DNA of 64,000 nt from Kiritimatiellia bacterium (lineage in GTDB: Bacteria > Verrucomicrobiota > Kiritimatiellia > CAIVKH01). The translations under genes were made by a program, and so were the position numbers. The stretch spans positions 395,761 to 459,760 of the forward strand of contig JAOSKE010000003.1 of assembly GCA_027493775.1 (NCBI GenBank), given 5' to 3'. Below are positions 1 to 64,000 of this stretch, piece after piece; position 1 is the stretch's first letter, and each line of letters starts with the position of its first letter. Under the pieces are notes generated by a model. It did not search any database. It saw only the letters and a program-made list of their open reading frames with translations, and was not told the origin of the DNA.

Positions 1-276
1 AGGGATGAGGGCTGTAACCGCTATTTGTGTGGCCTTCGTCTAAACTCCAAACGCGCGGCGCGTGCGCACGACAAGGTGATGCTTGGCGACAAGGAGGTCG
101 GCGAGGTGACAAGCGGCTCGCTATCGCCGAGTTTGAACACCGCGATTGCCCTCGCCTATGTGGAAGGCGCACAGACGGCAGTCGGGACGCGGCTTGAAAT
201 TGAATCGCGTGGGAGTCGCCTCGCAGCAGAGGTGGTGAAAACCCCGTTTTACTCCGAAGGAAGTGCGCGGTCTTAA
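1..276 (+). CDS. gcvT: Aminomethyltransferase (glycine cleavage T protein), C-terminal fragment cut by window start
   Basis: Frame 1 is open from base 1; 'KEVGEVTSGSLSPSLNTAIALAYV' and 'LEIESRG..AEVVKTPFY' match the GcvT C-terminal barrel domain. Confidence 0.8.
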   Translation, partial: RDEGCNRYLCGLRLNSKRAARAHDKVMLGDKEVGEVTSGSLSPSLNTAIALAYVEGAQTAVGTRLEIESRGSRLAAEVVKTPFYSEGSARS

Positions 277-370
277 GAATAAAATCGCGAATTAGCGCTA
301 GGTTTATTGGGGCAATTTTTGGGCCGTGGCGCTTAATTGCGGAATGCGGCGAGGTTTGATGACCGCGCGT

Positions 371-1316
371 TTAATTTTTATCGGCGCTAAACGAGCCGGT
401 ATAGCTCACAGTTCCCGTGGCGCTGGAGGCGGAGCCAGAGATTTGTCCGACGACGCTGTTGCCAACGCGGCTGCCGGTATAAGTCCGTGTGCCGGTGAGT
501 CCACCCTCGTTGATCGTCGCGGTGAGGGTAAAGCGGTTGTTGTTCAATGTGCCGGCCATGGTGTGGCCTTGGGAAAGGCTATCGCTGTACACGGAGTTGT
601 GCACGTCAATGAGCAGGCTGAAGGAATGGCTCTCGCATGAGGTGGCGGCGCCGTCGCTGGCGCAGGTGGTGACGATGCCAATGTAGGTGCCGTCGGCGGA
701 TGTGGTGTCGCCACTTCCGCCGCTTCCGCTGCCGCCGTTATCGTCGCCCCCTCCCCCGCCACCGCTTTGAGAAATCGCATAAGCGCCGCCGAGGAGGACG
801 ACTGCGCCGCCAGCGATGAGGGCGGGTGTCTTCCAGTTTGCTTTTTCATCCGCTCCATTGCTGCCGGATACGGGAATCACCGGCGCGGGGCCTGCAGGGG
901 CGGGGGGCGGGCGGAGCGGCTATAGCAACGGGACGCTCGGAGGGGCGAGGTTCGCGAAACTTCACTTCGTACCACGGGGTCTCGGTGAGCGCACCGCTGT
1001 CGTCCTGGGCTTCGATGTAGTAGGACACGCTGTCCACGCCGCCAAGGACGTTGGCCTCGATGGAGCCGACGTAGTAGTCCATGCCGGAACTTTTCATCGC
1101 GACGCGGAAGGGCGCGGCGTCGCGGAAGAGGGCGTAGTACAGCGTGACGGACTCCAGTTTGGCCGCGCCTTGGACTTTGGCTTTCAAGGTCAATGGCTGG
1201 CCGCGCAAGGCAAATGGGACGGGGTCATGCGTGATGGCGAGCGACTGCGCCCACGCAGCGGCGCCGCCGGACAAAACGACAAGAGCGAATAGCAATGAAA
1301 AAACACGCAAGCGCAT
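371..1316 (-). CDS. Secreted/membrane protein with E-set-like N-terminus, Pro-rich linker, TM segment and Gly-rich region; frameshifted near 901-907
   Basis: ORFs 846..1316 and 371..880 overlap. Removing one C from the minus-strand C6 run joins them as ...VAIAAPPAPAPAGPAPVIPVSGSNGADEKANWKTPALIAGG... Confidence 0.55.
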
Positions 1317-1471
1317 GAAACATCCTCACCTTCAAAAAATCTCGCTGATTGTGCGCCAGACCGAGGCAGGTTTTCCAGTCGAATCGCGCGGTCTTTTGTT
1401 TTGCACGGCAATCTTGACCGAGCGCGGGTTCCGGCCTAGTGTGAAGTGTTTATCTATTGGAGCACACGCAC

Positions 1472-2856
1472 ATGGCTGAAGTCGCACTTGAAAACGCGCC
1501 CCGCAAAGCGAGGGAATATTACGAGAAGGGCATGGCCTCTTTCGAGCGGGGGAAACTACGACTACGCAATGGATATGTATCTGCTTGCGCTCGATATTGC
1601 TCCGGGGCTGTTCCGTGCGCGGCAGTTTTTGCGCGCGGCGGCGTTGAAGAAGGCGCAGGGCAAGAAGTCGAGTGTGTTCAGCCGCGCGATGGGCGTACTG
1701 GGCGGCTCCGGCGCGATTGTGAAGATTCAGGCGAATATCAAAAAGAAGCCGGAACAGGCGATGCGCGAGGCGGAGGATTTGCTCCGTAAAGACCTTCTGA
1801 ATCCCACGTTCATTAATGTGGCGAGCGAGGCGGCGGTGGCGGCGGGGATGCCAGAGGTGGCCATTTTGAATCTCGAACTCGCGCGCGAGCATATTGCGCG
1901 GGACGCGAAGACGATCGAGTGGCTGGCGGAGCTTTATACCGATGTGAACCGAATGCACGATGCGCGCCTCATGTACGAGGAGCTGGTGCGCCTGAAGCCG
2001 AACGACCCGATGGCGGTGAAGAAGCTCAAGGACGCGACGGCGCTGGATACGATGCAGCGTGGCAAGTGGAATGAGGCGACGTCCTATCGCGACATTATGA
2101 AGGACAGCAAGCAGGCGACGCTGCTTGAGCAGCAGTCCAAGGCGGTGAAGACGGCGCAGGACATTGACGCGCTGATCGAGGAAACGCGCCGCAAGATGGA
2201 GGCGGAACCTGCGAACATCAATTACAAGCGCTCGCTCGCGGAGTTGATGACGAAGGCGGAGCGCTATGACGAGGCGCTCGCCGTTCTTGAGCAGGCGCAA
2301 CAGGCCAGCGGTGGCGCGGATCCGCAAATTGCGCGGCTGGCGAGTCAGATCAAACTGGATCAGATTGACAAGGCCATCGAGACGTTCAAGGCCGCGGGCA
2401 ATGAGGCGGGGCTGGAAGAGAAGCGCCGGGAGCGCGCGGACTTTTTTGTTCAAGGACGCGGCAGACCGCGTACACCGCTATCCGAACGATTTGCAGTTCA
2501 AATACGAGTACGGCGTGCTGCTCTTTGAGCGCGGCATGACGAACGAGGCCATTCAACAGTTCCAGCGGTCGCAGCAGAATCCGCAGCGCCGCATCCGTTC
2601 GCTCTATTACATGGCGCTTTGTTTCAAGGCGAAGCAGCAGCTTGATATTGCGGCGGAACAGTTGGAGCGCGCGGCGAGCGAGCTGCAAATTCTCGACGAC
2701 ACAAAGAAGGACATCATTTACGAGTTGGGTTCCGTGTACGAGGTCATGGGCGAGAACGCGAAGGCGGAAGACCTGTTCAAGGAAATCTACGCGGTGGACA
2801 TCGGCTACCGCGATGTCGCGGCGAAGATCGAAAAGAGCTACAAGAAGCAAACCTGA
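1472..2856 (+). CDS. TPR-repeat protein; two homopolymer frameshifts (about 1548 and 2442)
   Basis: ORFs 1457..1789, 1446..2528 and 2266..2856 join into one TPR protein (ERGNYDYAMDMYLLALDIAPG... ; RADFLFKDAADRVHRYPNDLQFKYEYGVLLFERG) when one base is removed from G5 and from T6. Confidence 0.75.
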
Positions 2857-3794
2857 TGCGCACACGTTTGAACTGGTTGGAGGTTGCCGCGCTGTGCACC
2901 GCGCTGCTCTCCCCCCTTTTCACGGCGAACGCTCAACCTTGGCCCCGTCCGCCGCCGCCGAACAAAGACGAATTTTCCGTGATGGAATACAACCTCTGGC
3001 GCTTCAGCTACGAGGATCGGGATCGGGACGGGCAAAAGGACAACTTCAAGCCGGAAGACCAGATCGCCGCGCTGATCACCACCATCACCAACGCGAATCC
3101 CGACATCTTGGCCATTGAAGAAATCGGCGACGGCGATTCTTTCGAGATTCTCAAGACCCGTTTAAACGCCGCCGGGATGGGCTATACCGATTTCGAATAT
3201 TTCGTGGTGACAAACGCGACGATCGGGCTGGGGTCCTGTCGCGCTTCCCCATCGTGGCGCGCAATAATATCACGAACGAATCCTACTCGATTGGCACAGA
3301 AAAAGGTGCCCGTCTCTCGCGGCTATTTGTGTGTGGATATCCAAGTCAACCCGAACTACACGTTCCGCCTTTTCGTCGCCCACCTGAAATCAAAGCTCTA
3401 CACTCCGCTCGGCCAAACAGAAATGCGGAGGAACGAAGCGCGTTTGCTCAACAAGCACGTGCGCCGCGCGGTGAACCACAACAAAGACTTAAACATTCTC
3501 GTGGTGGGCGATATGAACGACACGATTACTTCTGCGCCGCTGCGCGATTTGATCGGCGTCCCCAAGTACCTGAACGATCTGCGCCCGACCGATTTTGTGG
3601 GCGATGTTTGGACGCACGACTGGGCCTATCAGGAGCAATATTCGCGCATCAACTATGTGTTTGCGAACGATGCGATGCTTCCTGAAGTCGTCGCGGAAAA
3701 GTGCTACATCCCGCGCGAGCCGCTGGCGAAGGTTGCGTCCGACCATCGGCCGATCTTCACGGTTTTCAAGGCTTACGACCGGAAGTCGGAATGA
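2856..3794 (+). CDS. Endonuclease/exonuclease/phosphatase family protein (secreted)
   Basis: Signal peptide, then 'VMEYNLWRFS', 'AIEEIGD', 'VVGDMNDT', 'SDHRPIF', all EEP family motifs. An internal ~70 bp stretch reads in another frame. Confidence 0.8.
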   Translation: MRTRLNWLEVAALCTALLSPLFTANAQPWPRPPPPNKDEFSVMEYNLWRFSYEDRDRDGQKDNFKPEDQIAALITTITNANPDILAIEEIGDGDSFEILKTRLNAAGMGYTDFEYFVVTNATIGLGSCRASPSWRAIISRTNPTRLAQKKVPVSRGYLCVDIQVNPNYTFRLFVAHLKSKLYTPLGQTEMRRNEARLLNKHVRRAVNHNKDLNILVVGDMNDTITSAPLRDLIGVPKYLNDLRPTDFVGDVWTHDWAYQEQYSRINYVFANDAMLPEVVAEKCYIPREPLAKVASDHRPIFTVFKAYDRKSE

Positions 3795-4116
3795 CTTCGA
3801 GCCGATAGAAGCGGGGCTGTTGCGCGGGGACTGCGTCGTGGACGGTGATGGCCGCGCCGGTGCCTCGAACCATTGAGGCGTTGGGCAACGGCTGCCAGCG
3901 CGTGGCGGAAGAGCGGCTGTCGGAATACAACACCATGTAGTTCATTCCCCGTCGGCTTTTCCAACTGAGAACGGTTTCATCTTGGCCGCGCGCGACCATC
4001 AGCACGGTGTCGTCCAACGGCTTTTCCACCTCGCGCACCATGAGGGCCTGACAGCCCGACAGGGCGAGGGCCGCCACCAATAAAGCGCTGCTCATCAGTT
4101 GGCGAAGGGGTTTCAC
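3766..4116 (-). CDS. Putative lipoprotein of unknown function
   Basis: N-terminus MKPLRQLMSSALLVAALALSGC with a lipobox-like LSGC. Confidence 0.6.
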   Translation of the reverse strand: MKPLRQLMSSALLVAALALSGCQALMVREVEKPLDDTVLMVARGQDETVLSWKSRRGMNYMVLYSDSRSSATRWQPLPNASMVRGTGAAITVHDAVPAQQPRFYRLEVIPTSGRKP

Positions 4117-4158
4117 GGAAATTTATGTGCGGCCGGCACGGATCGCCGAAGAAGGTGG

Positions 4159-4770
4159 TCAGTCGTCCATGTTGACGTCGGTCACGGGCGCCGGTTCCGG
4201 CTCCGAGCCGGACTCCAACAATGTGCCGAGCGGACGCGGACGATCAGGAAGCGGCCCGGCCTGATCATACCAACTGGAGCTGCGACGCGCCGCCGCTTCA
4301 TCCTCCAGCGAAAGATTGTAGCGTTTGGCAAACCACTGCCATTCGGACGTGCGCCAGTTCAGGATGCGCCCGAACTCATTCACCAGACCGCTGGTGTTCA
4401 AATCGGTGATCCGCTCAACGCGCGGAGACCAGGAGGAAGCGTCCACGAGCGACTGCGGCAAAATATCGCGGCCGCCGATCAAAATCGTGCGATCCGGGAC
4501 GCGCTGCAAGAAGCTGACTTCGCGGTAGTCCTTCATCGAGACCGGCACCCATTCGCTGCCATTCCATGCGTGCAAGGTCGGCTCCTCCGAGGTCGCCTCG
4601 CCCTGATAGGAGACCAGCACCGAAGGGGTGCGCTGAAGAACGTCCTGCGCGAATTGAATCACCGAATAGCGCGCCGGCGCGACGATTAATGTGAACGCCT
4701 GTGCCGTGACGGAGAATAAAAAGAGCGCCGCCACCAGCAGTCCACCCACTCTTTGAAAAAGCTTGTTCAT
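4159..4770 (-). CDS. Secreted hypothetical protein
   Basis: 203 aa ORF with an N-terminal signal peptide (LLVAALFLFSVTAQA). Confidence 0.55.
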   Translation of the reverse strand: MNKLFQRVGGLLVAALFLFSVTAQAFTLIVAPARYSVIQFAQDVLQRTPSVLVSYQGEATSEEPTLHAWNGSEWVPVSMKDYREVSFLQRVPDRTILIGGRDILPQSLVDASSWSPRVERITDLNTSGLVNEFGRILNWRTSEWQWFAKRYNLSLEDEAAARRSSSWYDQAGPLPDRPRPLGTLLESGSEPEPAPVTDVNMDD

Positions 4771-4850
4771 TGATAGTTTCCTTTTCGCAGACGTGACAGT
4801 AGCACGAGGCCCCCAAAAAATTCAAGTCATGGACGCAAGAACTCATCACA

Positions 4851-4896
4851 TTGCAAAACGGGAGAACCGACGTATAGTGAAAGGATAACAAAGGAG
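4851..4896 (+). promoter_or_regulatory. Candidate sigma70-type promoter and SD upstream of tpx
   Basis: TTGCAA (4851-4856), 16 bp spacer, TATAGT (4873-4878); AAGGAG at 4891-4896 precedes ATG at 4903. Confidence 0.35.
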
Positions 4897-4902
4897 ATTC
4901 TT

Positions 4903-5409
4903 ATGGCTTCAATTACATTCAGGGGCACCCCCATTCACACAGTAGGCAACCTGCCTGCCAAGGGGTCAAAGTGCCCGGACTTCAAACTCACCGCCGACGA
5001 TCTTTCGGACGTGACCCTCGAACAATTCGCGGGAAAGAAAAAGATCATCAGCATCGTGCCGAGCCTCGACACGGGGGTCTGCCAGGTATCCGCGCGCCGT
5101 TTCAATGCCGAGGTGGGCAAACATACGGATACGGTTCTGTTGAACATTTCGGCGGATTTGCCGTTTGCACAAAAGCGCTTCTGCGACTCTGAAAAGCTCG
5201 GCCACATCACCAACCTTTCCACGATGCGCTCGCCGAATTTCGGAACAACATTCGGCGTCCGTATTGAAGACGGGCCGCTCGCGGGGCTCATGAGCCGCGC
5301 CGTATTGGTGCTCAGCGCCGACAACACGATTGTGTACACACAGCAGGTGCCGGAGATCGGGCAGGAGCCGGATTACGACACCGCGCTGGCCGCGCTCGCA
5401 AAAGCGTAG
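4903..5409 (+). CDS. tpx: Thiol peroxidase (Tpx)
   Basis: 'FRGTPIHTVGNLP..G', 'SIVPSLDTGVCQVSARRFN', 'SADLPFAQKRFC' are characteristic of atypical 2-Cys Tpx. Confidence 0.95.
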   Translation: MASITFRGTPIHTVGNLPAKGSKCPDFKLTADDLSDVTLEQFAGKKKIISIVPSLDTGVCQVSARRFNAEVGKHTDTVLLNISADLPFAQKRFCDSEKLGHITNLSTMRSPNFGTTFGVRIEDGPLAGLMSRAVLVLSADNTIVYTQQVPEIGQEPDYDTALAALAKA

Positions 5410-5460
5410 TCGCTCGGGCTGATTGCCGCGCCACAACGGTCAAATCGGCAAGATTGAATT

Positions 5461-5497
5461 ACTCCGTCCGGCATCAACCGGACGGAGTATTTTTTTT
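5461..5497 (+). terminator. Rho-independent terminator after tpx
   Basis: ACTCCGTCCGG-catcaa-CCGGACGGAGT, an 11-bp perfect stem followed by A and T8. Confidence 0.9.
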
Positions 5498-5567
5498 GGC
5501 GCGCGCCGCAATGGCGGGAAGTCCTTGACGTGCGCGCGCAGAGCGGCGATACCGTCCGCCTTTTGCC

Positions 5568-7190
5568 ATGTCCTCACGCTCCATCTCAGAAGAAATCGCG
5601 CGACGCCGCACCTTTGCGATCATTTCGCACCCCGACGCCGGCAAGACGACGCTGACCGAAAAGCTCCTGCTCTACGGCGGCGCACTGCACCTCGCCGGTT
5701 CAGTCCGTGCGCGAAAGAATCAACGCGCGGCGACGTCCGACTGGATGGAACTCGAAAAAGAGCGCGGCATTTCCATCACCTCCACCGTCCTTCAATTCGA
5801 GTATGAAGGACACTGCATCAACCTGCTCGACACCCCCGGTCACAAGGACTTCAGCGAAGACACCTACCGCGTGCTCACCGCCGTGGACAGCGTCATCATG
5901 GTCATTGACGCCGCAAAGGGCATCGAGGAGCGCACCAAAAAACTTTTTGAAATCTGTCGCCTGCGCCACATCCCGATCTTCACATTCATCAATAAAATGG
6001 ACCGGCCAGCCCAAGAGGGCCTCGCGCTCCTCGACGAACTGGAAAAAGTCCTGGGCATCGGCGCATTCCCCGTAACGTGGGCGTTGGGCAGCGGACAGGA
6101 CTTCAAGGGGGTGTATGACCGCCTCAGCCACCAGCTCTTTCGTTTCGAGCGCACCGTCGGCGGCGCCTACCGCGCGCCATTCAAAGTCAGCGGGCCGGAC
6201 GATCCGGGGCTACGCGACTCCATGGATCCCGCGCTCTACGACACGTGGAGACAGGAAATCGAGATGCTCTCTGTCGCTGGCGAACAATTTGATCGCGACG
6301 CGGTAATGACCGGCAAGATCACACCCGTATTCTTCGGAAGCGCCGTTACAAACTTCGGCGTTCAATTACTGCTCGATTACTTCATCAAATACGGCGCACC
6401 ACCCGCGCCTCGACCCTCCAATGGCGCGATGATTTCCCCGGAGCAGGACACGTTCTCCGCGTTTGTTTTCAAGGTGCAGGCGAACATGAACCCGCGCCAT
6501 CGCGACACCATCGCATTCATTCGCGTGTGCAGCGGCGTCTTCGAGAAGGACATGATGGTGCTCGACCCGGAGTCGGGGAAATCCATCCGCCTCGCCTACC
6601 CGCAAAAGTTATTCGGCACAGAGCGCGAGAGCATTGAGACCGCCTACCCCGGCGACATCGTTGGACTCGTCGCCCACCGCTCCTTCCGCATTGGCGACAC
6701 CCTCACCACCCAACCGGGGCTGCAGTACAGGGAAATTCCACGCTTCCCGCCCGAAGTCTTTGCGACGCTCAGCAATCCCAACACCTCGAAATTCAAACAA
6801 TACAAGCAGGGCTTGGAGCAGATGCTTGCCGAAGGGGTCATCCAGCAATTCAAACCGCTCAATTCCGTCACCAACGCGGTGCTTCTCGGCGCCGTCGGGC
6901 AGCTTCAATTCGAAGTCCTCGTCTATCGAATGCAAACCGAATACGGCGCGGACACGCGACTGGAGCCCGCGCCCTACAAGGAAGTCCGCTGGTTCGATCC
7001 CTCGGTAGATCGCGCCGCACTGCAAGACGAATATCTCGGCTCCGGCGTTGCCCTTGCCGAAGACATTGAGGGCGATTTAGTCATTCTATTCCCTGAAAAA
7101 TGGAGCCTTGATTATTTCATCCAGAAGCACCCCAAGCTCACGCTCCACACCACCTCCCCCACCCCCCAAGGGGCCAGCGCTCAGTATTGA
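5568..7190 (+). CDS. prfC: Peptide chain release factor 3
   Basis: GTPase motifs 'ISHPDAGKTTLTEKLL', 'NLLDTPGHKDFSEDTYR', 'FINKMDR'; full-length RF3 alignment by eye. Confidence 0.95.
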   Translation: MSSRSISEEIARRRTFAIISHPDAGKTTLTEKLLLYGGALHLAGSVRARKNQRAATSDWMELEKERGISITSTVLQFEYEGHCINLLDTPGHKDFSEDTYRVLTAVDSVIMVIDAAKGIEERTKKLFEICRLRHIPIFTFINKMDRPAQEGLALLDELEKVLGIGAFPVTWALGSGQDFKGVYDRLSHQLFRFERTVGGAYRAPFKVSGPDDPGLRDSMDPALYDTWRQEIEMLSVAGEQFDRDAVMTGKITPVFFGSAVTNFGVQLLLDYFIKYGAPPAPRPSNGAMISPEQDTFSAFVFKVQANMNPRHRDTIAFIRVCSGVFEKDMMVLDPESGKSIRLAYPQKLFGTERESIETAYPGDIVGLVAHRSFRIGDTLTTQPGLQYREIPRFPPEVFATLSNPNTSKFKQYKQGLEQMLAEGVIQQFKPLNSVTNAVLLGAVGQLQFEVLVYRMQTEYGADTRLEPAPYKEVRWFDPSVDRAALQDEYLGSGVALAEDIEGDLVILFPEKWSLDYFIQKHPKLTLHTTSPTPQGASAQY

Positions 7191-7271
7191 TGATTTTCGA
7201 GACCCTCGCGCTTCTGCCCTGCGGCTTTAATGCCGTTGTTCAAATCTGCGCGGGCGCCGCGGGCTTAACAA

Positions 7272-7286
7272 TTCCAAGGATTGGAA
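7272..7286. repeat. Solitary copy of the TTCCAA-N3-TTGGAA palindrome
   Basis: ttccaa gga ttggaa in the prfC to yedK-like intergenic region. Confidence 0.7.
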
Positions 7287-7501
7287 ATTCTCGATGAATT
7301 CATCCCGCCTTGGCGGGATTGGCGCGAATTTGCAGAAATATTCAGACGCGAAGTTTAGGGAAACCCTCCCCATCAACCCGTCAACTCATCAACCGCATTC
7401 TTCCGCACCCTTCCGCATAAAATCAATCGGCCCCTGTCATCCAGATCAATTCGCGTCCATTCGCGGTTCCAACCCACAAAAAATTACGCTAACTTCTTCC
7501 T

Positions 7502-8212
7502 ATGTGCGGACGTTTTTCATTGAAGGCATCAGAGGTGAAGAAAATCGCCGAACGCTTCGCCGCCAAACCGGGCCAAGGTTTTTCTTGCGAACTGAAACCG
7601 CGCTACAACATCGCCCCCTCGCAACAAGTCCTTGTCGTTAAATCGGACGGAACAAACCGCGAGCTTGTGCAGATGAAGTGGGGTCTCATTCCGCATTGGG
7701 CCAAAGCCCCCGCCATCGGCAACCGGCTCATCAATGCCCGTGCAGAAACACTGAACGATAAACCCGCATACCGCGACCCGTTCAACCTGCGTCGCTGCCT
7801 TGTACCCTGCGACACCTTTTATGAATGGAAAGCCCTCGGCTCAGGCCGACAACCCGTTGCCTTTTCACTCGCAGACGATGCGTTGTTCGCCCTCGCCGCA
7901 CTTTGGGACGCTTGGATAAATCCCGAAACTAGGGAGCGGGTCGAGAGCGTCGTGCTGATCACCACCGCACCCAACGAACTCGTTTCCACCGTCCACAACC
8001 GAATGCCCGTCATCCTCCAACCAAACGACGAGGAACTCTGGCTCACCGGCGCCCCATCCGCCGCCGCGAATTTGTTGAAGCCCTATCCAGGCGAGATGAA
8101 AGCGAAGGAAGTCAGCCAGCGCCTCAACAGCGCCGCGTACGACGGCCCAGACCTCCTCCTGCCGCCCACTTCCGATCTTCCACTATTCGGCAATACTTCA
8201 CCCCGTCCATAA
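7502..8212 (+). CDS. yedK: SOS response-associated peptidase (HMCES/YedK family)
   Basis: Starts 'MCGRFSL' with catalytic Cys2; 'NARAETL', 'RRCLVPCDTFYEWK' motifs. Confidence 0.9.
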   Translation: MCGRFSLKASEVKKIAERFAAKPGQGFSCELKPRYNIAPSQQVLVVKSDGTNRELVQMKWGLIPHWAKAPAIGNRLINARAETLNDKPAYRDPFNLRRCLVPCDTFYEWKALGSGRQPVAFSLADDALFALAALWDAWINPETRERVESVVLITTAPNELVSTVHNRMPVILQPNDEELWLTGAPSAAANLLKPYPGEMKAKEVSQRLNSAAYDGPDLLLPPTSDLPLFGNTSPRP

Positions 8213-8274
8213 CCCCCGCGAATTTCCGCGAATTGGTTTTTGGGGGAAACGCCAAACGCTCAATCTTGCCCACT

Positions 8275-8330
8275 GTAGCCGCCCGCGCTGAGGGCGGTCT
8301 TAAAACTCCGCGGTCAACGCCCGCGGCTAC
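8275..8330. repeat. Compound inverted-repeat element (two hairpins inside GTAGCCG...CGGCTAC ends)
   Basis: GTAGCCG/CGGCTAC termini enclose CCGCCC-gcgctga-GGGCGG and CCGCGG-tcaacgc-CCGCGG. Confidence 0.6.
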
Positions 8331-8379
8331 AAACCGATGGGGGGCTCTTTGGGGGCTTTTGTGGGGTGTGTGCAGGGAT

Positions 8380-8940
8380 TTATTCGATGCCCAGGCGGTT
8401 TTTTGTTTCCTGACTCAGTCGTTTTAGGCGCTTTGAAAGCGCGAAGCGTTTGGCCGCGGACATTCGATCAATAAAAAGGACGCCGTTAAGGTGATCCACT
8501 TCGTGCTGAATCACACGCGCGAGGAAATCAACGATGACTCGTTCATGCGCTTCACCTTTTTCATCGAGATAGCACAGTTTGATTTCAAGCGGACGGTCAA
8601 TATTTCCTCGGATATCCGGGAAGCTCAGGCATCCCTCTTCGTGTGAGTCTGTTTTGCGTCCGGACTCCACAATTTGTGGGTTGAACAAAATCATCGGCAT
8701 AGCCACGTCGGGGTTGAAACGATTTCCCTCCTCGTCCACGTCATAATCCATCGGGAGATCAATTACGCACAGTGCCACGGAGCGCCCGATTTGCGGAGCG
8801 GCCAAACCGATGCCCTTTTCTTCGCGCATCGTCTCGATCATATCGTCGGCCAGTGCGCACAATTCGTCCGTTATCGCCGCGACGGGTTTCGTCTGTTCCC
8901 GGAGCACGGGGTCGCCATAAAAATGCATATCCAGTTTCAT
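8380..8940 (-). CDS. def: Peptide deformylase
   Basis: 'GIGLAAPQIG', 'EEGCLSFPDI', 'QHEVDHLNGVLFIDR', the three deformylase motifs. Confidence 0.95.
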   Translation of the reverse strand: MKLDMHFYGDPVLREQTKPVAAITDELCALADDMIETMREEKGIGLAAPQIGRSVALCVIDLPMDYDVDEEGNRFNPDVAMPMILFNPQIVESGRKTDSHEEGCLSFPDIRGNIDRPLEIKLCYLDEKGEAHERVIVDFLARVIQHEVDHLNGVLFIDRMSAAKRFALSKRLKRLSQETKNRLGIE

Positions 8941-9031
8941 CGGGCGATGAGTATATCGCGGCGGGAGTTTGGGTACAATAAAGCAGAGCACTTGCTCCCG
9001 AGGGCGGGTTCAACATAGAGTGGCGGCTTGC

Positions 9032-9799
9032 ATGAACGACTACCTGGTCATCATTCCAACGTATAACGAAGTGGAGAATGTGCGGGAGATTGCACTTGCT
9101 GTGCATCAGTCCGCGCCGTGGGCGGATATTCTCTTTGTGGACGACGGGTCGCCCGATGGCACGGGGCGGGTGCTGGATTCGATGGCGGAGACGGAGCAGC
9201 GGGTTCATGTGTTGCACCGCACGCAGAAGCAGGGTCTGGGGCGCGCATATATCGCGGGTTTCAAGTGGGCGCTGGCGCGGAACTACGAATTTATTGGGGA
9301 GATGGATTGCGACTTTTCGCATAATCCAAACGATATTCCAAAGTTTCGCGACGCAGCCCAAAATGCCGATCTCGTTCTCGGTACCCGCTACAAGGGTGGA
9401 ATCCGCGTTATCAACTGGCCGCTGGGACGGCTGATTTTGAGCATGGGCGCGGGGATGTATGTGAAGCTGGTGACGGGGATGCCGTTCAGCGATCCGACCG
9501 GCGGCTTCAAATGTTTTCGGCGCCCGGTGCTCGAATCCATTGATCTCGACCGAATCAAGTCCAACGGCTACTCGTTCCAGATTGAAATGACGCACACCGC
9601 ATGGCAGCTCGGCTTCCGTGTCGTGGAGGTTCCGATCACGTTTGAAGAGCGGCGCTCCGGCGCATCGAAAATGAGCGGCGCAATTGTGAAAGAGGCGCTG
9701 TGGATGGTGTGGAAGCTGTTCTTGCGCTGCAACCTACGCCGCAGGCCCCCTGCCCAACCGCACGAACGCAGTATCGTTGCAAAGGCAGGGTCGGCATGA
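9032..9799 (+). CDS. Polyprenol monophosphomannose synthase-type GT2 glycosyltransferase
   Basis: 'VIIPTYNEVENV', 'LFVDDGSPDGTG', 'GEMDCDFSHNP', 'DPTGGFKCFRRPVLE'. Confidence 0.85.
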   Translation: MNDYLVIIPTYNEVENVREIALAVHQSAPWADILFVDDGSPDGTGRVLDSMAETEQRVHVLHRTQKQGLGRAYIAGFKWALARNYEFIGEMDCDFSHNPNDIPKFRDAAQNADLVLGTRYKGGIRVINWPLGRLILSMGAGMYVKLVTGMPFSDPTGGFKCFRRPVLESIDLDRIKSNGYSFQIEMTHTAWQLGFRVVEVPITFEERRSGASKMSGAIVKEALWMVWKLFLRCNLRRRPPAQPHERSIVAKAGSA

Positions 9800-10686
9800 G
9801 CACGGCGAGCAACATCATTCGCGCGTTGCGCCCGAAACAGTGGACAAAAAACGCAATCGTTCTCGCGCCATTGATCTTCGCGCTCGGTGATCCGGCGCAG
9901 ATGGTTGGAAAGACGCAATTCTGGATCGCAATAGCGGCCACACTTATTTTCTGCGTGGTCTCCAGCGGAATTTATGTCCTCAACGATCTACGCGACGTTG
10001 AGCTGGACCGTCAACACCCCACGAAACAATTTCGGCCATTCGCGGCCGGCTCTCTTTCCATCGGCACGGGCTGGGTTCTATCTTTCATTCTGCTCATCGC
10101 CGGAATCGCCCTCGCGGCGTATCTGAGCAAACCTTTTGCCTACACCGTGGCGGGCTACATTGTTTTACAACTGCTCTACACCTTCGGTCTGAAAAAAATC
10201 GCGCTGTTGGACATTATGATTATCGCCGCCGGTTTTGTGCTCCGCACCCTCGCGGGCGCACTGGCGATTGCGGTCACGGTCTCGCCGTGGCTGTTGTTGT
10301 GTACAATGCTCCTCGCGCTTTTTCTTGCGCTCTGCAAGCGACGTCACGAACTCGTCGTGCTCTCCGGTGAAGAAGGTCAAACCCGCCCAAGCTTGCGTGG
10401 GTATGACCAGCGCCTGCTCGATGTGCTGATTTCAATGATCGCGGCGGCAACGCTGATTGTGTATTGCCTATACACACTCTGGCCGGACACGGTGAACAAA
10501 TTCGGCTCGCAAAAGCTCGGCTTCACGATTCCGTTCGTGGTCTTCGGACTGTTTCGCTACCTCGATCTGGTCTATCGCCACGAACGCGGTGGACGCCCCG
10601 AACAAATCCTCCTCACCGACATTCCCCTTCTCCTCAACATTGCGCTCTACGCCGCAACTGCGCTAACCCTCCTCGCCACACGCTGA
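9796..10686 (+). CDS. UbiA-family prenyltransferase (decaprenyl-phosphate phosphoribosyltransferase-like)
   Basis: 'NIIRALRPKQWTKNAIVLAPLIFA', 'NDLRDVELDRQHPTKQFRP', multiple TM segments; overlaps the preceding stop. Confidence 0.8.
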   Translation: MSTASNIIRALRPKQWTKNAIVLAPLIFALGDPAQMVGKTQFWIAIAATLIFCVVSSGIYVLNDLRDVELDRQHPTKQFRPFAAGSLSIGTGWVLSFILLIAGIALAAYLSKPFAYTVAGYIVLQLLYTFGLKKIALLDIMIIAAGFVLRTLAGALAIAVTVSPWLLLCTMLLALFLALCKRRHELVVLSGEEGQTRPSLRGYDQRLLDVLISMIAAATLIVYCLYTLWPDTVNKFGSQKLGFTIPFVVFGLFRYLDLVYRHERGGRPEQILLTDIPLLLNIALYAATALTLLATR

Positions 10687-10811
10687 ATCGGAACACGCTC
10701 CTTCAACTTGAAGTTGTTCGCAAAATTTGCGACCACGGAACAGAACGCAGGTTTGCCAACAAGCGCCAAGGGCTTGCTTGCGATCCGTAGTTTTTCAAAT
10801 AAGGAAATGCG

Positions 10812-11933
10812 ATGAGCGAATCCAAAATGCAAATAATCAGCAAACAAGCCGCATCGCGGCGGATTGAGGAAATCGCGGACGGCATCCACAAGGATGTCGT
10901 CAAGAAGCACAAGAAGCCGACGATGAGCTTCCCGATTCGCTCCCTCTCGAACGTGAAATACGACGTGAAGCGCGGGCATTTTGAAATCCTCAACAAGACC
11001 GCCACACGCACGCTCTCCTACAACACGGTCAAAACGTTCGCTCAGTCCATGCGGCTTCTGGCGACGACCAAGAATGACCTGCTGGACAAGGACGACATCG
11101 CGGGCAAGCGCGAGATTTATTACAACTCGAAGGGCTGGGGCGAGTGCCGTTTTGATCAACAGCCGGAGTCCGATGCGCTGCTCGACGATATGGAGGCGAT
11201 GCTGGCGATCAATCGCGAGCAACTCGGCTACATCCCCGAAGAGCGCGGTGGTGAAGTGTGCGGGCCAATTGTGGTGATTGATCGCGACCCCGACACGGGC
11301 AAGGACATCAAAATTGATTGCACGAAACTCGGCACCGGCGCATGGAGCATCCCCTCGCGTGTCGAGCACATGCGTTTTCAGACCAAGGCAAAATTCGTAC
11401 TCGCCGTCGAGACCGCCTCGCTGTTTCAACGTCTCGTCCACCACCGCTACTATGCAAAGGCGAACTGCATTTTGATTTCCATGAGCGGCGTACCCACTCG
11501 TGCGTGCCGTCGGTTCATTCGTCGCCTTGCAGATGACCAGAAGATTCCTGTTCTCGCGTTCACCGACGGCGACCCATACGGCTATTGCAACATCTACCGC
11601 ACCCTGAAAGTCGGCTCCGGCCAGGCCGCACACATCAACCGCTACTTCTGCGTGCCGGTCTGCCACTATCTCGGCGTGACTCCGCAGGATATCATTGACT
11701 ACGACTTGGAAGACGCGACGCATCCGCTGGAGGACGTGGACATCAAGCGTGCGAAAGATGCGCTAAAAAACGATCCCTTCATTCGGCACTACAAAGAGTG
11801 GCAAAAGGCGCTCGAACAAATGCTCAAGATGGGCGTTCGTATTGAACAACAGGCCTTCGCCAAACACGGACTCAACTTCGTCCTCGATCACTATCTCCCC
11901 GAGAAACTGAAGAAGGGCAAATTTTTGCCGTAA
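10812..11933 (+). CDS. DNA topoisomerase VI subunit A / Spo11-like protein
   Basis: 'GKREIYYNSKGWGECRFDQQPESDALLDDME' (winged-helix catalytic Tyr region resembling Spo11 KRDIYY) and Toprim-like 'VLAVETASLFQRL...ILISMSGVPTRACRRFIRRL...VLAFTDGDPYGYCNIYRTLKVGSG'. Confidence 0.85.
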   Translation: MSESKMQIISKQAASRRIEEIADGIHKDVVKKHKKPTMSFPIRSLSNVKYDVKRGHFEILNKTATRTLSYNTVKTFAQSMRLLATTKNDLLDKDDIAGKREIYYNSKGWGECRFDQQPESDALLDDMEAMLAINREQLGYIPEERGGEVCGPIVVIDRDPDTGKDIKIDCTKLGTGAWSIPSRVEHMRFQTKAKFVLAVETASLFQRLVHHRYYAKANCILISMSGVPTRACRRFIRRLADDQKIPVLAFTDGDPYGYCNIYRTLKVGSGQAAHINRYFCVPVCHYLGVTPQDIIDYDLEDATHPLEDVDIKRAKDALKNDPFIRHYKEWQKALEQMLKMGVRIEQQAFAKHGLNFVLDHYLPEKLKKGKFLP

Positions 11934-11991
11934 CATTTGCCCTCGGGAAGAAGTGAACAGCCGAAACGGCGCGGCGGACAAAGAGTTCCGC

Positions 11992-12654
11992 CTACTTGGG
12001 GGCAATTGCCACTTCGTAGGCCTGTTTCATTTCGGCGGGTGACTCGACGCTGAATCCAAGGTCGCGGAGGAGGCCGTCTTTCAAATCGTAAATCCAGCCC
12101 ATCACGGCAAGTTGTTGTCCAGCACGCCAGGCTTCCTGGACGATACTCGTCTCGCAAACATTCATCGCCTGCTCAACCACGTTCAACTCGCACAGCCGCT
12201 CGCGCCGCGCCGATTCGTCGGGAAGCGCGGCCAACTGATCGGTGTGCTGGCGTTGGACATCGCGGATGTGGTGAAGCCAGGCGTCTATCAGGCCGTGCGG
12301 CTTGTTCTCCATCGCTGCGGCGATTCCGCCGCATCCATAGTGACCGCATACAATGATACGACTGACCTCCAACACTTCGACGGCGAATTGAAGAACGGAG
12401 AGGAAATTAAGGTCGGTGTGGACGACGACGTTTGAAATGTTCCGATGAACAAACACCTCACCCGGCGGCAACCCGGCGATAACATTGGCGGGCACACGGC
12501 TGTCGGAGCAGCCGATCCAGAAATACTGGGGGCGCTGCTGGCGACTGAGTCGTCCGAAGTAGTCCGGGTCTTGCGCGAGCATATCCGCCGCCCACGCCTT
12601 GTTGTTTGCGAAAAGTTCTTTTTGCGACGGCATCCCCAGACTATAGAGCGACAT
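11992..12654 (-). CDS. can: Beta-class carbonic anhydrase
   Basis: 'WIGCSDSRVPAN', 'GEVFVHRNISNVV', 'CGHYGCGGI' motifs. Confidence 0.95.
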   Translation of the reverse strand: MSLYSLGMPSQKELFANNKAWAADMLAQDPDYFGRLSRQQRPQYFWIGCSDSRVPANVIAGLPPGEVFVHRNISNVVVHTDLNFLSVLQFAVEVLEVSRIIVCGHYGCGGIAAAMENKPHGLIDAWLHHIRDVQRQHTDQLAALPDESARRERLCELNVVEQAMNVCETSIVQEAWRAGQQLAVMGWIYDLKDGLLRDLGFSVESPAEMKQAYEVAIAPK

Positions 12655-12737
12655 CGCTTCCGCACAATCAGATTTTTCCAACAATAGGAAAGATCAGCAG
12701 TGGAAAGATGCGCACCAACTTGGTATCTTCGTAACGC

Positions 12738-15101
12738 ATGGCAAGCAACGGTCAAGATGACGAGCACGATGACGATGAGGTTGAGGTCGGCTCAATGCCG
12801 GATGACGAGGCCCCTGTGCGCTCGTCCGCCAACGCAGAAGAGGCGCCGCTCGAAATCGGGGGCTATCAGCTTGTCAATGAACTGCAGCGCGGCGGTCAGG
12901 CGGCCGTCTTTCTCGCCATTCAAAAATCCACCGGGCGGCGCGTTGCGCTGAAATTGATTTTCGCAGGTCCGCTCGCCTCCAACATTGAGCGCGCACGGAT
13001 GGATCAGGAGGTGCGCATCCTCGCGGCGCTGGACCACCCGAACATTGTTTCTGTCGTGGATCGCGGCGAGACAGCGGATGGCTCGCACTACTTCGTGATG
13101 AACTATGTGGACGGTCGGACGCTGAACGAGTTTCTCGACGACTTTCGACGCGACCGCGGCGACGGACTACAGGCGAGCGATATTACAGAGCTGCTCAAAC
13201 TTTTCCGGCGAATTTGCGAAGCGGTCAACGCCGCGCATCTCCGGGGCATCGTCCACCGAGACTTGAAGCCCGCGAACATCATCATTGATGCGTACGGCGA
13301 ACCTCACCTCCTCGACTTCGGTCTTGCCCACGCGGCCGTGGCCGAGCCGGGCAATCCCGCAGCCGGCTCGACGCGACTCGGGGAGTTTGTCGGCTCGCTC
13401 GAATGGGCAAGTCCCGAGCAAGTTCGCGGTGACGCAAGTCTGATTGACACGCGCACCGATGTGTATGCGCTTGGCGTGATCCTCTACGAAATGCTGACCG
13501 GCGAATTTCCGTACGATGTGTTTGGCGAGCTGCGCGTCGTGCTGGATCAGATTGTGACCACCCGCCCCATCGCGCCCAGCAAAGTCGTTGTGCGCAACAA
13601 TAAACTCGGGCGCTCGAAGGAGGCGCTCTGGGGCCCGGCGCTGGATCAAATCCTGCTCAAAGCGCTTTCCAAGTCGCGCGAAGATCGCTTCCAAAATGCA
13701 GGTGAACTGGCGCGCGCGATCGGTCAATACCTCGACACGCCGCGCCCGCAGCCGCGCGCGTCGCGAGCGCCTTTTATCATCGGCTCGGTTGCGGCTCTGC
13801 TCCTCGCAATCGTCGCCGGCTTCAGTCTCTGGTTTTTCAGAAAGCCCGCCGCGGAACAGCAGCCGATCCATGTTTCGTACACCGACGGCGTGTACGGATA
13901 CGCGATTGACGGAGACAGTGTCGTTTTCATCTTCGAGCGCGATCACTACAGCCTGGCCCGGCACGAAGATGGCCGCCTCGTTTCGGCAATGGATATAGAC
14001 AATATTAGTCGTGTCCAAATCGCTGGCGCATTCAACGACTGGAAGAAAGATGCGCACGACTGGCGGATGCAACTCACGGGGCCGAATCGCTTTGAGCTGA
14101 GAAAACACCTGCGCGATTTCAAGAGCCGCTCCGAGTGGCCATTCAAATTTCTCATCAATGGTGAATACTGGATCGGCGCCCCACCCCAAGCAGTAAATCG
14201 CGAGGTGGCAGTGGCCGACACCGCGACGTTCAACCTCGTCTTCTTGAATCCGCTCTCTGAGAACGCAACCGAATTCGCCTCGCTTCACGCCTACCGCAAA
14301 CGCATTGACAAAGCGTGGCCCGGTCAGGGGGCAAACCTCGTCCTCGACGAGAGCAATCACTATCACTTCACATTCACCCACCTTGCGCCCGGCCAGCGCG
14401 TGACCGACCTCGACCCGCTGCAGGGCATTCCGCTTAATTCGCTCAACATCGGTCAGGCCAAGGTCACCGACCTCTCGCCTCTGGCAGAGATGACCGATCT
14501 GCAAAAACTCTATGTCAACGACGGCACGTTCCACGCGCTGACTGCCCCGGTATTTCAAGCGCTGGACAACGGTGATTACGCGGGCGCGACGCAGGCGCTG
14601 TCCCCGATCTTTGAGGATTTGACCAATGTCATTGCGCTGGCCCATGCGCACGACGCGATTGCTGCGAGTATCGCCAACATGCAGAGCTTGAAGGAGAATC
14701 CGGGCCAACCGATTCCACAGCCGGCTGTTCACAAGAAGCACAACTACGCACTGATCCTGGCGCCGATGAACTGGTACGAAGCGCAGCGCTTCGCCCAAGA
14801 GCACGGAGGCAACCTAGTCTCCATCGCCAGCGAAGAAGAAAACGAATGGCTCGTCGCCACTTTTGCTTTACCCACCCTCGGGCGTTCCTTGTGGCTCGGC
14901 GGGACGGACGAAGGATCGGAATCGTTCTGGCGATGGGTCAGCGGTGAACGCTGGCGTTTTGAAAAATGGGCCGCGCCTGAACCGAACAACGAATATGGCG
15001 TCGAAAACTCGCTCGCCATCCGCCCTGACGGATGGTGGATGGATGCGGATGGCTATTCACTGCGCCTCCCGTTTGTCATTGAGTGGGATAAAAAGCCCTA
15101 A
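12738..15101 (+). CDS. Membrane Ser/Thr protein kinase with extracytoplasmic CBM48/glycogen-binding-like and C-type-lectin-like domains
   Basis: 'IVHRDLKPANIIID..HLLDFGLAH' kinase loop; TM near 'FIIGSVAALLLAIVAGFSLWFF'; 'VQIAGAFNDWKK...WPFKFLINGEYWIG'; C-terminal 'MNWYEAQRFAQEHGGNLVSIASEEENEWL...SLWLGGTDEGSESFWRWVSGERWRFEKWAAPEPNN..ENSLAIRPDGWWMDAD'. Confidence 0.85.
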   Translation: MASNGQDDEHDDDEVEVGSMPDDEAPVRSSANAEEAPLEIGGYQLVNELQRGGQAAVFLAIQKSTGRRVALKLIFAGPLASNIERARMDQEVRILAALDHPNIVSVVDRGETADGSHYFVMNYVDGRTLNEFLDDFRRDRGDGLQASDITELLKLFRRICEAVNAAHLRGIVHRDLKPANIIIDAYGEPHLLDFGLAHAAVAEPGNPAAGSTRLGEFVGSLEWASPEQVRGDASLIDTRTDVYALGVILYEMLTGEFPYDVFGELRVVLDQIVTTRPIAPSKVVVRNNKLGRSKEALWGPALDQILLKALSKSREDRFQNAGELARAIGQYLDTPRPQPRASRAPFIIGSVAALLLAIVAGFSLWFFRKPAAEQQPIHVSYTDGVYGYAIDGDSVVFIFERDHYSLARHEDGRLVSAMDIDNISRVQIAGAFNDWKKDAHDWRMQLTGPNRFELRKHLRDFKSRSEWPFKFLINGEYWIGAPPQAVNREVAVADTATFNLVFLNPLSENATEFASLHAYRKRIDKAWPGQGANLVLDESNHYHFTFTHLAPGQRVTDLDPLQGIPLNSLNIGQAKVTDLSPLAEMTDLQKLYVNDGTFHALTAPVFQALDNGDYAGATQALSPIFEDLTNVIALAHAHDAIAASIANMQSLKENPGQPIPQPAVHKKHNYALILAPMNWYEAQRFAQEHGGNLVSIASEEENEWLVATFALPTLGRSLWLGGTDEGSESFWRWVSGERWRFEKWAAPEPNNEYGVENSLAIRPDGWWMDADGYSLRLPFVIEWDKKP

Positions 15102-15164
15102 TCTGTGCGAAATCGCGAGAAATAGACTGACAACGGGCGCATCTTCGCTAACCTCGACGCATCC

Positions 15165-16350
15165 ATGAAAGTTGTTGTGTTAGTTGGTGATGGCATGGGC
15201 GACTACCCCGTGCCCGCGTTTGAAAACAAGACGATCCTGCAAGCTGCGGATATTCCCCATATTCGCCGCATCGCCGCAGCCGGAAAAGTGGAGCGCATAC
15301 AAACCGTTCCCGCAGGCCTCGCCCCCGGCAGTGATGTCGCCAATTTGAGTCTGCTCGGCTACAACCCCACCGAACGCTACAGTGGCCGCGCCCCCATCGA
15401 GGCGGCGGGCGCAGGCATCGCGCTCACGTCGAACCAAGTCGCGTTTCGCTGCAACCTCGTGACCATCGTAGGCGGAATTATGAAGGACTATTCCGCCGGA
15501 CACATCAGCACGGAAGAAGCGCACGAGCTGATCGCGGCAATTCAAGAACGGCTCGGACGTCCGGGGTTGGAGTTTCACGGCGGCGTGAGCTATCGCCATC
15601 TCCTCCTGTGGAGCGACGGCCCTACAGAAATTCTTACTCAACCTCCACACGAAATTTCCGACCGTGAGGTGGATCCGCATCAGCCACATGGCACCCGACA
15701 GGACGAAGTGCGGCGACTGATGAGCGCGTCACAGGAGATTCTCCACGACCATCCGGTCAATCGCGCGCGCATCGCCGCCGGCAAAAATCCTGCGACGCAA
15801 ATCTGGCTTTGGGGCCAGGGTCGCGCGATGCAACTGCAGTCTTATCGCGAACGATTTGGCCGCTACGGCATCGTCGTCTCCGCCGTGGACCTCGTCCGCG
15901 GCCTCGGCCTGCTCGCCGGGCTGAAAGCCCCGATCATTGAAGGCGCGACCGGATTCCTCGACACCAACTGCGCAAACAAAGTGAACGCCGCGCTCGATGC
16001 GCTGCGCACCGACAACTTTGCCTACGTCCATTTTGAAGCGCCTGATGAGTGCGGACACCTCGGCCGCGCAGATTTGAAAAAAGCAGGCCATTGAAATGTT
16101 CGATGCGCAAATTGTGACGCCGATTTGGAACGAACTCGAAAAGCGCGGCGAGCCGTACCGATTGATCATCGCGATGGATCACCGCACGCCCGTTTCCAAA
16201 AAAGGACACACCCGCGAGCCAGTGCCGATCATTTCACTCGATGGGCCGTGCGGCCCGATTGATCGCGAAGCGCCATTCGACGAAATCAGCAGCGAATCAC
16301 TCCCCGTCTCCATCGCCCACGAATGGATGGCGAACAACCTTCGCGCTTAA
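15165..16350 (+). CDS. apgM: Cofactor-independent phosphoglycerate mutase (archaeal-type ApgM family), frameshifted at about 16077
   Basis: 'VVLVGDGMGDYPVPAFENKTILQAA', 'PGSDVANLSLLGYNP', 'GRAPIEAAGAGI'. Removing one A at the A6 run joins ORFs 15165..16094 and 16096..16350 (DLKKQAIEMFDAQ). Confidence 0.85.
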
Positions 16351-16369
16351 ACCCGCAATTTTTTGTTTT

Positions 16370-16416
16370 TTCCAAGGGTTGGAAGTCTATAACGAAGGGA
16401 GTTCCAAGCCTTGGAA
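16370..16416. repeat. Two-unit TTCCAA-N3-TTGGAA palindrome array, 32-bp period
   Basis: Units at 16370-16384 and 16402-16416, with a 17-nt spacer. Confidence 0.85.
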
Positions 16417-16421
16417 GTTTT

Positions 16422-17489
16422 ATGAACGCCGCCCCAAAAATTGATCTACTGGACCTCTCGCGAGAGCAGCTCGCGGAGGTATTAAAGCGGCATGGTCAAC
16501 CAGCGTTTCGTGCGAAGCAAATCCATCGCCAACTGCACGTCAACCTTGTCGCCGCAATGACAGAAATGAGTGATCTTCCCAAGGCGTTGCGCGAAGAGTT
16601 GGCCGCCGAGTTGCAAATCGGATCGCTCACCCTCGCAACCGTTCACGAAGGCGATCACGGAATGACGCGGAAGGCGCTGTTCAAATTGCCGGACGGTTCG
16701 CCAGTGGAAACCGTTTTGATGGTCTATCCGGATCGCGCGACGGTCTGCGTGTCCAGTCAGTCGGGGTGCCCTATGGGTTGCGTGTTTTGCGCCACCGGCC
16801 GACTCGGCTTTCTACACGACCTGACTGCGGGGCAAATCGTCGAACAGGTTTATTGGGCTGAACGACTCCTCCGCGCGTCGGACTTCCCGGTAAAAAAACT
16901 GACCAATGTCGTGTTCATGGGGATGGGCGAACCGTTCAACAACTACGACCAATGGCGCACATCGGTGGATATTCTCCACGATCCCGAAGGCTTCAATATG
17001 GGCGCGCGCAGTTACACCGTGTCCACCGTCGGTCTCGTTCCCGGCATCCGCAAACTTGCCGATGATCCGCTGCCGATCAATCTCGCGATTTCGCTGCACG
17101 CGCCGGACGACGAAACGCGCTCCGCACTGATGCCGGTGAACAAGAGTTTTCCAATTGCGTCCCTCCTCGATTCCGTGAAGGACTACACGGAAAAGACGAA
17201 TCGGCGCGTCTCTTTTGAATACGTGTTGCTTCAGGAAAAGAATGATTTTCCGGAGCAGGCCGATTTGTTGGGACGGCTCCTGCGCAAGAGCGAAATTCGT
17301 CCCGCGCTAATGCACGTGAACTTGATTCCGTGGAATCCGGTGCCCGGCGCTCCACTCGGTCGCTCACACCGCAAACGCGTGCTCGCATTTCAAGAGGGCC
17401 TGCACAAACACGGCGTCCCGTGCACGATCCGCGTCGAACGCGGCGTGGACATCGGCGCGGCTTGCGGTCAGCTTGCGGGCACAGCCTGA
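16422..17489 (+). CDS. rlmN: 23S rRNA (adenine(2503)-C(2))-methyltransferase RlmN
   Basis: Radical SAM 'SQSGCPMGCVFCATG', 'VVFMGMGEPFNNYD', 'INLAISLHAPDDETRSALMPVN'. Confidence 0.95.
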   Translation: MNAAPKIDLLDLSREQLAEVLKRHGQPAFRAKQIHRQLHVNLVAAMTEMSDLPKALREELAAELQIGSLTLATVHEGDHGMTRKALFKLPDGSPVETVLMVYPDRATVCVSSQSGCPMGCVFCATGRLGFLHDLTAGQIVEQVYWAERLLRASDFPVKKLTNVVFMGMGEPFNNYDQWRTSVDILHDPEGFNMGARSYTVSTVGLVPGIRKLADDPLPINLAISLHAPDDETRSALMPVNKSFPIASLLDSVKDYTEKTNRRVSFEYVLLQEKNDFPEQADLLGRLLRKSEIRPALMHVNLIPWNPVPGAPLGRSHRKRVLAFQEGLHKHGVPCTIRVERGVDIGAACGQLAGTA

Positions 17490-17538
17490 TTTCACAAAGT
17501 CATTTACTGAATCTTTATCCGCTTCTAGGATGCGACCC

Positions 17539-18319
17539 ATGCCTTTGAAAGTTTTACACATTGGCGACATCGTTGGCTCGCCTGGACGCCGTATTTTTGC
17601 CCGCCTGATTCCGCGATTGCGTCAGGAATGGAAGCTGGATGCTGTCATTGCCAATGCAGAAAACTCCGCTGCGGGACGCGGCCTCACTCCCGCGCTCGCG
17701 GAAGAACTCTTTGCCGCAGGCGCCGACCTGCTGACGCTTGGCGATCACGCCTGGGATCAAAAAGAAATTTTTTTCGTATCTCGACCGCGAACCGCGCATC
17801 ATTCGTCCCGCAAACTTTGCCCCTGGTTGTCCCGGCAAGGGCTGGGGCGCGATTGATCTTCCCAACGGAACGCGCCTTCACGTCCTTTCCTTGATTGGCC
17901 GCGTGTTTATGCCGCCGGCGGATTGTCCGTTTAGAGCTGCGGATGCAGCGCTGCAGCAGATACGAAGCCCGCTCGTGTTCACGGAAATCCACGCAGAGGC
18001 AACGTCCGAGAAGATCGCAATCGGTCGCTATCTCGATGGCCGCGTCACATCTGTCGTCGGCACCCATACCCACGTCCAAACCTCTGACGACGGGATTTTG
18101 CCAAAAGGAACGGCATATCTAACCGACCTTGGAATGACCGGGCCCAAGGATTCCGTCATTGGGCGCGACCTCGATTCCGTGCTCAAAAAGTTTATCACCG
18201 GACTCCCATCCCGATTTGAGGTGGCGGAAAATGATGTCGCAATGGAGGGCGCATTGTTCACGGTTGATCCCGCCACCGGTCGCGCAAGCGCAATCCGCCG
18301 AATTCGAGAGCGCGAATAG
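17539..18319 (+). CDS. TIGR00282/YmdB-family metallophosphoesterase, frameshifted at T7 (17768-17774)
   Basis: 'VLHIGDIVGSPGRR', 'IANAENSAAGRGLT', 'GDHAWDQKEIF'; removing one T continues as 'SYLDREPRIIRPANFAPG...VVGTHTHVQTSDD'. Confidence 0.85.
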
Positions 18320-18366
18320 GCGGGCGACTTGTTCGACGCGGCGGGCCATCGTATGCTAGGGAAAGG

Positions 18367-19677
18367 ATGAGCGAGCAACTTTCACTGGAGAAGCCCGGCC
18401 GCAAGGTCTATCGCATTGCGGAATTGACGCGGCGCATCAAGGCGCTGCTCGAAACCGATATCGGCGCGGTCTGGGTGGAAGGCGAGGTCTCCAATGCGCG
18501 CACCTATCCATCCGGCCACATTTATTTCACGCTGAAGGACGAGGGTGCGCAACTCTCTGCCGTGATGTTTCGTGGCGTCGCAGCAACGAGCAAAGTTCCG
18601 GTCAAAGATGGTGCGAAACTACGCGTGTGGGGTGAGCTGACGGTGTACGAACAGCGCGGGCAATATCAACTGATTGCACGACGCATTGAAGATGCCGGCC
18701 AAGGCGACTTGCAACGCGCATTCGAGGAGCTTAAGGCACGGCTCATAAAGGAAGGTCTGTTTGATGAAAAACACAAAAAACGTCTTCCGCTATTGCCGCG
18801 CACAATTGGCGTCGTCACCTCCCCTGCTGGCGCGGTGATTCGCGACATTCTCCACGTACTCGGCCGACGTTTTCCTGATCGCCACGTCCTCCTTGCACCC
18901 GTTCGCGTTCAAGGCGCTGAAGCAGCGGGCGAAATCGCGCGTGCGCTGGACTACCTGAACACACGCGGCGACATAGATGTCATTATCGTGGGCCGAGGTG
19001 GTGGGAGCCTCGAAGACCTGTGGGCATTCAACGAGGAAGTTGTTGCACGCGCGGTCTTTCGTTCACGCATTCCGGTCATTTCCGCCGTGGGCCACGAAAC
19101 AGATTTTACGATTTGCGATTTCGTCGCTGATGTCCGCGCCCCCACCCCCTCCGCAGCGGTGGAGGTGGTGATTCGTCCCAAAGTTGATTTCGAAGAAACG
19201 CTTCTCGTCCTTCGTCGCCGCCTCGCGCAATCGCTGCGCTCGCAAATCCTTGTCCTCCGCAACCGCTTCACACGCGCTGCACAAAGTTATGTCTTTCGCG
19301 AACCGGAGCACGCGCTGATTCGCTATCGTGAGCGCGTGAGCCGAAATAACGAAGGGATGCGACGTGCGCTGGAGTCTGCGCTCGTTCAACGGCGGCAGCG
19401 CTTGGACGAGGCGGGACTGCGCCTCAGCCACGCCGCGTTTTCCCGCGCACAAAACACACGGCATCGGATTGTACGCGCACAGGAATCACTGCGGGCGTTG
19501 AATCCACACTCCGTCTTGAAACGCGGATACAGTGTAACCCTTGGGCCGGACGGACACGCACTGCTCGATCCGGAGGCGGTCAAGGTCGGCGACGAGCTGC
19601 AAACGATGTTGGCACATGGTAGAGTCAGGTCTGTACTTACGGACAAAGAACGGAGTGAACACGATGAGCGCTCGTGA
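18367..19677 (+). CDS. xseA: Exodeoxyribonuclease VII large subunit
   Basis: 'WVEGEVSNARTYPSGHIYFTLKDEGAQLSAVMFR', 'GVVTSPAGAVIRDI', 'VGHETDFTICDFVADVRAPTPSAA'. Confidence 0.95.
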   Translation: MSEQLSLEKPGRKVYRIAELTRRIKALLETDIGAVWVEGEVSNARTYPSGHIYFTLKDEGAQLSAVMFRGVAATSKVPVKDGAKLRVWGELTVYEQRGQYQLIARRIEDAGQGDLQRAFEELKARLIKEGLFDEKHKKRLPLLPRTIGVVTSPAGAVIRDILHVLGRRFPDRHVLLAPVRVQGAEAAGEIARALDYLNTRGDIDVIIVGRGGGSLEDLWAFNEEVVARAVFRSRIPVISAVGHETDFTICDFVADVRAPTPSAAVEVVIRPKVDFEETLLVLRRRLAQSLRSQILVLRNRFTRAAQSYVFREPEHALIRYRERVSRNNEGMRRALESALVQRRQRLDEAGLRLSHAAFSRAQNTRHRIVRAQESLRALNPHSVLKRGYSVTLGPDGHALLDPEAVKVGDELQTMLAHGRVRSVLTDKERSEHDERS

Positions 19678-19927
19678 AAATAAAGCCCCCGCTGAAACAA
19701 TGGATTTTGAAAAATCACTCGCCCGCCTTGAAGCCCTCGTGAAGGAGATGGAGGGCGGCGCCCTGAGCCTCGACAAGATGATGGAGCGATTCGAGGAAGG
19801 TTCACAGTTGATCAAGATTTGCGATGCGAAGTTGAATGAGGTGGAGAAGAAGATCGAAACACTGGTTAAAAAGGGCGAAGCGGTAACGACGGAGCCGTTT
19901 GATCCCGAGGATCGCGATTCCGATTGA
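19664..19927 (+). CDS. xseB: Exodeoxyribonuclease VII small subunit
   Basis: 'DFEKSLARLEALVKEMEGGALSLDKMMERFEEGSQLIKICDAKLNEVEKKIETL', directly overlapping xseA. Confidence 0.9.
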   Translation: MSARENKAPAETMDFEKSLARLEALVKEMEGGALSLDKMMERFEEGSQLIKICDAKLNEVEKKIETLVKKGEAVTTEPFDPEDRDSD

Positions 19928-19970
19928 ACGAACTCGCGGACAGGGCTGTCGAAGAAGATCGGTGCGTTAG

Positions 19971-21014
19971 ATGAAAAGGCTTATCCAGGCAACAGTTTGC
20001 GCCCTTCTTTTGGCAGCAACCCCTGCGTCTTACGCTGTGTCAGCAGGCGCAGCAAAAGCGTTGGGCGGCGTGGTGGCGGACATCGTGGACGAAGTGATGC
20101 CCGCCGTCGTCGTGGTGCGTACGGAAAGCACTGGCTACCGGCTTGCGCAGGACTGGATGTTCGGGCGTGTATACCGGCTGCCTGAGCGCCTCGCGGGTAT
20201 GGGATCGGGCGTCATCATCAACAAAGAAGGGTTTGTTCTCACAAACCGACATGTGATTGATGGCGCGACGCAGATCGAAGTCGTATTAAATGACCAAAGT
20301 AAATATAGCGCCCGGCTCGTCGGCGAGGACCCGCAAACCGATCTTGCAGTGCTCAAGATCGAAGATGAAAAACGGACAGAGTTTCCATACCTCGAAGCCG
20401 GCAATTCAGATGTGTTGCGCGTAGGCGAATTTGTTATGGCCATCGGCTCACCTTTTAGTTTGAGCAGCAGCGTAACGCTGGGAATTGTTAGCCAAAAAGG
20501 TCGCTCTATTGGCGCGTTGCCGTATGAAGATTTTATTCAAACCGACGCAGCAGTGAATCGCGGAAACAGCGGTGGGCCGTTGGTCGATATGGACGGGCGG
20601 ATGGTCGGAATCAACACGATCATCCAGACTACCGGTTTCTCGCAGGGAAATATCGGAATTAGTTTTGCAATTCCGATCAACCTCGCGATGAATGTCGCGC
20701 AATCCATAATGGAAAGCGGAAGTTGGCAGCGTCCGTGGATTGGAATTTTGATGAACGAGACAAAGAACGGCGTCTTGATTCAACGGATTATGCAAAACAG
20801 CCCTGCGGACAAATCCGGGTTGAAGACGGGTGACGTTATCACCGCTGTGGATGCCACTCCTGTTCAGTCGGCGCGTGAAATTCAACGGCTCATCCTTTCG
20901 CACGATGCAGGCGAAGAAGTTGCTCTCACTGTATTGCGAGACGGCAAAGAGATTCATTTGGCGTTGGCAACGGAACTCATGCCGTCATTCCACTCGATTG
21001 TTCCAAACGAATGA
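19971..21014 (+). CDS. HtrA/DegP-family trypsin-like serine protease with PDZ domain
   Basis: 'GSGVIINKEGFVLTNRHVI', 'TDLAVLKIE', 'AVNRGNSGGPLVDMDG', C-terminal PDZ 'PADKSGLKTGDVITAVDATPV'. Confidence 0.9.
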   Translation: MKRLIQATVCALLLAATPASYAVSAGAAKALGGVVADIVDEVMPAVVVVRTESTGYRLAQDWMFGRVYRLPERLAGMGSGVIINKEGFVLTNRHVIDGATQIEVVLNDQSKYSARLVGEDPQTDLAVLKIEDEKRTEFPYLEAGNSDVLRVGEFVMAIGSPFSLSSSVTLGIVSQKGRSIGALPYEDFIQTDAAVNRGNSGGPLVDMDGRMVGINTIIQTTGFSQGNIGISFAIPINLAMNVAQSIMESGSWQRPWIGILMNETKNGVLIQRIMQNSPADKSGLKTGDVITAVDATPVQSAREIQRLILSHDAGEEVALTVLRDGKEIHLALATELMPSFHSIVPNE

Positions 21015-21027
21015 GTCACTCCTTTCT

Positions 21028-21762
21028 ATGAAGCGGCCGCGCCTTGATCTACTCGTGGTGGAGCGGGGCCTCGCGGAGAGCCGCGAAAAAGCGCAGCGTC
21101 TAATTCGTGCGGGGAAGATACGCGTGAACGGACAAATCGCTGGCAAACCGGGGAATCAGGTTGATCCGGATGCAGCGCTCACACTCGAATCGCCGGAACG
21201 TTTTGTCAGTCGTGGTGGCGAAAAATTGGAAGGCGCTTTCGAACACTGGAATTTGAGCGTTGAAGGGGCGGTTTGTCTCGATGTCGGCGCATCCACGGGC
21301 GGCTTCACGGACTGTCTTTTGCAGCACGGCGCGGCGCGAGTGTATGCCGTGGATGTGGGGCACAATCAATTGCATGAAAAGCTTCGGACCGATCCGCGCG
21401 TAGCGGTAATGGACGGAGTCAACGCACGCAATCTTGAACCATCGAATTTTCCCGATATACCAACCGTTGCCGTCGCGGATGCCTCGTTTATTTCGCTTGC
21501 ACTGCTTCTACCTGCAATTCGACGCGTTCTCGCGCCCGGCGGTCGGGTTCTTACATTGATTAAACCGCAATTTGAAGCGGGACGGGCAGACGTGAAGCGC
21601 GGTGGCGTGGTGCGCGATCCAACCGTTCACAAGCGCGTTGTCGAGCAAGTTCGGGCAGAGGGCGAGGCGCTCGGCTTCCGTTGGGAAGGCTTTATTGAAT
21701 CGCCTTTGCGCGGTCCAGCAGGCAACATAGAGTTCCTTGCTTATTGGGACCGCTCTATGAAA
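21028..21762 (+). CDS. tlyA: TlyA-family rRNA 2'-O-methyltransferase / hemolysin A
   Basis: 'KRPRLDLLVVERGLAESREKAQRLIRAGKIRVNG' S4 domain; 'VSRGGEKLEGAF', 'CLDVGASTGGFTDCLLQHGA'. It reads in frame into nadK without a stop; the end coordinate is approximate. Confidence 0.85.
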
Positions 21763-22617
21763 AAAATTGGCGTTATAGCTAACTGCGACAAACCCGAGTC
21801 GCGCATCGTTCTTGCCTCTCTGGCGATAAAAAGTCGCGAGTTGGGGCTGCAGCTTTTTTCCAGCGGCGAAACCGCAGACCACCTGCCCGGTTGCCGCAAA
21901 GTGAAGCCGGAGCTATTGAAAAAGCATATTGAGGCGCTAATCACGCTCGGGGGCGACGGCACGCTTTTGCACGCCGTTCCACTGCTCGGCGCTTCCAGTA
22001 TTCCAATCTTGGGCGTCAACCTCGGCGCACTCGGTTTTCTTACGAGCGTAACGGCGGAGGAAACGGACACTGCGCTGGAGCGACTCGCGCGCAATGAATT
22101 TTCTGTTTCTGAGCGAACGACACTGACCTGCACGGCAAGAACAGGAAAAAAGAAGCTCGGAACCTATCGCGTGCTAAACGATGTCGTAATCGCTTGGGGC
22201 CGCTCCACTCGCATCGTCACAGTGGACGCAGCGCTCAACGGCGAGCATATCGCCTCTTATCGTTGCGATGGAATTATCGTCTCCACGCCGACTGGCTCAA
22301 CTGGTCACTCGCTTTCGGCGGGCGGCCCCATTGTCCATCCTGACACGGGCGTTCTCACGTTGAATGTAATTTGTCCTCACACGCTGAGCACACGACCGTT
22401 GATAATTTCTGATCACTCGCGCCTGACTCTCTCCATCAACTTCGCGGCCAAGCCACTCGTCCTCTCTGCAGATGGACAGGAAGAGCTTACCTTGCGTCAA
22501 GGCGATCAGGTGGATATCCAGCGTAGCCCGCGCGGGGTCCGCATCATTCATTTGCCGGATTACAGCTATTTTAGCGTACTGCGCCAAAAACTGCTTTGGC
22601 GCGGATCAAGCGTCTAA
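21757..22617 (+). CDS. nadK: NAD kinase
   Basis: 'ITLGGDGTLLHAVPLLG', 'PILGVNLGALGFLT', 'STPTGSTGHSLSAGGPIVHP' motifs. Confidence 0.9.
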   Translation: MKKIGVIANCDKPESRIVLASLAIKSRELGLQLFSSGETADHLPGCRKVKPELLKKHIEALITLGGDGTLLHAVPLLGASSIPILGVNLGALGFLTSVTAEETDTALERLARNEFSVSERTTLTCTARTGKKKLGTYRVLNDVVIAWGRSTRIVTVDAALNGEHIASYRCDGIIVSTPTGSTGHSLSAGGPIVHPDTGVLTLNVICPHTLSTRPLIISDHSRLTLSINFAAKPLVLSADGQEELTLRQGDQVDIQRSPRGVRIIHLPDYSYFSVLRQKLLWRGSSV

Positions 22618-23835
22618 TTTAGCAGCAGCGCTTTTCGCGGCTTCATAAACGACCCGCACGGCAATGTTGTGTTCTTCCGCGCGGCGGATGCAGTCTTCCA
22701 TTTCCGGCGAGCGAACCGTGATCCCGCCGCGCCATTCACCGAACTTCACGCGCACTTCGCCAAACGGAGTGACAACGGGCACAGAGCGGCGCGACAGCAT
22801 GGTGCGCTTCACGGGATATTCACGAATTCCGAAAGTCGTGCTTTCCTTGAAAATCAGATCCAACATCACATCGCGACCGGACGGATGGGCAAGAACCGTG
22901 AGCAAAACTCCGGGGCGTTGCTTTTTCATCTGCGCAGCGACCGCAAACACATCCAACGCGCCGGCAGCCAGGAGGCGGGCGGAGAGCGCTCCGATTAATT
23001 CTGGCGTCGTGTCATCGAGGTTTGTTTCCAAAACAAGACATTCATTTTCGGGCTGAACAACTGCGCATTCCAGCAAGACTGCGCGAAGAAGATTTGGACG
23101 ATCATTTAATTCACAGTGTCCCAATCCGTAGCCGATCTTCTTCACAACCGCGCCGGGCGGCGGACGGTCAAGCGTCTTCCAATCGGATAAGAGCGCAGCC
23201 CCGGTCGGTGTCACCAACTCATGCGGCTCGTCCGTTTGGGTCACCGCCATGCCGCGCAACAACTCTACGGTCGCGGGCGCGGGGTTCGGAAAGGTGCCGT
23301 GCGCACAGTGAATAATCCCCCGCCCCTGCGGCAAGGGGCCGACAGCGACGTCATCCACACCCAACTGATGCAATGCGAGGCAGCAGCCAACAATGTCCAC
23401 AATCGAGTCCACCGCACCGATCTCATGAAAATGAACCTGCTCAATCGTCGTACCGTGCATCCGCGCTTCGACGGCGCCAATGCGACGGAAAACGCGACAC
23501 GCACGCTCCTTCACGGGGTCAGGCAAATCACTCGCACGAATCATCGCTTCGATCTCAGTTAATCCACGGTGCGGCGCATGGTGGTGATGATGTTCATGCT
23601 GGTGGTCATCATGAGCGTGATTGGCAGGCCCCTTCTCTTCGGGCGCGATGACGCGAAGGCGAGTGCCGGCGAGATGCTGCGATAACGCCGGGCGAGCCTC
23701 TATTTTGAAATCACCAATGTCCAGACTCCGCAGCGCCGCCGCGAGGTCGGCGAGATCAACGCCCAAATCCACTAGCGCACCGAGGATCATATCGCCACTT
23801 GCGCCACCGACGCTATCAAACGACAGGATTTTCAT
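22606..23835 (-). CDS. larC: Nickel pincer cofactor biosynthesis protein LarC
   Basis: 'ILSFDSVGGASGDMILGALVDLGVDL', His-rich segment, 'FHEIGAVDSIVDIVG', 'LVTPTGAALL', 'LETNLDDTTPELIG'. Confidence 0.9.
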   Translation of the reverse strand: MKILSFDSVGGASGDMILGALVDLGVDLADLAAALRSLDIGDFKIEARPALSQHLAGTRLRVIAPEEKGPANHAHDDHQHEHHHHHAPHRGLTEIEAMIRASDLPDPVKERACRVFRRIGAVEARMHGTTIEQVHFHEIGAVDSIVDIVGCCLALHQLGVDDVAVGPLPQGRGIIHCAHGTFPNPAPATVELLRGMAVTQTDEPHELVTPTGAALLSDWKTLDRPPPGAVVKKIGYGLGHCELNDRPNLLRAVLLECAVVQPENECLVLETNLDDTTPELIGALSARLLAAGALDVFAVAAQMKKQRPGVLLTVLAHPSGRDVMLDLIFKESTTFGIREYPVKRTMLSRRSVPVVTPFGEVRVKFGEWRGGITVRSPEMEDCIRRAEEHNIAVRVVYEAAKSAAAKLDA

Positions 23836-24590
23836 GGCCCCAACCCGATCCGATTGATTTTGGCCGCAGCCACACCCGCCCCGAAACCGTTATCAACATT
23901 TACGACTGCAATCCCCGGCGCACAGGAATTCAGCATCGAAAGCAACGCGGCCACGCCTCCGAGATTCATTCCATATCCAACACTTGTGGGCACAGCAATA
24001 ATCGGACAGCGCACGAGACCAGCGATAACAGAAGGCAGCGCCCCCTCCATACCGGCAACGACGATCAGCACACGTTGTTCTCGCAGCACAGGGAGCCGGC
24101 TTAACGTGCGGTGCAGCCCCGCGACGCCGACATCGAAAATACGCTCCACTTTTGCGCCAAGCCATTCGGCCGTAAGCGCCGCTTCTTCAGCAATTGGCAA
24201 ATCCGCCGTCCCCGCGCTAACCACCGCAATTGCACCAACGGCAGCGCCGCGCGGCGTCACGTCCAGCGTTAAGGCGCGGGCGCGTTCATGGTACATCACT
24301 TCGGGAAGCACAGATTTCACGGCCTCGGCCAATGGCGCATCGGCGCGCGTGGCCAACACGTTCTGACCGGCATCGCGTAACGTGCGAATAATGGTGATGA
24401 CCTGCTCGGATGTTTTGCCCGGGCAGAAAATAACTTCCGGCATTCCTGTTCGTCGCTCGCGATCTGTGTCCAACCGAGCGAACCCCCAATCCTTTTCGCT
24501 TGCCTGTGCAATTAACGCCGCAGCAGCCTCCGGGGTTTTATGCCCCGCCGACACTTCCTTCAACAGCGAATAGAGTTCAGATTCCAGCAT
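23832..24590 (-). CDS. larB: Nickel pincer cofactor biosynthesis protein LarB
   Basis: AIR-carboxylase-like 'SAGTADLPIAEEAALTAEWLGAKVERIFDVGVAGLHR', 'VVAGMEGALPSVIAGLV', 'VPTSVGYG'; overlaps larC start. Confidence 0.9.
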   Translation of the reverse strand: MLESELYSLLKEVSAGHKTPEAAAALIAQASEKDWGFARLDTDRERRTGMPEVIFCPGKTSEQVITIIRTLRDAGQNVLATRADAPLAEAVKSVLPEVMYHERARALTLDVTPRGAAVGAIAVVSAGTADLPIAEEAALTAEWLGAKVERIFDVGVAGLHRTLSRLPVLREQRVLIVVAGMEGALPSVIAGLVRCPIIAVPTSVGYGMNLGGVAALLSMLNSCAPGIAVVNVDNGFGAGVAAAKINRIGLGP

Positions 24591-24639
24591 AGCGAGACAC
24601 CGACACGCTCAACGTGATTGACCGACACCGACACCCGGG

Positions 24640-25707
24640 TCAGTCAGATCGCGGACAAGCGATTGAAACTCGGGTAACGTCCGAAGCGAATCGAAATCGG
24701 TATCCATCAAATATTTTTCGGGCTTCAACGGGAGTGCAGCGTTTGACACCTTGTCGCAGCCAATTCATCGCTTCATCGTAGCTGCGCTCGAGCACCAGAG
24801 CAGATGCCATATTGAAATAGGGACTAGGGCGCGACGGGTCCATTTCCAGCACGCGACGAAACTGCTCACGCGCTTCGGCGATTCGCCCCATTCGCATCAA
24901 GGAGACTCCCAAATTTTGAACGCCGCTTCGATTGTTCGGCAACAAGCCCACCGCGGGTTCCAAATGTTCAACGGCCTGATCGTAACGCCCCCATAACACG
25001 TACAACAGGCCGAGATTGATTTGGGTTGAGGGTATGTCCGGCTGGATCTGGACAGCGGATAATAGAAGGTCTTCCGCGCGATCCAATTGCCCGCGCTGCA
25101 TATAGGCGATGGCGAGGTTGTTAAACGTGCTCACGTTAAATGGATCGTCGCGCAGCGCGCGTTCCAAAACAAGAATCGCTTGATCGAACTGACCGCGCTG
25201 CAAATAAACGGTACCTAGTGTTCGCAGTCCGGCATTTACCCCGGGCCAAATCTCCAACGACTGGCGCGCCAGCTCCTCTGCGCGATCAAATTCTCGCGCA
25301 CGCATGAGCTGCTCAGCCTGTCGAAGCAGCGTCATCACCTGCGCAATTTTTTCAGGCGGAATGTTGGTGCTGGGTGTTGTGAAATCAAGGCTGGCAAGGT
25401 TGAACGCGCTCGTTTCTTGAGGGGCAGCGGGAATTGTTGCGACAGGAAGGACGCGCGGTCCCTCGCGCGTCACACGGTTTGTTCCGCCGCGCAACAAATC
25501 CAACATTGGATTCGACTTCGGATCCTGCACGAAAAAATAGAGCGCAATAGCCGTGAGCAGGACAAGCATGATGGAGGACAGCCAGATCGTGCGCTTGCGT
25601 GCGCGTACGCGTTGTTCGCCGGGATCAATTTCTGGCGCCGGGAGTGTCTCCGGCTCGGCCTTGCCCTTCGGCTTCGTGTAAATATCGCGTTGTTCGTCCG
25701 TAGCCAT
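24640..25707 (-). CDS. Membrane-anchored TPR protein
   Basis: One N-terminal TM helix (TIWLSSIMLVLLTAIALYFFV) followed by several TPRs. Confidence 0.75.
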   Translation of the reverse strand: MATDEQRDIYTKPKGKAEPETLPAPEIDPGEQRVRARKRTIWLSSIMLVLLTAIALYFFVQDPKSNPMLDLLRGGTNRVTREGPRVLPVATIPAAPQETSAFNLASLDFTTPSTNIPPEKIAQVMTLLRQAEQLMRAREFDRAEELARQSLEIWPGVNAGLRTLGTVYLQRGQFDQAILVLERALRDDPFNVSTFNNLAIAYMQRGQLDRAEDLLLSAVQIQPDIPSTQINLGLLYVLWGRYDQAVEHLEPAVGLLPNNRSGVQNLGVSLMRMGRIAEAREQFRRVLEMDPSRPSPYFNMASALVLERSYDEAMNWLRQGVKRCTPVEARKIFDGYRFRFASDVTRVSIACPRSD

Positions 25708-25752
25708 CTGTGTGAACGAAGGTATGCCAAGCACGCGACTTACGCAAGACGG

Positions 25753-26311
<559 letters not shown>

Positions 26312-26315
<4 letters not shown>

Positions 26316-27841
26316 TGTCCGCCACCTTTCGCGCGCGCTTCCGCCACGCGCTTTGACAACGCAAGCGCAACCAACATTCCGCGCGCCTTGTTGCAGGTCT
26401 CTTCGTATTCCTTCTCAGGGTCGGAATCCGTAACGATTCCTGCACCAGCCTGCACATAGGCCGTTTTTCCGTCGAGCAATGCGGTGCGAATCGCAATGCA
26501 CGAATCGAGGTTTCCTGAAAATCCAAAATAGCCAATTGCGCCCGCGTAGGGCCCGCGACGATCCGGCTCCAATGCGCCGATAATCTCCATTGCGCGAATT
26601 TTCGGCGCACCGCTGACGGTTCCAGCCGGAAACGTCGCGCGCATCAAATCGTACGCATCAAACTCCGGGGCGAGGTCACCGACCACATCGGAAACGATGT
26701 GCATCACGTGACTGTATCGCTCAATCACCATCAGCTCCGGAACCTTGACGCTCTCATAACGGCACACACGGCCAAGATCGTTGCGACCGAGGTCCACGAG
26801 CATAATGTGCTCGGCGCGTTCCTTGGGATCAGCAAGCAGTTCCTGTGCGAGCGCGGCGTCTTGCGCGGCATCGGCGCCGCGCGGACGCGTCCCTGCAATG
26901 GGGCGCACCTCCACATGCCCCTCTTCGTTGCGAACGTGAATTTCAGGCGACGACCCAACTACTGCGCGGCCGCCGAATTCAAGGCAGTACAAGTAGGGCG
27001 AGGGGTTCACGTAACGAACGGCGCGATAGACATCCAGCGGGTCCCCGCTGTAATCCACTTCGAAGCGTTGAGACAGGACAACCTGAATGACATCGCCCGC
27101 GAGGATGAAATCCTTGGCCTTCTTCACTCGATCACCGAACTGTTCGCGCGTCAGATTTGAGCGTGCGGGCAGTGGTGACGGACGGTCTTGAATATCCAGC
27201 GCCTGATTTGGCAGCGGCGCGACAAGCGCAGCGCATAGCGAGTTAATTTGCTCAACCGCCGCGTCATACGCCCTCTCCGCGTCGCCCTCAATGTGAACGT
27301 TTGCGACGACCTTCAGGGTGTGTCGCGTGTGATCGAAAATAAACAGCGTATCCGTGATTGCCATCAAAATATCGGGCCAATCAAGCACGGGTTTTTCTGC
27401 GAGAGGAACGCGCGGCTCGAACTGCGCGATGGCGTCGTAACCGATATAGCCGACAGCGCCACCGTAGAAACGCGGGAGCGCGGGGTCTGGCACCGGGCGA
27501 TAGCGCGCCATGTGTTCGCGGAGCACAGAGAGAGGATCGCCGGAAGAGTGGCGCTCCACGCGGCCATCCGCATACGTGATCTCGCAATCGCTTCCCTTGC
27601 TCGTGAATACCGAACGCGGGCCACCGCCGAGGAACGAATAGCGGGCGATGTGCTCACCGCCCTCAACACTCTCCAGAAGAAACGTCTGAGGTTCGCCACC
27701 GCGCTCTCTCAAATAATGACGCAGTTTCGCGTACGCAGAAACAGGGGTCTCCTGATCGGCTAACAGCTCGCGCCAGACAGGAACCAGGTTCCCCTGCGCA
27801 GCTTTCTTCAAAAAGGTCGCTTTATCAGGCGTACAGGCCAT
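26312..27841 (-). CDS. trpE: Anthranilate synthase component I
   Basis: 'NPSPYLYCLEFGGRAVVGSSPEI', 'RPIAGTRPRG', 'TFPAGTVSGAPKIRAMEII', 'AIRTALLDGKTAYVQAGAGIVTDSDPEKEYEET'. Confidence 0.95.
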
Positions 27842-27842
27842 T

Positions 27843-28256
27843 TCACGGGTCCATATTTTCGAGCGCCAGTGTCTCGAAATTCACCTTGCGGTAGTAACAG
27901 TTGCGCGGCTGGCCTGCGCTGTTTTTTGTGTGGCAGATATTTCCGCGACGCGGGCGCACGACGTAGAGCAGCGAGTTCTGTTCGCAATTCACGCGCGCCT
28001 CGATCAAATCGAAAGTCTCGCCCGAGGTCTTTCCTTTTTCCCACAGCTCGTTGCGCGAGGTGCTCCACAAAACCAGCGAACGCGCCTCAACGGATTTACG
28101 AAATGCGAGTTCATTCGTGTAGGCGAGGAGAATCACTTCCTTGGTATCCGCGTGTTGAACGGCGACGGGAATAATGCCCTTCGACTGGGCGCTCGCCTTT
28201 TCCAGCTTGTTCCAATCCAACTGAAGGGTTAGCCCTTCTTCCAGTTCTTTGCTCAT
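27843..28256 (-). CDS. hisI: Phosphoribosyl-AMP cyclohydrolase
   Basis: 'VLLAYTNELAFRKSVEARSLVLWSTSRNELWEKGKTSG', 'ARVNCEQNSLLYVV'. Confidence 0.9.
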   Translation of the reverse strand: MSKELEEGLTLQLDWNKLEKASAQSKGIIPVAVQHADTKEVILLAYTNELAFRKSVEARSLVLWSTSRNELWEKGKTSGETFDLIEARVNCEQNSLLYVVRPRRGNICHTKNSAGQPRNCYYRKVNFETLALENMDP

Positions 28257-28270
28257 GCTCTCTGTCCTTC

Positions 28271-29032
28271 CTATTCTCGCACCGCGACGCCGTGGTCTTT
28301 CAAATACCGTTTGGCCTGTCCGATTGTGAATTCGCCAAAGTGGAAAATGGACGCGGCCAACACAGCATCCGCCTTCCCTTCCGTCACAGCCTCCAGCATG
28401 TGTTGCAATGTACCCGCGCCGCCGGACGCAATCACGGGGATGTTCACGGCCTCTGAAACGGCGCGTGTCACCGCGAGGTCGTAACCGTTTTTTGTGCCAT
28501 CCGCATCCATACTCGTCAAAAGAATCTCACCCGCACCGCGCTGAGCAACTTCCACGGCCCACTGCACCGCGTCCAGGCCCGCCGATTTTTTCCCGCCATG
28601 CGTCACAACATCCCAGCCCTGGCCATCGGTCTTTTTGCGAACATCAATCGCAATGACCACACACTGATTTCCGAAATGCCCTGCGCTCTCGTTAATCAAA
28701 TCGGGATTCGCAACCGCAGCCGTATTCAGCGACACCTTATCCGCGCCTGCCTGTAAAAGTCGCCGCACATCCGCGATGGAACGAATCCCGCCGCCGACCG
28801 TCAGGGGCATAAAAATTTCCGCTGCAACCGCGCGCACCACATCCTCGATGGTCGCTCGTTCCTCATTCGTCGCGGTAATATCCAGGAACGCCAGTTCGTC
28901 TGCGCCCTGCGCCTGATACGCGCGCGCCGTTTCCACGGGGTCCCCTGCATCGCGCAGATCCACAAATTTCACGCCCTTCACGACGCGCCCGCCCTTGATG
29001 TCCAGACAGGGAATTATGCGTTTCGCCAACAT
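28271..29032 (-). CDS. hisF: Imidazole glycerol phosphate synthase cyclase subunit
   Basis: '[23 protein letters not shown]', '[11 protein letters not shown]', '[20 protein letters not shown]', 'PVIASGGAG'. Confidence 0.95.
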
Positions 29033-29078
29033 TTCTTTGCTACTCACTCGTCGTTCCGTTTCTTCAATTAGCTGATAC

Positions 29079-29107
29079 AAAAAAAGCCCCGGCTCTGAAC
29101 CGGGGCT
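29079..29107 (-). terminator. Rho-independent terminator downstream of the bcp-like gene
   Basis: Minus strand AGCCCCGG-loop-CCGGGGCT followed by T7. Confidence 0.75.
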
Positions 29108-29317
29108 ACAACCGACAACATTACACCGTCAGGTTCGGTCGAGAACCCCAATCTGTGTGTAACGATGCCACCAAGCAAACTTCATCCCCACACAATGCGC
29201 GGATGCGCGTCGGGTGACAAGTATTTTTCTGTGCCCTCTGAACTTTCTGCTATTCGACAGAACCGTCCGATCAAACTGGATCAGACAGAGCTGGTTAGGC
29301 GAAAAAGTCGTGCGCGG

Positions 29318-29831
29318 CTAAGACGCCTTCTGCAAATCACTCAGCGCGGACAGCACCTGCGCGTCGTGCTCGGCGGGTTTCACCGAGTTGATTACGCGGG
29401 CAATTTTGCCTTCGGGCGAGATGATGAAGGTTACGCGTTGTGCGCGTTTGCTGTCGGGCCGGGCGACGCCGTAGGCGCTGACGATTTCGCCTTCTTCATC
29501 GGCCAACAGGTCAAAGGGAAGATTGTATTTCGCCTTAAACTTGGTCTGCGTCTCGATTGAGTCCACGCTCACGCCCACAATTTGTGCGCCGGTTTTCAAA
29601 ATATCTGCGTAACCGTCGCGCAGCGTACACGCTTCGGTTGTGCAGCCAGGGGTGAAGGACTTGGGATAAAAAATACAACACGAGCCATTTGCCGGAAAAA
29701 TCGGCGAGGGCCTGATCGCCGCCAGCGGTCGAGGGGGCGCGAAAATCAGGCGCGGAATCGCCCTCACCTGCGGCCCGTGCGCTGATAGCGCCTAATGCGC
29801 TGACGACAAACATCCAGAGTAGAATTTTCAT
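29318..29831 (-). CDS. Peroxiredoxin (Bcp/AhpC-TSA type) with signal peptide, frameshifted at about 29668
   Basis: ORFs 29535..29831 and 29318..29767 join when one T is removed: [28 protein letters not shown]. Confidence 0.85.
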
Positions 29832-31681
29832 GGGTTCGCTTGTTCTCCTTGTGAGGTCGGCACGGTTGTGAGCGTCACCTTCTGAAGGTCAATGCACTCA
29901 ACCGGACACACCTCCTTGCACAGGCCGCAACGAATGCACTGCGACTGGTCAATATACAACAAATTGTAATCCTTCGAGCTCGTCGAGCGGTTATAGCCCG
30001 TAATGCGACCGGCCTCGTCGTAGATCAGCGAACTGACCTTGACAATGCAGTTCTCCATCGGCTTCACCTTGAGGCAACGATCACAGTAGATGCAAAGGTC
30101 GTTATCAATTTCGAACTTGTAGTTGCATAGATAGCAGCGACTCGCCTCGATCCGCGATGCTTCGTCATCAAGCCCCGTCTCGACCTCGGCGGGAAGATCG
30201 CGCTGTTCCACCGGAAGAACAGGCATTTCAGCGCGCGGCAGAAAATCCATCTCCCGCGTTCGCCCGGTATTTTCCGTCTCCACGTCCTCAATCAGCGCCG
30301 CCTCATAAAATCGCTCCTCGCCCATCAAAAAGGTATCCACCGAACGCGCTGCGTTTCGTCCATCGGCAATGGCATTAATCAAGGTGCGTGAACCAGCGGC
30401 GAAATCACCCACGGCAAACAAGCCCGACTCGAGAACGACAATCCCGGAGCCACCTTCCCCGACAATCTTATCGGCCCATTCCTTCGGCAACCACCCGCGA
30501 TCCGGGCGTTGACCGGTGGCGAGCAGGACGGTGTCGGCGGGCACTTCAAATTCGGTGCCGGGCACTTCCGTGAATGAACGGCGACCATCTGCCGAGTACG
30601 GCCCCGGTTCGGTCTTAATAAAGCGAACAGCGCGGGCACGCCCGTCCTCAGAAAGAACCTCAACCGGGTTGGTCTGTTTATGAAACGCAATCCCTTCGCG
30701 CTTCAGCTCCTCAACCTCTGCGGGCGTGATGTACATCTCCGCCTCGGTGCGGCGGTAATACATACTGATTTCACGCGCACCAAGTCGTTGCGCGATTCGC
30801 GCACAGTCGGTGGCCGTGAAGCCGCCGCCGATAATCACGACGCGGTCACCGAGGGGTCTGCTTCGTCCCAAATTCACCTCGGTCAAAAAAGAAAGCCCGT
30901 GCTCAACGCCTTCAACGTCGCCCCCTTTGATATCCGGCCAATGGGGATGCGAACAACCAGTCGCGAGAATGACAGCATCGAATTCGGAGCGGAGCTGATC
31001 CACTGACACCGTCTTACCCACTTCAACATTAAAACGCATTTCAACACCGAGCAGACGTATTTGCTCGATCTCCAATGAAATCATCGGGCGGGGCAAACGA
31101 AATTCGGGAATCCCCTGCACCATCATTCCACCCGGTTGCGCATCTTTTTCAAAGACAACCACGCGATGCCCCCACAGCGCAAGCTCACGTGCGGTAGCGA
31201 GGCCGGCAACACCGGAGCCTATGACCGCGATGGATTTACCCGTCGGCGGAAAGACTTTCTTGAGGAGGACCGGCTTGTTCCGTTCCTGAAAATCTGCCGC
31301 CGAACGCTTTGAAAAACAAATGGCGACCGGCTCGCCCAATCCCGGCCAGCCATGCCGACACGCGGGTTCACACGGCCGGGTGCACACGCGGCCCAGTACA
31401 GCAGGAAACACGTTGTCCCGCAGATTAATCAGATACGCTCCCGTATAGTCGCCCTTTGAAACCGCCTCTAAATAGCCCGGCACGTCCGTTTTCGAAGGAC
31501 ACGCCACCTGGCACGGGATATTTTGTTCCAACCAGTGAAAATCTTTCGCCTCTTTCGCAAGCCCCTTCGCCTGCGTTAATGCGCTGTGCTGTGGGCGCGG
31601 CGGCGGCGCCTTGGACTTTGCTCGCTTCGCCAAATACTTCGCAAACGGCCCCGAAGCCGACTTATCACTGTGAGCACTCAT
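29828..31681 (-). CDS. NAD(P)-dependent oxidoreductase of the GltD-like/FAD family with terminal 4Fe-4S ferredoxin domain
   Basis: 'IAVIGSGVAGLATARELALWGHRVVVFEKDAQPGGMM', 'VIIGGGFTATDCAR', C-terminal CxxCxxC..C ferredoxin motifs. Confidence 0.85.
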   Translation of the reverse strand: MSAHSDKSASGPFAKYLAKRAKSKAPPPRPQHSALTQAKGLAKEAKDFHWLEQNIPCQVACPSKTDVPGYLEAVSKGDYTGAYLINLRDNVFPAVLGRVCTRPCEPACRHGWPGLGEPVAICFSKRSAADFQERNKPVLLKKVFPPTGKSIAVIGSGVAGLATARELALWGHRVVVFEKDAQPGGMMVQGIPEFRLPRPMISLEIEQIRLLGVEMRFNVEVGKTVSVDQLRSEFDAVILATGCSHPHWPDIKGGDVEGVEHGLSFLTEVNLGRSRPLGDRVVIIGGGFTATDCARIAQRLGAREISMYYRRTEAEMYITPAEVEELKREGIAFHKQTNPVEVLSEDGRARAVRFIKTEPGPYSADGRRSFTEVPGTEFEVPADTVLLATGQRPDRGWLPKEWADKIVGEGGSGIVVLESGLFAVGDFAAGSRTLINAIADGRNAARSVDTFLMGEERFYEAALIEDVETENTGRTREMDFLPRAEMPVLPVEQRDLPAEVETGLDDEASRIEASRCYLCNYKFEIDNDLCIYCDRCLKVKPMENCIVKVSSLIYDEAGRITGYNRSTSSKDYNLLYIDQSQCIRCGLCKEVCPVECIDLQKVTLTTVPTSQGEQANP

Positions 31682-31838
31682 CCGGCTATAATAGCACAAA
31701 GCACGAGTGCGTGGAGTTGAAAACAAAAACACGTGAACGCAGTTTCACTTGATCGGTCAATAGCCTACATAATCAAGAAATTGTCCTCAGAGAATTTTTT
31801 CTGACACATCCCTGACAATCATTGTATCTTCGCCCCCG

Positions 31839-33212
31839 ATGAGTGCTTCAAAGACCTACCATATCTGGACCATTGGCTGTCAGATGAACGAAGCGGATTC
31901 AAGACGGCTATCGCAGCAACTTGAATTTGTTGGATATGAGCCAACGGCAAAAGCGGAATCGGCGGACATCGTCGTGCTCAACACCTGCGTCGTGCGGCAA
32001 CAGGCGGAGGACAAGGCGGTCGGGCGACTCAGCGCCCTAAAGGCGGTCAAAGATGAACGCCCGGATTTCACCATTGCACTGATGGGCTGCATGGTCGGAA
32101 TGCGCGAAGCTCCGGTACTGAAGCAGCGCTTTCCCTATGTGGACGTGTTTATGCCGCCATCGGACACGGCGCCGCTGCTCGACTTTCTACAAGCGCGCGG
32201 GCTCTTTTATGAAGTTCGCGATGCAGAGCTACAGGCGCGCGAGTTGCGAGATGCGGTACAGGATGAAGACCTTCCCCTGCCCGTCCATCAACGCGGAGCA
32301 GTGCTGGCAAATGTCCCCGTGGTACTCGGCTGCTCACACGCCTGCACGTTCTGCGTCATCCCCTATCGTCGCGGTGCGGAACGGAGCCGACCGATGGAAG
32401 ACATTCTCACCGAAGTCCGTTCGCTCGTTTCGCAGGGCGTTCGCGAGGTGATGCTGCTCGGCCAGATTGTGGATCGCTACGGGATGGACTTTGGCGATGG
32501 AACAGATTTGAGCCGCCTCCTTAAAGAAGTTGCCGCAGTAGATGGCCTCCGACGCATTCGTTTTCTAACGAGCCATCCGAATTATATGACGGATGCGCTA
32601 CTGGAGACCGTAGCCAATGAGCCAAAAATCTGCCCGCACATTGAAGTCGCGGCGCAGTCCGGCAACGACGAGGTATTGGAGCGGATGAAACGCGGCTATA
32701 CCGGCCAGCACTTCAAAGACCTGGTTGGGCGAATTCGAGCATTCGTACCCGACGCAGCGATTCATACTGACGTGATTGTTGGCTTTCCCGGCGAGACCCA
32801 TGAACAATTCATGGATACGTACAGGATGATGGAGGAACTCGAACTCGATAAGGTCCACATCTCAAAATACTCCGAGCGACCCAAAACCATCGCCGCACGG
32901 AAAATGAATGACGACATTCCACTCGAAGTGAAACAGGAACGCTGGCAGATGTGCGAGGATTTGCAGATCGCCATCCTCGAGAAAAAAAATAGCGCCCTTC
33001 GCGATAAAACAGTTTCCGTTCTTGTAGAGGACAAATTCAAGGGCCGCTGGCGCGGGCGCACCCCACACGGAAAGCTCGTCTTCTTCGACGACGACAAAGA
33101 TCGGCGCGGAGAGGAAGTGGATGTCGTAATTGATTGGGCCGGGCCATTTTCACTAATCGGTGAGCCCGCAGAAACGCGGAAGCGCCGACTCCCCGTAACA
33201 ACAGTCTATTAG
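31839..33212 (+). CDS. miaB: tRNA-2-methylthio-N6-dimethylallyladenosine synthase (MiaB-type methylthiotransferase)
   Basis: 'IWTIGCQMNEADSRRL', 'VLNTCVVRQQAEDK', radical SAM 'GCSHACTFCVIPYRRGAERSRP', C-terminal TRAM-like region. Confidence 0.85.
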   Translation: MSASKTYHIWTIGCQMNEADSRRLSQQLEFVGYEPTAKAESADIVVLNTCVVRQQAEDKAVGRLSALKAVKDERPDFTIALMGCMVGMREAPVLKQRFPYVDVFMPPSDTAPLLDFLQARGLFYEVRDAELQARELRDAVQDEDLPLPVHQRGAVLANVPVVLGCSHACTFCVIPYRRGAERSRPMEDILTEVRSLVSQGVREVMLLGQIVDRYGMDFGDGTDLSRLLKEVAAVDGLRRIRFLTSHPNYMTDALLETVANEPKICPHIEVAAQSGNDEVLERMKRGYTGQHFKDLVGRIRAFVPDAAIHTDVIVGFPGETHEQFMDTYRMMEELELDKVHISKYSERPKTIAARKMNDDIPLEVKQERWQMCEDLQIAILEKKNSALRDKTVSVLVEDKFKGRWRGRTPHGKLVFFDDDKDRRGEEVDVVIDWAGPFSLIGEPAETRKRRLPVTTVY

Positions 33213-33243
33213 TCGCACCCAGAACCATACAGCGGGTCATTCC

Positions 33244-33639
33244 ATGTTTTTTAATTCGTTACCTGAGCACCCAACGGAAAAGCCGTCGCGCTACCCGATC
33301 CTATATTCGGCAGTCATTTTTCCTGGGATTGGTCAGTTTCAGCAAAAGCGGCCGACCGTCGGGACAATCTACGCGCTCATCACGCTCTTTGCCGCCATTC
33401 TATTTGTCGCCATGCTCGCCTCGCACGGCATGACGGCCTTAAAAGATGCCTGGAACGCAGCCGTCGGACAGACTGATCCCGGCGACGCGCTCGCCGAGTT
33501 AAAACCAGTTTTCCAAGCCTTCGCATTCCTCATCGCAGTCTATGTAGCGAACGTGTATGACGCGTGGTACGCGTGGTATCGCATCAATCTCGCGTGGAAA
33601 AATGATCACACACCCCCGCCCCTCACACCTTCAGAATAA
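33244..33639 (+). CDS. Small membrane protein, unknown function
   Basis: 131 aa with predicted TM segments (GTIYALITLFAAILFVAML; FAFLIAVYVANVY). Confidence 0.55.
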   Translation: MFFNSLPEHPTEKPSRYPILYSAVIFPGIGQFQQKRPTVGTIYALITLFAAILFVAMLASHGMTALKDAWNAAVGQTDPGDALAELKPVFQAFAFLIAVYVANVYDAWYAWYRINLAWKNDHTPPPLTPSE

Positions 33640-33749
33640 GGGGCCGAGGTGGATACGTCCGCATTGCGGAAGTAGGTATCAATAACGGGCGACGCAACGG
33701 GCCGCAGCGCCCTGCCCACAATGAGCGAATCGCGCACATCTGACGGTTG

Positions 33750-34607
33750 CTACCAACGATAGCGCAACTGGAGCGTGGGGAGGGCTTGGTAGTCGGGTTG
33801 CAGGGCGAAGCCGGAGGTGAGTGCGATCTCTGTTTTGGCTAAACGCCGCTGGTTGTAGCGATGGCTCGCGTCTATCCCGCCATAAATACTACCGGTGTAC
33901 CAAGTCACTTCAAAAAAAGTGAGGGCGGCGAAAGCGCCCCATTGATCGTCGCTCGCGGTCTCCACCATTCCCCAGATAAACAGTCCGTTGAGAATTATCG
34001 AGCGTAGGGCGTTCGCATATTCACCGGCATAGGCGTAACCAAGACCGGGAACGCTCCCCAGCCAACCACCAAGCGCCGGACTCTTATCGTGCCCTTTGAA
34101 ATAAGCAGCCAGCGCAGCCTCGGCCTCCGATCCAGCAGCGCTTGCGGCTTGCAGCGCCGAGTTGTTTTTGCCCGCGCGCAGGTCGGCGACGACCTGCTTG
34201 CGCAACGCAAACTCACGCGCGTCTGAGGCAGCAGCACGGGCCGCGTTTTCAAAGTGGAAAGCGGCTTCATTCGGCTGCCGCCGAGCGAGCGAAAGCTCAC
34301 CGCGCAAAACAGATACATCTGCCGGTGACAACGCTTGCTCATCCTCCGCGCGATCAAGGAGCGCATCGGCACGCGCCGCTTCGCCCGCTTTCCACGTCTC
34401 GAACGCTGCACTCCAGAAGTACACAGCGCGCGAAGCTGCGTCAGGCTCGGATAAGGCAAGGCGTCGAAATTCAATGGCCGTCCCGGCGTGGTCACCTTCG
34501 TTATTCAATTCCAACGCAAGTCGAAGGTCTGCATGTTCGGCACAAGCTGTGGCGCAAAACACGACGATCAACAGCGGCACACATTTGAGCAGCCATCTAT
34601 TTTTCAT
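33750..34607 (-). CDS. Secreted TPR-containing protein with C-terminal membrane segment
   Basis: N-terminal signal 'MKNRWLLKCVPLLIVVFCATACA', helical repeats, C-terminal 'GSVPGLGYAYAGEYANALRSIILNGLFIWG'. Confidence 0.6.
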   Translation of the reverse strand: MKNRWLLKCVPLLIVVFCATACAEHADLRLALELNNEGDHAGTAIEFRRLALSEPDAASRAVYFWSAAFETWKAGEAARADALLDRAEDEQALSPADVSVLRGELSLARRQPNEAAFHFENAARAAASDAREFALRKQVVADLRAGKNNSALQAASAAGSEAEAALAAYFKGHDKSPALGGWLGSVPGLGYAYAGEYANALRSIILNGLFIWGMVETASDDQWGAFAALTFFEVTWYTGSIYGGIDASHRYNQRRLAKTEIALTSGFALQPDYQALPTLQLRYRW

Positions 34608-35368
34608 TGCGGAACCAAAAGGTGTGGTCATGGACAGGGTCACGGTAGCGTGTTTGGCCGCCCCGTTCAACGGGTTGCCATGCGGCGCTGACAACGCCTG
34701 GCTCACGAACGAGACGGTCACCGATCATCGGCACACCGCGCCAACCGTGCTCACGACTAGCCTGTAAAAAATATTCAGAACAACTCGGCTCCAACGAGCA
34801 TCGCGAGCCTATCGCTGGCGCAATTTGTGACCGATAAAAAGAGACGATTCGCGCAGCGGGGCGAAATCCCCGTGACTTTTTTTTCTTTTGCCGTATGAAC
34901 GCGCACTTCATCGCGCAGATCGAAATTCCACAAATCGCGACACGTCGCGAGCTGCTGCAATAAAGCCGGTTCTTGTTCGCCGAGGGTTCCATCTTCGCGC
35001 TTAAGCAAAAACATCGCGCAGCCACTACGCAAAAATGTGGCCTGATTTTCCGGATGCAGAAAAGCGATGGCGTATGCGTTCCACGCGGCGACGCGATTGC
35101 CCAGCGCCCAATACGCGCGGCCCGCATGGTATGCGGCCCGCGAGCGAATCGCCGGGTCCGTCGCCTCGTTGGAAAGCGCGTCCAACTCGGAAAGGGCCTC
35201 TGCCGATTTTGGATTCAGTTGGAGCGCGGCATCGGCAAGAATAAGTCGCGCCGTTTCATCGTCAGGATGTTCAGACAACACACGCGCCGCCTCACGCCGC
35301 GCCTCGGTCCAATCGCCCTCGGCATACAATGTGACGGCAAGTGTGTTTGTGCGCTCGCCGGCAAACAC
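34597..35368 (-). CDS. TPR protein with C-terminal YidD (membrane insertion efficiency factor) domain, frameshifted at the T8 run (34877-34884)
   Basis: ORF 34775..35368 (TPR) joins ORF 34597..35127 (FYRSQIAPAIGSRCSLEPSCSEYFLQASREHGWRGVPMIGDRLVR, the YidD motif) after removing one A on the coding strand. Confidence 0.7.
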
Positions 35369-35381
35369 TGCGCAGGCGCTT

Positions 35382-35416
35382 AAAAAATCATCCCGATGCA
35401 GAGCACCGGGATGATT
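35382..35416 (-). terminator. Possible terminator downstream of the 96-aa paralog pair
   Basis: Minus strand AATCATCCCG-loop-CGGGATGATT followed by a T run. Confidence 0.5.
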
Positions 35417-35443
35417 GTTCTACACCTTTCGGTGGGCACGATC

Positions 35444-35734
35444 TCAATAAAACGCTGAGCCGTACTTTTGCGCATAGTTACCCGTGGACATGCCATTCGC
35501 GCCATCAATACCATCCCAGATGGCGCAAACCAAGCTGACGACGGGAACCAACCGCACCCACTCGCGCCAATGGATTTCTTTTCCGTCGTTATAGGCGGCG
35601 CCCGCGCGAATGCCGAAGCAACAACCGGCGATAAAGCCCATCAAGCCGCCACGATTTTCGTCAATGGCCGATGCGGTATTTACGCTGAGCGACAACATCA
35701 ATCCGGCAAGTATACAAACAACAATTTTTTTCAT
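35444..35734 (-). CDS. Small secreted/membrane protein, paralog 1 of tandem pair
   Basis: 96 aa; signal peptide then 'RGGLMGFIAGCCFGIRAGAAYNDGKEIHWREWVRLVP...WDGIDGANGM..NYAQKYGSAFY'. Confidence 0.75.
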   Translation of the reverse strand: MKKIVVCILAGLMLSLSVNTASAIDENRGGLMGFIAGCCFGIRAGAAYNDGKEIHWREWVRLVPVVSLVCAIWDGIDGANGMSTGNYAQKYGSAFY

Positions 35735-35752
35735 TCTAGATTCTCCTTCAGA

Positions 35753-36043
35753 TCAATAGAACGCTGATCCATACTTCTTCGCGTAATCGGACGACTGCAT
35801 TCCGTTTGCGCCATCAATACCATCCCATACGGCAAAGACGAGGTTTGCAATAGGGACGATTCGCACCCATTGACGCCAGTGGATTTCCTTGCCGGAGTTG
35901 TAGGCGCCGCCCGCGCGAATGCCAAAACAACAACCAGCAATAAAGCCCATGAGTCCACCGCGTCCTTCTGGAGCTGCGGCGGACGTAATTGTCGCCGAGC
36001 CCAAGAGAAGGCCCGTCATCAACATAGCTAACGCACGTTTCAT
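35753..36043 (-). CDS. Small secreted/membrane protein, paralog 2 of tandem pair
   Basis: 96 aa; near-identical core 'RGGLMGFIAGCCFGIRAGGAYNSGKEIHWRQWVRIVP...WDGIDGANGM..DYAKKYGSAFY'. Confidence 0.75.
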   Translation of the reverse strand: MKRALAMLMTGLLLGSATITSAAAPEGRGGLMGFIAGCCFGIRAGGAYNSGKEIHWRQWVRIVPIANLVFAVWDGIDGANGMQSSDYAKKYGSAFY

Positions 36044-36121
36044 CTTAAATAATCCTCCAATAATGGAACCCTAGCAGTGCGCAAAGCACAAGTGCAAGCT
36101 TTTGTTCTGCGCCGCAACCGA

Positions 36122-37334
36122 TTAAAATATCACGCGCGTGAGGCGGGGATTCGGGGCATAGCGGCGACCAACCTTGGCGCAGGGGCGGCCTTCAACCTCC
36201 ACGATGTCGGCGGTGAAGTCGTTGGAGCCTTGCAGCAGTGAGGAACCGACGCCATAGGCATCAACGGGCGCTTTTAGTCTTTCGAACTGCGCGATTTTCT
36301 GGGGATCAAAGCCGCCCGAGACAACGATTTTTACGAACGAAAACCCCTCCTTGTCCAAGGCTTCACGAGTGCGAGAAACTAGCTCGGGACATACTCCCGT
36401 GGGTCGAAAGGCGCCCATCACCGGCTGGATGGAACGGTCCACAAGATTTTCAGACGTATCGAGGCGGATACCCCACAATTTTTCGCCCATTGCCCGTGCG
36501 CATTTGAGTGCAGTGCCAATGCAGTCGTTGTCGAAATCAACCAGCGCGACGAGAGCCACATCCGGATACGACTCGTGGAACAGTTTCACGGCCTGAACCG
36601 TGTCGCCGCCAACGGACGCAATCAATGCGTGCGGAACGGTTCCCGCTGCCTTTGCGCCCCACCACTCCCCCTGCGCATCGGTCGAGACACCCTGGGCGCC
36701 GCCGACAAATGCGGCATACCCATCCCCACCCTGTACGGCCCAGTGATCGAAGCGCGCAGGGAAATAGAGCACAGTTTTTCCGTTCGCCGCAGCAACCACG
36801 CGCTGCACGTTGGTCGCCACGCGCGTACGGCGCGCGAGAACGCCGAGATAGATTGTTTCCAAGTGTGCAAAGAGACTCGCATCGCCGCGAATGTGCATCA
36901 CCGTTTCCCACGGAGCGATGGGGGTCGCCGTCGCGCAACGCTTCAATCTCCAAATCGGCGTAGCCATCCACCCAGAGCGCGTCGAGTGCGTCGGAGACTT
37001 CGATCTTTTCACGCACCAACGCGAGATACCTCGCCTTGTCGTTCAGATAATGCGCCCGCGCGGATTGCTTTAATTCGATGTAGCGGTCGAAGAGTTTGTA
37101 GGCTTTTTGTTCGTCGGCATAGCGACCGCTCGCGAGCCTGAACACCGCAAGCGCCTCGTCCAACCCGCACAACACCGCATCGTGTTTTTGAAAGACCTGC
37201 ATCGTCACGCGTGGGTGAAGGTGGTGTCGCTCAAGCACAACCTTCTCGCGCCAGAAATAGACGTCACTTCGGTAGCCACGGCGCAATTCTTGGACAGGAA
37301 GATCAAATACGTGGCTCGGCAAGCGGTCTTTCAT
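36122..37334 (-). CDS. pncB: Nicotinate phosphoribosyltransferase, frameshifted near 36920
   Basis: ORF 36537..37334 ('...ADLEIEALRDGDP') continues in ORF 36122..37012 ('IAPWETVMHIRGDASLFAHLETIYLGVLARRTRVATN...FDNDCIGTALKCA..GIRLDTSENL..VSGGFDPQKI'). Confidence 0.85.
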
Positions 37335-37347
37335 TTAAAGGGGGAAT

Positions 37348-38277
37348 CTAAAAGGGGAGCGGGTCCGTGCTATTGATGAAACGCGCGCCAAGTTTTTCGT
37401 ACTTCGCGAATTCTCTTTGTGCAATGGCATGAAAATCTATTTCCGGATGCGCCACCGGCGACGTGCAGTCGCGCAAGATATAGATGCGCTCCAACTTTTC
37501 GGGCGTGTGTTTGAACACTTCAACCATATCTGCGACAGATTCCAGTACGCAGTGGCTTTCCGCCTCGCCAGCGACAAGGACGTAGTCGTACTCATCAATC
37601 ATATCCAGAAAATCGCTGCTCAACCCGCCCTGCGGATGACTCGGCACATGAATTTCCGGGCGCAAAATCGAGTAATGCTCGGTGCGGGGGATGCTTCCCT
37701 TGCGCCACCACACCGGTTGACTTTCGCGCGCAAGAGAGTGCCAGAAAATAGCCGACCAGAGCTCAGGATCAACGGCATTGCCAATGTCGCCCATCATCGC
37801 ATGATAGGGCCAGATGGTCAGCTCCTTTTTCGCCTCTTTCTTGAGGCGGTGAACATACTCCCGCGACCACTCTTCGTCCCGAAGTGGACGCCACCGTTTT
37901 GAGTCCACGTCACTCGGCGAAATGATCGTGAATGCCGGCGGATGCTTGCCTTCGGCATCTGCCCACCAGGATGGATGAAAAATCTGGAACGGATAATGTG
38001 AGTCCAATGAACAGGTGATCTGACTGATGCGTTCGGCGTTCCGGTAAATGAATTCGACCACCCGCCGCAAATCCTCCCGTGCGCCCGGCACATACAGCGC
38101 GCCCTGTTCGTGGCAGAACGTCACCTGCATATCAATCAGAAGCAAATGTACGCGCGTCTCGTCTCCTGCCGCAGGTTTGAGTCCAGCGCAAACGGCCTCT
38201 TCCGCAATACGCGCCTGATCTGGATAGAAAAGCGTCCCGACACGTTCCGGATCGTAAAATGCTGGAAATTTTGACAT
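37348..38277 (-). CDS. Isochorismatase-family cysteine hydrolase (nicotinamidase-like)
   Basis: 'HLLLIDMQVTFCHEQGALYVPGA', 'SLDSHYPFQIFHPSWW', 'VLVAGEAESHCVLESVADM'; 13 bp from pncB. Confidence 0.8.
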   Translation of the reverse strand: MSKFPAFYDPERVGTLFYPDQARIAEEAVCAGLKPAAGDETRVHLLLIDMQVTFCHEQGALYVPGAREDLRRVVEFIYRNAERISQITCSLDSHYPFQIFHPSWWADAEGKHPPAFTIISPSDVDSKRWRPLRDEEWSREYVHRLKKEAKKELTIWPYHAMMGDIGNAVDPELWSAIFWHSLARESQPVWWRKGSIPRTEHYSILRPEIHVPSHPQGGLSSDFLDMIDEYDYVLVAGEAESHCVLESVADMVEVFKHTPEKLERIYILRDCTSPVAHPEIDFHAIAQREFAKYEKLGARFINSTDPLPF

Positions 38278-38433
38278 TGCTCTCTCCGAACTACCTATCC
38301 TTCTACCATATTGCACTATCTCAACCGCCAGTTCAAGCACACCCCCTCGAGAGAAACCACAACGCGCGAAAATTAAGAGCCCGCCCACGCGCAACGTTGA
38401 CACGCGAGAAGGCGCCGGGTGATAGTGGACGGA

Positions 38434-39585
38434 ATGAACAAGATACTGGTGTGCTCTGCGGGAATAATTCTTACTGCATTCTTCGCGCGTGGCGAGGTCA
38501 TCAAAGTGGCCTCGGGCAGTATGCTTTCCGGGCCGCAGGCGAACTTGGGCGAAATGATCAAGCTCGGCTCGCAGCTCGCTGTGGAAGAGGCGCGCCCACA
38601 CTTTGAAGAGCTTGGCTTCGATTTGCAGTTTTCCCCGCAAGACGACCAAGCGCAACCGGATGTCGGCGTCGCCGTCGCGCGACGAATCATTAACGACAAA
38701 GAGGTCCTCGCTGTCGCCGGTCATTTTAATTCTGGCGTAACAATCCCCACCTCGGAGGTCTATCACGAAGACGACCTCGCGATGATTTCACCCGGCAGCA
38801 CCAATCCGCGCGTAACGGATCGCGGACTGGATAACGTCACGCGCGTGTGCGGACGCGACGATGTTCAGGGGCCGGTCGGCGCAGAGTTTGCGGTTAACGA
38901 CCTGAAGGCAAAACGCATCTTCGTCATCCATGACAAAACCGCCTACGGCCAAGGAATCGCACAGGCCTTTCGCGACAAGGCGAAAGAACTGGGCGCCAAC
39001 GTCGTCGCTTTTGCCGGCACTGAAGAAAAAACAAATCTGCAGCCGATGATTCTTCAAATGCGCGCGTATAAACCTGATCTCGTCTATTTCGGTGGAATGT
39101 ACGACCAAGGCGCAGTCCTATTGAAACAAATGCGCGAACGCGGCATCAAAGCCACCTTCCTCGGGCCGGACGGCCTGGAATCCTCCTCCTTTGTGGACAT
39201 CGCACAGCAAGCCGCCGTAGGTGCCTATTACACCACCGTCGCAGGACCGGCTGAAAAATATCCGGCCGCCAAACAGTTCATCGAACGATTCACTGCGCGT
39301 TTCGGCCGTGCGCCCGAAGCCTTTTCACTCTACGCCTACGACGCCGCACAAGTCGCGCTACTCGCCATCGAACACGCGATTGAGGAAAACAACGGACAGA
39401 AGCCCACGCGCAAACAAGTCTCCGAAGCCGCGCGCAACGTACAGATGGAAGGAGTCACCGGCGCCATTTCCTTCAACGAGAATGGCGATCGCGCTCAATC
39501 GGATTACTGGATCATTCACTACACCGAAGCCAAATACCCCGGTGTCGCCGTAAAATCCATCTCCGCACAGCCGCCAAGCAAATAG
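38434..39585 (+). CDS. livK: Branched-chain amino acid ABC transporter substrate-binding protein
   Basis: Signal peptide; 'IKVASGSMLSGPQANLGEMIKLGSQLAVEEA', 'HFNSGVTIPTSEVYHEDDLAMISPGSTNP'. Confidence 0.9.
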   Translation: MNKILVCSAGIILTAFFARGEVIKVASGSMLSGPQANLGEMIKLGSQLAVEEARPHFEELGFDLQFSPQDDQAQPDVGVAVARRIINDKEVLAVAGHFNSGVTIPTSEVYHEDDLAMISPGSTNPRVTDRGLDNVTRVCGRDDVQGPVGAEFAVNDLKAKRIFVIHDKTAYGQGIAQAFRDKAKELGANVVAFAGTEEKTNLQPMILQMRAYKPDLVYFGGMYDQGAVLLKQMRERGIKATFLGPDGLESSSFVDIAQQAAVGAYYTTVAGPAEKYPAAKQFIERFTARFGRAPEAFSLYAYDAAQVALLAIEHAIEENNGQKPTRKQVSEAARNVQMEGVTGAISFNENGDRAQSDYWIIHYTEAKYPGVAVKSISAQPPSK

Positions 39586-39643
39586 CCAAAAGCCCGACTT
39601 TGCCCCTCCTACATTCCTCATATAACAGCTTCCCCCGGCCTGT

Positions 39644-40651
39644 TTGCCTTGTTATTTTCGCACGCACTATAGGAAGTGGTGTGGATTGTCTGACGCGTTA
39701 CTAGAACTGTTGCCGAGTGTCTTGCTGGAAGGCCTTTTGTTGGGCTGTGTCTATGCCATGATCGCGCTGGGCTATACGATGGTCTATGGCGTATTGGGCC
39801 TGATCAACTTTGCGCACTCGGAGGTGTTCATGATCGGCGCCGTGGCCGGCGTGGAGGTCTATCGCTATCTCGGCCCGCACATCGGCAATCCTTACGCGCT
39901 GGCGCTGACCGCGCTCGTGGTTGCGGCGGGGGTGTCGGGGCTGCTTGCGATGGCGATTGAGCGAATGGCGTATCGCCCGCTCCGTGCGCGTGGCAGCACA
40001 AACCGGCTCGTCCCCCTCATCACCGCCATTGGCCTTTCATTTTTTCTTCAGGATTTCACCCGACTGATCGAGGGCCTTTGGCACGGGGAATTCTATATGA
40101 ACTACCCGGCAAACGAGCAGATGGAGGCGCTGCATGAGTTGCCGCTGGGAATGGCGATTCAAAATAAATCCATCCTCGTGATCGGCGTCACAATCGTGAT
40201 GATGCTCGCGCTCGATTATCTCGTTCGCAAAACCAAACTCGGAAAAGCGATTCGCGCCGTCGCACAGGACGCTTCTACCGCAAGTCTAATGGGCATCAAC
40301 CCCGACCGCATTATCGCGCGCACATTTTTGATCGGCGGCGCACTCGGTGGCGTGGCGGGTGTTCTCTTCGGCCTGCTCTATTCGCAAATCAACCCGTTCG
40401 TCGGCTTCATTCCCGGAATCAAGGCGTTCACCGCTGCCGTTCTCGGCGGAATCGGAAATATTTACGGCGCCATGCTCGGCGGTCTTGTGCTCGGCACACT
40501 CGAAACACTGGGCGGAACCTATTTGTTTTTTATGACCGATGGCGCGATTGGGAATGAATACAAAGACATTTTCGCCTTCATCATCCTTGTCCTTCTCCTG
40601 CTCTTCCGCCCACAAGGACTTCTCGGCAAAACCCAAGGAGAGAAGGTATGA
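39644..40651 (+). CDS. livH: Branched-chain amino acid ABC transporter permease LivH (start codon uncertain)
   Basis: 'GLLLGCVYAMIALGYTMVYGVLGLINFAHSEVFMIGA', 'AVLGGIGNIYGAMLGGLVLG'. Confidence 0.9.
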   Translation: MPCYFRTHYRKWCGLSDALLELLPSVLLEGLLLGCVYAMIALGYTMVYGVLGLINFAHSEVFMIGAVAGVEVYRYLGPHIGNPYALALTALVVAAGVSGLLAMAIERMAYRPLRARGSTNRLVPLITAIGLSFFLQDFTRLIEGLWHGEFYMNYPANEQMEALHELPLGMAIQNKSILVIGVTIVMMLALDYLVRKTKLGKAIRAVAQDASTASLMGINPDRIIARTFLIGGALGGVAGVLFGLLYSQINPFVGFIPGIKAFTAAVLGGIGNIYGAMLGGLVLGTLETLGGTYLFFMTDGAIGNEYKDIFAFIILVLLLLFRPQGLLGKTQGEKV

Positions 40652-41908
40652 AGCGGAGTTGGCCCATTGCGCTCCTCGCCTTCGCGGCGGCCCTTTGCGG
40701 CTTCGCCCTGCTCCACGCACCGCGCAATACGTGGGCGCTGCTCGGCGTGCTCGGCGTGCTCTTCGGCTGCCTTAGTATTGACGGTCACAAGCTCGCGCGT
40801 TACACGATCGCGCTCATCCTGCTTCTTTTCTTCATCCCCGCCGCCGGGGCCAGCAACACGTTTCTCTTCGAGCTGCTCACGCAAATGGGAATCTTCGCTG
40901 CGATGGCGCTCGGCCTGAACATCGTCGTGGGAATGGCGGGACTGCTCGACCTCGGATACGCCGCGTTCTTCGCAATCGGCGCATATACGTGGGCAATTTT
41001 TGGATCAGGCCAAGCGTCTGAATTTATGAGCGGCTCGTTCCCGCTCGCGGGCTGGCCCTACTTCTATATTTTCGCGGCGCTCGCCGTAATCACCGCCGCA
41101 CTGACCGGCACGCTGATCGGCATGCCCGCCCTGCGACTACGCGGTGACTACCTCGCGATTGTCACGCTGGGTCTCGGCGAAGTGGTGCGTGTGACGGCCA
41201 ACAATCTCGATCACCCCCTCAACATCACTAACGGCCCGCAGGGCATCACCCCCATCGAACGCCCACCCATCGGTTGGTTCATCAAACTGCTAAACAGCTT
41301 CAACCTCAACGCCACACCCGCGCTCGGCTACGCGATCTTTTTTCTACCTCCTCGTTCTGGTCGTTATTGGAATTGTCGTTCTCGTCAATGTGCGACTCGA
41401 TCGCTCGCGATTCGGACGCGCATGGGTTGCCATTCGCGAAGATGAAATCGCCGCGCGCTCGATGGGTATTTCGCTCATGCACACCAAGCTGCAAGCCTTC
41501 GCAACCGGCGCGGCGTTCTCCGGCGTCATGGGCGCAATTTTTGCCGCGAAGCAACTGTTCGTCAGCCCCGAAACATTCACCCTCCTGCAATCCATTACCA
41601 TCCTCGCGATGGTCATTCTCGGCGGCATGGGATCCATACGCGGTGCGCTCATCGGCGCGATGGCGGTGACGCTGCTGAACATTGAAATACTCAAAAGCCT
41701 TTCCGACTTTCTCGTACACCTCCGCCAAACAGGTTTCATCCTGAATCTCGGATTCACATCATTCAATTTCGCCAACCTGTCAGACCAGGTGGAACCGGCG
41801 AAATATGAACGGATGATCTTCGGCCTCATCCTCGTCCTAATGATGATCTTCCGCCCCAGTGGACTCATCCCCGAACGTCGCCACCGATTGGAAACGGAGA
41901 AGAAGTGA
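40648..41908 (+). CDS. livM: Branched-chain amino acid ABC transporter permease LivM, frameshifted at T6 (41338-41343)
   Basis: 'GLNIVVGMAGLLDLGYAAFFAIGAYTWA' then, after removing one T, 'FYLLVLVVIGIVVLVNVRLDRSRFGRAWVAIREDEIAARSMGI'. Confidence 0.9.
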
Positions 41909-41945
41909 AGCGCCCTCCCCTCATTCAAGTCAGAGAGGCGCACCG

Positions 41946-42723
41946 ATGATTCTGCATGTTGCCAATCTAGCCAAACGCTTCGGCGGTTTGCTCGCCATCA
42001 ACGACCTCAGTTTCGATGTTGAGGAGGGCCACATTTTTTTCGATCATCGGGCCGAATGGCGCGGGGAAAACCACCCTGTTCAATATTCTGACCGGTGTGT
42101 ATCGCCCCGACACCGGATACGTAACCTTCAACAACAAACGCATCTCCGGCATGGCCCCACACCACATCGCCAAACGCGGCATTGCGCGTACGTTCCAAAA
42201 CATCCGACTCTTCGGCGCGATGACCGTGTATGAAAACGTGCTCATCGGCCAGCACCCGCACATTCGCTACAACTATCTCGACGCCATTTTCGGAACGCCA
42301 CGTTGCACTCGGGCCGAAAAACGCGCTCAGGAAGAAGCCGAACAACTGCTCGACTATATGGGCCTCAGCGCCCGCGCATACGACCTCGCGCAAAATTTGC
42401 CGTACGGCGCACAACGCCGTTTGGAAATCGCGCGGGCGCTTGCGCTCCGCCCAAAACTACTCCTGCTCGACGAGCCGGCTGCAGGAATGAACCCGCAGGA
42501 AACGGACGAATTAAAAACACTCATCCGCCGTTTGCGCGACGACCGCAACATCACACTGCTCCTCATTGAGCACCACATGAAAGTCGTGATGGAAATTTCA
42601 GACCGCGTCGTCGTTCTCGACTACGGCAAAAAAATTGCCGAGGGCGCCCCCGCCGAGGTGCGAAAAGAACCCGCCGTCATCGAAGCCTATCTCGGCAAGG
42701 GCGCCATGGGGAATCTCGCATGA
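41946..42723 (+). CDS. livG: Branched-chain amino acid ABC transporter ATP-binding protein LivG, frameshifted at T7 (about 42034-42040)
   Basis: 'MILHVANLAKRFGGLLAINDLSFDVEEGHIF' joins 'SIIGPNGAGKTTLFNILTG...DEPAAGMNPQE'. Confidence 0.9.
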
Positions 42724-43442
42724 ACGCCGCCGCTGTTCTTCAGTTGCAAAACGTACAGGCCTTCTATGGCCACATTCACGCGCTCAAGGATATTTCGATT
42801 GAAGTGCGCGAGGGCGAGATCGTTACGCTCATCGGTTCCAACGGCGCGGGGAAAAGCACAACGCTCCGTTGCATCTCAGGACTGCTCGCGCCGACGGAAG
42901 GCAAGATTTTGCTGCGCGGCCAACCGATCCACGGCAAAAAACCCTACGAAGTAGCCGCACTCGGCATCGGACACGCCCCCGAAGGACGAAAGATTTTTCC
43001 GCAGCTCACCGTGGAAGAGAATCTCGCCATCGGCGCATACTTGGAGTCCGACAAAACCATCATCGCGCGCCGCAAGCGCGAAGTGTACGAATTATTTCCA
43101 CGCCTCGCCGAGCGACACAAACAAGACGGCGGCACCCTCTCTGGCGGCGAACAGCAAATGCTCGCCATCGGCCGCGCCCTGATGCAAGACCCTGCAATTT
43201 TGCTTCTCGATGAACCCACCCTCGGCCTAGCCCCGGTGCTCGTTGAGCTGCTTTTCGAGACCTTACAAACACTGCACAAGGCTGGAAAAACAATTTTGCT
43301 CGTCGAACAAAATGCCTGGCACGCCCTACAGATTGCCCAACGCGCCTACGTCCTCCAAACCGGTATCATCACCCATCAAGGCGCTGCAAAAGACTTGTCC
43401 AACAATCCTGAAATCAAGCAAGCCTACCTCGGTGGCGATTGA
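42720..43442 (+). CDS. livF: Branched-chain amino acid ABC transporter ATP-binding protein LivF
   Basis: 'GSNGAGKSTTLRCISGLL', 'LSGGEQQMLAIGRALM', 'LLLDEPTLGLAPVLV'. Confidence 0.92.
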   Translation: MNAAAVLQLQNVQAFYGHIHALKDISIEVREGEIVTLIGSNGAGKSTTLRCISGLLAPTEGKILLRGQPIHGKKPYEVAALGIGHAPEGRKIFPQLTVEENLAIGAYLESDKTIIARRKREVYELFPRLAERHKQDGGTLSGGEQQMLAIGRALMQDPAILLLDEPTLGLAPVLVELLFETLQTLHKAGKTILLVEQNAWHALQIAQRAYVLQTGIITHQGAAKDLSNNPEIKQAYLGGD

Positions 43443-43495
43443 TTCCAGTCAAATTTTGAGACGTTTCGCCTCTCTCCGCACAACGCGCCGAAAAG

Positions 43496-43606
43496 TTCCA
43501 AGCCTTGGAAGTGTCCAGCGCGGTTTTTTCCAAGCGTTGGAAGTTTTTGGGTGAAAAAGTTCCAAGGGTTGGAAGTCGGTCGCAAAATGAGTTCCAAGGG
43601 TTGGAA
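43496..43606. repeat. Four-unit TTCCAA-N3-TTGGAA palindrome array, strict 32-bp period
   Basis: Units start at 43496, 43528, 43560 and 43592 (15 bp each); three unrelated 17-nt spacers. Confidence 0.92.
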
Positions 43607-43712
43607 AAAAGGGCGGAGTGCCTCCGGCGAAGCGCCGTCGCTGGAGGTCCCCTGCCCTGATCGAAAAATATCCGGACGGGTCCGCCGTGTCTGGCGGCCG
43701 ACGAGCGGTGGA

Positions 43713-44215
43713 TTAGAAGCCGATTCTAAATGCGGCGCTCAGAACGACGGTATCGCTGGAGACTGTGGGGTCGAATTCATTGATTCGTTTCCACTCGCTG
43801 AACTCGTAACTGGCGTTGATGTCCAGAGAGAGTCGGTCGCTGATGGGGGCGAGGTAGCCGATGCGCAGCACGAAGAAAGGCTTGTCGGCAAAGTCTTCGG
43901 ATGAATAAAGGATGCCGACACCGGCGCCGGCATAAAGTTCTCCGCCGACCAAGAGGAAAGCCTGGGGGCGAGCACGTCTTTCGATGCGCCGGCATAGCCG
44001 TCGTCGTAGTGATCCAACTCGAACTGGGCTGCCATGAGGTCGTTCAATTCGGTGCGCAGGCTCAATGTTGCGCCAAGTCCGGTTTTCTGAAAACGATTCG
44101 GCACGCTGTCCACGGAGTGGAACCCACGAACGCCGATGCCGAGAGAGCTTTCTGCACTCGCAGTGGCTAGGCTAAATCCGAGTAGCGATGCGACAATAAG
44201 AAAAAGTTTTTTCAT
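43713..44215 (-). CDS. Outer-membrane beta-barrel-like protein, frameshifted near 43967
   Basis: Signal peptide 'MKKLFLIVASLLGFSLATASA'; amphipathic strands ending 'VVLSAAFRIGF' with terminal Phe. Confidence 0.65.
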
Positions 44216-44288
44216 AATCGAATCTCCTGTCTAAGCCTCCAGTATAGCGCATATCCGCAGAAAGCAAGCACTGTGAATTTGCCGCGGT

Positions 44289-45968
44289 TCATTCTCGCGG
44301 AGCAACAACTTCGCGGGCGCGGTCAAGGGCGCGATCAAAGTGGTCGTGTACGTTTGCGGGGCCAATTCGACGGTAGAGCCCGGCGCCAACCAACTCGTCC
44401 CAAGGTTGGGCTTGGACACCGGAGAGGATCAGCGTGGTGCCGTCTTTCTGGCACTTTGCAAAGACATCCGCCATGGCGCGCAGGCCGGTGGCATCAATCA
44501 TCGGGACGTGGCGCATTCGCAAAATTAACACCTTGGGCGGCTTCTCAAGCTGGCCCATGGCATCCTTGAAGCGATCGGCGGCGCCGAAGAAAAACGGGCC
44601 GTAGATTTCAAACACCTCGACGCCTTCGGGCACGCTGCGATGCCGCGTTGCGTCGGGATCGCTGTCCTCATCTTCCTCGTCCGCAACATCGTCTGTGATG
44701 AAGTTCACCTGTGTGGATTCGGCCATGCGATACATAAAAAGAAACGCAGCCATAATCACGCCGGACTCAATCGCAATCGTGAGGTCCACGAACACCGTGA
44801 GCAGGAAGGTCGAAACCATGATGAGGACATCGCCGCGTTGGGCACGGAACAGTCGTATGAAGAGTCGCCACTCGCCCATATCTATCGCAACTTTGATCAG
44901 AATAGCCGCGAGCACGGGCATAGGGATCAATACGGTCCACTTGCCCAGCGCGATCATCAACACGAGCAGGGTCAGCGCGTGAATGATGCCTGCGACTGGC
45001 GTCTTTCCGCCGTTGCGAATGTTCGTCGCAGTGCGCGCAATTGCGCCGGTTGCAGGAATACCCGCGAAGAGCGGCGAGACCAAATTGGCGATTCCCTGCG
45101 CCACCAGCTCCGTGTTTGATCGGTGGCGACGCCCAGTCATTCCGTCGGCAACAACTGCGGAGAGCAGGGACTCAATCCCGCCGAGCAGCGCAATGGCAAA
45201 GGCAGGCTGGAAGAGGCGCGGCAACTGATGCCAGTCCATTTGGGGGAGCGCAGGGGCCGGGAGCATATTCGGCACACTGCCGAAGTGCGTGCCGATGGTG
45301 GCGACGGGAATTTTTAGCAAGGCGACAAGCGGGGTAAGCACGAGAATCGCGACAAGTGAGCCCGGCATACGTCGGCTGACGCGCGGCCAGAATAGGATGA
45401 TGGCGAAGGCCAGCAGGGCGAGTCCGATGGCGTACACATTGAGGCTGCCGATATGCTCCGCATAGGCGATCATCTTTTCGTGAAACTCTGCGGGTGGCGG
45501 CGGCATTTCCAAGCCGAGCAAATCGCGAATCTGGGTGACGGCGATTAAGACCGCGATCCCGCAGGTAAATCCAACTGTGAGCGGATACGGGATGAACTTG
45601 ATCATCGAGCCGAATCGCATCACGCCCATTACAAGAAGGAACGCGCCAGCGAGCATCGTTGCGACGGCTAACCCGCCGTAGCCAAATTGCTGGACCGTGT
45701 TATAGACGAGGACGATGAACGCCCCCGTCGGACCGCCGATCTGTACCCGACTCCCCCCAAGGGCGGAGATCAAAAATCCGGCGATGACGGCAGTGAACAG
45801 GCCTTGCTCCGGCTTCACGCCAGACGCGATGGCGAGCGCGATGGAAAGGGGAAGCGCGACAATTCCAACGAGGATACCGGCAAGGAGGTCGCGGTTGAAC
45901 AGAGAGAGCGAGTAGCCCTCCTTAAACAATACGGTGTAGAGCTTGGGTTTGAAGCTGGCGTCTTTCAC
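44289..45968 (-). CDS. SulP-family inorganic anion transporter with STAS domain
   Basis: 'RDLLAGILVGIVALPLSIALAIASGVKPEQGLFTAVIAGFL', C-terminal STAS 'VLILRMRHVPMIDATGLRAMADVF'. Confidence 0.9.
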   Translation of the reverse strand: MKDASFKPKLYTVLFKEGYSLSLFNRDLLAGILVGIVALPLSIALAIASGVKPEQGLFTAVIAGFLISALGGSRVQIGGPTGAFIVLVYNTVQQFGYGGLAVATMLAGAFLLVMGVMRFGSMIKFIPYPLTVGFTCGIAVLIAVTQIRDLLGLEMPPPPAEFHEKMIAYAEHIGSLNVYAIGLALLAFAIILFWPRVSRRMPGSLVAILVLTPLVALLKIPVATIGTHFGSVPNMLPAPALPQMDWHQLPRLFQPAFAIALLGGIESLLSAVVADGMTGRRHRSNTELVAQGIANLVSPLFAGIPATGAIARTATNIRNGGKTPVAGIIHALTLLVLMIALGKWTVLIPMPVLAAILIKVAIDMGEWRLFIRLFRAQRGDVLIMVSTFLLTVFVDLTIAIESGVIMAAFLFMYRMAESTQVNFITDDVADEEDEDSDPDATRHRSVPEGVEVFEIYGPFFFGAADRFKDAMGQLEKPPKVLILRMRHVPMIDATGLRAMADVFAKCQKDGTTLILSGVQAQPWDELVGAGLYRRIGPANVHDHFDRALDRAREVVAPRE

Positions 45969-46071
45969 AATCTATAAAAACGGATCAGGACGGCGCAGTT
46001 CTCCCCGTACAACCGCCACGCGAAAGTCAGGACGGCGCTGCGTTTTGCCTGAATGGATTGGTTGCTTATAT

Positions 46072-46572
46072 TTACTCGGAATCGCGTGGCGCACTTGATT
46101 TTGACTTCACCTCGGCCACGAATTCGTCGGGCAGAACGGGTTTCGGATTTTTGTTTTGCCAGTGAAACGGGGTCAGCCGCTTGTGGTAGCCATCTTTTGG
46201 CGCAACGAAAATGGCCGGGGTCTTATTCACGGCAAACTTTCCGGCAATTTCATTGTCGTCGCGGTTGAGCGGGAACATAAACTTCACCTTGATGTAACTA
46301 CGCAGATATTTTTCGACCGTCGGCACGCCCAGTACGCGTTTTTCAAACCAGTGGCACAGCCCCTTTTCATCGCTCTGCCCGTAGTTTGCAAAATAAACGA
46401 TCATATCGGCGCCCGTCTGCTTTTGAATCTCCAGCGCCTCGGCGTAGCCTTTCCCGTTCATAAACCACTTTTTCTCGGGAAACTTGTCGGCCGCAGTCGC
46501 TACGGGCGGGGCTGCCATCGCGGTCGCGCCCAGCACAAGAAATAGAATTGCACACATCCAACGAGTTTTCAT
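46072..46572 (-). CDS. Secreted thioredoxin-like fold protein
   Basis: Signal peptide; 'KQTGADMIVYFANYGQSDEKGLCHWFEKRVLGVPTVEKYLRSYIKVKF..NKTPAIFVAPK'. Confidence 0.6.
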   Translation of the reverse strand: MKTRWMCAILFLVLGATAMAAPPVATAADKFPEKKWFMNGKGYAEALEIQKQTGADMIVYFANYGQSDEKGLCHWFEKRVLGVPTVEKYLRSYIKVKFMFPLNRDDNEIAGKFAVNKTPAIFVAPKDGYHKRLTPFHWQNKNPKPVLPDEFVAEVKSKSSAPRDSE

Positions 46573-46707
46573 TTGACACCTCTCAGCATTTATTCTGGCA
46601 GATCGGCATAAACTTTCAAGAATAAGCGGGGGTTCAACAGTACGTCGCTGCGGCTTGATTTGGGCCGGGCGCTCGTGCTTGAATGGGCATTCACATAGAC
46701 AGGGTGC

Positions 46708-49564
46708 TTGATGCGTTTTTATTCGTTATTTTTACTGGTTTCACTGTTTGTTTCATCCGCCTCGGCGCAGGAACCGCCGTTGACGGCCAATTCCCGCTTC
46801 ATTCCGGGCGAAACAGCGACGCAATGGCTCCGTTACGCGTCTCGCGTGGGGCAGACGGTCGAGGTGGCGGGAACGTGGAGCCAGTGGACCAACGCGATAC
46901 CTATGATCAAAACCAACGAGGGACTATTTGCGTTGGATATTTCGACTCTGCCGATCACCAAACCAGGGCACTACGAGTACAAGTTCATCGTCAACGGTCG
47001 TTGGGAGCCGGGCGACAACCGCGAATTCGTCGTGAACGACGACTTGCTGCTGGAACGACCATCCGATGCCGTGCTCTCGGCTCATCTTGATGCGCGCGAG
47101 GAGATTACGGTTTATCTTCGGAACCCACTAGCTGATGGACAAAACCTTCGCGTCGCAATTGAGCCGGAAATTCCGGTTCGAGAGGTGGAGGCTGTTCCGG
47201 GAAATCCGGATAGTCGGCTACGTGGCTACTTGATCGCGGGGAATACACTTAAGTTTATTTTCGACGAGCGACTCTACGGCGTGAACATCCCCACGGGAAC
47301 TCTTGTCTCGGTCGCAGGAAATTTTAATTGGTGGAATCCCGATGGCGGGCGCGGGGGGGTGTGGCGCTTACAGGACGACGATGACAACGGGATTTGGGAG
47401 GTCGCCGTACCATTGGATGGCCTGCCCTACCCAGAGAACGAACCGTATCCGATGTTTCGCTTTGTGTTGCACGGGAACCAATGGATGACTGCGCCCTCCG
47501 CTGCGCCAAATCGCGTTCGCGATCCGAACGGCAACATTAATATGAAGGTGGACTTCGACAAGACGGGCATCTCGTTTCTCAAGATTCACACCGCAGCACC
47601 GATGAGTCTGTCGGAGACGTACAATGTGGTTATAGATGGACTCGGGGAGCAGCGTGTTCGGCAGGTGGTTTCCGTCGGGAAGTTGCTCGACTCGATCACG
47701 ACAAGGGAAGCGCTCGGCTCGCAACTAGACAAGGCGCGCAGCACGACGATTTATCGTCTTTTCGCGCCACGCGCGTCTTCGGTGACGCTGAATATTTTTT
47801 CCGACGTACGAATATGAAGTACAGAAGCCGGTTTATCGGCGGCTCATTCCGAGTGAACGCTATCCGATGATCAAAGACGAGACGACGGGGGTCTGGGAAA
47901 TTCGCCTGCTCGGTCTCGATACGGGCAAGTACTACGCGTTCAATGTGGATGGGCCGCAGGGGTACGGGGAAGCGTTCAACGATCAGGCTTTCATCAGCGA
48001 CCCCTACGCGCTCGCGGTCGCGCATTCAATGAACAACTCCATCGTGATAGATCGCGATGCGACGAACGAGTGGTTCGGCGGATGGACGGCGACGGATTGG
48101 AAAGCGCCAGCACGCCAGGATATGATTATCTACGAGACGCATATCCGCGATCTGACGATTCACCCCTCCGCAGGCGTCCCGCCGAGCCTCCGCGGAACCT
48201 ACGCGGGCGTGTTGGCCACCCTCGGCACGGGCGCAGGGTTGGATCACCTCAAGAAGATGGGCATCAACACCATCGAACTTCTGCCCGTTAACGAATTCGA
48301 AAACGGGACGCGCGATTACGGCTGGGGCTACAACACCACGCACTTCTATGCGCCGGAAGCTTCGTACGCCCGCGACCCGCTGAAAGGCTCTCAGTTTTAT
48401 GAGTTCAAGACAATGGTGGACGGTCTCCATCGCGCCGGATTCGCGGTGCTGCTGGATGTGGTCTATAACCACGTCGGCGGGCCGAATCTCTTCTCGATGA
48501 TCGATAAGAAGTATTTTTTCCGCCTGACGCCCGACTACAAGTTCATCAACTTCAGCGCGTGCGGCAACGACGTGCGCAGCGAGGCGCCAATGATGCGGCG
48601 CTTCATTGTGGACAACATTCTCTATTGGATGCGCGAGCATCGGGTGGACGGGTTCCGCTTCGACCTCGCGGAGCTGATTGATATGGAGACGATGCGCCAA
48701 ATCGAGCGCGAGGCGCGGGCGGTGAATCCGGATGTGATTCTGATCTCCGAGCCGTGGAGCATTCGCGGCCAGAACAAGGAAAAATTACGCGGGATGTGGT
48801 GGGGCGCGTGGAATAATGACTTCCGCTACGCAGCAAAAGACTTTGCGCGCGGTCGTGCGGATCGCGAATGGATGAAGAAAATCATTACTGGCTCAATGGA
48901 TATTTGGACGGCGAATCCATTGCAGGCGGTGAACTATCTCGAAAGCCACGATGATATGGCCTTGGCGGATGAGCTGAGCCTGCGTTCCGATCACAACGGA
49001 AAATACGTGCAGGCGTATGAGGTGGATCTAAACAAACTTGCAGCGACGGTGCTCTTCACATCGCTCGGTATGCCGATGCTGAATGAAGGTCAGGACTTTC
49101 TGCGCAGCAAATATGGAATCAGCAACACCTTTGACAAGGGCGACGCGGTCAATGCGATTCGCTGGAGCGACCGGGACCGCCCGCTCGCAGCCGAGGCAAT
49201 GAGCTACTACCGCGATCTGATCACGATGCGGCAAAGCGAACAGGGCCAGTCGTTCCGCCCCCACTTGGCGCCGCCAGCGAACTATTACATGTGGCTCACA
49301 CCGCCGGACAATGCGCGTGCATTGGGATATATCGTCAACGGCGCACATGAACTTTCGGGCCGCGCATTCGCCGTGCTGCTCAACAGTAGCGAAAATACGG
49401 CCTCGTTCCAAATATCGCTTCCGCCCGGAAACTGGCGCGTTATCGGCGACCACGTAACCATCAACCTCGACGGCCTTCCGGGTTATCCTCCCTACCAAGG
49501 CGGAGAGAGTGTCAATTTCCGCGTGAACAGTGTAAAGTCCATGATCTTGATGGACGGGTTCTGA
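46708..49564 (+). CDS. GH13 pullulanase/debranching-type enzyme with N-terminal CBM48/E-set modules, frameshifted at T6 (47795-47800)
   Basis: 'VEVAGTWSQWTNAIPMIKTNEGLFALDI..YEYKFIVNGRWEPGDN'; catalytic 'VLLDVVYNHVGG', 'GFRFDLAELID', 'VILISEPWS', 'VNYLESHDDM'. Removing one T gives 'LNIFPTYEYEVQKPVYRRLIPSERYPMIKDE'. Confidence 0.88.
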
Positions 49565-49568
49565 GGCA

Positions 49569-50930
49569 ATGATTTATCGGTTGATATTTTTGAACGGCCC
49601 CCGCACCGGTGAACGCATCACCGTTGCGGAGCAACCGATGTGTCTCGGGACGGACGCGGATTGTGCGGTGTGCGTCGAAGACGCGGAAATGGCGCGACGC
49701 CATGCGGAAGTGTTTCAAAAGGGCGACGAGTTGTTCATTCGCGATCTCGGCTCCATGAACAAAATTCTCGTGAACAAACACGAGACACAGGAAGCGCGCA
49801 TCAAACACGGCGACGAAATCGAACTGGGGCGGACGAGGCTGGTTGTTCAAGCGCTCGTCCAGGCGGACGTCGAGGGTCGCACCCGTGCCCGGCGGCGGAG
49901 GAGGCAAACCACATGGGCGGTGATGTCCCTGTTGCTGATCGGCGTTGTGCTCGCCCTGTCGGCGCGCTATGTGCCAAGGGAACAGCCGATCGAGGAGATT
50001 ACGGTGACGGATCCCGCTCTCCCGATTAAGAGTGTACTTGCTCCGACAACCAACGTGAACACGCTGACGGAGGATATTCGCACGCTCCGCAACGATCTGC
50101 GCACGATTCAGGATTCGGTGAAGAGGTTGAATCCCCCGCCACCCACCGCGCTGCCCACACTCACGCCGCCGCCCTCCCCGCGCACGGCGCGCGAAGAGGC
50201 GGAGGAGCTAATCGGCGCGGCGCGCGATGCGCGCGAGAGCAAACATTTTACGGAGGCGGACCGATTGCTTGCGCACATCCAGAATTTAGACCCCGATTTT
50301 CTCGCGGCGTATGAGGAGCGCGCGCTCCTGTTCGAGGAACAGGGACGCACCGGCGATGCCGCGATGCAATGGTCGGAAATTCTGCGGCGCAGCACGGAGT
50401 CACCGATCTATCAAAAGGCCGTTACCGAGCGCATTCGGCTGAGTCGCTTCAGCGCGACGCAACAGGGGCCGCCAGAGCTGCGCATTTTGACCGTGCAGCA
50501 GAACCGCTTCCCCGGCAACGCGGACTACGACGAGATGCGCGTATTAAAAATCGCGCTTCGGTCTGAAAGCGCCGTTCGCATTGATCCCGACAAGCTTCAC
50601 CTCGATGTTGTTTTTTATGATCGTAACACCGGTTCGGACGCAATCGAAATCTCCGACGGCCGCGTGGAGCAGCAGAAGGTTGAACTTTCTCCCGACTGGA
50701 GCGCGGAAAGCGAGCGCGTTCTCACCGCCACCTGCGTCATTCCCAAGGGGCTGCGCGAGAAACAAGAGGCCGAGGGCCAGCCACACTCTTACTATGGCTA
50801 TTACGTCCGCCTGCTCTACAACGACCAACAGCTTGATGAAACCGCGAGACCGCGCACCCTGCTGGCAGCGGCGAAGACCGACGCGAAGATCAAGCGAGTG
50901 GCCGAACGCCCGGCCGACTCAGCGCGATGA
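49569..50930 (+). CDS. FHA-domain membrane protein with TPR-like C-terminal region
   Basis: 'VEDAEMARRHAEVFQKGDELFIRDLGSMNKILVNKHETQEARIKHGDEIELGRTRLVV' FHA core; TM 'WAVMSLLLIGVVLALSARYV'. Confidence 0.8.
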   Translation: MIYRLIFLNGPRTGERITVAEQPMCLGTDADCAVCVEDAEMARRHAEVFQKGDELFIRDLGSMNKILVNKHETQEARIKHGDEIELGRTRLVVQALVQADVEGRTRARRRRRQTTWAVMSLLLIGVVLALSARYVPREQPIEEITVTDPALPIKSVLAPTTNVNTLTEDIRTLRNDLRTIQDSVKRLNPPPPTALPTLTPPPSPRTAREEAEELIGAARDARESKHFTEADRLLAHIQNLDPDFLAAYEERALLFEEQGRTGDAAMQWSEILRRSTESPIYQKAVTERIRLSRFSATQQGPPELRILTVQQNRFPGNADYDEMRVLKIALRSESAVRIDPDKLHLDVVFYDRNTGSDAIEISDGRVEQQKVELSPDWSAESERVLTATCVIPKGLREKQEAEGQPHSYYGYYVRLLYNDQQLDETARPRTLLAAAKTDAKIKRVAERPADSAR

Positions 50931-51751
50931 CCGCCACCCCACGCGAACGCATTTCAGCTTGCGTCATTGTCTTCAACGAAGAGAAGAAGATACGGCGCTG
51001 TCTGGAAAGCCTTACCTGGTGCGACGAAATCGTCGTCCTCGATAGCTTCAGCACCGACCACACGCTGGATATTTGTCGCGAATACACAAATCGCATCTTC
51101 CAGCACGTCTGGCTCGGCTACGTCGGACAGCGCAACAAAGTCCGCACCATGGCACGATACAACTGGATTTTGAACATTGATTCCGACGAGGAGGTTTCCC
51201 CGGGATTGCGCGGAGAAATACTGGAAGAATTTACGGATGGCGCACCGGACTATTACGGCTATGAGTTCCCGAGGCAGGTGTTCTACCTCGGAAAATGGAT
51301 CCGACACGGCGAATGGTATCCCGATGTGAAACTGCGCCTTTTTCACAAGGATTACGGACGCTCCGAAGGCGAGGAACCGCACGACAAAGTGGTTGTGAAC
51401 GGAAATGTCAAACGCCTCAAAAATCCGTTGTGGCACTATACTTACGATGATCTGCGGGATCATCTCGACACACTCGACCGATTCTCAACCATTTCCGCCC
51501 GTCAAAAATTCGTCCAGAATCCGCGCTTCCGTCCGCTGGATTTGCTCACCCGCCCACCGTTGCGATTCTTCAAAGGTTATTTTTTGAAGCACGGTTTTCT
51601 TGACGGCTGGCACGGGCTTGTCATCGCCATCACCAGCTCTTTCGGCGTATTTATGAAATACGCAAAACTCTGGGAGCTGGCGCTGCGTAAAAAGCGCGCT
51701 TTTCATCAATTTCCCGACGAAGGCACAGCACCCGGAGCGCGCGGGCAATGA
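50927..51751 (+). CDS. Glycosyltransferase family 2 (LPS core WaaE/KdtX-like)
   Basis: 'ISACVIVFNEEKKIRRCLESLTWCDEIVVLDSFSTDHTLDI', 'WILNIDSDEEVSPGL'. Confidence 0.85.
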   Translation: MTATPRERISACVIVFNEEKKIRRCLESLTWCDEIVVLDSFSTDHTLDICREYTNRIFQHVWLGYVGQRNKVRTMARYNWILNIDSDEEVSPGLRGEILEEFTDGAPDYYGYEFPRQVFYLGKWIRHGEWYPDVKLRLFHKDYGRSEGEEPHDKVVVNGNVKRLKNPLWHYTYDDLRDHLDTLDRFSTISARQKFVQNPRFRPLDLLTRPPLRFFKGYFLKHGFLDGWHGLVIAITSSFGVFMKYAKLWELALRKKRAFHQFPDEGTAPGARGQ

Positions 51752-52550
51752 AACAGACGCCATTTCGATACACGCCCCCCTCTTCCGCCGACTCATCTTT
51801 ATGGCTGGACTCGCTTTGTGTGCGCTGACCGCGCGTGGCGAATCCGTCGAGTTATACGGGCGCCTCGAGCAGTTCACGTGGAAAGAATTTATTGAAGGCG
51901 ACCGGATACTGAAGGAAGACGGGCCGCGCGTCGGCGTGGGTGTGCGCGGGATCATCGAAAACTTTAACGCATGGCGTCTGGGATTGCGCGCGGAAGGGGT
52001 GATCGGCTCCGTGGACTACGACGGCATGACCATGGGCGGCGAGCCGGCAAAGGATAAAACGGACTATCTCGGTTTGCGCGCCGAAATCTACTCGCTCCTT
52101 GTCCGCCCTTCGGACAACGCGATCAATGTCCATCCGATTCTCGGCATCGGCTCGCGCTACTGGGTGCGCCGTCTGGCGCAGGGAATACCTGATCGCGGCG
52201 GCTATGACGAGGGCTGGCTGATGGTCTATGGCCAACTTGGGGCGCAGATTCAATGCGCGATCGCACCTGATGCGCAGCTTTACGCAAATGCCATCTTCCG
52301 GCCCGCAATCTACAACACGACCTATTACAGCATCGAACTGGACGATGAGGAAACCTTCTGGCTCAAACCGGGCAAACGTCCGACATGGGAAGTGGAAGCG
52401 GGCCTCGCCATCGCGCGTGTCCGATTCTCCGTCTTTTACGAAACTCTTTCCTTCAGCGAATCGAACGTCCACGTGGTTCCGCCACTGGAGGCATTCCAAC
52501 CAAAATCCGAAGGCAAGATCATCGGCGCGCAAATCGGGGTTCTCTGGTAG
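51748..52550 (+). CDS. Secreted/outer-membrane hypothetical protein (start may be 51748 with a frameshift in C6, or 51801)
   Basis: ORF 51801..52550. Adding one C in the run at 51775-51780 joins an ATGA-overlapping start: MKQTPFRYTPPLFRRLIFMAGLALCALTARGES. Confidence 0.55.
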
Positions 52551-52687
52551 CCGCAGACGCAATCACTACGGAAGTGTTAATTTTTCATTTCGCCCATCAG
52601 GATCAACCGGAAACCGATGCCGATCGAGATTCTACAAAAGGCAGTATGGGGGTTGAGAAATCCGCTCAACTGGCGCATCATAAATAA

Positions 52688-53702
52688 ATGAAGGCATGGC
52701 AGGAAACGACACAGATTTGCGTTGAGCTGGAACGGCTTTTTGCGGCGGGTCAATCGGCGGCGCTCGCAACGTTATTTAAAATCGAAGGTTCTTCCTACCG
52801 TCGCCCCGGCGCGAAGTTATTAATCCGAGCCGATGGCTCGATGCTCGGGCAGGTCAGCGGCGGCTGTCTGGAAAGCGATCTCTGCGAGCGGGCAAAAAAC
52901 ATGCTCGCTGGCAACGCGACGCCGGAACGGGTCCACTACGACACCAGCGCGGACGAGGAAATGCTCTGGGGTCTCGGTCTCGGGTGCGATGGCCGTCTTG
53001 ATATCCTTCTCCAACCGCTCCATCCAGCGCACGACGCGGCGACGGTGGGCGAGCTTCGCGCACGGCTCGGCGGCACGGAAGATTTTTCGATTCACACAAT
53101 CCTTGATGGCGCCGATGCGGGAACAATCACCCTCGCCGCGCCGCGCACAACGCCAAAATCTGAAATTGTCACGACCGGAAACGTTCGCACCTTTGAAGAC
53201 CACCTCGCCGCGCCGCCCGACCTCGTGCTAATCGGCGCGGGCGATGATGCGATCCCACTCGTGTCACTTGCGGCGGAAGCGGGATTTCGAGTGACCATGG
53301 TGGACCATCGCTCCGCTTATTTGACGAAAACGCGCTTTCCGTCCGCGCATAAAATGATTCGAGCGCGCCCGGATAATGTCCCCGACTCCATCCCGCGCGA
53401 CGCAAACACCTTCATTATTGCCAAAAATCACGCACTGTTGATGGACAAGGCGTGGGCCACCTTTTTTCGCGGCCACCGACGTTCGCTACATCGGTCTGCT
53501 CGGCCCCACATCGCGGCGCGACGACATCATCGCAAGTCTTCCACCCGCTGTCCTTCCCCGCACATACGGCCCATCAGGGCTTGATATCAAGGCCGAAGGC
53601 TCCGAGCAAATTGCCATCAGCATCGTCGCCGAACTCCTCGCTGTTTATTCCGGGCGCACGGGCGGTTTCCTCCGCCTGCGCAAAGGTTCCATCTACAGCT
53701 AA
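52688..53702 (+). CDS. XdhC/CoxI-family protein, frameshifted at T6 (about 53463-53468)
   Basis: 'FKIEGSSYRRPGAKLLIRADGSMLGQVSGGCLESDL', 'GAGDDAIPLVSLAAEAGFRVTMVDHR'; removing one T gives 'ATFFAATDVRYIGLLGPTSRRDDIIA'. Confidence 0.85.
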
Positions 53703-53872
53703 AGCCCGCAAGTCGCGCAGGGCAAGGCAAGGCAGCGTTGCGAAACGAAATCGTCTTCTCGCTTTGCAAATGGGCGCACGCGCTTTAGTATGCGCGGAAG
53801 TTCCGGCGGGGAATGAGTCTCGCTGGCTGCTTTTTGTGTTGCTTGTTTTTCTATGATTGAAAGCGAGGTTCT

Positions 53873-55462
53873 ATGAGCCAAGAGCAAGTCCCCTTCCCGA
53901 ACGGTGACCGTCCCGACACCCACATCAGCACACTTCTTGCAGTCGCATGCGCACTGACACTCGATGTACTCCTTTTCGCAGCGCTCTCCCCGCTCAAGGG
54001 AACCTTCATCCGCGACCTGTTCATCGAACGCAACGGCTGGGACTGGGGGCGCGTGGTCTTCCAGTTCGCAACCATGTTCATGTTCTTCATGTCCTCCATG
54101 ACGATTTTCCTGAAGCGTCAAAAAATCAGGAAAGAATTCAAACTCATCCAGAACCTGCCGCTGCCCGACGATCTCGACATGAATGACGACAACCGCCTGG
54201 TCACGGTCTATAACGAGATCACAAGCCTCCCGAATTGGGAAAAGAGCATCGTCTATACGCGCGTGATCCGCGTTCTCGCAATGTGGATGAACACACACGA
54301 TTTTGAGCGCACCAGCGCCTACACCCGTGAAAATAGCGAGATGGATACCTTCGGCGCGGACGCATCCTTCCGCGCAAACCGTCTTTACATCTGGGCGATG
54401 CCGCTGCTGGGCTTTCTCGGCACGGTGTACGGCGTCAGCTATGGTATCGGCGGCTTTGCAGAATTTTTGCGTGGCGACGTTTCCGCTGAGGACATCAAGT
54501 TTCAGGTCGGCTTGATTACCCAGGGCTTGGCCGTCGCATTTTATACCACCCTCGTCGGCTTGTGGGCCGCTGGTGGCGCGGCGTTCCCAAGCATGGGCGG
54601 AGAGCGGCGCGAAGAGGTGCTGTTCGGAGAGATTGACGCGATCATAGAGGAGCGTCTCATCTCGCGGATGCCGTCCGCGAAGCGCCTTGAGTTCCCGGTC
54701 GAAAGCATCAACGCGATGCGCGAGGACATCGGACACATGGCGAGCGCGATGACCGCGCCGCTGAACGATCTTGTGGCCTCCATCGAAGAGGGCTTTCGTC
54801 GTCTGCCCAGCCCACAACGTTATGAAGAGGTGTTCGCAAATGCGATCGCCCAAGCGGGCGATATCATTAAGGACAAATACAGCGAGTTTCAGATTCGCTA
54901 CGAAATTCGCGTCGGCGAGCTTGGCGACCAGTTGGCAGGCCGACTGAACGCAGTCTCCGACACCTTCCGCGTAGGGACGGAATCCATCGCACAGCAACTC
55001 GAAGCACAGGCGCGCGTGATTGAGGCGAGCGGAACAAAATCGGTCGAGCAGCAGTCTGCTGCAGTCCAAAGCTATCTCGGCACACTCAATCAGGCGAGCG
55101 AGCGCGAGGCCGCGCGTTGGAGGGAAGTCGCTGACGACCTTCGCAAGCAAGTGGGCGACGCCGCATCGCAACTAGGCCAATCCGTACAGGCGCTGCGCGA
55201 GGCTTCCTCACTCGCGGCGCGCGGCGCAGATGAAGCCGCGCGTGGGCTGGCCAACCAAATGACGCGACTGGTGGATGTAGGCTCACGCATCGAATCCCTG
55301 CTGCAGGCGACGCGCGCTGTCGAAATCGCACTAGGCGACATTGCAGGGGCGCAAAACTTCCAGTTGGCGATGACGGAGCTGCGCTCACACCTGCAAACGA
55401 CGGACGAGCTGGTGAAGCGCTTGTCGAAGCCGCGCCAGATCACACTCACCGAGTCACACTAA
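53873..55462 (+). CDS. MotA/TolQ/ExbB-family proton channel protein with long coiled-coil-like C-terminal tail
   Basis: 'RLYIWAMPLLGFLGTVYGVSYGIGGFAEF...DIKFQVGLITQGLAVAFYTTLVGLWAAG' followed by about 250 aa of Ala/Glu/Arg/Gln-rich helix. Confidence 0.75.
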   Translation: MSQEQVPFPNGDRPDTHISTLLAVACALTLDVLLFAALSPLKGTFIRDLFIERNGWDWGRVVFQFATMFMFFMSSMTIFLKRQKIRKEFKLIQNLPLPDDLDMNDDNRLVTVYNEITSLPNWEKSIVYTRVIRVLAMWMNTHDFERTSAYTRENSEMDTFGADASFRANRLYIWAMPLLGFLGTVYGVSYGIGGFAEFLRGDVSAEDIKFQVGLITQGLAVAFYTTLVGLWAAGGAAFPSMGGERREEVLFGEIDAIIEERLISRMPSAKRLEFPVESINAMREDIGHMASAMTAPLNDLVASIEEGFRRLPSPQRYEEVFANAIAQAGDIIKDKYSEFQIRYEIRVGELGDQLAGRLNAVSDTFRVGTESIAQQLEAQARVIEASGTKSVEQQSAAVQSYLGTLNQASEREAARWREVADDLRKQVGDAASQLGQSVQALREASSLAARGADEAARGLANQMTRLVDVGSRIESLLQATRAVEIALGDIAGAQNFQLAMTELRSHLQTTDELVKRLSKPRQITLTESH

Positions 55463-55484
55463 AGGATCGGGCAAGAACAGCGCC

Positions 55485-55985
55485 ATGCGTCGGCCACCCA
55501 AACGAGAGTTCAAAATCGAGATGACACCCTTTCTCGATTCGCTCGTCATTATGATGAGCCTGATCTGCCTTGTCCTGGTTGTCATGATTATACCGGTCAT
55601 TCAAAATCCGAAACAATTTAACGTCCTCTCATTCGAGAAGCTGATTAGAACCAAACGGAATCCGTTACGCGAGTTACAGCCGACCTACATAGATTGCCGA
55701 CCGGATCGCGCGGTGATCATCCCCGGCGACGAGGAGGTTACCATCGAGGATTTGGTCCAGTCCGGCAACGCAATTGACCGACTATTCGCGCGTGTACAGG
55801 CCCACTCCGACACGCAGTACATCATCTTGCTGGCGCGGCCCGGCTCGTTGCCGGTATATCGCCACTTGCGCAAAGAATTGCTTCGTCGCGGCATCGCCGC
55901 CGGCGCGGACGTGCTTGATATGAATGCAGTGCTTGATTGGCGAAAAGAAATGCGCGAGCTGAACATCACGCTGCCGGAGACCTGA
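55485..55985 (+). CDS. ExbD/TolR-like protein 1
   Basis: 'FKIEMTPFLDSLVIMMSLICLVLVVMIIP', single TM with Asp, plus periplasmic domain. Confidence 0.7.
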   Translation: MRRPPKREFKIEMTPFLDSLVIMMSLICLVLVVMIIPVIQNPKQFNVLSFEKLIRTKRNPLRELQPTYIDCRPDRAVIIPGDEEVTIEDLVQSGNAIDRLFARVQAHSDTQYIILLARPGSLPVYRHLRKELLRRGIAAGADVLDMNAVLDWRKEMRELNITLPET

Positions 55986-55990
55986 TTCCC

Positions 55991-56624
55991 ATGGCAAGGC
56001 GACCAGAAAAGAAAGAGCCGGAACTGAACGTCACATCGTTCTGCGACATCATCACCGTCTCCATTGTCGCCCTGTTCATGGTCATGGTCATCGTCACCGA
56101 CCTTGCGCTTCGCACGCCGAAAGTGCGCCCCACTCCGCTCGCGCTCGACACCACAAACTCGCCGGTCTATGTGGAATGCCGGGGCAATCAGCTATATCCC
56201 ATAGATCGTGTCGAAATCACCACCGCCATGCGGACCGCCACGGTCGAAATGCGCGCGAAGGCGTTAAGCGGCGATACCAACGTAATGGCCCAGGCCATGT
56301 CGCAGGATGTCGGGAACGAGTACTATCGTTTAGACAACAGCTTTATGATGATGGGCGTCATCGCCCTCGCCCCGCGGCCCAACATTGAGGGACTACCTCC
56401 ACCAGATGACGAACATCCCAACGGCCCATTTGACCGCATCCTCAAAATCCTCAACACCAACCAACACTACCTCGTCTATCTGGTGCGCGACGATTCCTTC
56501 GACGCCTTTCGCAAAGGCGCGCAATGCGGCAACGCAGAACGGATTCATCTCCGGGTGGGAGTATCTCGACAGGAATGAATTGATCACATTCGAAGGCATG
56601 TTCAGCCGCGTCAAGGCGGAGTAG
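55991..56624 (+). CDS. ExbD/TolR-like protein 2, frameshifted near 56515
   Basis: 'PELNVTSFCDIITVSIVALFMVMVIVTDLAL'; C-terminus joins ORF 56385..56624 ('RNAATQNGFISGWEYLDRNELITF') after removing one G. Confidence 0.7.
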
Positions 56625-57849
56625 GCGCTTCGCCCACCTGCGGGGCAACCCGCTCATTCATCGCCTGCAACCGCGCCGACATATCGCGAAGAAGTCGTTG
56701 CACGATCGCCGGATTCTCCTGAAGAATCATATCCATATTGCGCTCTGAAATAGCCACCAACTCCGTTTCTGGTTCGACCACCGTCGCCGTAGCGGAGCGC
56801 CGCGCACCGAGCAACATGGACATCTCTCCGAAATAATCACCCGCACGAAACACGCTCAACTCGAGATTCGCGCGAGATAAACGAACGGCGCCACTTCGCA
56901 CAAAATACATTTCTCCGCCCTCATCGCCTTCCCGAAAAAGAATCTCTTCGTTTTCGGGATGCCGCAGGAACGGCGCCAACAACCGACGCGACGCGCGGGG
57001 GATGGATGAGGTATCCGCTAAAAATCCGCGAAGAAGCACCGCCTCGCGGCGACGCATATTCGCCGCAAATTCCGCACCGAATAAAAGAACGGCAAACGTA
57101 TAATAGGCCCAAACGAGCAGAAGGAACACCGCCTTCAATGATCCGAACGCGTATCCGAAGTTCGGGTTAAATTCGATCAGCAATCCGAACAGAGGACGGA
57201 TCACCGACATCAGCAACGCCGCCGTGAACGCGCCCGCCGCGGCCTCCCGCCAGCGCAGGTGCACCGGCGCAAAAATTTTGTAGGCCGCCACAATGACCGC
57301 CGCCGACAACAACCACGCGAACATGGCGTGCAGACCCTTGACCATCTGCGTCAATTCAATCGGCAAAGCAATGAGCAAAATGCGACTAATAATCAGGAGA
57401 AGGAAGAGTACCAAGAGCGAAAGCACCACAACCAAATCCACAAGCTTCGCCAACCAGAACGCCGGGCGGCGCGTTCCCTTGAAAATATCCACAATCGCGT
57501 TTCTGAACGCCCCCGCAAACGGCGTCATGGACCACAGCAGAATCACGAAGCCGACAATTCCCCACACCCGCCGATGCGCCAGCAGCGCCAGCTCTCGCAA
57601 CAGCGCGTCATCAAACGCTGGAAAGAATTCTTCGATCTGTTCCTGCAAGGCGGTGAATATTGCGTCCGACGACGCAACGACCCAGCTCAGGAGAAAAATC
57701 AGAATCAACAACAACGGCATCAGGGACAAAAAGCCGTAATACGCCAGCGTCGCCGCCGTCTCCAGATTCCGGTTTCGCGAAAACGACCGGAAGCTCTCGC
57801 GCAAAACAAGAAACAGCGCCGCCAGTCCTCGAGACAGAGAAAACGTCAT
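56611..57849 (-). CDS. YihY/BrkB-family inner membrane protein fused to C-terminal cyclic-nucleotide-binding (Crp-like) domain
   Basis: 'ETAATLAYYGFLSLMPLLLILIFLLS', 'WREAAAGAFTAALLMSVIRPLFG'; C-term 'ENEEILFREGDEGGEMYFVRSGAVRLSR..LSVFRAGDYFGEMSMLLGARRSATATVVEPETELVAISE'. Confidence 0.85.
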   Translation of the reverse strand: MTFSLSRGLAALFLVLRESFRSFSRNRNLETAATLAYYGFLSLMPLLLILIFLLSWVVASSDAIFTALQEQIEEFFPAFDDALLRELALLAHRRVWGIVGFVILLWSMTPFAGAFRNAIVDIFKGTRRPAFWLAKLVDLVVVLSLLVLFLLLIISRILLIALPIELTQMVKGLHAMFAWLLSAAVIVAAYKIFAPVHLRWREAAAGAFTAALLMSVIRPLFGLLIEFNPNFGYAFGSLKAVFLLLVWAYYTFAVLLFGAEFAANMRRREAVLLRGFLADTSSIPRASRRLLAPFLRHPENEEILFREGDEGGEMYFVRSGAVRLSRANLELSVFRAGDYFGEMSMLLGARRSATATVVEPETELVAISERNMDMILQENPAIVQRLLRDMSARLQAMNERVAPQVGEAPTPP

Positions 57850-58102
57850 GCCGAAATCGTACTACAAGCCACCCGAGAATAGAAATCCGTTCCATTACCT
57901 CTCTGCCCGCACAGCGATAGCCCAAGCGGCGCCGCAGGCGCCGAAAAGGGCGGGTATTCGTTGCGTATAAATATATGATCAGCGAACTCAGCCGTCCGAC
58001 AAACAACACACGGGGGAGGTTTCACTTTTGTCGGCTGACCGTGATGTTATCCTTAAGCGACAGGGGTTTCACAAACCAAACAAGCAGAAAAGGGCCGCGA
58101 TC

Positions 58103-58966
58103 ATGCGACCGAATAAAATCGGACATAAATTCATCGTCAATTTTACACCGACCGGAATGATTCCCACTCGGGAGATGACTCCGCATGTCCCGCTTACGCC
58201 CAAAGAAATCGTGGCGGAAGTTTTGGCTGCGAGGGAATACGGCATCTCAATGGTTCATTTGCACGCGCGCGGCCCTGACGGACAGCCGACTCCGGACAAG
58301 AATATCTATCGCGAAATCATTGATGGGGTTCGCGATATTGACAGCGAACTCGTAATTTGTGTTTCAACCAGCGGACGCAACTGGCCGGAGTTCGAAAAGC
58401 GCGCGGAGTGTCTCATGCTTGAGGGCGACTCGAAGCCCGACATGGCAAGCCTGACGCTGAGCTCGCTCAACTTCAACACGCAGGCGAGCATAAACAGCCC
58501 ACAGACCATTCAGATGCTGGCGCAAACCATGCTGGAGCGCGGCATCAAGCCCGAACTTGAAGCCTTCGACATCGGGATGATTAATTACGCCAAATATCTC
58601 CTCTCCAAAAATCTTCTTCAACCGCCACTCTACTTCAATCTGATCCTTGGAAATATCGCTTGCGCGCAGGCGAGCATTCTAAATCTCGGCGTCATGCTTC
58701 AGGAGCTTCCGGAGGGCGCATTCTGGTCCGCCGGAGGCGTCGGCGATGCGCAACTAAAAATGAACGCCAACGCAATGATCAACGGCGGAGGCGCGCGCGT
58801 CGGATTGGAGGACAACATTTGGCTCACGTCCAAACGCGACAAACTGGCAACCAATTTCGATCTGCTCCGCAGAGTTCAAACCATCGCGCAGGCGCTTGAA
58901 TTGGAGTATGCAACGCCTGCCGATGTTCGCGGTTATTTGAATCTGCATCGTACCGCCCATGCCTAA
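58103..58966 (+). CDS. BKACE-family protein (3-keto-5-aminohexanoate cleavage enzyme-like, DUF849)
   Basis: 'FIVNFTPTGMIPTREMTPHVPLTPKEIVAEVLAAREYGISMVHLHARGPDGQPTPD', 'EAFDIGMINYA', 'GGGARVGLEDNIW'. Confidence 0.85.
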   Translation: MRPNKIGHKFIVNFTPTGMIPTREMTPHVPLTPKEIVAEVLAAREYGISMVHLHARGPDGQPTPDKNIYREIIDGVRDIDSELVICVSTSGRNWPEFEKRAECLMLEGDSKPDMASLTLSSLNFNTQASINSPQTIQMLAQTMLERGIKPELEAFDIGMINYAKYLLSKNLLQPPLYFNLILGNIACAQASILNLGVMLQELPEGAFWSAGGVGDAQLKMNANAMINGGGARVGLEDNIWLTSKRDKLATNFDLLRRVQTIAQALELEYATPADVRGYLNLHRTAHA

Positions 58967-59720
58967 AACAGACCCCCCGTTTCTCTGTTTGATCACGCCG
59001 GTCTTCGACCCGGCCCTTGAGTCACTCACCAAGCTGGTCGCGGCGGTGAAGAAGCAAACCCTGGGAGACTTCATACACGTCATGGTGAGCAACGGGCCCT
59101 CTCCTGCAATCAAGGGATTCATTGCCAATATCGCGCGGGATGATCCCCGATTTATTTATGACGAAATCGAGGAAGAGCCGACCGGAGACTCCATCGCGAT
59201 TCTTCTTAATCTCGGGAAACGACGGAATTACGCGATGAAGAACTACGAAGCCGTGCGCTACCTCTTTCTTGATAGCGACCTGAAGATTCTCGACAACGAT
59301 TACTTTCGGAAACTGCATCTGGCTCATGCCGAAATTAAAAGGGACGTGTTCGTTACACAGGTTCAATACGCGGGACGGAGCAAAATGGTCACCTTGCCGA
59401 TATTCCCGATCCAACACAGCCGCTTGGACATAGCAAACTATTGTTTCACCCGGGCGATCGCCGAAACATACAACTATCCGACTGACTACATCGGTGTTTT
59501 TAACGACTACCGCTTTTTCTCGATGATCGCGACAGAGCACAACACGGCCATTCTTGATTTTGTGTCGGCGGAACGGGATGGAAATGCGTCCCACACGCGA
59601 CTGTCAGAATCATATCGGGAAGAGCGCAAAGAACCGCCCCCTCCGCGCGCTGGAGCGCTGACCATTCTCACGCGCCACATTCATGCGGCATTTCTGGAGA
59701 TACGAAATCGTGAAAAATGA
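58959..59720 (+). CDS. GT2-like glycosyltransferase
   Basis: 'CLITPVFDPALESLTKLVAAVKKQTLGDFIHVMVSNGP', 'RYLFLDSDLKILDNDYF'; overlaps BKACE stop. Confidence 0.7.
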   Translation: MPKTDPPFLCLITPVFDPALESLTKLVAAVKKQTLGDFIHVMVSNGPSPAIKGFIANIARDDPRFIYDEIEEEPTGDSIAILLNLGKRRNYAMKNYEAVRYLFLDSDLKILDNDYFRKLHLAHAEIKRDVFVTQVQYAGRSKMVTLPIFPIQHSRLDIANYCFTRAIAETYNYPTDYIGVFNDYRFFSMIATEHNTAILDFVSAERDGNASHTRLSESYREERKEPPPPRAGALTILTRHIHAAFLEIRNREK

Positions 59721-60333
59721 ATCTTGGACCATTTTCGGGGCTGGCGACTTGATTTGCGACATCATTGACGCGATCGAATCGAGAGGCGGACGCGCAACGC
59801 AACTGGTGCGCAACATGGAGCTTACCCGCAAAACCATTGATAAATTGCCCAATGACCTCAAGGTAATAGATCTGCCGGATTTCAAGCCGAGTGGGGAGGC
59901 TTGTTTTTTTGGGTTTTCCGATCCGAACAAAGCGCCGTTTCTGCAGCTCCTAAAGCAGTATAATCTGCGATTCTCCAACCTCGTCCATCAGTTTTCGTAT
60001 GTGCCCGCCTCTGTGGAGATGGGACAGGGAAATTTTGTCGGCGCGGGCGTCGTGCTGGCCACAAAGGTGCGCCTGGGCAACTTCAACTACATCAATCGAA
60101 TGGCCTCGCTTGGACACGACACGGAAATTGCCGACTTCAATCAGATCGGCCCCGGATGCGTCATTGCCAGCAACTGCAAGATCGGCAACCGCAACAACAT
60201 CAGCACGAACAGCGCCGTAATTACAGGGCGTTCAGTGAATGACGACATTACGGTGGGCGCCGGGGCCGTCGTGGTCCGCGACATCCGGGAAAGCGGAACC
60301 TACGTCGGAGTTCCCGCGCACAAGCTGCCATGA
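59683..60333 (+). CDS. NeuD/PglD-like sugar O-acyltransferase with left-handed beta-helix
   Basis: 'TIFGAGDLICDIIDAIESRGG', hexapeptide repeats 'GNFVGAGVVLATKVRLGNFNYINRMASLGHDTEI..GPGCVIASNCKIGNRNNISTNSAVI'. The start could be GTG at 59710. Confidence 0.8.
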   Translation: MRHFWRYEIVKNESWTIFGAGDLICDIIDAIESRGGRATQLVRNMELTRKTIDKLPNDLKVIDLPDFKPSGEACFFGFSDPNKAPFLQLLKQYNLRFSNLVHQFSYVPASVEMGQGNFVGAGVVLATKVRLGNFNYINRMASLGHDTEIADFNQIGPGCVIASNCKIGNRNNISTNSAVITGRSVNDDITVGAGAVVVRDIRESGTYVGVPAHKLP

Positions 60334-61478
60334 ACATTCCCTTCAATAGGCCAAGCTATGATGAAACCGAGGCGATGGCCGTCGCCGATGTGGTCCGCTC
60401 CGGGGCTATTGTGGGTGACGGGGCGTGGACCCAGCGAGCCACGGAAGAACTGAAACGACAACTGGGCGCAGAACATGTGCTCCTTACCCCATCCTGCACA
60501 CACGCGCTTGAACTCGCCATCATGACGCTAAACCTGCGCGGCGCAGACGAAGTCATTGTTCCGAGCTTCGCATATCCCTCCTCCGCCGCCTGTGTTCTGC
60601 GGGGAGGTGGACGCCTCGTCTTCGCCGATATCCGCGCGGACACGCTGAGTCTCGACCCCGGAGATTTCCGGCGGCGCATCACCCCAAAAACCAAGGTGGT
60701 AATCCCTCTTAATTATGCCGGGATTACCGCGGACATGAACGAACTATGCGCCGTTGCGCATGAACACGCGATAACCGTCATTGAGGACGCAGCCCAGGGA
60801 ATGGCGTCATTCTACCACGGGCGGCCGGCTGGCACGATAGGCGACATCGGCAATCTGAGTTTTCACGAGACGAAAAATTATTCCACGGGCGAGGGCGGCG
60901 CGTTTATCACCAACGACCCGGATATCGCGGCCCGGGCTGAAATCATCCGAGAGAAAGGAACAAATCGAGGGGACTTTGTACGCGGACTCACCGACAAATA
61001 TGTTTGGATCACGCCGGGAAGCAGCCTTCTGCCACCCGACACAATGGGCGCATTGCTCCTGAGCCAGCTCGCAAAACGGAAATGGATTCAGGCAACACGG
61101 AAACGTATTTACGAAGACTATGTTCATACGCTCACCCCGCTCGCCGAACGCGGGGAACTGACTCTTCCGACGATTCCCCCCGGGTCGGAGTCAAATCACC
61201 ATATTTTCCACGTGCTGATGCGCGATGCGGAGGCCTGTGATCGCGCCATCGTGTTTTTTCAGGAACGCGGAATTTCCGTCACGCGGCACTACCAACCCTT
61301 GCACCTCTCGCCCATGGGACTCGGCATGGGCTACCAACCCGGCGCACTGCCCGTCACAGAATCGCTCTACAACCGCCTCCTGAGACTGCCCATCTATCCG
61401 ACGTTGACCCAGGCGGAGCAAGAACACGTCATTCACACAATGCTTCTCTTTTTCGACCCTGCGGAGGCCCGCCAATAA
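60330..61478 (+). CDS. wecE: dTDP-4-amino-4,6-dideoxygalactose transaminase (WecE/RffA-like, DegT/DnrJ family)
   Basis: 'IPFNRPSYDETEAMAVADVVRSGAIVGDGAWTQRATEEL', 'VIEDAAQGMASFYHGRPAGTIGDIGNLSFHETKNYSTGEGGAF', 'RHYQPLHLSPMG'. Confidence 0.88.
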   Translation: MNIPFNRPSYDETEAMAVADVVRSGAIVGDGAWTQRATEELKRQLGAEHVLLTPSCTHALELAIMTLNLRGADEVIVPSFAYPSSAACVLRGGGRLVFADIRADTLSLDPGDFRRRITPKTKVVIPLNYAGITADMNELCAVAHEHAITVIEDAAQGMASFYHGRPAGTIGDIGNLSFHETKNYSTGEGGAFITNDPDIAARAEIIREKGTNRGDFVRGLTDKYVWITPGSSLLPPDTMGALLLSQLAKRKWIQATRKRIYEDYVHTLTPLAERGELTLPTIPPGSESNHHIFHVLMRDAEACDRAIVFFQERGISVTRHYQPLHLSPMGLGMGYQPGALPVTESLYNRLLRLPIYPTLTQAEQEHVIHTMLLFFDPAEARQ

Positions 61479-61599
61479 CCGCCTCTCTTCACCAATCGAA
61501 TAGGCGGTTGACGCAAATACTCAACAATAATAATTTTTGCGAAACCATAAAAATTACAGCCGTGCCCCGCTTTAACATCATTTTCGAAAAAAACAATCG

Positions 61600-62431
61600 C
61601 GAGAAGGCCGACCTCGTTTCGTCTGGCGAACGGATCGCCCATGAATGCGGCTTCAACCGTATCGTATGCGAGGCGCTCGCCACTCGTGATCTCTCGGGGG
61701 AGCCGCTTCGCTCGATGAGCTTGAAGATGATCTGCATCTGAGCAACGCGGCGGGGCGTTTCGCCGCCGCGCAACTTGAGCGCGTGGGCCTGTTCCGCCGT
61801 ATTCGCAAACCCGGCGACCGCAAGCGCGGCGATCACAGCGCAGAGGATATCGCCACGGCTTTGCGCCGGGATATCCTGAAGTGTGCGCGAACAAAAATGG
61901 CGGAGTTTGAAGCCGCTCTCCTTCAGGCGGGAAGCTCCCTGGCCCACATGAAAAAAAAGCCCCGGGCGCGAGTTCCCTGGCCACACGCGCCGCCCGTCGT
62001 CAGCAACTCAACAGACGCAAGTGGAAAGAAAGGCGACGGCCCGCTCCACGACTCGTCGAATATCAAAAACCGGCATGGCAACGGATGGGCGCGGATGCCG
62101 TCCTTCGCAGCCGTTGACAACGAAGGCATTCCCCTGCCCGCCGTTCGATCTGGCGTTGAAGTCGCCCTCCACACAGCGCCCTCTCTGCGTTTGCGATGCC
62201 ATCAAGATAGACGCGCCGATCAAAAACATCGGGGCGGCGGGCAGCCTCGAATTGCGACTGCCGCGACTTCCGTTGGACGAGGGGCGCCATCGGATCGGCG
62301 CGCAAATAACCGTTGGCGATATGGAGTCGGACTTCGTACCCGCCGGCACAGGCAGAAACGCGCCAGTTTCGCTCATCAACCACGATGGCGAGTGGAGCCT
62401 GCGACCCATACAACAGGGCGTCGAAGATTGA
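61600..62431 (+). pseudogene. Non-intact coding segment with Wzt C-terminal-domain-like pieces in two frames (decayed or heavily error-affected)
   Basis: 'DSSNIKNRHGNGWARMPSFAAVDNEGIPLPAVRSGVEVALHTAPS' (frame of 61783..62436) then 'GSLELRLPRLPLDEGRHRIGAQITVGDMESDFV' (frame of 62021..62431); no Walker motifs found nearby. Confidence 0.4.
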
Positions 62432-62467
62432 GATGACAACAAACACTGTACCCGCCGAGCCATACAC

Positions 62468-63254
62468 ATGAACCCCGCACAAACGCTAAAACGAATCGCG
62501 CGCCGCCGAAGAGAGCAACAGGAGTGGATCAGACTGAAACAGACACCCCGCTATACGCCCACAACGGCCACCCTTCATGGACGTCCCGTTTCAGTGCCGG
62601 ACGCCTGCACGTACCTCGTCGGCATGAAGGAAATCTTTCAAAAAGGCATCTATGAATTTTGCGCATCCACAACAAATCCGCTCATCCTAGATTGCGGGGC
62701 AAACATCGGGTTGAGCGTAATCTATTTCAAGCTGCTTTATCCGAATGCACGGGTCATTGCCTTCGAGCCGGACCCCCGCCATCTTTCAAGCGCTTGTGAA
62801 AAATGTCGCCTCGTTTGACTTGCGCAACGTCGAACTTCATCAGGCTGCAGTGTGGACAGAAAATGGCAGCGTTGCATTCATGCAAGAAGGCGGATTCTCG
62901 GGACGTGTGCAGGCCGGCTCTTTACAAACCGTGTCGGTGCCCTCGCTCCGGCTTCGCGACCAGCTTGCCGATTCGGTGGACTTCTTGAAAGTGGACATCG
63001 AGGGCGCGGAATTCGACGTAATTCGCGATTGCGCGGATCGGTTATCCAATGTCGATCGGCTGTTTATTGAATATCACTCGGAAGCCGACAAGCCGCAGCG
63101 GCTCGATGAGATGCTGGCCATCATCCGACAGGCTGGTTTTCGCTATCAGATTCAAGAGGCCAACGTCGCGCGAAAGCCCTTTCTTGCGCGCCAGACGATG
63201 ATGGGGATGGACCTGCAATTAAATCTGTTTTGTTTCCGCGACACACCCGCATGA
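62468..63254 (+). CDS. FkbM-family methyltransferase, frameshifted at C5 (about 62771)
   Basis: 'LILDCGANIGLSVIYFKLLYPNARVIAFEPDP' joins 'AIFQALVKNVASFDLRNVELHQAAVW...DFLKVDIEGAEFDVIRD' after removing one C. Confidence 0.88.
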
Positions 63255-64000
63255 AACCCGTCGTCATCATCCCCTGCTATAAGGAATCGCTCGACATCAA
63301 TGAGGCAGCGTGCCTGCGACATGGGCTACACGTCCTCGGCAGCCATGACGTCCGCGCGTTTCTTCCGGAGGGCATGACGCCCCCGCCTGAATTTCGCGAC
63401 ATGGCGCTGGAGCGATTCCCGGCCCGATTCTTTGTGGATGTTCAGGGGTATAATGATCTTCTGCTCAGTCCTGAATTCTATGAACGCTTTGCGGCGTGGG
63501 ACTACATGCTCATCTATCAGCTCGACGCATGGGTTTTTCGCGACGAGTTGTTACAATGGTGTGCGCGAGGTTACGACTATATCGGAGCTCCATGGGGAAA
63601 TGCGGACTTTCTAAAAAGATGGCGCGCAGACAAAAGACTTCCCGCAGTGTCCAGATGGCCTCGGTTGGCCCGTTTGTTTTATGGATATGATTTTCGCGCC
63701 GGAAATGGCGGGTTTTCGCTCCGACGCACCGAAACGTTCAGGCGCATCCTTCAGCGATTTCCATCTGCCTCCACGGGGTGGAGAAAGAACGAGGATCTAT
63801 TCTGGTCATTTCGCGCAAGAACGCTTGATCGGCGCTTCCGGGTCGCCAGCGAAAGTGACGCGATGTATTTCGCAATTGAAACAGAACCGCGCGGCTACCT
63901 CGCCCGGATGAAAGGGCGACTGCCGTTTGGCTGTCACGCATGGAAAAAGTACGACGCTGATTTTTGGGACGAGCACATCAGCGCGGAGAATGCTCCGGCC
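63251..64000 (+). CDS. DUF5672-family (glycosyltransferase-like) protein, truncated by window end
   Basis: Manual translation from ATG 63251 is open to the window end: MKPVVIIPCYKESLDINEAACLRHGL...WDYMLIYQLDAWVFRDELLQWCARGYDYIGAPWGNADFL...GNGGFSLRRTETF. Not in the supplied ORF track because there is no stop. Confidence 0.8.
   Translation, partial: MKPVVIIPCYKESLDINEAACLRHGLHVLGSHDVRAFLPEGMTPPPEFRDMALERFPARFFVDVQGYNDLLLSPEFYERFAAWDYMLIYQLDAWVFRDELLQWCARGYDYIGAPWGNADFLKRWRADKRLPAVSRWPRLARLFYGYDFRAGNGGFSLRRTETFRRILQRFPSASTGWRKNEDLFWSFRARTLDRRFRVASESDAMYFAIETEPRGYLARMKGRLPFGCHAWKKYDADFWDEHISAENAPA

Follow-up and report, generated by a model that had tools for sequence, protein, structure and literature searches.

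The palindrome array and its neighbourhood

The window analysed here, i.e. the whole 64-kb stretch of Kiritimatiellia DNA, contains a branched-chain amino-acid transport operon closed by a livF-like ABC ATPase gene, and 53 bp past the stop codon of this gene begins an array of four perfect TTCCAANNNTTGGAA units. They start at 43496, 43528, 43560 and 43592, carry the cores GCC, GCG, GGG and GGG, and are separated by steps of exactly 32 bp throughout. Both the array and its position downstream of livF, recorded in a first-pass annotation of the sequence, were confirmed, and the gap holding the array proved to be convergent (ABC ATPase at 42720-43442, minus-strand permease at 44289-45968). Seven perfect units occur in the window (the four-unit array, the pair at 16370 and 16402, and a single unit at 7272), and none was found by chance in 100 dinucleotide-preserving shuffles. 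The features are as follows:

7272-7286, no strand: solitary unit, downstream of a peptide-chain-release-factor-3-like gene
16370-16416, no strand: second pair module (units at 16370 and 16402, step 32 bp), immediately upstream of an rlmN-like gene called at 16422
42720-43442, plus strand: livF-like ABC ATPase, last gene of the transport operon
43496-43510, no strand: unit 1, TTCCAAGCCTTGGAA, left palindrome of module A, core GCC
43511-43527, no strand: inner spacer of module A, gtgtccagcgcggtttt
43528-43542, no strand: unit 2, TTCCAAGCGTTGGAA, right palindrome of module A, core GCG, 32-bp step
43543-43559, no strand: spacer joining modules A and B, gtttttgggtgaaaaag, with edges like the outer flanks of isolated pairs
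43560-43574, no strand: unit 3, TTCCAAGGGTTGGAA, left palindrome of module B, core GGG
43575-43591, no strand: inner spacer of module B, gtcggtcgcaaaatgag
43592-43606, no strand: unit 4, TTCCAAGGGTTGGAA, right palindrome of module B, core GGG
44289-45968, minus strand: sulfate permease (SulP-STAS), convergent, beyond the array

Within the transport operon, the livM-like (40648-41445/41390-41908) and livG-like (41859-42233/42016-42723) genes each appear to be split over two frames, which reflects either assembly errors or broken genes.

Anatomy of the pair module

In the genome to which the window belongs (hereafter G000), the consensus element is a pair, AAAAs-TTCCAANNNTTGGAA-GTC-N11-GAC-TTCCAANNNTTGGAA-sTTTT, forming a module of about 57 bp in which two 15-bp dyads lie 32 bp, or three helical turns, apart. 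Admitting units with up to three mismatches, the sampled stretches of G000 hold 39 clusters, comprising 31 pairs, two triples, five quadruples and one single, the unit at 7272 being the sole unpaired case. The step is exactly 32 bp in all 31 two-unit clusters, while quadruples follow the pattern 32-(31, 32 or 33)-32, indicating a rigid step inside pairs and a loose join between them. Isolated pairs, of which 28 were compared, have GTC at their inner edges (G 73%, T 89%, C 59%) and AAAA/TTTT in the outer flanks (68-88% A). The middle spacers of quadruples have edges of the outer type, and the array of the window is therefore best described as two adjacent modules, one at 43496+43528 and the other at 43560+43592, with the outer-type spacer gTTTTTgggtgAAAAAg between them. 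Thus, the array originally noted is real, but it consists of pairs rather than of four equal units. Nor did the description of its spacers as unrelated hold, since in this genome in-pair spacers begin with GTC and finish with GAC; these shared edges, together with the outer AAAA/TTTT, imply that the spacers are not wholly unrelated.

Over approximately 644 kb of G000, the distances between perfect units fall only at 31-33 bp and near-multiples thereof (63-65 and 95-97 bp), with none at 21, 42 or 53 bp. This sample was picked around known clusters, which biases the counts but not the distances, and it displays the peak at 32 bp and its multiples that the first-pass annotation had proposed to look for.

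Abundance and taxonomic distribution

The complete G000 assembly (3.20 Mb, five contigs) contains 186 perfect copies of TTCCAANNNTTGGAA and none of the reversed control pattern, a count far above chance, as had been anticipated. Copy number differs greatly among relatives, from 3,044 units in G004 and 111 in G021 to two in G001 and none in G003, the latter two being poor in the exact motif. Among 388 sampled genomes of the phylum, pairs were identified in 47 of 129 members of the class and in one of 257 others, with two copies. Database records matching the 32-bp pair pattern were labelled Kiritimatiellia, Pontiellaceae, 'Lentisphaerae', 'Verrucomicrobia' or 'PVC group', and in some cases 'uncultured bacterium', and five of 2.9 million viral contigs had a paired match, one each (L362-L366). 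No earlier description of the motif, or of Kiritimatiellia repeats, was found in the open-licence literature. The initial observation of the array was therefore correct but understated, as it made no link to a genome-wide and class-wide family.

A CRISPR-like array was rejected, the units being 15 bp long, where CRISPR repeats exceed 20 bp and are gathered with unique spacers into a single array near cas genes, and the pairs being dispersed over more than 30 sampled places.

A class-wide motif family and species-specific switching

Comparison across the class yielded a common core, TTCCA-N5-TGGAA, repeated at steps of 31-33 bp. Using the more general pattern TTMCA-N5-TGKAA, with pairs at 16-18 bp spacing, modules were detected in 99 of 288 class genomes, the control pattern giving zero in all 288; G001, G003 and G030 had 93, 122 and 89 such pairs, respectively. 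In further genomes the units read TTCCAT..ATGGAA or TTCCAC..GTGGAA, and arrays reach about seven units. Steps of 31 and 32 bp tend to alternate in G021, their mean of 31.5 bp equalling three turns of 10.5 bp, and in G004 the flanks have edges unlike those of G000 and a GC-rich spacer middle. The spacers of G068 and G086, again unlike those of G000, share a recurrent core, AAAATTTTCGGCnn, possibly a longer repeat or the product of local copying.

Units are retained between relatives while their surroundings diverge. G002, with about 80% protein identity to G000, has units in all six syntenic gaps tested; cores, spacers and sometimes the number of units differ, so that the arms and their spacing are under selection. 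A scan of motif-poor relatives for any palindrome pair with matching arms returned none; it was synteny that brought to light the non-palindromic units of G001 and G003. In the murF-mraY gap, G000 carries a pair of TTCCAANNNTTGGAA units (TTCCAA..TTGGAA) with a 32-bp step, whereas the step is 31 bp in G001, which has TTTACAGAGCATGGAA twice, and in G003, where the pair is of a related kind. A genome of the same genus has, in the same gene gap and with a 31-bp step, the unit TTCCATGCTCTGTAAA, which forms no hairpin. The same gap and period filled with different letters argue for a phased DNA-binding protein of drifting specificity and against an RNA hairpin.

These comparisons also bear on the possibility that the units are mobile, or resemble REP palindromes, and owe their copies to a Y1 (RAYT) transposase. 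Like REP/BIME elements, they are high-copy intergenic palindromes, at times in regularly spaced clusters, and vary widely in number between relatives; spacer best-match similarity slightly exceeds that of column-shuffled controls (12.2 vs 11.5 of 17), one identical 17-nt spacer is common to two loci and a recurrent motif occurs in G068 spacers. Sequence shared beyond the palindrome amounts to the short edge consensus in G000 and to that recurrent motif in G068. Perfect arms, however, contrast with diverging spacers at a fixed within-pair step. The murF-mraY gap measures 73 bp with modules and 80 and 122 bp without them; module-bearing gaps are thus no longer than module-free orthologs, and the overlapping lengths indicate that simple insertion is not the rule. 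Moreover, Y1_Tnp is absent or rare in unit-rich genomes (no match in G021 with its 111 units, only three in G004 with 3,044), and unlike REP/BIME sequences, which are accompanied by a Y1/RAYT transposase, the modules show no dependence on one, keep an exact 32-bp pair step and are replaced by another unit at the same gap between species. On these grounds the REP/RAYT explanation was rejected as very improbable. Among the relatives, G035 stands out for 86 partial Y1_Tnp (PF01797) matches, mostly of about 60 aa, far above the others.

Position of the modules relative to genes

Gene context was assessed in 30 stretches with a home-made codon-model gene caller, according to which most units are intergenic. 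Among G004 gaps of at least 60 bp, 15 of 16 convergent ones are occupied versus 70 of 119 others (p=0.005), and the same tendency is found in G000 (9/32 versus 23/231, p=0.007). In tandem gaps of G004, the median distance of a module is 26 bp to the stop codon preceding it and 67 bp to the start codon that follows, and modules in divergent gaps lie about 80 bp from either start. Hence the bias towards gene ends that had been suggested holds only in part: enrichment peaks in convergent gaps, yet modules also occupy divergent and tandem ones. A perfect pair was also found within a gene, nadE, where it falls in the stretch encoding the linker that joins the CN_hydrolase domain to the NAD_synthase domain (L132:8829-8875; G000:C1 about 44829). 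The genes on either side of the modules serve varied housekeeping functions and share no pathway.

That modules are enriched in convergent gaps and close to stop codons would suit transcription terminators or mRNA 3'-end hairpins, all the more as each unit can form a stem of 5-6 bp and the whole array of the window can fold back on itself at -50.6 kcal/mol. A single-unit stem, however, reaches merely -3.3 kcal/mol and is not consistently followed by a U-tract, so that the stable GC-rich hairpin and U-tract of intrinsic terminators are missing, and the unit of G001 in the orthologous gap is unfolded (0 kcal/mol). Units are also present in divergent gaps, in the murF-mraY gap and within nadE, and a role in RNA would not need 32-bp phasing. 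With weak stems and a non-hairpin orthologous unit, the hairpin or terminator reading was rejected as very improbable, and the earlier alternative of 6-bp stems in RNA is not supported.

Alternatively, the modules could be ordinary operators of a large regulon, bound by a repressor or activator near promoters. Operators paired at two or three turns are common for transcription factors, and the retention of modules in orthologous gaps agrees with such a role, but the varied housekeeping neighbours, the fact that occupancy is highest in convergent gaps, which need no promoter, and the presence of modules in most G004 gaps make it unlikely. Other chromosomal sites known as short palindromes for a dimeric architectural protein, i.e. 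matS, parS and the Noc-binding sites, are single, number tens per genome and are limited to parts of the chromosome, whereas the modules consist of phased pairs distributed along the sampled chromosome, with up to 3,044 units; the segregation-like role envisaged at first is not indicated.

Candidate reader proteins

Regulators of the Lrp/AsnC family recognize inverted repeats of 13-17 bp spaced by two or three turns and wrap DNA, their natural sites being usually degenerate (PMC2995911). The sites of BarR, TTGGAAAAATTACAA (PMC4977709), and Ss-LrpB, TTGCAAAATTTGCAA (PMC4046817), are 15-bp palindromes of similar layout. The 15-bp TTCCA-N5-TGGAA core and the 31-33 bp steps fall within these ranges, and the likeness extends to the pseudo-palindromic arrangement of about 5-5-5 and to sites 15-17 bp apart, three turns from centre to centre; the wrapping of DNA by a multimer would be a further parallel. 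Known Lrp/AsnC sites are few and degenerate, whereas the modules comprise hundreds to thousands of near-perfect units in gaps of every orientation.

Most of the class encodes a single-copy full-length Lrp (AsnC_trans_reg plus HTH). It is present in all 79 genomes with at least five pairs and in 162 of 209 others (p=1e-7, uncorrected for phylogeny, which confounds the association because Lrp losses cluster in a few families); the test covered Lrp as sole candidate family, and many genomes without the motif also carry Lrp. Lrp/AsnC control regions are commonly, if not universally, targeted by their own product, whereas 11 of the 12 genomes examined lack a site ahead of lrp; the twelfth is G004, in which most gaps bear sites.

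In close contrasts (G001 and G003 versus G000 and G002; G030 versus G041, G060 and G104), residue 32 of the Lrp recognition helix has changed to Arg in parallel in the variant-motif genomes G001, G003 and G030. It is one of two columns, out of 72 variable ones, that change in parallel, and with two columns and few recognition positions the link is suggestive only. The pattern fails in family f26 and in G012, and a comparison over all type A and type B genomes gave no clean rule for Lrp specificity, residue 32 emerging from the close contrasts only. Taken together, Lrp is the leading but unproven candidate, at odds somewhat below even.

The lrp loci have features of their own. A conserved, promoter-like GCTGGACGC box followed by a TAT-type element precedes lrp in several genera (L272, L275, L276), and an aminotransferase class I/II gene follows it in G000. 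In addition, G000 encodes a RAM (AsnC_trans_reg) protein that stands alone, lacking an HTH and measuring about 92 aa (G000:C3:522813-523019); it is also present in G002, G004 and G029.

The phased operator may also be read by another tetrameric protein, for instance one with NrdR-like geometry, or by an undescribed family, an alternative that deserves serious weight even if it falls short of being probable. NrdR tetramers provide a precedent: on 57-bp DNA they occupy two boxes set some three turns from one another, the spacers measuring 14-17 bp (PMC9110341, PMC12051234), and the pair module shares this geometry with its two three-turn palindromes over about 57 bp. The functional unit in G000 is a pair, which suits a tetramer, and in most genomes the lrp genes are siteless. 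On the other hand, the NrdR consensus, with its conserved GC pairs of the ACAC..GTGT type, differs from that of the units; NrdR box pairs are confined to ribonucleotide reductase promoters, the genes that NrdR governs, whereas the modules occur genome-wide in up to thousands of gaps, and no canonical NrdR-type box pair was present in the 3.07 Mb of sequence searched.

A proposed phased protein operator at gene boundaries

To account for the observed anatomy, spacing, conservation, distribution and species-specific switching of the motif, we propose that the element is a double-stranded DNA operator, bound by a protein which assembles into tetramers or octamers and wraps or clamps the borders of genes, an explanation which, taken as a whole, we regard as evenly poised. 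That the element acts as phased DNA rather than as RNA, and is bound by protein, is its firmest part and very probable: the first-pass idea of phased sites for an oligomeric dimeric protein is supported by the copy excess, the 31-33 bp distances and the 31.5-bp mean step in relatives. Each protein dimer would occupy one 15-bp dyad, and dimers would assemble in fixed geometry into a tetramer on a pair and larger wraps on four-unit arrays. Because modules occupy gaps of all orientations and are densest in convergent gaps and near stops, a boundary is the most likely function as opposed to an ordinary promoter operator; that the bound complex has a boundary or architectural role at all is a proposal we make with middling confidence. 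Such a complex would separate transcription units as a nucleoprotein boundary that restrains supercoils, stops read-through and organises the nucleoid, and the most likely reader would be the single-copy Lrp/AsnC-family regulator of the class.

A broader and more speculative reading, rather doubtful at present, is that of a boundary or insulator system in which one sequence-specific architectural protein marks most gene gaps along the chromosome by means of a fixed two-dyad module, its site being rewritten genome-wide as specificity shifts between species. If right, a whole bacterial class would possess a helically phased, genome-wide mark of gene gaps, reaching at its densest roughly one pair every few kilobases, with a single oligomeric reader. 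Bacterial chromosome insulation and the concerted evolution of hundreds of binding sites would then become directly testable, given a module of 57 bp, a candidate reader that is one small protein and natural variant motifs in relatives.
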